64,000 bases of DNA from Ascidia mentula (lineage: Eukaryota > Chordata > Ascidiacea > Phlebobranchia > Ascidiidae), in contig OX387200.1 in assembly GCA_947561715.1 (NCBI GenBank), forward strand, positions 21,764,501 through 21,828,500, in the 5' to 3' direction. Shown here one piece after another: positions 1 to 64,000 of the stretch. The notes under the pieces are model-generated. The model had not been told where the DNA came from. It was given only the letters and a program-made list of their open reading frames with translations, and did no database searches. Position 1 is the stretch's first letter. Every line of letters starts with the position of its first letter. Made by a program: the position numbers and the translations under genes.

Positions 1-46
1 GAAGGTTTTTTTTTTCAGATTTGTTTTAACTTCATGTGTTTTCTAG

Positions 47-3000
47 ATGGTCGATTGATGCACCCCGATCATCCAGAAACGCACCAGGAAGCCACCTCTT
101 AGTCTCCTACAACTTAAGCAGTAAGAGAAGCTTTTTCGGTTGTTTAAGAGGAAGCAACGATATAAAATTCAACATAATGTCCGTCAAACCGTTCATCTTT
201 TGCGCGCAGAGGAAATAAGGGCTTCCATTGTGGACACGAACAACTTAGTGCGCCGTACAGTCGAACCCCGTGCAGCCAACATGAGACGAATTACGTGGGA
301 CAATGACTTGGAGAAGTTGGCAAGCGAATATTCCACAAAGTGCAAGTTTGCTCTAAACAAGGTACTGGAATAAATATAACAAATCCAAAAAGCCAAACAA
401 TGAAAAATTGACATGAAGATATTTTTAGTTAGGATATCGACTATCCACGTGACAGAATCTAACCGTAAGAACCACACATTATAAAGCAACAATATAGGTT
501 TACAAAAACACCTTTTCAAGAAGATGTTACGTAAATACAGAACAAGAAAATGAAGAGATTTAGAAGAGTCGAGGAGTTGATTTACGTTTCACAAGACATC
601 GAGTTTGACGAACTTTATGCTGTGCAAGCAACTGGACGATGGGGAGAGGAAGGAACATATTACGACTACGAGATGAACAAGTGCACGAAACAAGAGGGAT
701 GTTCGCGCTACACTCAGGTGATGTTAGCAAACCTTCATCGTCTCGGTTCATTATATTACATTATATGTATTGGTGATGATTAGATTTAGATTGTTAAAAC
801 ACCGAACCTAATATGCCGCAAAGTCAACGAAACAATCGCAATTTTTTTTAAAGTAAGAAGAGTCTTGGAAACTAAAGACAGATCTAAAACATTTCACTAC
901 TGTTGGCATCAGCAACTGCAAACATTCAAAACATTGTACTGTAGCGCACGTGTGTTCGACTCTGGCGAAGCGGATTTAGCGCCTTTTTTCCTTTTTTCCT
1001 TTCTATCTCTCTCTCTCTTCAGTCTCGCATATACGTGGCGTTTTATTAGCGTTCTTTACACAACACACAGTAAAGGTTCTTCGCCGCCTTATTAGTACCA
1101 CCCAAACCAGCAAACAAATAAACGGATAATTAATCGAAACTATTTGAAACGTGTTACAGATGCTGTGGGCGGACACGTTTAAAGTAGGTTGCGGAATCAG
1201 CAAATGTTCTGCCATCTTGGTGAATGGGAGAGTGTGGACAGACGCAACTATTATGGTGTGCGATTACGTGCCAGGCGGAAACTGGATCAACAGGTTGGTT
1301 GGCACTAACACGTTCTAATGCAAAGTTGTCAAAACCTTCTGATAGCCGGCCCACTCATGCCAAGTAGTGCCGGCTATATATGCCCATTTATATTCAATCG
1401 ATGATGATTAGCACAGAGAAGAAATGAAAATATGCACAACCACAACTTTGCATTGCATGTTAACAAAGCATTGAACATACCAATTACTTTTTGATGTAAA
1501 CAAACCAGTATAACTACAAATCGGCACAGAAAGCCACACCAGACAAAGTAACACCGATAACTACTTCCGGTTATTGGACAACAAAATACAACAACCTTCA
1601 AACTTAGTACTTCCATTAATTTGATATCGTAGAGATATGACAGTGCCTAAGCGAGGGACAGATTCTTCTAACTTCAGTGCGTCAACCTTTCCGGTCAATG
1701 AATTTGGTTTTCGTACAATAAACTGCTTTTCGAAATGAAACTTAGTACAAAAACTTGAACTACTCGCTACTTAATTGTTTAGACGTCCGTATGTGACCGG
1801 GGATGTGTGCAGTGAGTGTCACGATACCGACACATGCGTAAACAACTTGTGCAGCAATCCAGCCAGGGATTTAGAAGTGAGACCAGGTAAGCAACGTAAA
1901 ATAAACGACATTTATGCTGATTAAGGAAAGGTGACGTTATACGATGTTGTTAGTTTGTAAATTGAGGTTAGAGAGAGCTGATTTTTTTTACATAATTAAG
2001 TTCCTTTTGACATTTAGACGCAGTCTGGTCAGATTGGTCGGGATGGTCTCAATGTCCGGTGACGTGTGGTAGAGGCGGTTCCAGAAAGCGAACAAGGTAT
2101 TGCAGCACTTTCGTCAAGAAGGATTGTTCGGACAATCCATTCGCAAGGACGATGGAACTTGACTTCAACTGTGCAGGACACATTCCATGTCCGGGAACGT
2201 TTGGTTTCATCATGACCAAAACAGCACGTAATGAAGCGATAATTTTCGTGTAGTCAAGAACATCACTTTTAGTTTGGTGCCAAGTGATTTCGTCAAGTGA
2301 TAGAATAAACCCCGAAACTCATTGATATTTGATATATAAATTTAAACTGGTCCTAAACGAATAAAACGAGACAAATCCACACAACAGAGATTTAAAATTT
2401 GCAACAGGTTGGAACCGCTGGGATGACTGGAGCCCGTGTACAAAGAAATGTGGTGGAGGTGTGTCGATGAGGACACGTACTTGTAGCAGTGGGAGAATCG
2501 TCGACTGCAGCGGTTCGTCTGTAATGACGATACCTTGCAACATGCGACCGTGTCCAAGTAAGTGATCAAAACAACTCCTGAGATTCTCACGATCTGGATG
2601 TTTTTTTTGGCCGTTGTCAGAAGCAAAATATTTTCTACTACTGATGTAATCACTGACACAAACCCTCACATAATTTTGTCAATTTTACCAGAGTGGAACA
2701 ACTGGCGGTCATGGGAGGGATGTTCAATTTCGTGCGGTGGCGGCACCAGGATTCGAACCCGTGCCTGTAGTTCTGGTAACAACGCAGATTGCGGAGGAAG
2801 TCATACGGAGAGTGGGACTTGCAACGAAATGTCGTGTTCTTCTATGCCAGGTAATACCCATGTTAAAGTGAAGCCAGATGTTAATTGAAAGATTGCAAAA
2901 TTATTAACAATAAACCGGGGAAAAAAATGCAATTCAACACAGAGCTGTGACCATTTAGATTTTGTTGTCACATTCAAACAACACCCTATATTTTGTGAAT

Positions 3001-6000
3001 CAGAGTGGGATCCTTGGCAGGCGTGGCAAGCGTGCAATGTAACGTGTGGAGGTGGAAAGAAAATTCGGGTTCGCGATTGCAGCACTGGAAACCACAAGGA
3101 TTGCGAAGGAATAAAACAGGAGAGCGAAGTTTGCAACGAGAACATTTGCCCAGGTAACGTTTTGCATGAAACAACCACCAAGTTACAACCTGAAAACTCG
3201 ATTTCCTCGAACAATTATTTCCATGTTTTTGTCGACTTTTAACTGTATTTAGTATTGCTTAGATTGGGAGACATGGCAAGCATGGGAGAGCTGCAGTACA
3301 ACATGCGGGGGTGGACTTAAAACAAGAAATCGATTGTGCAATACCGGAAATGACGAGGATTGCGAGGGAGACAAACAAGAAATGGAACACTGCAATGAAA
3401 ATATTTGTCCAGGTTCGCATTTAGCTTGATGTTCCAATCTTAACGAATGTAAGGTTGTCGTGCTGTGTAAGATTTCAAATATAGTACCTATGTATTGATT
3501 TTTGAATATTAACCTGACTTTCAATTAGAATGGGACGATTGGCAGCCTTGGAAAATGTGTACTGCAACTTGCGGTAACGGAACAAAAACAAGAACCAGAG
3601 GTTGTAATACCGGAAATGACGAGGATTGCGAGGGAGAGAAGGAAGAAATTGAATACTGCAATGAAAGAATTTGTCAGGGTAAAATATTTACTTCTGATGA
3701 TGTTTACAGTAGCAATTGCGATATATGTATGATGGTAAGAAGCTGGTATTGCAAATAGTTTTTTAAGCGAACAGTTTTTTACTCTTAGAGTGGAATCTAT
3801 GGCAGTCTTGGGGTGAATGCAGTGAAACATGTTCTGGAGGAATTAAAGTAAGAACTCGTACTTGCAACACTGGCAACGACGAGGAATGTAAAGGAACCAA
3901 CCAGGAAACAGAAGCTTGCAGCGGAAATCCTTGTCCGTTACCAGGTATACACAAGTATTTAGTGTAGGTTATTTTCTTCAAGTCATTTACGTTATCAGAA
4001 ACGCGCATATTACGATAATATATCAAAAATATATATATATTCTTCCTTTTTAGAATGGAACGGGTGGCAGAAATGGAGTTCTTGCAATCAACCCTGCGAC
4101 GGAGGTGAAAGAGTTCGAAACCGCACTTGCAGCACTGGAAGTGATGAAGATTGCGAAGGGACAAACACCGAAACAGGGACTTGTAATGAAGAACCATGCT
4201 TAGAAGCAGGTACAAGCAACTTGATGTGATCATGGCTAACGCTCGTATCTCGCTATTAGTTCGTTTATTAGAGCTCACATACACGAGTTGCTTCTGGCCG
4301 AACACTAAGAATTTGTCCTATCGATTTGTGCATGTATGCAAAGTTCAAACGATTTATTCTTACAGTAGATGCTGAGTGGAATCCATGGAAGGATTGGAAT
4401 AACTGCACCAAGACTTGTGGGGGAGGAAACAAAACAAGAAGGCGATCTTGCAACACTGGGAATGATGAGGATTGCGATGGAGAAAATATCGAAACGGAAA
4501 GTTGTAATCAAGACCCTTGTCCAGGTACAACCCCTTTTCCAACCCCACGAGGCACAGTAAATTCGTTCTGATAACTTTCCATCAATCCTGCGTTGTTTGA
4601 AACATTGCTCCTAACATAAATGTTTGCTTGTTAGAATGGGAAGCATGGCAGGATTGGGAAAGCTGCAGTACAACATGCGGAGGTGGAAACCGAACCAGAA
4701 GAAGATCATGTAACACTGGTAACGATGGGGACTGCGGGGAATACAGTACTGAGACGGAATACTGCAATGAACATGTTTGTCCAGGTACGACTAAATTTGA
4801 CTAAAGAGTCGAAATTAATCTGTACATACATGAAAAGCATATTAGCGATAGTTTCAGTCTTCCAATTTTGCCAACAAATAGTTGTACTGAATGATCAAAT
4901 ACATGGGAATAAAAACGCTACCCTTACTTGTCCAACTAAATACAAAAATCAAAACTAAAGCCAAATGCCTAGTCGCGCACAGCGACTCGCTATAAACAGT
5001 GGAAGGCGGGAACAAAACATAAAGCAAAGAGCAAAACGTCCATGATTTAAAATCTTAAAATTTATCAATAATAAAGTAGTGCAACACTCTGACACCTGGA
5101 GGGATAGACTGTTCCGAGTGGAACAATGTTAAGTGACAGCTAGTCAGTCAGAAACACATGTACTCCAGGTGAATTTGGTTTGGCGAAACCAAACAACGCA
5201 CAACAAGGTCGCACGTGCAAAGTTTATTGACGGAAACGTAACTGACCATGTACTTTGTCGTTTGTCAGCATGGGAAGCATGGCAGAATTGGGAAAATTGC
5301 AGCACTTCATGTGGAGGTGGAAATAGAACCAGAAGAAGATCCTGTAACACTGGTAACGATGAAGATTGCCAGGGAGATAACACTGAGACGGAATATTGTA
5401 ATGAACAAGTTTGTCCAGGTACGATATTACGGTTTGCTGTTTCATGAACATGAAAACCACATTATCCCTCACGTCCTTGTTTAGTTTAAACACGACATTG
5501 CCTTCTAAATTAAAACTAGTAAAATTAAACATACTTTAAGCAATAACATTATTTTTCTTGTTAGAATGGGAAGCATGGCAGGATTGGGAAAACTGCAGCA
5601 CATCATGCGGAGGTGGAAATAGAACCAGAAGCAGATCCTGTAACACTGGTAACGATGAAGATTGCCAGGGAGAAAAAGAGGAAATAGAAAAGTGCAATGA
5701 CAACATATGTCCAGGTATTTGTGTGAAAGTTCCTCAAACGTGCATTAAATTGCTAAATAAAGATATGTTGTTTAGAATGGGGTGAATGGCAGACTTGGAA
5801 TTCATGCAGTGTAAGTTGTGGAGGCGGAGAAAAAATCCGAACACGAATTTGCAATACCGGAAACAAGGAAGATTGCGGCGGAACACACCAAGAAACCGAC
5901 GTTTGTAACGAACAGGCCTGTGTACAACCAGGTACCAACGACGACGTGTTCTCACGATTTCTGTGCATTCGTTACCAATGTTGACAACATAATCCAGTAG

Positions 6001-6330
6001 TTCATGCTCATTGCATCATTTGTTACAGAATGGGGCAGTTGGTCTAGGTGGAGTAGATGTTCACCCCGGTGTGGACCAGGAAATAGGCGGCGAACTAGAA
6101 GTTGCCTTACCGGAAAACAAGAAGATTGCATCGGTGAAGCACAAGCTTCAAAGTACTGCAAAGTTCGCAACTGCCGAAGTAAGTGCAAATTACCAAGTTA
6201 CGATGCATTTGAAAATACAGTCTAGATTGACCTTATTTTTTCACAATTTTTATCTTTTTGCAATAAAACAAACATACGTATTATGGACGGGGGTAACATG
6301 ACTAACATAAAATCTTTTTTAGAAAACTAA
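47..6330 (+). CDS. CAP-domain protein with 14 TSP1 repeats (gene A; 5' end outside window)
   Basis: This is probably a secreted extracellular-matrix or mucosal protein. Coding exons: 47-120, 210-361, 541-717, 1160-1293, 1783-1886 (CAP domain and its Cys-rich hinge), then TSP1 exons 2018-2227, 2408-2557, 2692-2850, 3004-3153, 3263-3412, 3529-3678, 3789-3944, 4054-4209, 4369-4524, 4635-4784, 5269-5418, 5565-5714, 5776-5931, 6029-6178, and a last exon 6323-6330 (K-N-stop). The CAP core shows FKVGCGISKC, TIMVCDYVPGGNW and a DTCVNNLC hinge. Each TSP1 is one exon with phase 1 at both ends, showing W-x-x-W (C-mannosylation type) and CSTSCGGG (O-fucosylation type). Five CAP exons have exactly the lengths of gene B's. 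The usual first CAP His is Asn (VDTNNLVRR) and the second is Arg (SRYTQ), so family-type metal binding looks lost. The signal-peptide exon must lie left of base 1. Domain calls are firm; function is unknown. Confidence 0.85.
4361..4369 (+). other. Tandem (NAGNAG) splice acceptor in gene A
   Basis: The acceptor of the TSP1 exon near 4369 reads CAGTAG. Splicing after either AG keeps phase 1 and differs by one codon, so both isoforms would be in frame. This is read directly from sequence; which site is used is unknown. Confidence 0.5.
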
Positions 6331-8009
6331 AGTCAACAAATCAGAATAACGTCCCTACGAACAGTACATGGAAAACCTCCGTCAATATCAAAACAATGTC
6401 TAACATATTGTCGCACTTTTACAACTGCGGTGTGAACCGTCCACTAATATCAACAATATCTTAACACAGGTGTTTAACAAGCTGACAAAACTTATGAGCG
6501 ATAACAACCTTTTTATGGTGCAGCCGAGCGTCCACACTAACCATTTTAATACAACATCTGCATAGTCAGATAGTAGGTTTTGACATGTATTTTTGACACA
6601 ATCGTGTGGTAGACCCAATGCGTAATTTATCACAAATTAATCGAAATCTAAACATTTTGTTTGAATGGAAAACACATCAGACATATTTAATTACATGAAT
6701 TAAATTCTTTTTGTCATTAGACGTTTTTTTTGTCCTGTATGTTGTTCACGTTTTATCGCCTGTAATTGTCGGTTGAAAAACGCTCATACGCATATTTGTT
6801 TTATCAAAGCGATATATGGGAACAGTTTTACCTCAAATACAAATAAGCAAGAAATAAAACAACCAAGTATGGAGCAGAAGGTAGAACGAAACACTAGATA
6901 GCAGTGACTATTTTAGAAAACTAGTATCCCCCAAAATGGGTTTTAATGGCGTTTTGGACAAAATGTGTCCATATGTTGATTTGCAGGTTGTCTCTTACGA
7001 ACAGGTTATAACGTATCTGGTTAAACGAAATACCGACGCCACAGCATCAGAACATACATATAAGGAACATACAAATACATTCGTTTCCATTTGTTAAACA
7101 AACCTGTAAATACAGGGCAGAAATTTTTGGAAAGGTCAGCACATGAATTAAAACTAATCCCACACCGATCCGTTTCATCAGACTCAACAAATATACAGTT
7201 TTACGAGACGACAGAAGAGATGCAAGTGTCGTACGAATTACGATCAAGACGTCTGTTAAATATCCGCAATGGCTGCGAGAAAGATAAGCAAATAAGGACG
7301 TTAATTTATGCGTTTCCGGTTTTCCAGAAAACAGGAAAAACAAGAAATCATTTTTTAAATCATGCCTCACACTTAAAGGGGAATTCACGTGCTTCTTGTG
7401 TTTAAAGGCGATTTGCCAACTTGCTTGAAGAACGCTCGAGATGACGCATTTAAAGTGTCGTCATAGTACGTCACAACGCAAATCGTGACATTAGATAATG
7501 GCTGGTGAGTCCCTTGTTGTGCTTTGATAAGTTGCTCTCTTCCGGGTGTAAGACCGCCACCGGAAGAGATTCAAAATAACAGATAGTTGTGCATCATGTT
7601 AAGCAGACAATATGTCAGGGGAAAAATGCTTTGTAAGATGACCGCCCAACATGCAAAGTGACATCAAAATACAAGCTGCGCAATGGTTGTTACTTGACCA
7701 GATGGAATAATTTACAGGCACGAACTATCAGCTAACTTTATGCCTTGAAGGCCAGATTATAATGTACACAAAGTTTGAAGTGGTTAACAACAAGGTAATG
7801 GGAGGTATGCCAGGATAAAATGATGTCTGTAGTAATGGAACCGCATCAGTGTCGTTGATGTGAGATAATAATGCCAATAATTTAACAGCTTTTGTTGACA
7901 GATGCGCAATTTAACAGAAGATACAGAAGATATGTGTTTGTTACAGGTAAAATATACTTGCAAAAACGTAGAAACTCTCAGAACGCTGTTGCTGTTGTGG
8001 AACATAAAA
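6331..8009. other. Intergenic region between genes A and B
   Basis: No convincing coding exon is seen. An AATAAA at 6853-6858 could end the gene A transcript, giving a 3' UTR of about 520 nt. TGACG/CGTCA half-sites cluster at about 7440-7490, without further support as regulatory sites. The rest is AT-rich and featureless by eye. Confidence 0.5.
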
Positions 8010-11000
8010 ATGCTTCGAGAGCGCAGAAACCTTTTCTGTTGCCTTTTAGTGTTGGTAGTTATTCATACAGACATATCATCATCACAGACTGTTAGGTGAG
8101 CATATTAACTTGATTTAAAACTATTATCTACAACGTAAACGGACGTTTTGATTTGTCAAACCCGCGTTTTGGGTTTTTGTAAATTACATTTTCATATTCC
8201 GTAACATAATCCGTAAACAATGTAGGATAAAATATAACATTAGGAGATAGCAATGGAATAAACGAACATTTACGCTGCCACTAGAAATCCACTAAAGACA
8301 GGTGCGAAATATCACGGAAGCAAAAAACGTGGTACATCCGATGCTTATATGTTGTCAATTATTTATTAGTTGAAGTAAATTAGGGCAAATCTAAATGAAC
8401 AAACATTAAAATAAGGGAAATGAAACAGGAATCACAATGAAATTGATTTGCGGAGCATTTTGATATCATTTCTAACCAGCAGCAAAATGTTGTGTTTAAT
8501 CTGTGTAACTGTCAAAACTTTGTATGCTGATTTCAAAATTAAACCTTATTTATTCTAATCTTCACTGATTGGCAGATGGTCAATTGAAGCTCCCAACTTT
8601 GGCAGGAAGCATTCAACAAGTCAAGTAACCAGAAGTTTTTCAATGACAGGTCAGTCTATATCCGCATGGAAACTCTCGCAAACTCATCCCGTTAACTTAA
8701 CCCTATGTAACCCCACAACATAGAAAAACAACAAGGGAGGCAAAGACAATGCGTCAACAAAATGACTAACAAGGATATACAAGTTAAACTAACAACATAA
8801 GCATTGTCTGGCGCAGCTGTGTACAACATGTTACACAACAACTATATACACACAAATGTCACAACTTAAAGATACGCAATACTTAACTACTCACTTACGA
8901 TTTGTCTTTCTAGACGCTGTAAAAACCGCCATAGTAAAATCCCACAATGACGCTCGAAGTTCCGTTTCACCTCCGGCAACAGCCATGAGGAAAATATCAT
9001 GGGATTCATCGATGGAAACAATTGCAGTCGCCTACGCAAAGAAATGCACCTTCGCTATTAACAATGTAACGTGAAGCCAAGAAATTCAAATGTTTAACTA
9101 AAGATACAAAAACAGGATAAAAAGCACTAAAAAAAACAGCAATGCGAAACAATGATATTAGGAAAACAGAAATGTTTCAATCAAAGCATATGTTTCTCGC
9201 AGAAAAAGAAGTTAGCCCGCTTTAATCGTATTGGAGAAATGCTTTATGTGTCGCAAGGCATAGGGTACGACACAAGGTACGCACCACAAGCTGTTACAAG
9301 ATGGAATGAAGAAGGCCGGTACTACAACTACAATAGAAACACTTGCAGTGCGAAAGACCGATGCAAACGTTACAGACAGGTCACTATACTTGTTATCCTC
9401 CTGATACAGTAGTGTATACGCATAGGTAGCTTTAACAAGTGTTGTATATCACATCACAGCTCGTATGGGAAGACACGTTCAAAGTGGGCTGCGGCATCAG
9501 CAAGTGCTCAGCTATACAAGTGAATGGGGTCGTGTGGCAGGACGCCACAATTATGGTGTGCAACTACATTCCCGCAGGAGATTGGATTACAAGGTGTGAA
9601 CTCTAAGAAAGATCAACCTTAAAAATGTCATTCCAACAAATATTAAACTTGCAGGGTACCGTACGTCACAGGGCCAACGTGCAGCGGATGTCATTCAACA
9701 GATACTTGTGTTGACAAACTCTGCACCAACCGAGCTAGAGACAGGGCGGTAACGCCAGGTAAACTGTGAGCAAATTTACCAAGTTATTCGTTGATACAAG
9801 GTCAACATACAATCTCTTTCATGACTCCCCTTGGCACAACGCACCATGTAGAAGTGGTCCTCGTACGATCGTTTGGACAGATATTAGTAAACCGGCCAAA
9901 CTAAAAATAGACTTTTAAAGAACAGTTATTGTCCAGCATGAAGCGTCACCAAATTCAATAATGTATACAATATTAATGTTCACAGGCTCAACGTTAGATG
10001 TTTTTATTAGTTGCAAGGTGGTCACAGTGGTCGCAGTGGACGGCTTGCTCACAAACTTGTGGGTTTGGAGGAAAGCGTCAGAGAAACCGCTGGTGTTCCA
10101 CGTTCATCAATCCTGATTGCTCGGGTTCTTCAATAAATAACGACTTTACTTGTTCAAGAAACATTCGGTGCACTGGAAATAATGGAGGTTCAACTACAAC
10201 CCAAGCAGGTAATAGACAAGTGTAACTTTATTGTAAATACAGTTGGAACTTCAGTTAACAAAGCAGTGCCACTCAGCTGGGCATTGTTTATCAGCAGGTC
10301 CTGATTTAGAAAACGCCACGGAACTTTTCGACATCCAAGCAATAATCCAGAGTTTGCTTTTCAGCTTGGGAGCGTTGGGATAACTGGAGTGCATGTACGG
10401 CAACATGTGGCGGAGCAACAAGAAGCAGAACGAGACAATGCAGCAGCGGGAAGTTGAGTGACTGCCCTGGAAGCAACCGACAATCAATAGCATGTGGTGG
10501 CAGCAGCGGTCGACCCTGTCCAAGTAAGCGCTTTGCGTAAGTTTTCAACCAACGTTAACACAATAGGGAATATATGTTATTCGGTGAGCTTGTCATTAGC
10601 TTCACACAACAAGTTCAAAGCTAATTACTCTGATCCAAGTTAAATTCAAACAAGAATCTCACGTTTTTCTTTACAATTTAGAGTGGAACAACTGGCGGAC
10701 ATGGGAGGGATGTTCAAGTTCGTGCGGTGGCGGCACCAGGATTCGAACCCGTGCCTGTAGTTCTGGTAACAACGCAGATTGCGGAGAAAGTCATACAGAG
10801 AGTGGGACTTGCAATACACATAGATGTACTTCCACGTCAGGTGCGTAAACATTTTATACAGATGTTATGAAAGAAAGCACGTGTTACAAAACAGATAAAG
10901 CGTTGACGCCAAACATGCACAGCGACGTGCTATTAGTAAACGTAATTATTTACAGTGGCGTACGTTTAACAATTTAATTTTTGCCTTCTCTACCAAACGT

Positions 11001-14000
11001 TAGCCACGTACTTCACGTTAGTTTATTAAAATTTTGGTAGGTTACCGTATATAGATGTTCGCCATATTATCACGACTCCGGATATTTATGTCGTGTTGTG
11101 ACCGAATGAGCGAAACGTGCAATTACGAATACAATGACTTCAGCTAAACGCGTGTGCAAAACTAAAAAATTTAGTTATTATTTCGGTGATGACATGCAAA
11201 AAAAATATTTGGAAGAAGTTTTAAATGTTTATGATGTCTTGGCCTCTTTGTCATAATTTCATTATCCATAATAAACCTCTTACTCTGCCAAGAAAACTTT
11301 CGGTGCTTTTTAGACTAAAGGGTTTTTAGTGTAACTAGCAACATTGTTTTTGTGCAGGGTCTTGGGGACCTTGGACCACATGGGGTAGATGTTCGGCATC
11401 TTGTGGAACTTCAGTGCAAGTAAGAACCAGGAAATGTGTTGGAGGAACTTGCAACACAGGTTTGGCAAGCTCGAGTAGGCGGTGTAACAAACCCAACTGT
11501 GCCACAACAACAACAACAGCAGCACCAAGTAAGTATTTGCTGGCCGGAATATCAAAAAAGCATTTTCTTGCAAGGATAATGTAACCAAAAATTTGCTTCA
11601 AATATAAAAATAAGTAAGGAAAATAAGGATGATTAATAACAATTCATAATCCTATGCACGATTCACTGAATCTGTTGATTATAAAAAAAATGACCACTCT
11701 CGAAGGTTACACACAATGGACGAAATGGAATTCGTGCTCGAAATCATGCGGTCCAGGAATCAGAGTACGAACACGAACCTGTATCAAACCTCAAGGTACC
11801 ACTACTAGTTGTGTGGGAATACTTCGTGATACCAAAAGCTGCATGAGAATGAATTGTCCTGTCGTACCACAAAGAAGTAAGTTACGATTTATTGTTTTTT
11901 TTTGCATATAGAAATATGGTGTTTGCGAATAGTTTCAGAAAAATCATTAAGGATTGAGTTTTTTTGCAAGATTTTTGGCAATCTGGACTTAAGAAAATCC
12001 ATTGTTAAAAAAATTAGCTCGGTATCCGCTTGAAACGAACAAGAACACCTCATAACTCGCAAATACTCGATTCGAGTAAATCTATTGAAATAATAAAGAG
12101 AATAAGAATTAAATAGTAGGGGAGTAAAGAAAAATAAAAACCTGGCAATGCAGCCATTGGCAATGATTTATTTGTGGCAGCAATATACGTGCGAGCATAC
12201 ATAGGCTTAAATCCCTGCTAAAACTCCAAAAGTTGTCACCACAACGTCATACTGTTTATTTTAAGGTTTTAGCGTTGGGTTGTCGACTGAAATAGCGTCG
12301 TCAAAAACTACAACCATTACAAGCACGGCCCTCATTCAAATTAACGACAAACGTTTCACTTTCACCACATCTTCATCTTATCGCATTAACATAAATTCTT
12401 CGTTTGTATTTTCATCTATATTTTGTTTAGTTGTATTGCTTTTTTGTTTGTGAGTAAATTAGTAATTAATAATGTGGTTTGATGAATTTATGTTGTATTG
12501 TGCTGTGAAAAAATAAAGGGCCCCTTTTTTGCAAGTTGTGGAGTAAACAAAACAGGTATTCCCAGGATTTTATTGAAAGAAATGTCGATTTTGCAAATGT
12601 TTAAAAAAAGAGATAAAAGTTCGATATGAGATCGTCGTAACAGGGTTAACATTTTAGCGGACAATCACAGCAGACACAGAACTTTGAGCTGGAGGCAAAA
12701 TTTGGCAAAAGAAAAAGTTTCTGTGATAAATATGTGCAACAATGTACAAACAAGCAATCACCTTTTCTACACAGCCTGGACACAGTGGAACAACTGGGGA
12801 TCGTGTAGCGCCTCCTGCGGCAGCGGAAGCCGAACAAGACGACGAAATTGTCCAACAGGAAGTGGCCCAACTTGTCCTGGTTTGGGAGTTCAAAATGAGC
12901 CTTGTGCCACAAAAGCTTGCCCAAGTACGTTTTAATGTGATGGGTTCATGCATAACATTTTTAATAGTTTGCGTTACATCGTCTAGTATAGTGTTTGGAT
13001 AAAGGTGGGCCAAGAATCAATTAAGACCGAGTGTGTTGTATGTTTCACAGCATGGTCACAATGGAACAATTGGGGAGTCTGTTCAGCATCATGTGGATCA
13101 GGGTCACAAGTCAGAAGACGATCCTGTCCACCAGGAAACACTTGTGCTGGAGATCCACAATCAACTAGATCATGCGAGACACAAGCTTGTCCAAGTAAGC
13201 AGCAAAATATCCGACATACAAAAGTCATGGGAGTTAAAACACCTCATGCACAAACAAAACACAAATATTTTCTACACAGGCTGGACACAGTGGAACAACT
13301 GGGGATCGTGTAGCGCCTCCTGTGGCAGCGGTAGCCGAACAAGACGACGAACTTGTCCAACAGGAAGTGGCCCAGCTTGTCCTGGTTTGGGAGTTCAAAA
13401 TGAGCCCTGTGCCACACAAGCTTGCCCAAGTACGTTTTAACAATCACTGCTACTAGTTTTACATTAAACATAATTTTTGAAGTCTGCATTACTTTGAAGC
13501 ATATGTAAAGTAGAAAGTAGTGACGATTGGCGGCGTAAATATTTCCAACGCAAGCAACAGTCAAATATGGTTGGGATTATAAACTTGCTCATAAGCGCAA
13601 ATAAAAAAATTAAATGAGTTCTGCAATACTCCACAGCGTACAATACTAACAAAGTGTATCAAGCTTCAAATAATATCGAGTGTGTTGTATGTTTCACAGC
13701 ATGGTCACAATGGAATAATTGGGGAGTCTGTTCAGCATCATGTGGGTCAGGGTCACAAGTTAGAAGACGATCCTGTCAAGATGGAAACACTTGTGCTGGA
13801 GATCCACAATCAACTAGATCATGCGAGACACAAGCTTGCCCAAGTAAGTAACAAAGTAATACATAAAGTATGCACTGCCAAAACTAGTGGAAGTATTGCA
13901 GTTTTTGCCCAAACAAAATCGTATGTACACACAAAGCTGTGCACGTATCCCAGTGACATTTATCTTATAGCTTTATCAACGTGGACTACTTGGAGTTCGT

Positions 14001-17000
14001 GTTCTGCTACGTGCGGGACTGGAACAAAAGAACAGACCAGAAGATGCAGCAGTGGAACCAACAGTGACTGTCCAGGAAGAAAACGAAAAAGCAGAGCCTG
14101 CACTACAACTCCATGTACCACGTCCAGTAAGTAAAAACAATTATACTAAGACACGAGAACAGCTGAGGTAGTGCAGCGATCCTAACTTGCCATGCGATAG
14201 TATTAAACCAGTAAAACAACACTACTTGACACAAGAAATTAGTACTGAACACCTTTAAACAAGAGTAAACTGTAATACGAAGTTACTGCTTTCAACATAA
14301 AGCAATAACAAACAACTTCTGTATTTGTTGCTTTCACAATATCAGTTTCTCGAAAATTCCGAACAAACCAATCCAGCCACACGAATTATTCTACAACGAT
14401 CAACGTTAAAACATGGACACAACTTTATATTTACAGAATGGGGACTTTGGGGAACTTGGAGCACTTGCACAAGAACATGTGGGTCCGGAACACGAAGCAG
14501 GAGTCGGACATGTGACGTTGGAAATACCGGACCAACATGCAAAGGAAACGATTTGTTGAATCAAGTTTGCAACCAGCAAACCTGTCCATGTAAGCCCTGA
14601 CCAAAAACTATCCACAGTATGGTTCACAGTTGAAGTTTAAATCAAGCCACAAAATTCAGATACATTTGCGACGAATTCTTGGCGTAGAAACTTTGTGCAC
14701 ATGTATTTAGGCGATTATTTTCAGTATTTATTCTCGTAAACTTTCTCGGCACTACAACAAACTTCTATATTTCCGGGTGTAAAGAATGTGTCTTACGCTA
14801 AACAAAGCGAAACTACGAATGCGGAAAACATAATTACAGTAAAGTCTAGTGCGGTAATGTTTTTATTTCCGGGAATTTTGACTTGAACTGCCAAATTTGT
14901 CGTGCAGCATTTACAAACTGGGGAACTTGGAGCAAGTGTTCGGTGACGTGTGGAAATGGGCGGAGATCAAGAAACAGAAGATGCAGTAGTGGAACTGCGA
15001 GTGATTGCACCGGTACTCCCAAACAATCGGAACAGTGTAACGACGCACTTTGCACCACAAGTAGTAAGTAACATGTAACTGCACCGAACATGACCACACA
15101 ACCTCGTCGATTGATTTTTCAGAATGGACACGTTGGGGAGCATGGAGTTCTTGTACTTTAACATGTGGAAGTGGATCCAGAACAAGAACTAGATCTTGTG
15201 TCAGAGGAAACAGTGGACCAACTTGCGCGGGAAGAGATAAAGCCACTATCTCTTGTAACACGAAAATTTGCCCAAGTAAATAAACTTATCTGTACTAAAT
15301 ATGGTTGGCAAAAATAAGAATCCGACCAATTACGATTCGAGAAAAATACTTGCAATGCCCAAAGGTTGCGGCCCCTTGCTGTTGCCTTGGTAACAAAGTG
15401 ATTTTATTATGCCGTTGTCATAACAATGTAAACCTTGAAGTATCCAATCATTAGCAATTAAAAACAAGAAAATTACTTCAAACAACATCTGATGTAGTAA
15501 CTTCAAGAGTATTGCTTTAGGTTTTGACCAATGGTCGACGTGGACCGCGTGTTCTGCAACGTGTGGTACAGGGCAGCAAACTAGGAGCAGAACGTGCAGT
15601 ACCGGTACGGACAAAGATTGTACAGGAAGCCCAATTACTACGAAAGAATGTACGAACCCAGCTTGTCAAAACTCAAGTAAGCGCCAGTGATAACTGCTAC
15701 CATGCATGGAAAAAGTCCTTTACGAATGTCATTGATTTGCATAAAACTTCGCATTTGTAAAGCGATGTTGTCACTAACATTTATAGAGTGGGCTCCATGG
15801 GGTTCGTGGACAACTTGTACAGCCACGTGTGGTGGAGGAACTCACACACGAACAAGAACTTGTGATGTGGGCAACAGTGGCCCTACATGTACAGGGACTG
15901 CCGCTGACTCTGGGGACTGCAACACTCATGCATGTCCAAGTAGGCAAAATACAAGTTTAGAACCTAAACTCTTTTAGTGTTTGAACATTGCCTTGATAAA
16001 CAAACATTGCCTTGAACATTCCGAATGGAGGCGTGGGTTCGAATCCCACTTCTGACACCATGTATATCCGTAATTGGAACATGCGGTAAGGGCTCACATT
16101 AGCCCTGGTCGCCCTTATATAGTAGCCTACATGTAACGTCATGATTACTGGGGCGTTACAGCCAGTGAAGCATTACGCTACATTTACAACCACCAATAAC
16201 CAGCCCATGGCAACAAGTTTACTGTTAGCTGTATAACTTACTAATTTATGCCAATATATAATAAAATTAATATAACATTACTGATTTGGGCAGCATTTCG
16301 TCCATGGAGCAATTGGAGTACTTGTTCAGTAAGTTGTGGAAGTGGAGAAAGAAGTCGTTCAAGAACATGCAGCACAGGTAGAGGAAGCGATTGCAGTGGA
16401 CCAACAACGGCAACAGAAAGTTGTCAAGAAAGACTGTGTTCCATGTCAAGTGAGTTGAATGCACTTTTTGTCCCAGTAAACTTGCTTCAAGTAAAACAAC
16501 AGTGTTTGTTGCCAAAAGGATGGAGAAATTGGAGTCAGTGGTCAACTTGCAGCCAGACATGTGGTGATGGAACCAAGACTCGAACTAGATCTTGTATTAT
16601 AGGCAACAGTGGACCACCCTGCCAAGGGTCAATAACATCAACGGAAATCTGCAATTTAGCTTCTTGTCCAGGCATGCAATTCTTTACTAATACTATTAAT
16701 TACATTAACCTATGAACTAGTAATGCAACTACAAGTTATAGTAAGATCTATTATCCTCTTATGTGTGATTTTCCAACAAAAAAATATCCAAAATACAGTG
16801 ATCATAGCAAATTGACAAATGCTCATTAAACAAACATCTATTTTTATAAAATAAACCTCTTGCAGCATTCAGTCCATGGTCAAATTGGTCAAATTGTCCA
16901 GTAACATGTGGAAAAGGAACAATGTCCAGAGGACGAGCTTGTAACACTGGAAGAAATTCAGACTGTACTGGCAACAGCACTGAAACAGACACATGCACCA

Positions 17001-17882
17001 GACCACAATGTGCAACATCAGGTTGATAACACACTCATGTTTAACAACTGTTTCAGGACAATAAATATCAAGGGTTAAGATCCAGTCTTATTTTCACTTT
17101 CCAACTGGTGTCGTTGCATAGTTTTGATTCGCTAAATCTGAATTTATACCTTGATGTATAACAAAATTACATATACTGTACAAAGTTTGAATCCTTTATA
17201 TATAGTTTGGAGCCCATGGGCAACCTGGTCAACCTGCACACAAACCTGTGCAACTGGGCAACAAACCAGAAGTAGGACATGTAACCAAGGAAGTGGTGGT
17301 GCTAACTGCCCTGGCAAATCATCTGAACAACAAAACTGCAACTCTATAGTGTGTCCAGGTAACAAAACAACTATTAAGCCCACAAATGTTATATAATAGC
17401 AGGCAAATTACAGTTTTGTTTGATTACATCAGCCAGTTAGTTTGGAAAGCATATTATCGTGACTAAATAGATATCAACATACAAATACAATATCATATAA
17501 ACATACTTTTATCTTCCAGTATTTGATCCATGGAGTCCATGGTCCGCATGCAGTGCAACTTGTGGTCAAGGTCAATACACCAGATTCAGAAACTGTAGTA
17601 GTGGAAGAGAACAGGATTGCCAAGGAGCTTCTATAATCCATGCTGTTTGCAACAGTCCTATTACTTGTAAGAAATTACCCAAAACATTGTTCATTAAATA
17701 CTAAACTCGTAAATATGTATGTTAAATTATTTGTTAAAGGTCCACGAAGTAGCAACTCCACTGCAAGTCCAAATGGTGACAGGCGCTTCGGTTTTATTAC
17801 AACAACGTCAAACACCAACATACTCAATGCTTCATTTCAAGTTTTGTGTGCTTCTATAGTTTATGCATTTTCTTTCCAATAA
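8010..17882 (+). CDS. CAP-domain protein with 20 TSP1 repeats and hydrophobic C-tail (gene B)
   Basis: Complete paralogue of gene A, 27 exons, about 1335 residues. Exons: 8010-8095 (signal peptide, core CCLLVLVVI), 8576-8649, 8914-9065, 9203-9379, 9460-9593, 9655-9758 (CAP and hinge); TSP1: 10011-10208, 10365-10523, 10682-10840, 11358-11528, 11706-11876, 12775-12924, 13051-13194, 13280-13429, 13700-13843, 13971-14126, 14437-14589, 14908-15063, 15123-15275, 15521-15676, 15787-15939, 16294-16449, 16519-16671, 16866-17021, 17206-17358, 17520-17666; tail 17740-17882. The CAP part keeps the first motif His (KSHNDAR) but has Arg for the second (KRYRQLVW). The tail is Ser/Thr-rich and ends in a hydrophobic stretch (LCASIVYAFSF), which could be a GPI-attachment signal; this is inference. 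All TSP1 exons are phase 1-1, the signature of exon shuffling. Intron 23 seems to use a GC donor. It is probably secreted or surface-held; ligand unknown. Confidence 0.88.
16028..16060 (+). repeat. tRNA-Leu-like 3' end with encoded CCA (retroposed fragment)
   Basis: In gene B intron 21 there is a perfect T arm (GTGGG, TTCGAAT, CCCAC at 16033-16049), then TTCTGAC, discriminator A and CCA. No matching 5' half, A box or anticodon arm precedes it. An encoded CCA is not expected of a eukaryotic tRNA gene, so this looks like a copy of a mature tRNA 3' end, or a SINE or primer-site relic. Confidence 0.5.
16672..16673 (+). other. Probable GC-AG intron donor in gene B
   Basis: The TSP1 exon 16519-16671 ends CCAG followed by gcatgc. 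Phase 1 is needed to join the next TSP1 exon at 16866, and no GT gives that phase at the expected domain end. A GC donor is therefore the simplest reading. Confidence 0.55.
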
Positions 17883-17883
17883 A
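17878..17883 (+). terminator. Polyadenylation signal overlapping gene B stop codon
   Basis: AATAAA overlaps the TAA stop at 17880-17882. A second AATAAA lies at 17938-17943 and would give a more usual short 3' UTR. Confidence 0.5.
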
Positions 17884-18560
17884 GTTCTAGTTTACTTTAG
17901 GTTTTCCTGAACTTTCTTGAGATTGTATTTTTGTGCCAATAAATCTACAGATACAACAATAAAAAAGTTTGCTTCAAAATGAATTTTTGCACAAACCATA
18001 GTTGACAGGTGGGTTATGATAAAAGATTTTCTACTAATAAATCAACATGGACATTATTACGTTACGGCTACAGACCATCAACGAGTAGAGTTGTACATTA
18101 CTCCACCCACGAACAGTCAAAACGTTGCTAGCTTATATTCAGTTAAAACCGACACAATATTGTCGCAGGTATTTTCCGAAATTGGCGCCATTATTAAAAT
18201 CCGCGCTCACTCTTGCGCAAAGGTAAAAGGTCAAAACCCAAAACAGATGGTATCCGGTTAAGGTACACATGTTTGTTCCTGCTGTGCCATTTGTGTGGAA
18301 AGTAGTACATAAGTTTTGGTTTCTGATTGTTTTTTTAATAGTTTTTATGACACAGCGAATTAGTTACAAGAGGTAACACACAACTTTACGCTTTCAAAAA
18401 TATTTTTCTGACATTCAGAAAGTATAGATTGACGCCAGCTCAGTTCAAGTCTTTTTGAAAGGATTTTTGTGATACGTCGAGTATTTCAGTGTAACAGTTA
18501 TCTTCAAAAAAGCTTTCCTTCTGCGATCAAATACATCTGCACTCAAAAGACCGAAAAGTC
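17883..18560. other. Intergenic region between gene B and EIF3J
   Basis: It contains gene B's 3' polyadenylation signals and the EIF3J 5' flank. I see no coding exon, RNA gene or repeat. Confidence 0.5.
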
Positions 18561-20835
18561 ATGGACAATTGGGGTAAATATAGGTAGCTCAAAACTAACA
18601 GTAAAACAGAGTTTTTGTGTTTGGTCAATAACAGCAATAGTCTGCACAATCTCTTCAGTCTTGGGTATGTAATGTTTTCCTTTAGATGATGAGGATTTTG
18701 AGCCAAAAGTGCCTACAGTGAGTGACAAATGGGAGGGAGAAGATGAAGAAGATGATTTGAAAGATAACTGGGACGATGAGGAAGAAGAAACAAAACCAAA
18801 AGGTTGTGTCACCAAATTATACATATGTTAGTATTGAAGTATGTGTCATTGTTAACACACTGCAATTTGTACCCAGGAGGGTATATCACATTGTCGTTGA
18901 TAACTCCATTTGAATTATGCTCATAGAGCCAATTTTTTGGTGTATATTCAGAGTCTGAAAAACCTCAAGAAGAACCAAAAAAAGGTGGAAAGCGTCATTT
19001 AGCGAAGAGGTTGAAAGAAAAGGAAGAAGAACAAAGAAAAGAGGCGGAAAGAAGGAGATTGGAAGAAGAAAGCAAAACTCCTGAGGAGAAAATGAGAGAT
19101 AAACTTTTGGCACAAAAACTGTCTGAGGAATCAGACTTGGAAGTCACAAAACAAATGTTCGGTAATTTAAATGCTTACGTATGCATTTGGTTGTAGAAAT
19201 TAAGCAAAGACTAAAGTTGTGAACTGAAAATGGTTCCCCACTGTGAAATTTTACAGGAAACCAAACATAACATATACCAGGTCAATGAAAAATATATTAT
19301 ACTGCATTCAACTGTTTTAGATTAAATTCTGGAGTACTATTGTCATATGTACACAACTATGAAATAAAATTAGCATAGGGTTTTGTTGCTTATTTAAAGG
19401 AATATTGGTTTAAATGTTTGCGATTAGGTTAGTCAGACTGTGGCTGTAGCCGAAATAAACATGATACAAAAGTTTGAATGAACGAAATGCAGCAAACATA
19501 TTGGGTTAAAAACAAAACAAAAAAAGCACCGAACTACAGAACCACAACTGATACCTGAGTAAATTGCTATGTAGTAATAATGTGTGGGTTTTTTTCAGAA
19601 ACACAAGAAATTGATCCTGATCGACAAACCCTTGATAATTTACAACCAAGAACAAAAGAAGACTTTACGAACTTTTCAAAACTCCTTAAAGATAAATTTA
19701 CAAGTCTTGAAAGCTCACCTCATTATTTCTACTTGATAGAAAACTTCCTCTCATCTGCCATTGTATCCTGTAAGTTTAAATTCCTGCACCAAAAACTTAA
19801 AATTGATGGCTGTAAAGTCTTAATATTGCTGAGTTGTATCAAGGTTTAAAGTTATTTATCTTAATACTGCATTTTGTTTCAGTTATAAAAAGTATTTTTT
19901 TAAAAAAAAGGCAGCCATGATTTCATGTTAGTAAGATTGTGTAGTATGTTACTAGGGGCATAAACATCCAATGGAATGTGGCAGTTACTAGGCATATGTA
20001 ACGATTGTAACTAGTTTTTTAGTATAATTATCTTCACAAACGAATTTCTCAAGTGTTTTGTTGATCAAGAAATTTTAGTTTGATTTCAATTATTTTTTCA
20101 CTCCCTTTAGTGGAAACTGATCAGTTGAAACAATTGTCCTCGTCAATAAACGTACTTTCATCAGAAAAATTAAAGCAAGAAAGGGTGAGTGTGTTTTGTG
20201 CATAGTAGAAGTTTTGCAATTGGCCCAGCAATTTTTTTTTACAATGTGTGTAATAGTGCAGCACACAATGAAAATGCATACAAGCAATGTTCCTGTTTTG
20301 TGGTATATCATCGTGGAATTAGTTTGTCAGTTTAAACTTATTACTTGATCTCAGAAGTAAACCAGAGCTTGTCAAAGTTTTTTGATTTATGCCCCTATTT
20401 TAAAAAGAGATCAGGTAATTCTTGTTATGCAACAATGAAGTTGAAACAATAAACATCCAATCACCATTCTTGGGTTGTAATTGTTTGTGGTCTCCAATAA
20501 CTTAGGTTGTGACGTTTATTTCGAGAACCATTTATTTAAAGGATCGTTTTACTACAGTTTAACCACTCAAATTAATTTGAATTCTGTAAAGCTTTTTCTC
20601 CAGAATTGGTATGTAGTCTAACACCCTAAGAATAAGTGCCCTTTGTTTTTTATAATTCCACGAGGCCAGTAATAAGGACTATAGTTGCCAAAAAATATGC
20701 TGTGGACATTTTTCACAGCAAAGGAAAGGCGGCAAAAAATCCACGAAAGCGAAGCTTGGTGGAGGCGTGAAAGCGACACGGCACGACGCCATGGACGATT
20801 TGTCGCAGTACAACGACTTTGATGACTTCATGTAA
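18561..20835 (+). CDS. EIF3J: Eukaryotic translation initiation factor 3 subunit J
   Basis: This loosely attached eIF3 subunit acts in the cytoplasm on the 40S ribosome near the mRNA entry channel and decoding centre. Six exons: 18561-18573, 18686-18802, 18952-19161, 19599-19769, 20111-20184, 20719-20835, giving 233 residues, a little shorter than the human protein. The acidic N-terminus has the family block DKWEGEDEEDDLKDNWDDEE. A basic coiled-coil region follows (KRLKEKEEEQRKEAERRRLE), then KTPEEKMRDKLLAQKLSEES. The C-terminus reads YNDFDDFM, typical of the family. The start MDNW is encoded by a tiny 13-nt first exon that continues in frame into DDEDFEP. A spliced-leader or extra 5' exon is possible but not visible. 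No oddities. Confidence 0.95.
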
Positions 20836-22044
20836 CCATTCTATTACTAGTTACGTCATCAGCTCATATCATCCCAACATGTTATCAACTAAACTATCCT
20901 CACATAGATTATTGTGTTGTGTGTCCAAAGATATTCGCACCGAACGCATTATGCTGCATGCAGTGATGGCATTCGGGGGGTCTTCGGAAACTCTTGTTAA
21001 AGTTTCGTTGCGCCAATGGTTCCATCTTTCTGTGACAGATTTCCTTTTGAATGCCACCACTGGATGTCGTAGTGCACATTGTTGTTCTAAAGAACACATT
21101 AACGGTCGTATTTGTGTCGTTTTTATTGCGGAAATCATTATTTGTGTGCCAAGAAGTCTCTTTGTCGTGGTGAAGTAATTGGTATTAATTTATTGTTTGG
21201 GGTACTGCGTTGAATTGCCGTTAGCCCTGGAGGCATGTCTCGATCGAATGCAACGTCAAGACTGCTACGACATTTTGGTAAAGGAGTTGGGCGTACACCA
21301 GACAAGCATTAAATAAAATGTTGCGCAAAGTGATTTCTCTAACCCATCGTATTATCCCCGTTTGTGGTGAAAAAGACAAACAACCCTACTTCGGCCACTG
21401 ACCAGCTCACAGTGCATCGTTTTTACTAGCTAAGATGTGATTGGCCGAAACAACTATAGTTCCCCCATATAAATTCACAACATTTTGTGCAGTGAAAGCC
21501 TGCTGAAACTATTGTGATTTCAGCAAAGTTAGAGGTGGAAACGTTCTCGTTTGTGCATTTGAATAAATGTGTGTTTAGAGATTCGTGATTTTTCATCTTT
21601 ATCAATTGCCTTCTTGTGTTTGCAAATTTTTGAATGGAATGTTACAAGTGTAAGATATATAAGCGTCAACAGAACGGTTGGACATTGCAGCGTTTGCTTT
21701 GTGCGTTTCAAATTCAAGATATGCGAGTGATGTGTTATGGCTGAAAACCACACAACGAACAGGATCTAGTAATTTAAATATAAAATGTGTGTTTTGTGCA
21801 ATAAAGGCCATCCTTTTAGTTCTCCAACGTCCAACTTAATAAGTTTCCTCTATAATTCCCCTATACACATAGTCGAACATGACGCTGTTGTAAATTATCA
21901 ATTTGTGGTTGGGGTTTTTAAAACATTTTATTCGATAATTGCTTCTATTTTTTTAAAGTCGTAAGGGGATGTCAAGTGAACCAGGCAACAGGACGAACCA
22001 AAAATCCTTCTTGTAAAAACAACCAGGCGATAGTTTCGGTAAAC
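20836..22044. other. Intergenic region downstream of EIF3J
   Basis: A 119-codon open frame at 20819-21178 overlaps the EIF3J 3' end and has no recognisable domain; I do not call it a gene. An AATAAA near 21311 could serve EIF3J. Nothing else is supported. Confidence 0.4.
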
Positions 22045-22934
22045 TTAAAGTGCATATGACACGGCCATGACAACTTTGCGTAAAACTAAAGGTACATCTA
22101 CAACAAACATATATCCAAAGTTTCACGGTTCTACGTCAACTAAAAAATGTAAGAAACTGCACGAAAAGTAACGGCGACCAAAAATCGTAAACCTTTTGCG
22201 CTAAGGAGAAAATGACATCACATAAGGCACTCGCGTCGAAAAAATGCATTGTTTAGATAGGAGAAGGCGCCTTTTTTGCAGATATCGAATAGTTTCAAAC
22301 ATGGGAGAATCCACAGATTACGTTACCGTAAAGGTCAGGACAGGGTTTTGCATCAAACAAAAATTTGTCATTGTGACGTCACGAATCAAAGGCTTATTTG
22401 TCTCTAATTAGCGGAAGACCATAGCGTATAGCAGAAACGACATAACTGTGAGTGGACAAAACTACAATGCTAAACTAACGGTTTGTCTCTGTCGTGTTTT
22501 CAAAGGTTCATGTATCACGTTAGCGATCATAAATGCTGTAACAACAAGAACACCCTGTCCCAGTAACTGTTTTATTATTACACAACTAAATAGGACATAA
22601 TAGGTCGAACAGCGGCCATCTGTCTTCAGCTTAAATTAACATCAAAATCCGTTTATTTCACTTGTTTCCTTTTTGTCCCCTGTTTAATGCAATATTATGC
22701 TTAAACCAGTTTTACAATGTTTTCCATTTCTACGCATAAGGCTTGCTGCCAGCACTCGCGCACGACCGAAGCGCCTTCTATGACGTCACGCAACAATATC
22801 TCGCTTTCGCACTGTATCTCAGAAACCAGTCGTCGTATCAAGCTACTTTTTTCTCCAAAAATGTTCTAAAGTTATGAACATCTCTTAGTTTGATTATTAA
22901 CATGTTTTATTTTTCCGTGTCATATGCACTTTAA
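22045..22934. mobile_element. Non-autonomous TTAA-flanked terminal-inverted-repeat element (MITE-like)
   Basis: The left end TTAAAGTGCATATGACACGG (22045-22064) is matched perfectly in inverse orientation at 22915-22934. The ends begin with TTAA, the target sequence duplicated by piggyBac-type transposases. The roughly 890-bp interior has no long open frame, so it would depend on a transposase elsewhere. Identical 20-bp ends suggest it is fairly young. The piggyBac assignment rests on TTAA alone. Confidence 0.65.
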
Positions 22935-23611
22935 AATCCCTGCTAGGTCACATATGACACTGTTATTTCGGGTGATTAGTTTTTTTCCCATGCTCTCCTG
23001 ACGACTAACCGAAATTAAAAATCTACGCATTATCAGCATTGGAGCATTTGCGCATGTTGTAGTGATCAAGGTTTGTATGGAATGATAGCAATGTGACCGT
23101 TGGAATTCCCAAACGTACAAGATTTTCAATGCCATGGAAACTCGTACGTTTTCCAGCATGAAAACTTCATGGAAGGTTTAAAATATGGCCGTTTTTACTT
23201 ACTGTTAAAATCATCAATGACCCATTTAAGAATACCTTGTTGACTATACTCTCTCAACCATCAAGAACTGTATCTCCCATTGCAACCTTTTGCATACAAA
23301 TATAATATTAATACATAAATGTCGTTGTGCGAATGCTGACTCAAAAAAAGATAAATTCAAACCCATACATGGGTAAACGAATTCATCGACCAGACAACAA
23401 CCTTTGATGTTCCTTTTTTGTATGAAACTGAATGCTTATTGATTTAAGTTTCGGATCTATACAAACTACAGGAAGGGACGTGGAGTTCTTTTGCTGCCTT
23501 CAATAGTTTATGGTTTTCTTTGCAGGCGTCAACAGCTTATATCGTTGTACAACAAACAACATCAGTTCTTTGATATCATATGTTTCCAGTCATTGCTGTG
23601 TCATTATCAAG
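22935..23611. other. Intergenic region upstream of the first aspartic protease homologue
   Basis: No feature is supported. It presumably holds the promoter of the gene starting at 23612; no TATA or other element stands out. Confidence 0.3.
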
Positions 23612-26236
23612 ATGATGAAAGTAATTTTGTTTCTTCTTTTGTTTGGAACACTGAGCAAAGGTTACAGGTGAGTGTTGCAAATTACAAGTGCCTGTCACTG
23701 TGGAATGTTTGTTAACTATTTATTTTCATGCAAAGCTACCTCAAGGCATTGTATATTTTTAATGTCTGACGTTTTACGTTGATGTAATTCGTTATATTTC
23801 CAAGTTCTGGTATGTTTTTAGTATCAAGCTGCGACGTCAATGGGTAGTTGCACATTACGAAAAACAATCAGACAACACTAAATACCGCAACAACACTAAA
23901 TACGCCAAGTTCCTATCTGCTGCTGGTGGAATTGGTCGCGAGTCACTCTATAGCACCAATCAAGTAATTAAATGATATGAATGTTTTTTTATATGTTTTG
24001 AGCGGATTAAACAAGTGAATCTTTTATGCCAGTACGAGTTTTTTGGAGAGATATCAATAGGAACTCCCCCACAGACATTTACAGTTGGTTTTGACACGAT
24101 GACATCAAATTTGTGGATTCCATCGATTCACTGCAACAAAATTGACAAGTCATGTGGTAAGAAAAATCTTCCGGTTTTCAACTGTGTTTTAGACACACTT
24201 TTTCATATAATTACATCCGAATTTTTCAGTGAACCATCGCAAATATGACAGTGCTGCTTCCTCCACGTATGTTAAGAATGGGACGAAAATATTTAATCAA
24301 CTATCGAGTGGTTACTGCAGCCAAGATGTCGTCTCGGTAAGGAGTTTTCAACTACAGTTTGAATTAATTTTTATTGGTTGGAATATCACGTGCATGGTCC
24401 TAATACACAAGTAGCAATAGACAATATTGGGTCTTAAACTTGCAAACATTAATTTGTTACACTTGGAATGATTTTGTGCCAAAACTTATATAAAATGCAA
24501 GCTCTGCGTATTTGAGTCCAAATATCTATTTGATTCCATTTGATATAATCGTTCGTTGACGTCGCACCGCGAGATTCCCAACAAGCAAATATGCCACCTT
24601 ACCAAATAGCAATGGGGATTATAAGACACTTGCTCCCTCATGTTTATCGTGTTCGGAATATTTTCGAAATTTTTTTGGAATGATAAATAATAGTCAGAAT
24701 ATTAAGTGACGGCGAGCTACACCTCATGTTTACGATTATCTTATTCTGTGAAGCTGGAAATAGCACAGATATGCGAAATGTTTGTACACAAGACGGCATA
24801 TTGACGAAAAACTCAAGTTTACTTAAAAGTAAATCCCTACTTTTTATCAGTAATCTGTCGACAAAATTGATGAATAACTTTTGATTTAGATTGGTGGTTT
24901 GAAGAGTTTCAATCAGACGTTCGCTGAAGTTATCAGGAAACCTGGTCCTGATGATCGATATGATGGGATTGTGGGATTAGGATATCCACAAGCTGCATTG
25001 AACGGTATCACACCGGTGTTCAACCAAATGTTCAAGCAAGGAGCAGTGGAAAAAAATCAGTTTTCGTTTTCTCTAAACAGGTGAACCAGACTAGAAAAAC
25101 CACTTTGAACATTTCTAACGGTCAAACATTTAGGAATCCATTCGAGTCAGATGGTGGGGAGTTGTACTTGGGTGGTGTGAACCCTACAAGATTCACTGGC
25201 AAGTTTAACTACCACAAAGTTGTAAAGAAGGCAAGTAGCAACTAACACTCTATGTAGGCCTATGGAATGGAAAATGCATTTAGATTAACGCTTATTTTTT
25301 TAGGGATATTGGCAGGTAGCCATGGACGGTTTGACAGTTGACGATAGCACTGGTGTCAAATGTTGCATTGGAGGCTGTCAGGCTGTTATGGCATCTGGTG
25401 CAAATTTAATCTATGGACCAACGGTTGAAATTACGAAGCTCAACAAGACTATTGGCTGCCATCAGAGGACATATTTCGTCAGAAATATTAATTATTCAAT
25501 GTTATTAACTGAAAATTAAACAGGAATATTTTGTCTTGCAGTGCTTTACATCCTGTAAAAGTATCTCGAAAAAGCCCAATATCACCATCACTCTCTCTGG
25601 AATTAAATACAAACTTACACCGGAGCAATACATTTTTCAGGTTCGTCGAGTAACAGGGTGTTTATAGTTGATTGTTAAGTTTGAAGGAATATTTTTGATT
25701 ACGATGGTAGAGATCCCCTATACGTAAATGTGAAGGTCGCCGGACAAGTTGTGCGCATGTGCAGCATAGCATCATGGTCAAAACACCCCGTGAAACCGCT
25801 GAGCTCTTGGGCCTGTTCAGCCCAGGGTCGTGAGTTCAAACCTATACGGGAACCTGAATTTTCGGAACTTGCTCCGACTTGTCGGAACAATGTATTTGAT
25901 CTAGCTTACTTGCGATAGCTTAGCTGCGAAAGCTTAGCTGCGATAGCTTAGCTGCGATGGCTTAGCTGCAATGCCAGTAAAATTAATTGTTAAATGTACG
26001 TTAGTGATAAGTTAACAAACACATGCGCTTTGTCATAGTATGAAAAGAGGTGCTACTCTGCATTCACTGGTACTGACGTTCCCGAAGAAATTGGAGGTCC
26101 ATTTTGGGTACTTGGTCAGTGGTTCATGTTCAATTACTACACCACGTTCGATTTTTCCAACGACAGAGTGGGATTCGCATCCCTCAAGCCACGGACCAGT
26201 AAACACCCCGATCATCGGATGTTACTAAGAAACTGA
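23612..26236 (+). CDS. Pepsin/cathepsin-family aspartic protease homologue, second catalytic Asp replaced (gene C)
   Basis: A1-family protein with a signal peptide ([17 protein letters not shown]), a propeptide and the two-lobed fold; 395 residues, a normal length. Nine exons: 23612-23667, 23822-23963, 24033-24156, 24230-24336, 24890-25080, 25134-25230, 25304-25477, 25542-25640, 26039-26236, all in frame. The first active-site motif is FDTMTSNLW (Asp87 kept, but Gly-Ser is Met-Thr). The second motif, DTGTSL in active enzymes, reads ASGANL at residues 269-274 (codon 25391-25393, GCA), so the second catalytic Asp is Ala. The flap exon is 15 nt shorter than that of the paralogue at 63848-63969 and lacks the YGSGSLSG flap with its Tyr. 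The usual ILGD near the C-terminus is VLGQ. The frame is intact throughout, so this looks like a kept pseudoenzyme rather than a dead gene. Intron 6 has a GC donor. Confidence 0.88.
25231..25232 (+). other. GC-AG intron donor in gene C
   Basis: Exon 6 ends AAG followed by gcaagt, the classic GC-donor context, and joins GGATATTGGCAG at 25304. The paralogue at 63366 has a GT donor at the same codon, so the change is specific to this copy. Confidence 0.75.
25739..25860 (+). repeat. Possible tRNA-derived SINE in gene C intron 8
   Basis: An anticodon-arm-like hairpin (TGGGC, 7-nt loop, GCCCA at about 25808-25824) is followed by a degenerate B box (GAGTTCAAACC). A weak A-box-like stretch precedes it. 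Pairing in the T arm is poor, so this is a tentative SINE call, not a tRNA gene. Confidence 0.35.
25904..25973 (+). repeat. Five tandem 14-bp units (GCTTAGCTGCGATA type)
   Basis: Five contiguous 14-bp units with one to three differences each lie directly after the SINE-like stretch in gene C intron 8. It is a small tandem repeat, possibly part of the SINE tail. Confidence 0.8.
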
Positions 26237-26496
26237 TGAAGATTATGACGAATCTTGTGTTGTTTCTTGAAATCGTTTCAACCACTACAAAGCGAAATCC
26301 TAAACTATTTCAAAATCGTCTGTGAGTAATTTCGTCTCATGCTTTTTGCACTGTTTTCCTCAGAAGCTTTTCAGGAAAAAGAATTTCATAATTAATGTCA
26401 AATTACCGGATGGGGTTTAATAATTAAAAAAGGAACACAATTCGATCGTGTGTTTCCTTTTTGTACACTTAACAGTTGCAGCAACTGATTGGCAGA

Positions 26497-26502
26497 AATA
26501 AA
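26497..26502 (+). terminator. Polyadenylation signal, gene C
   Basis: AATAAA about 260 nt after the stop codon; the only canonical signal nearby. Confidence 0.5.
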
Positions 26503-27128
26503 GTATCCATAGAGCTGTCCAAACGGAAAAATAAACATGATATCATTTTTTTGTGATTTGTGAATTGCAATTACTTAATGTAGCTATAGACACTAAAGTA
26601 TGTGCGAGACTAGAATTACCGGTATTGTAACCGACCGTTTGCTGGTGAGGAAGGTTAAGCCTTTACAGTTTACACTATCAACAATATCAAGGCGAGAGCA
26701 AACAGAAACCTAGACAATGGATTTTACTTCTTTCTAGCTCAGCAACTTCTGAAACGACTTCCGTGCATTTAATGTCGAAGATCCTGTTTATGAAGTTGTT
26801 GATTGTTTCGTGTCCATCACACAATCCTAGGAAACATAAAATGTTTCGCAGCTTACTATGAATTTGTCCTCCCTGATAAATTAATCATTCAGTGGCACAC
26901 GTTTTTTCTCTGCATGCAAAACAGCCATAAGTATTCCAAATAACATAAACATTATTTTAATTATACAACAGTGTAAACGACAATATGCTGACAAATTAAT
27001 TAGGAATTGGAGACCCTATACCGACATGCTAAAGTTAAATGCCAGATTACTTTAGTGATAATGACATTTTCGCGCGCATTGCCTGGTCAGACAACCACAA
27101 GCTGAAGTCCGAATAGCACCGGCGTTCT

Positions 27129-27158
27129 TGCACAAATCATACCGATATGATTTGTGCA
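27129..27158. repeat. Perfect 13-bp inverted repeat with CCGA loop
   Basis: TGCACAAATCATA at 27129-27141 and its exact reverse complement at 27146-27158 are separated by CCGA. It is too short for a miRNA precursor and has no poly-T tract like a Pol III terminator. Role unknown. Confidence 0.8.
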
Positions 27159-27760
27159 GTCATTCTAGCTTGAAAAAAGCTCTCTGTGAACAAAATGTCC
27201 TCCGCTTCTGTTGATACGTCTACGTTTGCTGTGGCAAATATACACGCTTCTTCTTGCAGAGGCGGTTCCATGGTCGATGGTTATCAGATAAAATAGTGTA
27301 TTAAATCATGACATTTTAGTACTCATGATTACTGTCCACATAATTAAACGAAACCTAATCTCATGCATAATTAGACGTGTCAATTAAAAAAACGACGGCC
27401 ACAATTTGGTTGCTGACAGCATATCGCATTCATGTTTTTGATGAGGTTTTGATATCAATAACTTTGAAATGATTTAAACGGGAAAAACTCAACTCCTCTA
27501 CGTTTTTAATGGTCACGCTTGAATGCTTAACAGTCAATATTGACAAAAGCCCTGGGCCTGTTGTTGATTTTTTAGATTGTATTCTGTATTGAAAGGAAGG
27601 GTGAAGTAAAGTTATGCCTTTGCAATGAATGAAGTACTGTGTAGGGGTAAACTGCAAGACAATACACGCGTAATTAATGTTGTTTTTTTTGGACTAATCC
27701 ACTTTAGTTTCTGGTTTAGCATTGAAATAGTTTATTTTGTTATTTGTCGTCTTTAAAACT

Positions 27761-30700
27761 ATGGATCCCAATTATCCCCATCAACGCAGAGGAATACACG
27801 TGAATGAGTCTGATTTAATGTGCAAAAATGGCTGTGGCTTTTATGGAAATCCACAGTGGCAGGTAATGTGCATCAAAGTTGTGTGGACTAAACACAAGAT
27901 GGCCATACATAGCTTATCAAATAAAACTAACCTTTATTACCAGGGTTACTGCTCAAAATGTTGGAGAGAGGTGTATCACAGACAACAGCAATTACAAAAA
28001 CAGAAGGAGGAGGAACAGAAACATCAAATTGAATCAGATCATGAATATGCTAAAAAGCTTCAGGAACAAGAAAATCAAGCTGCAAGACTTGCCCGAAATG
28101 CTTCCAATAATAGTTTACCATCCCAAAGCACATCACCACAACACCAAGCAGAACAACCATCCACACCAGAACCAGTTGCACTTAAAAGGTTTAGCTAAAT
28201 TTTCCATTTCATACGAGATTACCTTTAATCTGTATAGTATGAAGTACCTTTTTTCTCACAAACATACATGTTGCAAATAACATGTGGTGTCTTTAACTTT
28301 TAGTTAAAACACATTTAAGATAAAGTCTTCTAGAAGTAAGTACACACAATTGATACTTGGGAGTCACATGAAAGTTATGTTTTTAGACCCTTCTCAAAGT
28401 TTGAGGAAAAGCGTGTTCAAGCTAAAGGATTTCGCAGTCGAACTTTGAAGAATTTTTTTTCCCCAACCCAAGATGCAACGTCCCATTCTGCAAATATTTC
28501 TAAATCACCATTATCTTCAAAAGTGCATCAAAGTGAAAGTAAGACGAAATATTTGGCTTCTCGTATGTCCTTTTATTAAAGTAACATGAACTTCCATGTT
28601 GTGAAGTATGGAATTTGGCCAGCTGTTACACAATGCATATATTGATATATATGTAACACAGAGGCAAACTTGCATGGAAACTGGCCAAAAAGAAGCAGAC
28701 AGCCAAGCTTTGAAAGCAAGAGAGCACATTCAGACTTCTTGGAATTTTTGAAAGCATTTCGTGAACCCCAAGCAAAAGACATGTTGAAGCAATGCAAGCA
28801 TTTCATGGAAAGAGTAGTAGAAAATGAGGTAGTGTGTTGCTTGTACTTCAGTCTGGAGTTCATAGGTAGTAATTATGCTTTCTGTTTATGATGGTAATTT
28901 TAAAATTTTGCATAGATTTACTTTGCTTAAATGGAACAATTTGAAAGTGGTTGGTTGTCCTGTAACCAATATTTTGCAAATACTACTAGCAGCTCACAAA
29001 CATCTACAGTAATAATTTGTAAAACTTGTTTGTAATCTACAGAATGTGTTAAACATCCTGTGTATGTCAAGTTACATCGTTCGTTTAACTTTACAGGATG
29101 TTACTATTGATGAACAGTCAGCTATGATACAAGACTTTTACCAAGCAATGAGCGACCGCCTTATTTCCCATCCTGTCTTCAAACAATACACATCAGACAC
29201 TGATCAAGAAAAAATCATGGACAATATTGAAAAGTTCCTCATGACTCGCCTTTATCGCAATGTATTCTGTAACGACCAAACTGATGACGAAATAGAGGAT
29301 CTAAAAGTTCAGGTAAAACTATTATTGGTTTGTCTTTAAAACAAATTTAATTTGGTTGATATAGTTTTGTGTACATAAAGATGAATTTGGCGTGGGAAGG
29401 CCAACATTTTAGTTAAATTCTATTTGTATGCTTTTTCTTTCGGTTTTTGTGGAGATGTGATTCCATTGTAGCACAAACATGAAATTTTTTTGATTACTGA
29501 CCTGTGTTTGCTTCACTGCCCTTGGTTATTGAGCAGTTTATTGCAGACTCGAATCAGAAATCTTCATTGGATAACTGCAGCTATGTTGGATGCAAATATC
29601 GACGAAAACCGTCCAAGCGTGACAGAGTGCACTGACAAGGCAATTACTGGTAAGGTTTGTTACTGGTAAGTCCAGCTTCAAAAAGTAAAAAGAAATGCTG
29701 CTGTGAATAGTGGACAATAAATCCAAGTGTGAAATTTGTCACAAGCTAGAAAAGGTAGTTAGCGGTTTTGTCAAGTGTACATAACACAATATTACTCTCT
29801 TTTTTGTTTGTTATGAAAGTAGAATAACACAAAATACCGTTTCACAACCAAATATCAGTCATAAAAATGCTTGCAAATGTTTTGCAGCAATTATTGAGAT
29901 GGATTCCAAACGTGCACCCCAGGACAAGCTTGCCTGTATTACAAGATGCAGTAAAAGTATTTTTGAAGCAATTCAAAACACCAAGGTAATTTTAAAGTAA
30001 TTTTGGCAGTGCATCTGTATTTTACCCCAGCTATTCTTTAAGTGGCTCAGCTGTTTGTGTTTGTTGGATGATCTTATATACTTTTCAATGTACCCTGTAA
30101 TATGGCATATAGTATTATTTTCATCAGTCACAGAATACTGAGGCCGGATAACCGTTTGAGTATAAGCGTGTTACCATGGTATCAGGATGTGTTAGCCATA
30201 TTGTAAACATTAAAAAATTGTGAAAAAAAAATTTTTAATTGAATCCAACTAGTTTCAAACATAATTGGTTTAACCAGCTGGTTTTATTAAGTCTGGTACC
30301 AGCGGCTCTCAGCAACTGCTTGGTTACCACAAAGTATTTTCTTGGCTGTTTTATGGACCCTGGCACAGCCCACATATTATTTGCTCCATTGTATTTACAT
30401 ATTTTTTGAAGACTTATTGTATGTTTAAATTTCAACAAAGGTTGATGGATCAGCAGCGAGTGCTGATGACTTTTTACCCGCCCTCATCTACATTATACTG
30501 AAAGCTAATCCACCGTTACTGAAATCAAACATTCGTTACATAACGAGATTCTCCAATCCCAGTCGAGTGATGTCGGGAGAGGACGCATATTACTTCACCA
30601 ATTTAGTGAGTAAAACCAGTTAATTGGCTTGTTTAGTGTTTGCATTACTTGCTTCATCTCAAATATGTTTTTTTTTGAAAAACATACTACAAATATTTGG

Positions 30701-32060
30701 GTGCAAAGTATCTGGAGTTAAGTAGTCTAAATAAAAAGCCAAAGCTAGAATGCTGTTCATCATAATGCTGGTGCTGCTCATTCATTTGAGTACTGATGAT
30801 GAACCCTGTACGAGTTCGAAACGTTTACCAGCATTATAATGAACAGCATTCCAGCTTTGGCTTTTTTATTTAGAATATTACAATTATGTTATTGAGTTTG
30901 TTGAAGTGATCAATGCTATTACTCCACACGCCAAATGGTTCAGCTTAAAGCAAATCCTATGCTAAACGAAATTTTACTACTTCATTTATTGTTTAAATGC
31001 AATAAAATCTACAAAGGAGATGTCACAGCTTTGGTCGTAAAACTTAATTGCAAAAACAACATTCTACAAAATGATTAAATAAGGAAGTAATTATTTCACA
31101 GTGCTGTGCAGTATCTTTCGTTGAAAATGAAGAGAATGGTTTGAATGCTGCCAGTCTGTCACTTACCCAACAACAATTTGATGCTTACATGAATGGAGAG
31201 ATTCCTAGCGGTACACAGGAAGCCGATGGCCAAGAGAAGAAGTTGTGTCCAGGTTTACGTCTAATGTATCAGAACCTCAATGAATTAGCATCACTACATG
31301 AAAGGTAGATCGAAGTGGTGATTGGTTTTGATTTAAAAGTTACGGAAACTACGTTTGTGATATTTATGCTAACATTAAGTGCACAGTGATTAGTTAGTTA
31401 AATCCAATGAGAAAATATTTGGTTGGCAATCTGGTCAATTTTCTAAAAAAAAACAACACTGTTTTAGGAACACTATTGACAGAATTGCTCATAATTCTGA
31501 GAAAAAACAGACTGGCCTATACTATTTTAAATTGATGATGGCATAAGTGCTCGCCGAAACGTCCGCATGAAATATGACAATGTTGACAATAGTATCCAAT
31601 CTCTTCATTCTCAGGAAACTGTTTTAAAGTTTAAGATTTAATCTTGCTTAACTGCAATTGGTGAAAACAATACAATTGTGGCTGTAACATTACAGCCCAG
31701 ACAGTGGTTAAAATAGAATGCTATGAAAATGAACCCATACAATTTCCATTATTTTTCTCGAGGACCGATCGGTTGTTTGAGGAAGCACACGAAATGCGTG
31801 AAGGAATCGAGAGACATTCCGAGCGAATCCGAACAGAAGTTGATAAATGCCTTTCACACAAAGCAGCAGACCTGGACTACCCAATGTGTAGCGACGGGTC
31901 AGCGACAGACGGTTCATCAGCATCGTCATCACCATACAACGATCACAGAGACATTGAGGAGTTTGCCGGTTTGTCGGGCGTTCAACATTCGTCGCTCGAC
32001 GAAGATGTTTCAACGAGCCTTCCAGCTCCTTTGGTTCCCACTGTAGTTTCGCACGAATAA
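27761..32060 (+). CDS. RABGEF1: Rab5 guanine nucleotide exchange factor (Rabex-5)
   Basis: This exchange factor activates Rab5 on early endosomes and also binds ubiquitin. Ten exons: 27761-27862, 27944-28188, 28387-28538, 28662-28828, 29097-29312, 29547-29649, 29888-29985, 30441-30605, 31102-31304, 31763-32060; 582 residues in frame. The N-terminal A20-type zinc finger shows [13 protein letters not shown] and GYCSKCWRE (residues about 25-50), followed by a Gln/Glu-rich helix like the ubiquitin-binding MIU. The helical bundle and VPS9 domain span the middle, with [28 protein letters not shown] and [17 protein letters not shown], which carry the exchange-factor core. A coiled coil ([20 protein letters not shown]) follows, as expected for Rabaptin-5 binding. 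Order and length match vertebrate RABGEF1. Intron 8 holds a foldback repeat. Confidence 0.95.
30726..30874. mobile_element. Short foldback element (MITE-like) in RABGEF1 intron 8
   Basis: Arms of about 46 bp (30726-30771 and 30829-30874) are near-perfect reverse complements and contain AAAGCCAAAGCT and GAATGCTGTTCAT. The roughly 57-bp centre includes TGATGATG and CGAAACGT. A related left arm occurs at 48801. No coding capacity. Confidence 0.7.
31465..31620. repeat. Degenerate foldback repeat in RABGEF1 intron 9
   Basis: Imperfect inverted arms (ACACTATTGACA near 31470 and TTGACAATAGTAT near 31585) enclose TGATGATGGCATA and CGAAACGTC. This is the same core wording as the element at 30726-30874, suggesting an older relative. 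Confidence 0.4.
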
Positions 32061-33483
32061 TTCCCAGTCGAGTCTTCCTAGCCATTGGACTTGCCTTGCT
32101 AGTGGCGCCAACACCGTTTAACTTGTTTATGGATTCCGCTTTTAAACCACACGAAGTTGGTGACTGAAACGTGTAGGTTTTGTAGCCCCACCCCGTAGGA
32201 TGCTTGATACGGCCCAGTTCATGCTTGTGACGTTTATTGTTTTTTGAAAACTAACTTAAGAACGTTGACTACTTTTCCTTCGGTTTATTCCGAGGCCACA
32301 GATAAAAGTGCGATCCGAATTTGGTTTTAAACCTTTATTCGGTTGATGGGACCAACGCCCACGACTGTCATTTGGACTTTGTCTTTCGTTACTTCGGGAA
32401 CAGACAATGCAATTGCCACATGACAAATCACGTGATGATTTGACGCACGAAAGATAACTCTGTTAACGTCTTCTTAGTTATCAAAGTTTACTAAGTGATA
32501 ATCGCCGAAGTTATAAACGAGTTGATAAAGGCGATGCGCGTGGGCTCGCCTGCTGGTACAACGTATTGCACTGACTATGTTTCACGACCCACGCATTCTC
32601 GCTATCAATCACGGCGCGTGGGTGCTGTTTATTGGTGCTTTTTTCGTAAAAACAGGCTATGAGTGTTAGTACCACAGTACATATGTGCGCGTAGAGAATT
32701 CTTTTGAGGTTCACAAGCGTTCTATTTCAGTACTTTTTCACACTATTACTTGCGTTATTCTACATTTTCTCTTACTTTATGCGTATCGAAATGGCATATT
32801 TATGGTTACGCTTTAGTGAGTTCGCCTATATTTTGCTATGCATTTCCTCACAAACATTGACCGGTAAAATAGATTGCGCAATATCGTATAGGTTACTTAC
32901 TTGATCTTGCATACCTATTCTTTTGATGATTATACTTTATTGTATCCTTACGATGCTTGGGTATTTGTTAGTTTGTATCAAATACAGCAATAAGGCTAGT
33001 GATAAACTTTAGGGGAAAATTTTCACCACATCAAATGTTCCAAGCAGTAAAAAAATTCTTTGTTCCGCCTACGATCTAGCTGTGTGAGGAATTAAGTAAG
33101 GAAATATGCGTTCTGCACACCGATTAAGTAACGAATATTATTGCAATAATAAGGTTTAGAACACGATTGAGAGTAGACCAAAGAAATGTGTTTAAAAAGG
33201 TTCAAAAACGATTAAATTTATATTCAATAAAAACGCTAGATGCAGTTTCTACGAATAAATATGAATTTTGCGCCCGTAATAAACATAAATAAATATAATT
33301 TCGTTATTTTACTTTGAAGAAATATATTTTGCAATCGCACTTGATTTCTATGAAAATAATTAACTTGCAAAACTAAAAATATGATTCAGCAATCTTTGAC
33401 GCGTATAATTTTTGAAGTTGGTTTTTATTTATTTTGCTTTTCTTTGTAAATAGAGTCACACTGTACATAATACTTTGCTTAAA
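32061..33483. other. Intergenic region between RABGEF1 and TUBGCP5
   Basis: It contains the RABGEF1 3' UTR and the TUBGCP5 5' flank. A pyrimidine tract and TAG just before 33455 could be a 5'-UTR or spliced-leader acceptor. No coding exon or repeat is recognised. Confidence 0.4.
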
Positions 33484-36282
33484 ATGTATAATCAGAAGTT
33501 TCAAAAGAGTTTAAAGAAGCTGACGTCAAAACTAATATCGACTTTAACGGATTTTAACGAAGGGACTGAAAACTATGATTCGTGTATGGAATTTTCCCTT
33601 TCTAACTTTCTTCATCATCGATATCTGGAAGCGGACAGTCACAAAATCGGGCGCCAATTTACAGCGCTTAGTGAAAAGTTTTTCATTCATTCCCAACCTG
33701 AAAAAGCAAAATTGCTGCAGAAGTTGTTCACTTACTTTGTGTCCAACAATATTTCCGAAACCAGTTATTCTAAAAGCCAAGTGCATTATAGTTTACTCAA
33801 TATTATCCTGAACCTGTCTGATAGACCAATAAATGCCTCCTACAGCCAAACAAAATCAAAGGCCAAGAATAAAAAGCAGGACAATACTGACTGGAGAGCT
33901 TACCTTCTGGAAGGAGAGGACAATCCCAAGTTATGGGGCTGGGGTGATTCCCCCATTTCCTCAGATGATGAAGATGTAAGTTTTGACCTGGAGCAAGTTC
34001 CAACTAAAACCACACAGAATGATGAATGTCACCCTTCACATGTACCACTGCCAGTTTTTAAACAACTAAAGTCAGATAAATGTGTGAAATTGGTTGAAAG
34101 CTATTGGAAACACAAAGTGTCAGATTTGGATCGACAAGCCATTCACAGTGGTTTGTGCAAGGTGCAGAGTCAACCAACTAACACCCGAGCAACTTTTTTG
34201 ACCGAGTGGCATTTGTTGAGGGAAACAATTTGGCTTCTATCAGGAAGAGATAACTTACATGTTTATCCAGATGAGAATGCTTCTGAAAAGTTACTACTTT
34301 CACATCAAACTGAAAAAAGTGTCCAAGAAAATATAGCCACGTTTGGCGAGTGTGGCAAACACATTTCAAAACTTAGAAGTTTTGTCTTTTCCTCTAAGTC
34401 TCATGAATCGTTGACTTATGAAGCATTTAGCTTCGGATTGTTGGCATACTTTAAATGGTTAGAAACAGACCTTATGACCTTGGAAAAGCTTGTCGTAAAA
34501 TTGGAAGACACTTTCTTGCTTGATGATTTGAAGGAACAGCTCATGCATCAACTTAACATATTAAATACTATCAGCAATGTATATGATTCCTCAATTGGCG
34601 GTGATACTTCTGATGACACAACAGCTGTAAGAGCATGTCGCTTGCTTGGTGCTATCAGTTCTGCTTTACTTGACGAATGGAACCAACAGATTTTGGATGG
34701 TAGTGATAAGGTGAACAGTGTTGACGTCTTATTGTTTCTGTGGCTCGAGACAATTCAACCATACATAAATGTTATTGATGGATGGATTAGTATTGGTGAA
34801 TTGGTTGATCCAAAGCAGGAGTTTGTGCTGCAACGACAATTAAATGTACCAAATTGTCAGGATGTGCAGTTCTGGAACAAAGCAGTTTCGAAAGTTGTTG
34901 TCAATGTCAAAGAACAACTACCATGGTTACACCAACTGCTTGAGAAAGTTATTACTGGTGGCAAATCTATGGAAATTGTCAAGACATTGCTAATACAACC
35001 TAGTAAAAACAACTTTGCACCAAATGCTGGTAAAGCAAAGACCAAACTTTATTCCATTTTCAAGACAAACTTTCTTGCAATGCTTGGAAACGTTGCTGTT
35101 TCACAATCAGACTTTAAAGAAGGAAAAAAATCCACTGCGAAACAAAAAGGAGACATTTTATTGCAAACAAATTTCAAAATTTTATGTGACCAGGAGGACT
35201 TTACCGAGCCAGTTGTTGCAAATTTGTCAAAGTTGTGCCGAAGTGAGATACCTTTGCCTGTATTAATACAACGGTCTCTTTATCCCTTAGTTGATGAAAA
35301 ATGCAGATTGGCTTGTAGAAGCTTGTTGGATGTGTTTCAATCCCACTTTGGGTTAGCATCTTCATTAGAAGTGTTTCATAACTTCCACTTAATGGGTTGG
35401 GGTGATGTGTTACATGAATTCTGCACTAACATATTTCAGGACATTGCAAATTACGGCAACATTAGCCAGGATCTGGTGGGATTAAACATTCTTCTTCAGG
35501 AGGCAATCGCTCAAAAATCATCAACACCAGTAGATGTTTATGTGACACACAAGAGTTTAAAAAATAAGCTACCTGACCGTCAAGGATTGCTTGGAGAGAA
35601 AATATGCAAGAAACAGCCACAACGGCATTCGATTACTTTAACCGATGATTTGCACATTGCATATGATGTTGTTTGGCCTGTTGCTTTAATTCTATCTGAA
35701 GAATCCATCGAAACTTATCAGAGAATATTCAGTTATCTCATGCAAATCAAACGTGCTGTGCACAGCGTTGAGTGTTTGAAATTTGAAACAATTTTTGAGA
35801 AGAATGGCCCAGATACTTGTCAGGGTGACATGCCAGTCTCGTTGAAATCACACCGACTTGCTGTTCTTCGGGCTAAAATTTTGCATCTGCTCAAACATTG
35901 GCACAGCTTTATAATGGTTAGTGTTATACAAGCTGAGAAAGCAACGTTTACTGACCAACTTCAGAATGCACAAAATTTAGATGACATTATTCATGCACAC
36001 AGTGAATTCCTCAAGCGAGTCAGCTCACTTTGCTTGCTAGAGAAGAGAAACCAAGCTGAAAAACTGGTGCATGGTACCCTGGTGAAAATCATGACCCAGG
36101 CAATTGCTTTTGGGATGATTTGGGAAAGAGGTGTACAAAATATCAGTGGCAAATTACTACTCAAGAAGGAATCTGACTTTAATGAATGTAGTGAATTTTT
36201 GGGCCGTATTTTGAAGACGATTTCAAGCAGAGGTTCAATGCCAGTTTTAGATTCCTTGGCTTATTCAGTCTTGCCTCCTTAA
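33484..36282 (+). CDS. TUBGCP5: Gamma-tubulin complex component 5
   Basis: GCP5 is a structural subunit of the gamma-tubulin ring complex, which nucleates microtubules at centrosomes and spindles. This copy is a single exon of 932 residues (human GCP5 is about 1020). The start is the first ATG at 33484; the frame stays open slightly upstream but only from non-ATG codons. N-terminal family wording includes FSLSNFLHHRYLEADSHKIG and a GCP5-type YLLEGED segment. The central region has RETIWLLSG, which opens the first GRIP domain, then LFLWLETIQPYINVIDGWI. The second GRIP domain, which contacts gamma-tubulin, lies in the C-terminal third (ending SRGSMPVLDSLAYSVL). Lack of introns in an intron-rich neighbourhood suggests an old retrocopy or wholesale intron loss. 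The HAUS5-like gene is convergent, 199 bp away. Confidence 0.93.
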   Translation: MYNQKFQKSLKKLTSKLISTLTDFNEGTENYDSCMEFSLSNFLHHRYLEADSHKIGRQFTALSEKFFIHSQPEKAKLLQKLFTYFVSNNISETSYSKSQVHYSLLNIILNLSDRPINASYSQTKSKAKNKKQDNTDWRAYLLEGEDNPKLWGWGDSPISSDDEDVSFDLEQVPTKTTQNDECHPSHVPLPVFKQLKSDKCVKLVESYWKHKVSDLDRQAIHSGLCKVQSQPTNTRATFLTEWHLLRETIWLLSGRDNLHVYPDENASEKLLLSHQTEKSVQENIATFGECGKHISKLRSFVFSSKSHESLTYEAFSFGLLAYFKWLETDLMTLEKLVVKLEDTFLLDDLKEQLMHQLNILNTISNVYDSSIGGDTSDDTTAVRACRLLGAISSALLDEWNQQILDGSDKVNSVDVLLFLWLETIQPYINVIDGWISIGELVDPKQEFVLQRQLNVPNCQDVQFWNKAVSKVVVNVKEQLPWLHQLLEKVITGGKSMEIVKTLLIQPSKNNFAPNAGKAKTKLYSIFKTNFLAMLGNVAVSQSDFKEGKKSTAKQKGDILLQTNFKILCDQEDFTEPVVANLSKLCRSEIPLPVLIQRSLYPLVDEKCRLACRSLLDVFQSHFGLASSLEVFHNFHLMGWGDVLHEFCTNIFQDIANYGNISQDLVGLNILLQEAIAQKSSTPVDVYVTHKSLKNKLPDRQGLLGEKICKKQPQRHSITLTDDLHIAYDVVWPVALILSEESIETYQRIFSYLMQIKRAVHSVECLKFETIFEKNGPDTCQGDMPVSLKSHRLAVLRAKILHLLKHWHSFIMVSVIQAEKATFTDQLQNAQNLDDIIHAHSEFLKRVSSLCLLEKRNQAEKLVHGTLVKIMTQAIAFGMIWERGVQNISGKLLLKKESDFNECSEFLGRILKTISSRGSMPVLDSLAYSVLPP

Positions 36283-36335
36283 TTCTCTGTGGGAATTGCA
36301 AATGAAATACTTTTTGTTGTTTAAAATTGTGTCAA

Positions 36336-36348
36336 AATAAACTTTATT
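36336..36348. terminator. Back-to-back polyadenylation signals of convergent genes
   Basis: AATAAA at 36336-36341 on + (TUBGCP5) and TTTATT at 36343-36348 (AATAAA on -, for the convergent gene) are separated by a single C, forming a 13-bp palindrome. Transcripts from both sides would overlap slightly. Confidence 0.65.
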
Positions 36349-36481
36349 CTTTTGAAAAATTTTGTCCATGGTTTAAGAAATACAGGCGAGACACATAGAA
36401 CTTCAAAAAGAATGCAGTTTAGGGTTGCAATAGAACAGTAAAAAACATTAAGAGAATATTCCGAACACATACAAAAATCAA

Positions 36482-37801
36482 TTATTTCCTCGTAATGACT
36501 TTCAAACTTGCTGCAATCTGTTCTTCATTTTCTTCTGTATATTTGGACAAAGTTTCACAAACTTTATCACAGTTAACAGCACATTCAACCTTTAGTTTAT
36601 TGAGGTTTTGTTTAAGTTCCAGTTCTAATTCTTCAAATGCTTTTGGTCTGTTAGAGTGATCATCCTTTGTTATGGTAAAATCCCTTAAAACATTTTCATT
36701 TTGCTTAAACGCAGTCAAAAATTGACGCAAGGTTTCATCAGACTGTGATTCCTTCATTCTAAACCATTTTCCCACAACTTCCTGAAGAGGGAGACAAATT
36801 TTTTGTTGCATTTCCTTCTCACATTCTGTGTAGGCACGGACTACACCCTTCAACAAGCTGTTCATGTAGTGTGTTTGTGTTCTGTGATAGGCTGCACTGT
36901 GCTCCAACTTGACTTGCATTTCTTTCATCTTTATCTTGTTCATGTGCATATAATAACTATGAAGTTTGCACAGCGAGTTCACACAGTTTTTTAACTCCTG
37001 CCTACGGTGCAAAGTAGATGGAAGACTTAGGAGAATCTCATCTGGTTTAAACATTCCATACTTTTCAGGTTTTTGAATGACTGCCCAAGGTGCAGAAGGA
37101 TGTAGCAATGAAACAGATAACAAGTCCGTGCAACAGTCATCAAGTGTGTGTATGCAAGATTCTGTGTGATCCTTGACATCAGTAAATGCTTTGCTGTAAA
37201 GGTACTTTTCGGGAAAGTCTGTTGAAGTGTTTTGTAAATCAACAGGAAAGTTAGCACAGAGCATGGTTTGATAAGATACAAGTTGTTTGTATAATTTGGA
37301 TAAGTTTAATTCAAGCTTGGCAACATGTTGCATGTTCAAATGTTTGCTGTTTCCACTGCAAACATCCAGACAGGAAACTTTTCCTGTTTTCGCAAATTTC
37401 CATCCCGATATCTGAGGTAAAGACAAATTTTCCAAGTTATTTCCTGCAGACTGTTTGATCAAACTACCTTTAAGCTTCTGTAGCCTTTGTATGTGAGATA
37501 CTAGGGATTTTCTTGCAATGGGTACAGTGGGTCCAGTACCTTGGTGTGCAAGTAGCTGCTGAAATTCTCCTGTGAGATCAATAATCTCATTTTCAATATC
37601 ATGCATCACACTTTCACGACAGGACAGTGCTTCTGATAATAGCATGCATTGTCTCTCGAGTTGTATTACTTGTGCTTTAAGCATGTAAGCTCGTCGAATG
37701 TCATAACTCTCCTCTCGATTCTCTTCAGTAAGCTGTTGAAACATATTCTGCATGCTTTTTAGCTCAGATTTGAGATGAGCCACATCACTATCATGCGCCA
37801 T
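36482..37801 (-). CDS. Coiled-coil protein, possible augmin subunit HAUS5
   Basis: A complete intronless frame of 439 residues, with an in-frame TAG shortly upstream of the ATG. It is helical and coiled-coil throughout: an N-terminal stretch (LKSELKSMQNMFQQLTEENR), then IRRAYMLKAQVIQLERQ, and a C-terminal helical half. The segment EMQQKICLPLQEVVGKWF resembles human HAUS5 (LQGIVGDWW within a similar helix), and LLSLPSTL has a weak HAUS5 echo. I recalled these matches; they were not computed. Augmin recruits the gamma-tubulin ring complex to spindle microtubules, which would fit the convergent TUBGCP5 neighbour, but neighbourhood is weak evidence in animals. It is shorter than human HAUS5 (about 630). 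It could be another coiled-coil protein. Confidence 0.45.
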   Translation of the reverse strand: MAHDSDVAHLKSELKSMQNMFQQLTEENREESYDIRRAYMLKAQVIQLERQCMLLSEALSCRESVMHDIENEIIDLTGEFQQLLAHQGTGPTVPIARKSLVSHIQRLQKLKGSLIKQSAGNNLENLSLPQISGWKFAKTGKVSCLDVCSGNSKHLNMQHVAKLELNLSKLYKQLVSYQTMLCANFPVDLQNTSTDFPEKYLYSKAFTDVKDHTESCIHTLDDCCTDLLSVSLLHPSAPWAVIQKPEKYGMFKPDEILLSLPSTLHRRQELKNCVNSLCKLHSYYMHMNKIKMKEMQVKLEHSAAYHRTQTHYMNSLLKGVVRAYTECEKEMQQKICLPLQEVVGKWFRMKESQSDETLRQFLTAFKQNENVLRDFTITKDDHSNRPKAFEELELELKQNLNKLKVECAVNCDKVCETLSKYTEENEEQIAASLKVITRK

Positions 37802-38101
37802 AGCTGACTGTTTTAAATCAACCTATGATCTAAAGGCAAAAGTGTGTTGCATCATTTCACCTATTTGAAATAGGTTAGTACAGATAATAGTGTACAAAAA
37901 AATGTTAACCACATGGAAAACTAATGAATGAAAAGATGACATAAGATAACAAATAAACCAGTAAAACAAAACTTCAAAGGTGACCAGCTGCATGGTAACA
38001 CAGTTCGATCTTTCCTTCCATGTCTCTTGTTGTGATATATCATTTAGGCATTGTAGACTTGCATGACACCACTGGCAAACATTGGCAGTCCATATATATT
38101 A
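37802..38101. other. Gap between HAUS5-like gene and ZNHIT1
   Basis: It holds the ZNHIT1 3' UTR and the 5' flank of the next gene on the same (minus) strand. Nothing else is seen. Confidence 0.4.
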
Positions 38102-39087
38102 TCAGACAGTCCACTTAAGACATCTTGTATCTTGGTGAGTACCAAGACATTTAACACTGCAGTATCTTGCACCACATGACACACAGGTGTAGGCAGATGA
38201 AAACCCACAAACGGAACAGAAATGGCGAGCAGGAAATCTGTTAAACAATAATATAAAAATAACTCCTGTTAATACCAACAAAAGCCTTAGTACTACTTAG
38301 CCCTAAAATTATAACAACAGTATGCAATGCTGCAACTGAGAATCAGTTCATGTCAAAACTCACTTAGAAGGAGGAACAACTGCAGTAAAATAGTTTGGAA
38401 GTTCACTGTTTCCTAATCCGGTTCTTTCCTCTTCTAAAACAGCGGCAAAAGTTTTTCGAAAGCGCTGTTTAAAATGGTCTCCTCTTGTCCTTTTTTTCTT
38501 TTTTGATGGCTGTGTTTCAACGTAAAAAATTGCTTATGTAAATTTTTTTTTCGAAAAATATCAACGCCTTGACTGTGATACCGATGAACCTAACCATCAA
38601 CATAAGAGGTTTTTTTCAATGAAGTTCAAGTTTAGTTACTTTTATCATTATACCGGCCCATTTTTAACAAAAACAAACAACAATTGTACATTTCCTTTTC
38701 GAACAAGATAATATTTGACCTGTTTCTCTTGTTCCACTTCCCCATCCTCCTGATCAGAAGGTATCCCAAATTTAGGTCTCTTTTTCTTCGGAGTGTCCAC
38801 ATGCTCCAAAGGATCTTCCTATAAAAATAGACAAAAACTATTTTGATAAAGGACACAAGTAGACTTTTGAATAACATAGCGGTTGGTTATGGCGTTGATG
38901 GTTTTTTTTCGGTTATGAGTTGTTGAAATTTAGTCAATACCTGAAAATTATCCTTTTCCAAAGCTTCTAGTTGTTTGTTAAGCCTTCGTTGTCTCGTGGC
39001 AACATCCAAAACCCTTCTAGAATTGGCTTCAAGTAGTCGAGAAGACTCACGTCTACCAGTTGTCGTTGAATCGATACCTGGTGGCAT
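38102..39087 (-). CDS. ZNHIT1: Zinc finger HIT domain protein 1 (SRCAP complex subunit)
   Basis: ZNHIT1 is a nuclear subunit of the SRCAP chromatin-remodelling complex, which deposits H2A.Z. Four exons on the minus strand: 39087-38941, 38818-38720, 38509-38364, 38237-38102; 175 residues in frame. The family block RRVLDVATRQRRLNKQLEAL sits near the N-terminus, followed by a basic KKKRTRGDHFKQRFRKTF segment and PNYFTAVVPPSK. The C-terminal HIT zinc finger reads FCSVCGF, YTCVSCGARYCSVKC, LGTHQDTRC and ends LKWTV, nearly identical to the human C-terminus. The start used is the first ATG (MPPGID); the frame opens upstream only from a TTG. High confidence. Confidence 0.95.
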
Positions 39088-39672
39088 CTTTTTCAACTGT
39101 GCTTTTATTTATCTTGTTGCAGAAAATTTAATTTCTTGCTTCGTTATTTCGCGGTTGCACGTACCTATGTCTCATCCGAATTATCTGTGGCCAAGTTATG
39201 TATCTATCAGTAAACCATGGTATTTTGTTATTGAAAGAAACGATTTGTTGCAAAAACTGTAATAATGTGTTACAACTGGTGTTCTTTAAGGATAATAAAC
39301 ATTTCGTGCACATTAAATGTCAATTTACTCACTACCAATGTGTAGCTCTCATCCATGCAACCAAATGTAGGGAAAGCTACCAACCTAGCGAAAGATTAAA
39401 AGAATATTTTTAATTTTTGGGGAGATGTTATATAGGTTATAGTCCAAACTCGTGTGTTGTACTAAGCTAATTCTCAAAGTATCATTGATTTAGGTGCCAT
39501 TATAGGTCATATTATTCTGTTTGTTCTAGTTTGCGTTCTGTTAGGTTAGATTATTTTTTTATCAAAACTTTTGTATTGGCGACTTACGTGTCTGAACATT
39601 TGTAACCTCTTAGATGTCAAAGGTTTCTCAATAATGTAGTTGATGAGAGATACTTGTTTAAAAGACTTGACA
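39088..39672. other. Divergent intergenic region between ZNHIT1 and the interrupted membrane-protein gene
   Basis: Likely shared 5' region for two divergent genes. A 71-codon open frame at 39198-39413 (+) with a CCKNC stretch has no recognised family and starts without clear context; I do not call it. Confidence 0.4.
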
Positions 39673-42600
39673 ATGTCTGGAGCTAAAACTTCAAACCATA
39701 AATTACATTTGCTGTGGAGGGGATTTTCGAGAAGGGGCTGTAACGTTACGGCTAACATAGGTAAGCGTCCAAGATCAGTAAATTGGACAAAATCGGTAAC
39801 CTAAATACGTGACTGCAGCGGCAAACAGGGAGGGTACATATTTTCATTCAAGGGGGATAATTGAAATCATTTACTTTATGCCTTGCACTGTGTCCACGAT
39901 AGGTAACTTTGTTATACGTTAGAGTAGTCACGCTATACCTTGTACTATGTCCATGATAGGTAAGTTTCTTAATTGTTAGGGTAGTCACGCAATACCTTGC
40001 ACTATGTCCATGATAGGTAAGTTTCTTAATTGTTAGGGTAGTCACGCTATACCTTGCACTATGTCCATGATAGGTAAGTTTGTTAAACGTTAGGGTAGTC
40101 ACGCTATACCTTGCACTATGTCCATGATAGGTAAGTTTCTTAATTGTTAGGGTAGTCACGCTATACTTTGCACTATGTCCATGATAGGTAAGTTTGTTAA
40201 ACGTTAAGGTAGTCACGCTATACCTTGCACTATGTCCATGATAGGTAAGTTTGTTAAACGTTAAGGTAGTCACGCTACACCTTGCACTATGTCCATGATA
40301 GGTAAGTTTGTTAAACGTTAAGGTAGTCACGCTATACCTTGCACTATGTCCATGATAGGTAAGTATGTTAAACGTTAGGGTAGTCACGCTATACCTTGCA
40401 CTATGTCCATGATAGGTAAGTTTCTTAATTGTTAGGGTAGTCACGCTATACCTTGCACTATGTCCATGATAGGTAAGTTTGTTAAACGTTAAGGTAGTCA
40501 CGCTATACCTTGCACTATGTCCATGATAGGTAAGTTTGTTAAACGTTAAGGTAGTCACGCTATACCTTGCACTATGTCCATGATAGGTAAGTTTGTTAAA
40601 CGTTAAGGTAGTCACGCTATACCTTGCACTATGTCCATGATAGGTAAGTTTGTTAAACGTTAGGGTAGTCACGCTATACCTTGCACTATGTCCATGATAG
40701 GTAAGTTTCTTAATTGTTAGGGTAGTCACGCTATACCTTGCACTATGTCCATGATAGGTAAGTTTGTTAAACGTTAAGGTAGTCACGCTATACCTTGCAC
40801 TATGTCCATGATAGGTAAGTTTGTTAAACGTTAAGGTAGTCACGCTATACCTTGCACTATGTCCATGATAGGTAAGTTTGTTAAACGTTAAGGTAGTCAC
40901 GCTATACCTTGCACTATGTCCATGATAGGTAAGTTTGTTAAACGTTAAGGTAGTCACGCTATACCTTGCACTATGTCCATGATAGGTAAGTTTGTTAAAC
41001 GTTAGGGTAGTCACGCTATACCTTGCACTATGTCCATGATAGGTAAGTTTCTTAATTGTTAGGGTAGTCACGCTATACCTTGCACTATGTCCATGATAGG
41101 TAAGTTTGTTAAACGTTAAGGTAGTCACGCTATACCTTGCACTATGTCCATGATAGGTAAGTTTCTTAATTGTTAGGGTAGTCACGCTATACCTTGCACT
41201 ATGTCCATGATAGGTAAGTTTGTTAAACGTTAAGGTAGTCACGCTATACCTTGCACTATGTCCATGATAGGTAAGTTTCTTAATTGTTAGGGTAGTCACG
41301 CTATACCTTGCACTATGTCCATGATAGGTAAGTTTGTTAAATACCTTGCACTATGTCCATGATAGGTAAGTTTGTTAAACGTTAAGGTAGTCACGCTATA
41401 CCTTGCACTATGTCCATGATAGGTAAGTTTGTTAAACGTTAAGGTAGTCACGCTATACCTTGCACTATGTCCATGATAGGTAAGTTTGTTAAACGTTAGG
41501 GTAGTCACGCTATACCTTGCACTATGTCCATGATAGGTAAGTTTCTCAATTGTTAGGGTAGTCACGCTATACCTTGCACTATGTCCATGATAGGTAAGTT
41601 TGTTAAACGTTAAGGTAGTCACGCTATACCTTGCACTATGTCCATGATAGGTAAGTTTCTTAATTGTTAGGGTAGTCACGCTATACCTTGCACTATGTCC
41701 ATGATAGGTAAGTTTGTTAAACGTTAAGGTAGTCACGCTATACCTTGCACTATGTCCATGATAGGTAAGTTTCTTAATTGTTAGGGTAGTCACGCTATAC
41801 CTTGCACTATGTCCATGATAGGTAAGTTTGTTAAATACCTTGCACTATGTCCATGATAGGTAAGTTTGTTAAACGTTAAGGTAGTCACGCTATACCTTGC
41901 ACTATGTCCATGATAGGTAAGTTTCTTAATTGTTAGGGTAGTCACGCTATACCTTGCACTATGTCCATGATAGGTAAGTTTGTTAAACGTTAAGGTAGTC
42001 ACGCTATACCTTGCACTATGTCCATGATAGGTAAGTTTGTTAAACGTTAAGGTAGTCACGCTATACCTTGCACTATGTCCATGATAGGTAAGTTTGTTAA
42101 ACGTTAAGGTAGTCACGCTATACCTTGCACTATGTCCATGATAGGTAAGTTTGTTAAACGTTAAGGTAGTCACGCTATACCTTGCACTATGTCCATGATA
42201 GGTAAGTTTGTTAAACGTTAAGGTAGTCACGCTATACCTTGCACTAATTCCATGATGGCTTACTTTGTTAAACGTTGAACAATTAACGAACTTACCTATG
42301 ATGGACATAGTGCAAGGTATAGCGTGACTACCCTAACGTTAAACAAAGCTACTTATTGCGTCACAATCCAAGGTATAACGGGACTACCCTAACAATTAAC
42401 GAACTTACCTATCATGGACATAGTGCAATGTATAGCGTGACTATCTTAACGTTTAACAAACTTACCTATCATGGACATAGTGCAAGGTATAGCGTGACTA
42501 CCCTGACGTTTAACAAACTTACCTATCATGGACATAGTGCAAGGTATAGCGTGACTACCTTAACGTTTAACAAACTTACCTATCATGGACATAGTGCAAG

Positions 42601-43871
42601 GTATAGCGTGACTACCCTAACAATTAAGAAACTTACCTATCATGGACATAGTGCAAGGTATAGCGTGACTACCCTAACGTTTAACAAACTTACCTATCAT
42701 GGACATAGTGCAAGGTATAGCGTGACTACCCTAACGTTTAACAAACTTACCTATCATGGACATAGTGCAAGGTATAGCGTGACTACCCTAACGTTTAACA
42801 AACTTACCTATCATGGACATAGTGCAAGGTATAGCGTGACTACCCTAACAATTAAGAAACTTACCTATCATGGACATAGTACAAGGTATAGCGTGACTAC
42901 CCTAACGTTTAACAAACTTACCTATCATGGACATAGTGCAAGGTATAGCGTGACTACCCTAACAATTAAGAAACTTACCTATCATGGACATAGTGCAAGG
43001 TATAGCGTGACTACCCTAACGTTTAACAAACTTACCTATCATGGACATAGTGCAAGGTATAGCGTGACTACCCTAACGTTTAACAAACTTACCTATCATG
43101 GACATAGTGCAAGGTATAGCGTGACTACCCTAACAATTAAGAAACTTACCTATCATGGACATAGTGCAAGGTATAGCGTGACTACCTTAACGTTTAACAA
43201 ACTTACCTATCATGGACATAGTGCAAGGTATAGCGTGACTACCCTAACAATTAAGAAACTTACCTATCATGGACATAGTGCAAGGTATAGCGTGATTCTC
43301 GTAACAATTAATGAAGTTACCTATCGATGACGCAGTACAGGTTAAATGATTTCAATTACTCCCCTTGGCCGAAAATATGTATCCTCCCTGTTTGCCGCTG
43401 CAGTCACGTGTTTAAGTTACCGATTTTGTCCAATTTACTGATCTTGGACGCTTACCTATGTTAGCCGTAACGTTACAGCCCTATATGGGATTTTCTGCCT
43501 TGTGCAATGGCTTTCTCAAACTGCTGGTCAGTTTTCAATATGGAATAGAAAAACTTCAAACTGCCCAGGATACGATCTTGTATCCAATCCGTGCAGTGCA
43601 AAACATCCCAAGAACTGTTTCTGCATTTGGTTCTTCAGTAACTAGACTTGTACAGTCGATATTTGCTCCTGTTATTTTTATATTTGTGCACTTATTCACA
43701 GTTTTTAGTTTAACAGTTAAAGGTGTGGTTGGAACTTGTCATTTTGTTGTTCACACAGTACCTGATGTGGTTTATTGTTGTGCATGTTTTGTTTGTCGTT
43801 TTGTTGTGACAACTATAACTGCCCTACATTTGATTAAAAAACAAACAACTCCAGCTTCCAAAAGTAATTGA
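39673..43871 (+). CDS. Small multi-pass membrane protein, unknown family, coding exon split by a 3.8 kb element
   Basis: Exon 1 is 39673-39760 (MSGAKTSNHK..., ending in phase 1 at ATAG|gtaagc). Exon 2 is 43465-43871 (after tatgttag), ending at TGA. Joined, they give about 164 residues. The host codons on either side of the element read continuously as ...LLWRGF/SALCNGF, and the element adds 21 codons in frame. The rest includes an amphipathic stretch (FLKLLVSFQYGIEKLQ), two or three hydrophobic segments (FAPVIFIFVHLFTVF, VVYCCACFVCRFVVTT) and a short polar tail. No signal peptide and no family recognised. Splicing at the terminal-repeat sites is inferred; if it fails, the gene is broken. The short protein, not a long one, is what the open frames support. 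Confidence 0.6.
39880..42270 (-). repeat. 57-bp tandem array, left arm (about 42 units)
   Basis: Head-to-tail units with constant core CTATGTCCATGATAGGTAAG and two interchangeable variable segments (TTTGTTAAACGTTA or TTTCTTAATTGTTA). Two units are cut to 38 bp at about 41330 and 41825. On the + strand each unit contains AGGTAAGT, a consensus 5' splice site. The unit is 19 codons long, so minus-strand frames stay open for up to 483 codons; this is a length artefact until shown otherwise. Confidence 0.95.
42285..43325 (+). repeat. 57-bp tandem array, right arm (about 18 units), inverse of left arm
   Basis: Same unit in the opposite orientation, beginning after a short irregular junction at 42250-42380 that includes degenerate units. 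It can pair with about 1 kb of the left arm, so the transcript could form a long hairpin. A 324-codon repetitive open frame follows from the 57-bp period. Confidence 0.95.
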
Positions 43872-44497
43872 TCTCAGACAGTAAAAATATTCTGTTGATA
43901 AATGTTGTCCAGTTATCTTGTAATTTACAGTTATCATATTGTATAAGCTGTGACATGTGAACTTTTTTAGCATTTTTAGTACAAAAATTATGCAAAAACA
44001 TTTGCCCTTGATTTTTTTGTTTTTTGGTGTTGTATATATTTAAGAAAACATTTGTTTTCTCAGCCTGATGAATTTATTTTAATTAATGTTTACATACCAT
44101 TATGGCATATTTCAAGGAGAGTAACTCCGGCCAGGTCACAAACATTAAGGTCACAAACAGGGGATGAATCCATTTGTATAACCATCATCAATCATTAAAT
44201 TATTGTGACTCACATGCTCTCAAAAAGGAAATTATTGTCTTCTTTCTATTTTCTGACTAGAGCTATGCATATTTTTTGTAAAAGCAGTAAATCTGTAAAT
44301 ATGCATGCAATAAGGTGTGTAACTATTGTCTTTTTGTTGTAGAGCTAGGGTGTTAGTTATTAACTTTGGTGTATAAATCTTATGACAACTTTACTGTGTT
44401 TGGCATAACCTGTATTAGTGCTGATAATGTGGGAATTGGGAAGGACAAATTGAAAAACTGCATCACCACTGTCGGACATATTGATTATCATGATGTC
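43872..44497. other. Intergenic region before the F-box gene
   Basis: It holds the 3' UTR of the interrupted gene. The frame of the F-box exon is open back to about 44366 but without an ATG, and TTGTTGTAG at 44333-44341 could be an upstream acceptor, so an additional 5' exon for the F-box gene is possible. Confidence 0.35.
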
Positions 44498-47400
44498 ATG
44501 GAAAGATTGAATGAAGAAATCTTGATAGAAATTATCAAGTACTTGCCTTTACAAGATCGTATTCGGTCAACTATATTTGTCAACGATGCTTTTGAGAGAG
44601 CAGCATTTTTCACATTAAGACGGTGAGTTATTTTATTACGGAGCAATAGAACATTTTTTCAACTATGCTATATGTTTATTACTGCTATATAAATTATTTT
44701 AATACAACAGCAAAGTTTGAAAAAAAGCTTTTTATGTTGTAGAAATCTTTCGTTTATCGAGGAACACTGGATAACTGGTGGTGACATCCGTAAAATATTA
44801 CAAACAAACCATGCCGCTCTAAAATACATAGATTTTTCCAACTGCTATTGGCTGCATTCTCAAGATTTTTGGTTGCTTAACAAATGTTTAAATCTATCCA
44901 CTTTGCACTTGGCTGGATGTTCTTCAATCACTGGAAAATGTTTGTTGCATATTTTATCTGGTAAAGTAATTTCCTAATGTTGTCAAATGTATGTATGCTT
45001 GGTTAAAAAACATTGTTAACAAAACTCATATATTTTAAGGTTTAGAAAAGTTAGACAATTTCTCGATAACAATTACTGACAAGTTAATACAAGAGGTTAA
45101 CATGGAAATGAAAAAGGCCAAGTTCCAGGTGTTTATTTAATGTTTTCATCAAATTAGTAACATGATAATGTATTCCAGTTTCTTTCAAATATTGTCAATT
45201 TGTATGAGCTGCTTTTGTAACACTTAGTGGTTTTGTGATTATTGTTAAGCATGGTTTTAATTGTTGTATTCAGAATAGGTAAATTTTAAAAATTTATTTC
45301 TATAGATATGTTTTGAGATAAAAACCTTCTATCTACAATTCCAATTTTCAAAGGTCACTGAGTCACACATGAAAAAGTTTATGTTAGGTAAGATTTGATT
45401 TCGTGTGTTGTTGTTATTATTTGCCCACATAAATTAATGTTAATTTCAGGATTTGTTGTGAGTTGTTTTCTGAAATCATCAGCAAATTATTTGAAAGAAA
45501 TTAGGCTAAAAGAACTGGAAACCAGCACGTGGAGTCTATCACAAGTTTTACCACATTTTGTTGGTGTTTTGCAAAGGGTCAGTCTTTTTGTTCGTTTCCA
45601 TTGGACTTTTTGTACATCTTTATAAGTTATTTGTGAAAATATTTTTTTTTAATAAATAATAACTAAAGCTTAGTTCTATTTGTTTTCCAGTCTCAGTCAA
45701 TATCTCTGATGGGTTGCATTGAATGGAACACTTTGAAAAAGCTTTGTGTCAATGTTCCTTGCATTGCCCATAGTTTGGAAAAGATTATGAAGCTTTTTAC
45801 TGGTGACTTTCACTGTAATATACACTGCATAGGTATGTTGCCATTCTGTATGTACTAAGATGTTGAATTAATGTTTAATACCAAGGGATTTTAAACCTAA
45901 CTTTCTTTGGCTAAACACACATGGTTTGACTTAGGACCCTATTTCTTGTAAAAAACTTATTAAATTGATGTTGATTTCATAGTAACTGTTTAACTTTGAA
46001 CATGCCTTTAGTGTTTTAATTTGGACACAGTAGGATAATATCTTCCTTGATTAGTGCTCACATTCTTGAATTGTGTACATTATATAACATCAGTCTGTCT
46101 TTTTAAAGAAACTATGGTAAAAACTGCATCATTTTATGTTCTCTGTTTTCTCGAAATTGTTTTTATCGTTGTGTTGTTACAATTATAGACGTTACCACCC
46201 CTCACAATTTAATAAAGTTGACATGTGTGTTTTTCTTGGAATTTGGAAACCCTATTTCTACAGAGGAAACTTACCCTCTAATTGATCTGTCACATTTACA
46301 ACATCTAACTATAAAGGTTTTTTACTTGTGTACGTTGTGACTGATTGTAGAAAAATGTATTTCAGAATGTTGTTGTTTTAGAATGGAAATCTGGATATTC
46401 TTTGTCGAATCATTGCCCCCTGCCTTGAAACTTTAGAAATTCCAGTAACTGAAAAGTGTGTTCACTCCCAGGTTTGTCATCCGCACAAAAAATTATGGAT
46501 TTGTGTTTTATTGTTTAACATTGTGATCTCTTTCTAGGTAAAAGATATGACATTCCTTCAAAACTTTCCTCGTTTAAAACATTTAAATTTGTCTGGATGG
46601 AATCTTCCCAGTAATGAAAAGTTACTGAACTGCACAATGCAGCAACTAAATTCATATAATTTATCATTGTTTGGAGGATGTTCGAGGACAAGTGATGTTC
46701 TTGGTTTGCTTGCTTTCCCCCACCTTACAGAGGTAGTTGCATGGATATTCACATAGCACAGATGTCAAACTTCGTATAACGCCTGAACGATCCGGGATAT
46801 CTCAAGCTTTGGAGAAATTGGCACAGATTAAATCCTTGCAGAAGTTGACTTTGTCTAATTTTTACTTTTTGAGGGACTTTGCTTTCTTGATTTCTATTGC
46901 AATGGTACGTATATTAGATAAAATGCAAAAAAGAGTTCTCTGTTTGTGGTGTGTTTATGTATAGTCACTCTCTTAAATATCTTATTTTTCTTTTATGTCA
47001 ATGTTGTTAGGGTTGTTTGAAGTTGAACGATGTTTCTTTGTTGTGTCTCGGTCCAATCTCTACTCCAGTATTCAGCAAAAGTCTTAATAAGATGCTCACC
47101 CATCTACCTCAACTTCAAAGCATTAAGTAACAAAACACTTTTTATCACAAAAATACATCAATGCAAAATTATGCTTTTTGTCTTAGGCTGAAGCATCAAC
47201 ATTTCCAAATAAATGAACAATTTTCCACAAGTTTAATGAATTGTAGAAGACTTAAATATTTTGAACTTGAAACGCATGAGGAAACAGAACCCAATGTCCC
47301 ATTACTGATTGTTAATTTGATCAAACATTGCAGCAACTTGGTTGATTTTCTGATCAAAAATCCAGTTTTTCGAAAGTCTTCGATAACAAAGGTAGTATAT

Positions 47401-47525
47401 GAAAGGCTTATAGTATTTATGGAAATCCTTTTTTTCCTTCACATAAATTACCTTTACAGATCAACAAAATGTTGCAGAACGAGAGAAAGAAAAGACCTGC
47501 TTTGCGTATTCAGTTCCTTGGTTAA
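44498..47525 (+). CDS. F-box and leucine-rich-repeat-like protein
   Basis: A likely substrate adaptor of SCF ubiquitin ligases. The F-box is at the N-terminus (MERLNEEILIEIIKYLPLQD) and would bind SKP1. LRR-like segments follow (LKYIDFSNCYWL, LSTLHLAGCSSIT, FPRLKHLNLSGWNLPS, LQKLTLSNFYFLRD). Exons: 44498-44622, 44743-44960, 45040-45128, 45306-45387, 45450-45577, 45691-45832, 46189-46316, 46382-46471, 46538-46732, 46737-46904, 47011-47126, 47187-47391, 47460-47525, about 583 residues. All phases agree except at 46733-46736, where four bases (GTAG) separate ...FPHLTE from LHGYS. Either this is a frameshift or assembly error, or a normal intron of about 75 nt (46692 to the AG before ATGTCAAAC) removes it. 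It ends 235 bp before CDK9 on the same strand. The exact orthologue is not recognised. Confidence 0.75.
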
Positions 47526-47760
47526 ATGTTTAGGTCTTCGGTGCTGCAACATCTTCCAAGCCTGTTGAAAAACTTAATACCCCATGAATCAATCTATTGA
47601 AGCATTCATAATGTTATTTCAGTGCATTTAGTATATTACCTCTTCTGTGTTTCAAGCGTGGACCTTTTCAACACCTATACCAAACCCTCTGTTTTTGCTT
47701 GTAGGGTTGTGAAAAGTAGAACACTTAACTTAACATGAATTTGTAATAATAATTTAAAAT

Positions 47761-50288
<2,528 letters not shown>

Positions 50289-52197
50289 GTTATGAAGCAT
50301 TTCATCAAAGTTTAACTTCAGGTTTTTATCCAATGATGGGGGACGATTGTCTCATATTTTCCTGGCATAGAAAAACTTTTGCGATATCTCCTTTATTTTC
50401 GAGTCATTTTTGTTGTCTTGAGTAATTCACATTATTTTTGTTGTTGTTGCACCGCTGTGTTTTTCGCAGGCTTGCGGTGATGCATGAAATAAACCAATCG
50501 AAACTGGTGCTTAGTTTAATTATGTCTACATAGTCGGCAAGTTCGCACACGTAAGGACTGAAACCAGATCCTGGCGAATCCACACGATCCACAGTCGCAC
50601 TAAAAGGCTGCAGAATAAAGTGTTAAGCTTCTTGGTTAACAAACGGGTCGGATAAGTTGTGTGCTCTCACACAATATTTTCTTCATGATAGAATCTAAAA
50701 CTGTGGTACAAGGTTTACATTTGTAAATGACCAAACACACTCTACATGCTTCATATCGGTCAACATACGTCGTTGGAACTCACAACATATAATTGATGGA
50801 TGGGTAGTGGTCGTATAGGTTACCCCATGTTAATACATATTATGTATTACTAATTTTCTATTTCAGTTATAACGTAGTCCACCATATAGGCCTAACAGTG
50901 CTATAACCGCACGTATTAATTTGTGATTCCTTTGCCGAGAGACACTTCCGCCACAAAAAAGCCACCACAACTCCTCTTTCGTGTTAGCCCTTCGTATAAT
51001 ATCATTTGGACAAAACTCAAATGCACCGTAATTATGGATATGTGCTTGGCCACATTCTAATACTTGAATTTTGAAACTGCGCTTTTTATCTTGCATATTG
51101 TCCTCGGGGTTTTTGCACGAAAAAAAGATAAACAAGAAACAAATTTATATCGCGTACGCACGAATGAGGACACTGAAGTAGAACTAGGGAAAAAACAAGT
51201 TCTTTAGTGGAAGTTTTTTTATGACCATTATGAAAATGTATTCGGACCCGGCATAATGCGAATCACGTGTTGTGGTACATTCCTTGCCCCAATGAGTGGG
51301 TGAATTTTTACATACCGAATAAGCGTCAGTATAGGCCCCTGTTTGCAAATGTGGGTTTGAAAATATCCACATATGTAACTTATTAACTTGATGCAGAATA
51401 TCTTCATATAGCCATTGTGTTACAGTAGGAACATGCGTACCAATGTGGTTTGTGCGATATTTCCCAGGGGTTATATGTCTCCCGACATAGAAAAGTCGCA
51501 CAAATGGGCTAATGTTGGTAAACGGTGGAAAACGCTTGCATTTAACATTTTTTTAAAACACAAGATATCCTGATCAGGTTTTCTTCTGGGTATATGGGTT
51601 GGGCGCTTGAATCTAAGACAACATCAACGCAAGCACGTCAGAAACAAAACGTAAAGGACGCTAATTGAAATAATTTTCAATGGACAACAATATTTCCTTG
51701 CCTTGATATAGAACGGTCGACATAATTTAAATTCGGCAATCATAAAAATAATTTTTATTTGGATGACTAAAAGTTTGTTATTCAAAGTGTCGCGTGTCCT
51801 TTTCTCTTTATCCGTAATTTCGATCATTTGCGTCATTTCCCGTAAAGTACGTCACGAGTTCGTGCGTCACCACCGTTTCGCTTGAGTAGACACGCCGTTG
51901 GGCCGCGAAACTTGAAAACAACAAATCAGAAAACGCTTTGTAAAAGTGAAGCGAAGAACAATAATGTAATCGAACGGCTAGAAATTTGATGAAATAAAGT
52001 GTGTGTATTTGTAATTATTGCGTATGTTTTACTGCAAACGTATATTCCGAATTAAATGAACTGTACCCGCGAGCAGCCACATTTGTTTGTGCTAGTTCAT
52101 GTTATAAGACGCTTTGGGTATATTGGGGCTGCCCTGTTACTGACCAATATAGAATGTATTTCATTTTGTATTTTTACTCTTCAGTCGGAAGAAATCT
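50289..52197. other. Intergenic region between CDK9 and the KEN-motif gene
   Basis: CDK9's 3' UTR ends near the AATAAA at 50489-50494. TACGTCAC and TGCGTCAC (about 51848-51870) resemble CREB/ATF half-sites and may belong to the next promoter. TTTTTACTCTTCAG ending about 52184 is a strong acceptor just 5' of the next start codon, possibly a spliced-leader or 5'-UTR intron site. The remaining 1.3 kb shows nothing I can name. Confidence 0.45.
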
Positions 52198-52937
52198 ATG
52201 TCAACTTCCAAAACGCGTGTAAAAAAAAACATTATTATGCCAAGAGTGAAAAGCACTCATAAAGCTCCATTGGCTCTGGGAGAGATTGGGAATACCGGAC
52301 AAGTCCATGAGTATGGATCACCAAAGATGAGGAGTTTAAACCCATGCACGGCAAAAGTTGTTTCTTGCAATGAGAGTGTCAAATGGGTAAATGGTTTTGT
52401 CATATAAAGTAAACCTTCAAGTGTCATTTTAATGGTTATATGGATTATATGACAGGATATGTGTAGTTGTTCTTAAGTTAGTTGGAAATTTAGTTTATAA
52501 CTCTTCTTTTACTGTATGGATGTCTGTTTGTGACAAATATTTTTCCGTTTACTACTTAGGTGTCACCTGATATACAACTTGCCAAGCATGATAACAGAAC
52601 AAGCAAGAAAAGGGCCCAAACAAAAAGCACTAAATGCAAAGAGAAAACGAAGGGTAAAGAGAAATCTGATCAATCACCACAAGCATCACTTGCAAGCAGT
52701 CTCAATTCAATACACATAGACAAGCAACATTGTGTTAAGTCTCATTATAAGAAATTGGACTTTGTCTATGATGGCTCCCCTCGTCACACTTGCTATGACA
52801 GTGATGACAACAAGGAAAATATTGACCCTGAAAACTGTGCAACTCCAATTCCTCTTAAAAAGTCTGTGAAGAAAAGGCAACTATCAAATTCCAGACAGTA
52901 TCTAAGTGGCACATCGAGTAGAGTTAATCGGATGTAA
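52198..52937 (+). CDS. Basic low-complexity protein with KEN motif, unrecognised
   Basis: Two exons, 52198-52386 and 52560-52937, phase 0, 188 residues. Start is the ATG at 52198 just after a strong acceptor; an in-frame ATG at 52237 (MPRVKSTHK) is an alternative. The protein is Lys/Ser-rich and without a folded domain that I recognise: a basic central part (SKKRAQTKSTKCKEKTKGKEK) and a C-terminal acidic patch DSDDNKENIDPEN, followed by another basic run (KKSVKKRQLSNSRQ). KEN followed by a downstream Pro at residues 148-150 is the usual wording of an APC/C-Cdh1 degron. This suggests, but does not show, a cell-cycle-regulated nuclear protein. A faint likeness to PIMREG (KW...TKKRAQK) is too weak to use. 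Polyadenylation signal at 53117-53122. Confidence 0.65.
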
Positions 52938-54078
52938 ACATATAACTTCAAAATTTTGAATTCCGGCCACTGGGAAATGAACTTCGTTTTTTTTTACTTT
53001 TCCAGTCCTTTGGTGGACAATCTTCCAAATGGAAAATTTTACTGCGCTTTTTCAGTGTTGTGGGAATTATTTTTGATGCTTTCTTTTGTACATATTTTAT
53101 CTGTTTTAAACTGCTAAATAAACAACAGTTATTCGCTTGTTTTGATAGGTTTTTTCCATATGATGAACTGCGTGACTGTAGCTTTTGCTTGGTAATCATG
53201 CAGATATATTCTGTGCACTACCAAACTGCAGATTTTTTTCTGGAAAAAAATCTATCTGGAAGTAGAAGTTGCATCAGATTTAAAACTATCTTGACAAAAC
53301 AAATCTGGTGTGTGGTTTTGACATAAATATCCTCAACAAAGAAATAAAATAATGTTCTAAGTTACAGGATAGTGTGAACGTATAATAATGCTTTTAGTGG
53401 TGAACTCTTGTAATTTGTTTTGGACAAACTACATGCAGACATCTCCCTATTTCAGTAAATTACCAATTAAGTGAGGGATGAAGGTCCCTACAAGTTATAA
53501 GATCCTTACACCAAAACCTGTTGCCTACTATGCTGCAAAATTTTTTGTGTATCCCTAAGGGGGGGGACCTTTTCTCCTTTTTGAAACCTTCACCAGTATT
53601 GTGAAATATAATTTTTTCATTTGCAAAAAGCTGCAATTGTTGATAGTAGAACACAGAAATGTCAGGCAAACCCTTCCTGTGAAACATTTTCTGGAATCAC
53701 ATGCACAACCTTTTAATTCCAAATTACTATGTCAGTCTTATTTCTCTGATGTGAAACTCTAACACGAAACTGTATTCACATTCCCAAACAGGCAGCATCA
53801 AGATTCACAACAAAAACTTAACAACGGCAGTTTTCACTTTCTCCTTTTAAGGCAAGGTTGAGTTAATGGAAACGATTGTGTATAAAAAATAGGATGGTGC
53901 AAGGAAAACGACATTGTCCCACTGACAATTTGTGTTCACCTCATGGGGTCAATAAAAATACTACATTGCAGTCGGTTGTGATGTCCAACTCTGTTTCCAT
54001 TGTACAGTGTGACGATAGTCCGCACTGAGAAGCTATCCTTGGTTTATTATGAAAGTTTGATGTTAAATTAAATTGTCT
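52938..54078. other. Convergent 3' region between the KEN-motif gene and NAP1L
   Basis: It holds AATAAA at 53117-53122 for the + gene and TTTATT at 54043-54048 (AATAAA on -) for NAP1L. A run of nine G at about 53560 is the only other visible feature. No coding exon. Confidence 0.45.
54043..54048 (-). terminator. Polyadenylation signal, NAP1L
   Basis: AATAAA on the minus strand about 30 nt past the stop codon. Confidence 0.6.
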
Positions 54079-57000
54079 TTATTGTTGTTTGCACTCCTGG
54101 GGCGTCTCCTTTTTCTTGGGGTCTTTCTTTAAACAACAAAGTGTAAAATTACATTCTGTGTTGTAAAATGCTTTAAAATTTTGAAATAATCATAGCAATT
54201 ACAAAGAGTTATTAGCAAGACAATATTTGCCAACTTGACGCAGATATTAATGGTTGGCAACAAACATAGGTTTGTACAATTTAAAAGAGTGAAAGTAAAA
54301 TTTTTTATGAAAAACAACCTCTGGATCATAGTCCGAGTCGTTTGCAGAGTCGGATTCTTCCCCCGAGCCACCAATGTTGAACTGCAAAAATAATTCAAAT
54401 AGGGGTTTCAGAAAATCTACTGTTAACAAACAAACTAAAGAACTACTTGATTGTGTCTGAGGTACAGACTTATTGACTCGTTGTAAATATTCTAAACTCA
54501 CCCCTCCTGCTTCATCGTCATCCTCTTCCTCCTCCTCTTCCTCATAATCTTCCTCATCATTTGCTTCTCCAGTGAAATACAGGACAGCTCTTGGAACAAT
54601 TCGATCTCGTAGCAAATGTCCGATCTCGAAATCGCTTGCAAGTAAAGCTTCCGTGTCTGAATCCTTTTAATTTCAGAAATTTTTTTAAAATAAATCCCAC
54701 CTTTAAATTACGGGTCGAAAAACTTTGGCCCTTGCAGGAATAGTTTGGGTTAATACAATGTTGGGAGATAACAACTAATAATTACAGTTCCTATTCGCGG
54801 CATAACACTTTCTCAATACAATAGGCTACAGTTAGGATTTAAACCTAAAAGACAATTTAAACTTTCGTAACATACATACCATCTCTGTATCATCAACTGG
54901 AACTGAAATAAAATAGAATAGATTTATTTTTATTAGTTTATTGGCCATAATTTGTTTGCAAAAACAACACATTATACTGAACATACGCTATATTATTTTG
55001 TGTGAAAAATCGTTACTAAATTGAATCAGTGACTTTCATATAGCGCAGTTCAAACAAAAAAGTTATGAAAACTACAAATACCAGCCTATATTTGACAAAC
55101 AAGAAAATATGTGTGAAAGAATGCACACCATGAAAAGTCACTTTTCTTTGCTCAGCACTTATACAACAATATAGTGGACTAACTGTGTCCAAGATAATTG
55201 CCCAGAGGCCAGAACAAGATGAATGTGATGTTAGCATACATAATTCATTCTCTACCTTCAGGAGGTGAAAAGAAATTGAAGAAAGAATCATTTGGAACTT
55301 GTTTCGTCACCGTCCTAACAGTTCCCCTTCCCTTGTGTTTCTGCTTTTTCTTGATCGTCTTCACGGTCACATTCTTACCTTTGACCCAGTCAATTTTGCA
55401 CCTGGTTAATTTGCAATGTTCATTAGTGAATTTGGCCTTCATAAGTAGGAAGTTCCAGTAACAACAAATACAATACAGGTTATGTTACACACCTACCCAG
55501 TCCCATATGGTCTTAAAGCACAAAACTACTTCAGTGTTAACAAGTGTATGTGTTGAAAATTATGCCCACATGAAACCACTTTGCCAATTTTTTTCAACTG
55601 AATAAAAATCAATAATTTTTTGTGGGCAACAATATGGCAAAAATGGATAATAGTCACAAGAAAAATGACACAATATATATTTTAATCAATGATAAATTGC
55701 CAACACTACATTTATCTACTCAAGAGACAAATACAGACTGTATATACCCAAATTTTTCCCATTACGTAATCTATATTTTTAAACAGTTGCATCATATATG
55801 AATTAAAGCATTTGCTGTTTGTATATTCCCCAGTGTAATGATGACAGAGACCACACAACACTCCAGAACTATAATGGCTGGATTGACATTTCCTCCAGTA
55901 AACCAAACAAGCTACATGGTAACATACTGTATGCACATGATATCTTTACAATGCACATTTTTCATAACATTTGTAAACTTATTTATTTTTTGCTTGAGTT
56001 AATCAGAAATGAATTTTCATCAATGATACCAAGTTTTCCATTATTTATTAATTCTATTACATAATCACTCCCTTACCCTGTGCAACTGACAATTTCAGGT
56101 CCTTCAAATGAAAATGGATCTTTTTCGTCAGGTTGTGATTGTAGTTTATAATACTTTGATAAAATATTATTTGAAAAATATGGATTGGTGCCGAAAACAA
56201 ATTCCAGTGTGAATCCCTGCAAAATAAAATAATTCTGAATCAAAGGTTGGGAGTCATGTTTACAATAATCACATCTTCTACTCTTTTAACAATATATTTA
56301 AAATTGTTTCAAAAAATTACCATAGGTTCTTCTGGTTTAGAGAAAATAACTCTTATATCCAATAGTTTTGAAAGAATCGGCTCATCGTGTTCTTGCACCA
56401 TGTCATGGAACAGGGAAATATTCTTGAGGATTGTCAACCAAAATTCAGGAACACCTTTAGCCGCTTCTAAAAATTTGCAGAGTTAATATTTCTTTACCTT
56501 TCAACTATCAAGAGTTCAAACCAAAATGATCTTTAAGTTCAAAGAGCTATTTATCAGATTATCTGAACATACCTTCGTCTGTTTCATTTTCCACTTTCAC
56601 CTTCGTTTCAACATTTTCCTGAAGAAAAAATTAAAAGTAAATTTTTCCAGCAATAAAACTTGAGTATTTTCATGCAACAGCTGTGTAAACAGTTCAGTGA
56701 CACTGCCATGCAAATTTTTATGCAAACTTTACTCTGAGAATTGATGCCTTCAAAGTAAAAAACTTTAATGACCTACTAACACTGCAGCGACACTAAATAT
56801 TATTTAAGTTAGGTTTTAGCCAGGGTTGCCATGGATCTGGAGTTGAAAATGGGGCTGACTGAAAACAGCATGTGACAGTGATAGAAATTTGACCAATACC
56901 ATTAAAAAATTGAACATGTTGACCAAAAAATAGATAATTTTAGAAATAAGGATGGCACAGCACACTTGGCTACATTGGTGTAACACATCACATGTAGCTA

Positions 57001-58249
57001 GAATAAATCTGTTGTGAAAGGTTACAAAAATTATTTGCAAAAACATTTTTTTTTTAAAAAGAAACAAACTGTTTAAAATTGGTTGTTACATCAAACAATA
57101 AAATCTTCATTTTAAAGTGATCTTTATTCATTACACAGCATTAATGATTTAGGGTGAAGCATATAGATACGTACAGCAAGTGCATTAACCTCATCATTTG
57201 CACCATCTTTCTTCTCACCATCCTCTTCGCTGTCACTCTCCCATTCACACTCGCCATCTGTCGGCTCATATTCTCCATTCACAATTTCATGTCTCTGACG
57301 AGTAAAATACTTTTGTTCAGAAAAACATAACTTATATATATATACGTAAATTAGTATGGGAACAAAAAAAACATCAAACAACATGCAAACATTAAGGTTT
57401 CCTCACATATTGAGAACTACAAACCTTGATAACATCAACTAACCTTCACAAACAGTGGTTTGTACATTTCACTATATTTTCGTTCCAACTCATGAACTTC
57501 TTCATAGAATTGGGCTTCAATTTTGGTCGACTCAACTTGTAGATTTTTCAATGCATGCACACGGCGCTTTATTACTTTTGGAAGACTAAAATAAGAAGAG
57601 TAAAAACTTCACTGTATTATTATGGTTTTTACAATCTTACCCCCAAAAAAATTATATTGTAAATAAAGTGATTTAAAGCACAAGCACACTTTCACCAAGG
57701 AACTAGCAACTACCTAAATCCGCAATAAGTTTGTATAAAAAGCATCAAAGAGCTAAATAATTACCAGAGGAATCCTCTGACAAAATATATGAATTATGAG
57801 CCAGCTGTTTGAATTTAAGGATGGGCTTTTACAAAACAACATACAAACAGCAAAACAAATACACATTTCTGACTTCTACCTTTCCATATACCCTGATGGT
57901 GATCCGACAATGCCTTCTAATCGCTGTTGAAGGGCTGCCAACACTTGAGGATTTTGCATCATTTCAGATGTTATTTGACTTGCTGAAGACAACAAATTGA
58001 AAGAAAATCACACTTTTATTTAAACTTTTTCAATTACTGAAAATCAGTTGTCAGTTGATTTTTGACGAACAAAAGTCGACATAATACTTTCCTACTTCAA
58101 AATCGATGCTAGGTAAAGGACATGAAATGAGCAAAACTAATATTACCAGAGGGCAGAGCAGGGACAACATCTTCGGCTCCATCTGCCTTCTCTTCTGTTT
58201 CCTCCTTGGAAACAACTTCTTGCAAATCGGCATCACCGACACCCGCCAT
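54079..58249 (-). CDS. NAP1L1/NAP1L4-like: Nucleosome assembly protein 1-like
   Basis: A histone H2A-H2B chaperone shuttling between cytoplasm and nucleus. Twelve exons on the minus strand: 58249-58147, 57982-57880, 57585-57444, 57294-57175, 56618-56573, 56466-56321, 56216-56077, 55401-55256, 54902-54880, 54663-54502, 54381-54319, 54126-54079; 413 residues in frame. Family blocks in order: QNPQVLAALQQRLEGIVGSP, the long dimerisation helix VESTKIEAQFYEEVHELERK, YKPLFVKRHEIVNGEYEPTD, GVPEFWLTILKN, ILSKLLDIRVIF, GFTLEFVFG, VPNDSFFNFFSPP, then the acidic C-terminal tail (EEDYEEEEEEEDDDEA). The last four residues are CKQQ, the prenylation-type end also found in vertebrate NAP1L1. One exon is only 23 nt. 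Which vertebrate paralogue is closest cannot be told by eye; the tunicate copy may predate their split. Confidence 0.95.
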
Positions 58250-59478
58250 AACGTTTTAAAGATTTACAAAAGCGAGCAATTAAGCACAATATTCAACACT
58301 GAAGAAGGTCTTCAAAAAACAGCCATAATTAACTGAAATGATTTATGTTGCTCGCATAAATACAAATGCTCTTTTTGCCTGTATTTTAATCAAAATCTTG
58401 ATTTACCGCCAACCTCTTCCTGAAACATGTGGAAATTCCTCTTCGACTTTAATGTATAAATCCCATCAGCCATAATATAACACACGAAAACACATGTTAT
58501 TTTATATTTTTATGTGTGGGTTTTTCACTATTTTGTTTGCAATTTGTTTTCGAGTTTAATGTTGCGGTTTGTTTACCATTACAAAACAAAAATGAAGGTA
58601 AGTCGGTTTAACATCCAAGAAATAGATAATTAATTAAAATTCTTTGCAACATTTAAATACAACAAACGCAAAAAAAGTAAAATTACTTTTATGGGTGTAC
58701 AATATAAATAAATTATTGGTCTTTTTAGAATAACTTTCGAATGACAAATCGTGTGATAAATACAATGGACCCATTTAAAGAATTTAGTCTTGTGATTCTA
58801 ATGTAAATTGTGATTTGCAGAAATTAGGAATTATCTGATTTGTTTGTGGTCTTTTTATAAATCCTGCCGGGGAATACAAAAAATAATTGTATAATTGCGC
58901 AACAATGGGCAAAAACGGGAATTACCCGTGTGGTGGAACTTACTTTCCTGTCTGTGACGTTGACATGTAGTGTAACACGGGAGAATCATTTTCGACGGTG
59001 CTGTTAAAATTTTGGTCTAAGAAGTGGTTGGCCTACTGTTAAATTGTTTGATAATTACCTTCTGTTATATAGTTATGTTTTGTCTGCTTTAATGAAAATC
59101 AGTTTTGTTTTCTGTCAATAATTTTAACTGTGAAATAAAAAGCCGGTTTTACGTATAATTTAGAAACAATAAATTTGGATCGTACCATATCGAAAAGCAA
59201 AAAGATATCAGATTTTGTCAACTATCTGTGTCAAGATTTTAAGATATAAAAATCGATTGCAAGGCGGCCTAGCCAGTGGTCTCTTAAGAATCCGTGCAAA
59301 TAACAAACTTTCCAATCTGGGACTTGTTGCATAGGCTATTTTTTCCAGAAACATAAATTACGTCAACATAAGTACAAGATGCTAATTTTGTGATTGATCC
59401 TTGTCAATTACTATTATTTTCCTTGTTATTTACTCAGGCTAGACAATTAAACATACCTTCAAACCAAATTTTCCTTTA
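58250..59478. other. Divergent intergenic region between NAP1L and ZNF598
   Basis: Two genes start on either side, so both promoters and any 5'-UTR exons should lie here. I see no clear core promoter element, coding exon or repeat. Confidence 0.4.
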
Positions 59479-61917
59479 ATGTCTGTGAAAATGGAAACAT
59501 GCAAAGGAATCCACAAGCAAAAGCTGAAAACACCCAGACAGAAACCCCAGCGAAGACGGTTGAGTGAGAGTGATGACGACGGAAGTTGTGTTGTCTGCGC
59601 AAACCATATAGTAACCTATGCTGTGGGTTACTGTGATCACTACATCTGTATTAAATGCTCTATGAAAATGAGGCTGCTTTGTGAGGAAAAATTTTGCCCC
59701 GTTTGTCGTAAGGATTTACTAAAAGTTATTTTTACCAAAGAGAAGAAAACGTTCAAAGAATTAAATCAATCAAAGCTAGTTAAAGATACTCAAAATAATG
59801 TGAACTATTTTTTTGAGAATCTGGAAATAATCAAAGAATACAAACAAATACTAGAGTATCGGTGTCCAATATGTCCTGATCGACCTCCAGATAAAACCTT
59901 TAATCAGACAAAAGCTCATTTACGCAAGGATCATTCTTTGTTTCATTGTGAAATTTGCTTAACACATATCAAGAATTTTTGCAATGAATACAAAGTGTAC
60001 AACCGTAAGGATCTAGCAACACACAAAAGAATGGGTGATGAAGACGACACCTCTCATCGTGGCCATCCACTGTGTGAGTTTTGTGAAGAAAGATACTTGG
60101 ATGATGATCAGTTGTTTCGCCATCTCAGAAAGCAGCACTATTACTGCCATATTTGTGACCAAGCAGACATCAATGAGTTTTATGGAAGCTATCGTGACTT
60201 GCACAGCCATTTCAAGAAGGACCATTTTGTGTGTGAAATTGATGAGTGCAGAAACCAACAGTTCACTAGCGTTTTTCCTTCTGAACTAGATTTAAAAGCA
60301 CACAAAGCAGCAGTGCACAATCACAACAAGAGCAAACATCAACAGAAGATGGATCGTCAAATTGATTTGGGATTTCAGTACCCAAAGCGTGAGCAGCAAT
60401 CATCAAGAGGTCGTGGGCACGCCAGAGGTCAGGCTCACTCATCAAGAAATCAGAGGTACAGAACTGAACATGCCAAAGCATTTGAGCGTGAAAGTGATTT
60501 GGAAAAAGCCATGGCTTTGTCTATGAAAGAAAATGAAGCAAAGTCAGAGAAAAGAACTGAAACAAAGGACATGGAAGAACAGGAAGATGACAAAATATTT
60601 GATACATCAGCTGACTTCCCATCTCTTGGAAACGTGCTTGGGAATCAAAGTGAAGGAAATTCTGAATCAAACAAACCTACTGCCAGTGCTGCACCCTCCA
60701 CATTGTTGAAATGGACCAAGGGACCAAATGTTAAAAAACCAGGTTTAACTGAGAAAGAATTTCCATCTTTGAAATCTCACTCACCCCAGCAGAGTCATCT
60801 TGAAGTAAACAAACCAGGTGGAGATCAACTACACACTTCTCACAAGCAAAAATGGACGTCTGCAAATTCTATGAAGCCAAATCTAAGTGAAGAAGACTTT
60901 CCATCGCTTGGAAACACAAAAACAAGTAATGAAATAAACACTTGGGTCTCCACTTCTTCAGGACAAACAAAAACAGGTTCTAAAAGTGGGAAGTCCCAAA
61001 GAAAGGTGCAAATGAAAGCATCAGATTTTGTCAAAGATGTTAAATCTTCATCTGCAGCTGGAAAAAAAGTCAAAAAAGCAGAAAATCATTCCAAGAACTA
61101 TGCAAGTAAAGAGGATGATGACTTTCCAACACTTAACCCTGAAAATTCATTACTGGTTGGGCGAGGTAAATACAAACACGTTGAAAGTTATTCAAGTTTT
61201 GCAGATGAAAAAGGTAGCAATGTGAAGCTGGTAACACAAGCAGACTGTCAAAAACAGCAACAAAGCACACAAAATAACCCTAAATCTCTGGATTTAGTTG
61301 ATGATTTTCCAATGTTGGGACTTGGAAAGCCTGTTGCAGCTCCTCCTGGCTTTGAGTGTGTACCATTCCATAAAGCATCCCAAAAAGGTTGTGTCAGTGA
61401 AACTAACATGCACTCTTTTGCAGTGATTGACTATCCTAGTTTGTCTGCCACCACAAAGGCTGTTTCTGCACCTCCTGGATTTGGTCCAAAGCCACAAGCT
61501 AAAAAGAAACATGAAGTTACAGACAAGCCTACTTCAAGCAATGGTTTTATGATCAACAACAATGACTTTCCCGGGCTTCCTAAAAAGAGCAAGCCAAAGA
61601 CATCAAAGGTTCAGACAAATGCTGGAACCACACTAACCGTGGGTAAAATAATTGAACCAGATGTTGTTCCTCAGCTTAAACATGAAGACGTTCACAACCC
61701 TGCGCCTGTCAAGCCACCAGTTAAGCAAAGAGGCTTCAAGTCACAAAATCCCGACCAAGATTTTCCTAGTTTGTTTTCATCCAATTCTGTCCCACTTCCG
61801 CCTAATAACAATACAACCTCGGATACAGACAATTATTTCAATATCACATCTGATCAACCTGCAAAAACTGGAACATCTTTAAACTTAGCCAATATTTTTG
61901 ACTTTCCTTCGCTGTAG
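59479..61917 (+). CDS. ZNF598: E3 ubiquitin ligase of collided ribosomes
   Basis: ZNF598 (yeast Hel2) senses collided ribosomes and ubiquitinates small-subunit proteins to start quality control. This copy is a single exon, 812 residues. The N-terminal RING reads C37-x2-C40, C52-D-H54, C57-x2-C60, C73-x2-C76. A tract of C2H2-type fingers follows (CPICPDRPPDKTF, HCEICLTHIKNF, LCEFCEERYLDD, YCHICDQADINEFYGSY, FVCEIDECRN; residues about 130-275). A UIM-like helix DLEKAMALSMKE comes next. The C-terminal half is low complexity and carries nine [DE][FY]P-x-L motifs, ending DFPSL-stop, plus two APPGF motifs. Vertebrate ZNF598 has similar but, as I recall, fewer such motifs. Lack of introns again suggests retroposition or intron loss. 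Polyadenylation signal at 62032-62037. Confidence 0.95.
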   Translation: MSVKMETCKGIHKQKLKTPRQKPQRRRLSESDDDGSCVVCANHIVTYAVGYCDHYICIKCSMKMRLLCEEKFCPVCRKDLLKVIFTKEKKTFKELNQSKLVKDTQNNVNYFFENLEIIKEYKQILEYRCPICPDRPPDKTFNQTKAHLRKDHSLFHCEICLTHIKNFCNEYKVYNRKDLATHKRMGDEDDTSHRGHPLCEFCEERYLDDDQLFRHLRKQHYYCHICDQADINEFYGSYRDLHSHFKKDHFVCEIDECRNQQFTSVFPSELDLKAHKAAVHNHNKSKHQQKMDRQIDLGFQYPKREQQSSRGRGHARGQAHSSRNQRYRTEHAKAFERESDLEKAMALSMKENEAKSEKRTETKDMEEQEDDKIFDTSADFPSLGNVLGNQSEGNSESNKPTASAAPSTLLKWTKGPNVKKPGLTEKEFPSLKSHSPQQSHLEVNKPGGDQLHTSHKQKWTSANSMKPNLSEEDFPSLGNTKTSNEINTWVSTSSGQTKTGSKSGKSQRKVQMKASDFVKDVKSSSAAGKKVKKAENHSKNYASKEDDDFPTLNPENSLLVGRGKYKHVESYSSFADEKGSNVKLVTQADCQKQQQSTQNNPKSLDLVDDFPMLGLGKPVAAPPGFECVPFHKASQKGCVSETNMHSFAVIDYPSLSATTKAVSAPPGFGPKPQAKKKHEVTDKPTSSNGFMINNNDFPGLPKKSKPKTSKVQTNAGTTLTVGKIIEPDVVPQLKHEDVHNPAPVKPPVKQRGFKSQNPDQDFPSLFSSNSVPLPPNNNTTSDTDNYFNITSDQPAKTGTSLNLANIFDFPSL

Positions 61918-62468
61918 AAAACTTTCCTTTGCTGCATAGTTTGTTTGGTGCTAATTTTATTGGCTCATAATCTATTTGGGGTTTAATTGTGTTCAAGAGG
62001 ATTTTGGTATTCGTGGTTTTCTTTCATTGAAAATAAAGCTGTGAAAGATTTTCAATTTAATGGCAACCAAAAACTTAGTTCTCAGTGTAGCAAGGATTGC
62101 CATCCATTTCTAGACAAACACAGATGTGCTTATTGTTATCAAATGCAGATTGTTAGACATTTACTTGGCACACATGTCATCCTGATCAATAACCATGCAT
62201 GTCACAGCAGTAACTTTTCAATCTTCTACTAAATTACAAAAAAAAAAACAGTCCTTACTTTAAGATGCGATGACAACCATCAGGTATATTTATTGGAAAG
62301 TCATATGTTTCAAGCAAAGTTACACTGAACAAATGGGGAACTTAATGCAAACACAGTGAATTGATGAAGAAATTTCAATAGGGATTTTGTGATGAAAAAC
62401 TTGCCAAGTAAATGAATACTTTTTATTGGTGTGTTAATGCCACTATACACATAATCTATTTGGCCAAG
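61918..62468. other. Convergent 3' region between ZNF598 and gene D
   Basis: It contains the AATAAA at 62032-62037 for ZNF598. No other feature is supported; the remainder is presumably 3' UTR of both genes. Confidence 0.4.
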
Positions 62469-63969
<1,501 letters not shown>

Positions 63970-64000
63970 CTTAAAGATAAATATTTTACCCCAATATAAA

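Follow-up and report, generated by a model that had tools for sequence, protein, structure and literature searches.

The window, a 64,000-nucleotide stretch of the Ascidia mentula genome, contains a foldback-type DNA transposon inserted within the open reading frame (ORF) of a putative host gene (Table 1). The termini of the element read GAGAAG+GGGCTGTAACG... on the left and, in reverse complement, CATATA+GGGCTGTAACG... on the right, so that four of the first six bases differ between the two ends, beyond which the terminal inverted repeats (TIRs) are near-identical by alignment for about 130 bp. The interior consists largely of a sense and an inverted array of a 57-bp unit, and 58 of the 60 occurrences of AGGTAAGT in the window fall inside the element, 41 sense and then 17 antisense. 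The perfect match between the two copies of the 8-bp target-site duplication (TSD) suggests that the insertion is young. An earlier note on this DNA, which had read the locus as a transposon that made an intron in a coding exon, was thus borne out on the duplicated target, the long inverted ends and the splice-like motifs of the terminal repeats, GT-AG sites being found in both; the genome search that it proposed for other copies of the terminal repeat was also productive.

Table 1. Positions in the window of the element, its parts and the putative host ORF
Feature	Position	Strand	Basis or remark
Non-autonomous KDZ-like DNA transposon, foldback type, 3,759 bp	39729..43487	.	TSDs, copies, TIR and 57-bp unit shared with long coding copies
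Target-site duplication, left copy, GGATTTTC, 8 bp	39721..39728	.	
Target-site duplication, right copy, GGATTTTC, 8 bp	43488..43495	.	Perfect match to left copy
Left terminal inverted repeat	39735..39876	+	Aligned to right end
Right terminal inverted repeat	43345..43481	-	Aligned to left end
Array of 57-bp units, AGGTAAGT sense	39877..42276	+	41 exact AGGTAAGT, 39958-42207
Inverted array of 57-bp unit	42283..43295	-	17 exact AGGTAAGT on minus strand, 42290-43265
Predicted 3,704-nt intron, from putative donor ACATAG|GTAAGC to putative acceptor CTATGTTAG|CC	39761..43464	+	Sequence only
ATG made up of the element's final 3 bp, possible alternative start	43485..43487	+	In frame of host ORF
Putative host ORF, left part, ATG through TSD, 18 codons plus 2 bases	39673..39728	+	MSGAKTSNHKLHLLWRGF
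Putative host ORF, right part through stop codon	43488..43871	+	No homologue found

The terminal 32-mer, with up to three mismatches, occurs in 74 copies in the genome as against none for the reversed control, and these counts, taken with the TSDs, indicate that the transposon identity is not a product of chance. Among the 21 complete sites, the TSD is perfect at 18, carries one mismatch at two and is absent from one (seven mismatches). This set leaves out L042 and L044, at which a single end was found, as well as L051 and L058, which are two-ended and lack a TSD (four mismatches in L051, the left end of which is damaged, and eight in L058). Ten loci at which an end is missing or damaged had their frames checked on the available flanks, and the Pfam scan was run on the frame of one of these, L031; the flank frame of L044 comprises 189 codons and is repeat-rich.

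Long copies of the family, one with a frame of 1434 residues, encode a protein with matches to Ulp1 and to CxC4 (KDZ-associated), and the window element is linked to these coding copies through a common TIR and a common 57-bp unit. When segments of the L050 protein are excised, they match Peptidase_C48 at 27.6 bits (cut-off 20.7) and CxC4 at 26.9 bits (cut-off 26.9); for the whole protein, Ulp1 scores 20.3, just below its cut-off, and CxC4 is not among the matches listed. The central segment of 415 residues yielded no Pfam match, and hence none to the KDZ transposase-core model, at E values up to 10, and the superfamily name therefore rests on the accessory domains and the TSD. A P element or hAT, the first guess from the 8-bp TSD, was dropped on the Ulp1 and CxC4 matches. 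A separate observation from the same assembly concerns the mitochondrial code, in which AGR corresponds to glycine: AGA or AGG occupies 16 positions of COX1 (contig C79), several of them invariant glycines, which marks the genome as that of a tunicate.

At the putative donor, ACATAG|GTAAGC, the last exonic base would be 39760, and at the putative acceptor, CTATGTTAG|CC, the last intronic base would be 43464. Joining the two is predicted to add 32 + 23 + 8 = 63 nt, in frame and stop-free (...LLWRGFSRRGCNVTANIAVTLQPYMGFSALCNGF...); the earlier note had the total exactly, although it apportioned the parts as 32 + 22 + 9. The 63-nt addition is a property of the whole family, and one of the six phase and orientation contexts is stop-free after the predicted splice. 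The TTAG acceptor needs a T at TIR position 19, where the 74 ends have T in 34, C in 38, G in one and A in one. The claim that any insertion brings one donor and one acceptor holds for every insertion with intact ends in the subfamily of the window element. The GT of the TIR is conserved about as well as the neighboring bases (G in 73/74, T in 71/74). The difference between T and C ends is not one of having or lacking an acceptor: C-type ends keep the AG of GTTACAG|CCC, which does not include the variable base. In the window, this second AG is situated at 43478, 14 nt 3′ of the acceptor, and its use would shift the frame. The earlier note mentions neither this AG, nor the 41 perfect sense AGGTAAGT sites, nor the in-frame ATG at the end of the element. 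Folding of a shortened construct indicates that the two terminal splice sites can pair as a hairpin. When 50 eight-mers of the array are ordered by conservation, the donor block comes 5th across eight T-type copies and 6th in the window, with 7th place in four C-type copies, 28th in the two coding copies and 33rd in the diverged copy L046; with C-type copies placed as high, the measure does not separate the types.

The ORF of the empty site spans 154 codons from stop to stop and 143 from the ATG at 39673, with only 18 codons between that ATG and the junction. Of 3000 Markov sequences modeled locally, 14 had a frame of this length across a fixed point, as did 38 of 3000 modeled on the window (p about 0.005-0.013). 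Searches with the ORF gave no match above cut-off in Pfam and none in PDB, and a genome search for a paralogue or empty-site copy returned the locus itself as the only match. Its codon-usage score resembles that of non-coding DNA, a result treated as uninformative because controls failed in both versions of the test: in cross-validation on 132 windows from known or presumed genes, only 80 rose above the 95% null and the single homeodomain window failed, and in the synonymous-codon version none of the 132 did, which leaves that version powerless in this genome. The uninterrupted host codons claimed earlier are present, in that the empty site is one ORF, but the status of that ORF as a gene drew no backing from these searches, and the continuous ORF is less secure than the identity of the transposon.

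Three of the 21 complete insertions reside in long open frames, namely the window ORF, a protein kinase and a reverse transcriptase. Together they fill all three phases, and only the window site is predicted to stay open after splicing; at the kinase and reverse transcriptase insertions (L040, L030+L060), the predicted splice would leave two in-frame stops each. The latter two supplied the only Pfam matches above cut-off in a scan of the longest junction-crossing frames, some shortened, at 19 of the 21 complete sites, the other two lacking any frame that reaches 40 codons; at L046, a frame of 147 codons gave no Pfam match. Long open frames occur at 3 of 11 T/T copies and at none of the other 10 (Fisher p = 0.21), with p = 0.09 if the 104-codon collagen-like frame at L055 is included. 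That frame is not counted as a gene because its match falls just below the cut-off (26.7 versus 27.2 bits), because frames of 78 and 79 codons are also open on the same strand, as expected for a repeat, and because the element, oriented with its CATATA end first, would leave a post-splice stop in each of the three phases. Judging from these contexts, most exonic insertions would go unrescued by splicing. The central claim of a transposon-made intron accordingly divides: the insertion and the splice-like ends are there, with an in-frame scar predicted, but in each of the Pfam-verified genes the same junction would leave two stops.

Adjoining COX16 is a short T-type copy (L031), a 183-bp relic with donor and acceptor intact, which could form a 112-nt intron beside that gene (locus positions 1506 to 1395, minus strand). 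The ATG at the terminus of the element is here in frame with COX16. The idea of a hidden introner set of short palindromic copies drew no support from a DNA search with L031: of 40 scored candidates, none was a second match over the full length.

The locus is probably best understood as the insertion of a non-autonomous KDZ-like (Kyakuja-Dileera-Zisupton type) cut-and-paste transposon whose splice-like ends are incidental and whose family has not evolved as an intron maker. The AG|GTAAG motif common to the TIR and the 57-bp unit would belong to the element's own biology, conceivably as a transposase-binding motif, and its likeness to a splice donor would be a coincidence. Given the inverted-repeat structure, a C-to-T change, the direction of which is suggested by the C of the coding copies, would have placed an AG acceptor at the other terminus. 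A T-type copy could then offer a cryptic intron, with the frame preserved by chance at the window site. That the same splice would fail in two other copies within coding frames argues for an ordinary transposon, and a dedicated introner family is unlikely. Several observations pull the other way: a good donor and, in this 1-in-6 stop-free context, an addition of exactly 63 nt in frame; the T/T constitution of all three open-frame insertions, which is the direction expected if the acceptor makes insertions tolerable; the high rank of the array donor block (5-7 of 50) in T-type, window and C-type copies; the copy beside COX16; and the absence of a match to the KDZ transposase core.

Splicing at the window site is possible, though we would not expect it. 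The corresponding introner-like event, in which the spliceosome would excise the copy as a 3.7-kb intron and a real host protein would gain 21 codons, appears doubtful. In its favor are the stop-free, in-frame pairing of the donor with TTAG|CC and the CTGAT and CTTAC upstream of the acceptor, which by eye resemble the branch-point consensus, and it has a precedent in Aureococcus, where both splice sites are carried (PMC9860276). Against it stand the unproven host gene, the 41 competing donor-like sites of the array, use of which would retain the stop at 39802, the frame-shifting second AG, the hairpin, the failure at L040 and L030+L060, and a length of 3.7 kb as compared with medians of 30-654 nt for published introner families (Gozashti et al. 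2022, PMC9860276). It is also possible, though again not what we would expect, that no gene underlies the 154-codon frame, or that its first 18 codons are non-coding, such that the element entered non-coding DNA and the frame is accidental. The want of Pfam, PDB and paralogue matches, the comparable frame at L046 and the codon score point in this direction, as does the examination of 21 sites when the simulations reach such a length at a single point; even so, such a length is high for a single point; the codon test, being sensitive to amino acid composition, might misjudge a T-rich membrane-like protein, and it also failed the homeodomain control; the synonymous-codon test had no power.

A bolder formulation is rather unlikely: that one TIR substitution made a tunicate KDZ-type transposon spliceable with an exact in-frame scar, the 3.7-kb copy serving as an intron here and the 183-bp relic as a 112-nt COX16 leader intron, at the threshold between transposon and introner and with the C-type sister subfamily, which lacks an in-frame acceptor, as a built-in control. 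Less probable still is capture of a start site, whereby the downstream part restarts within the element by transcription or translation. No splicing would be needed, because the ATG at 43485 shares the reading frame of the final 127 of the 143 host codons; that frame has no stop between 43416 and the element end and includes ATGs at 43458 and 43485, and the terminal ATG of L031 fits the COX16 frame. However, an in-frame ATG is expected in one-third of cases, that of L040 is out of frame by eye, and a T at -3 makes for a weak start context. Finally, it is very improbable that the arrays act in splicing, their AG|GTAAGT sense units being either ratchet-like points for stepwise removal or decoy donors that buffer genic insertions. 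The concentration of AGGTAAGT in the element, sense and then antisense, would suit such a role, but the pyrimidine tracts before the units look weak by eye and the motif is not preferentially conserved in coding or diverged copies.

The family bears on the conversion of transposons into introns by offering a comparison within one genome: copies with and without TTAG that differ at one base, open-frame insertions in three phases, and a short copy adjoining a conserved gene. Should T-type copies prove to be spliced, the conversion of a transposon into an intron maker becomes traceable; should they not, the family cautions that splice motifs in TIRs can be incidental.

Long inverted ends with internal direct repeats are shared with the foldback-type elements Galileo and Tm1, the transposases of which belong to superfamilies other than KDZ. 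Likeness to KDZ elements, and to Zisupton in particular, extends to the 8-bp TSD (PMC12730594), the TIRs, the Ulp1 protease match and the CxC4 cysteine cluster, which Pfam assigns to KDZ transposases; the family differs in lacking a transposase-core match, in ends that diverge at four of their first six bases and perhaps in its inverted 57-bp arrays. With introners, which one survey records in only two animal groups (PMC9860276), it has in common DNA-transposon features, the potential carriage of both splice sites and an in-frame addition of which an 8-bp TSD forms part; in Aureococcus, 12 bp are added, 8 of them from the TSD (PMC9860276). It departs from them in its 3.7-kb length, in Pfam-verified coding frames at 2 of 21 sites and in the stops predicted after splicing in five of six contexts. 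Among tunicates, fewer than 10% of Fritillaria borealis introns are reported to follow the GT/AG rule (Henriet et al. 2019, as cited in PMC13326754), whereas the sites in the window are GT-AG.

The element occupies 39729-43487 of the window (3,759 bp), where the earlier note had placed it, between two copies of the target-site duplication (TSD) GGATTTTC. Its termini, GAGAAG on one side and CATATA (as the reverse complement) on the other, are unlike in four of the first six bases; inward of these, GGGCTGTAACGTTACGGCTAACATAGGTAAGC and approximately 100 more near-identical bases are common to both ends. Inside it are two oppositely oriented arrays, each built from a 57-bp unit. The predicted intron of 3,704 nt runs between a donor and an acceptor motif, and its removal would add 32 + 23 + 8 = 63 nt, keep the frame and leave it free of stops; without splicing, read-through into the element meets a stop at 39802.

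Features of the window element and of related copies elsewhere in the genome
Feature	Position	Remark
TSD copies GGATTTTC	39721-39728 and 43488-43495	flank window element
Array of 57-bp unit	39877-42276	opposite orientation to right array
Array of 57-bp unit	42283-43295	opposite orientation to left array
Donor ACATAG/GTAAGC	39760/39761	5′ border of predicted 3,704-nt intron
Acceptor CTATGTTAG/CC	43464/43465	3′ border of predicted 3,704-nt intron
Coding copies	L050:1663-5967; L056:2691-7074	
L031 short T-type palindrome, 183 bp	locus 1538-1356; C73:15350324-15350506	minus strand

The genome searched comprises 195.8 Mb in 79 contigs, with the window on C67 and, on C79, a COX1 gene that has five in-frame TGA codons and 16 AGA/AGG codons, the latter glycine under the ascidian mitochondrial code, which marks the host as a tunicate. 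The terminal 32-mer has 74 matches in it at three mismatches or fewer, versus none for the reversed control. Twenty-one two-ended insertion sites, compiled separately from four other fetched loci (two one-ended, and L051 and L058 without a matching TSD), range from 573 bp (L041) to approximately 12.4 kb (L032+L009, known from its ends, which lie 12.4 kb apart with identical TSDs). The 8-bp TSD is perfect at 18 of these sites, has one mismatch at two and is absent at one. The insertion at locus L053 carries the same TSD, GGATTTTC, as the window copy; by eye, the nearby flanking bases of the two show no likeness beyond it.

In each of the long copies L050 (8.9 kb) and L056 (7.5 kb) the 57-bp unit occurs together with a long protein frame, which spans 1434 residues in the former and is broken into 1041 + 438 in the latter. 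A genome search with a 484-residue piece finds these as near-identical coding copies and otherwise broken or distant pieces. In Pfam, excised segments of the L050 protein match the Ulp1 protease (27.6 bits, cut-off 20.7) and CxC4, "associated with KDZ transposases" (26.9 bits, cut-off 26.9), with C2H2 matches under cut-off; when the whole protein is scanned, Ulp1 falls slightly under its cut-off, PHD and SprT-like fall under theirs, and CxC4 is not listed. The family is classed here as KDZ-like, with the reservation that no Pfam transposase-core model is matched by the L050 protein. Duplications of 8 bp are stated for Zisupton in a fungal-transposon paper (PMC12730594).

The length added by splicing is a family property, in that intact ends of the T type (T at position 19 of the terminal repeat) would leave 55 element bases plus 8. 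Of the six possible pairings of exon phase with orientation, a single one is stop-free, in which the element lies with its GAGAAG end leading and the exon is in phase 2. Three long open frames are interrupted by insertions, in exon phase 2 at the window, phase 1 at L040 and phase 0 at L030+L060, and the proposed splice would leave the window frame open and two stop codons in each of the others. When the longest junction-crossing frames at 19 of the 21 sites were scanned with Pfam, several of them shortened to a displayed length, matches above cut-off were obtained for a protein kinase at L040 (PK_Tyr_Ser-Thr, 3.1e-06) and a reverse transcriptase at L030+L060 (RVT_1, 1.9e-26); a collagen-like match at L055, in a repeat-like stretch, is slightly under cut-off, and L050 and L056 have no junction-crossing frame of 40 codons. 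That these ends lie in two recognizable coding frames which they could not save speaks against an introner that evolved as such and favours incidental motifs, the window copy being the fortunate third of the open-frame insertions. The earlier reading, that the transposon appears to have made an intron inside a coding exon, stands only in part: the insertion and its splice-like ends are real, but the window element is probably an ordinary KDZ-like insertion whose splice motifs are incidental. Real splicing at this locus appears rather unlikely; the readings overlap in part, so that their odds do not sum to one.

The acceptor hinges on a single base: position 19 of the 32-mer carries T at 34 of the 74 ends and C at 38, with one G and one A; T yields TTAG/CC at the opposite end and C yields TTGG. 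The open-frame insertions all have T at both ends (3 of 11 such sites versus 0 of 10 others, Fisher p = 0.21; 4 of 11 when L055 is counted, p = 0.09), an excess that runs in the direction of a tolerance effect and is not significant. A second AG, GTTACAG/CCC at window 43478, is independent of the position-19 base, and its use would shift the frame. Exact AGGTAAGT sites number 60 in the window, with 1.88 expected by shuffling, and 58 lie inside the element, of which the left array holds 41 in sense orientation and the right array 17 in antisense orientation; these sites fit the general donor consensus better than does the terminal AGGTAAGC. Conservation of the donor block among the 50 eight-mers of the 57-bp unit is mixed and does not differ between T and C types: the block takes rank 5 across eight T-type copies, rank 7 across four C-type ones and rank 6 within the window element, compared with 28 for the pair of coding copies and 33 for the diverged L046. 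In a shortened RNA construct, the terminal repeats pair across both splice sites (z = -26.4, 0 of 200 shuffles as stable), and this pairing could conceal the sites or bring them together.

At L040, the copy (1666-3183) sits in a protein-kinase exon, 23 bases past what by eye looks like an intron acceptor; read by hand, splicing of the previous exon to GTTACAG/CCC of the element would keep the frame and replace residues around the likely alpha-C glutamate. L059:816-1039 is a short palindromic copy of approximately 0.2 kb that has T on the left and C at the other end and has lost its right terminus.

With the element removed, the host frame is continuous, as the earlier note had it, with 154 codons open and 143 from the ATG at 39673, although its coding status is less secure. 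Its length is suggestive rather than decisive, because Markov simulation reaches it at a single point in 14 of 3000 sequences modelled on the local DNA and in 38 of 3000 modelled on the window, and 21 sites were examined. The left half amounts to only 18 codons. For the predicted protein, Pfam gives nothing above cut-off, PDB yields no match and the genome search recovered no paralogue, and codon statistics are uninformative for this frame in this genome. Elsewhere in the window are long frames for a gamma-tubulin complex component with GCP domains (33475-36282) and a ZNF598-like RING/zinc-finger protein (59443-61914), and a 439-aa frame with no Pfam match (36482-37801).

A better test case than the window copy is the short palindrome at L031, directly upstream of COX16 (PF14138, 4.8e-14). 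Its TSD matches at six of eight positions and its right terminus is altered; donor and acceptor are retained, bounding 112 nt as a candidate GT-AG intron, and the ATG at its terminus shares the COX16 reading frame. This copy could represent either an insertion into the leader or a leader intron, or could supply a new start.

Published introner families have median lengths of 30-654 nt, and 161 of the 175 genomes show enrichment of introners within genes (Gozashti et al., 2022; PMC9860276). Among the matches listed from largely open-access literature on introners, KDZ/Zisupton, tunicates and foldback elements, no title describes a KDZ-derived introner. In Aureococcus, one introner family brings both splice sites with it, and the 12 bp that it adds take in an 8-bp TSD (PMC9860276); the window copy, if spliced, would resemble this family.
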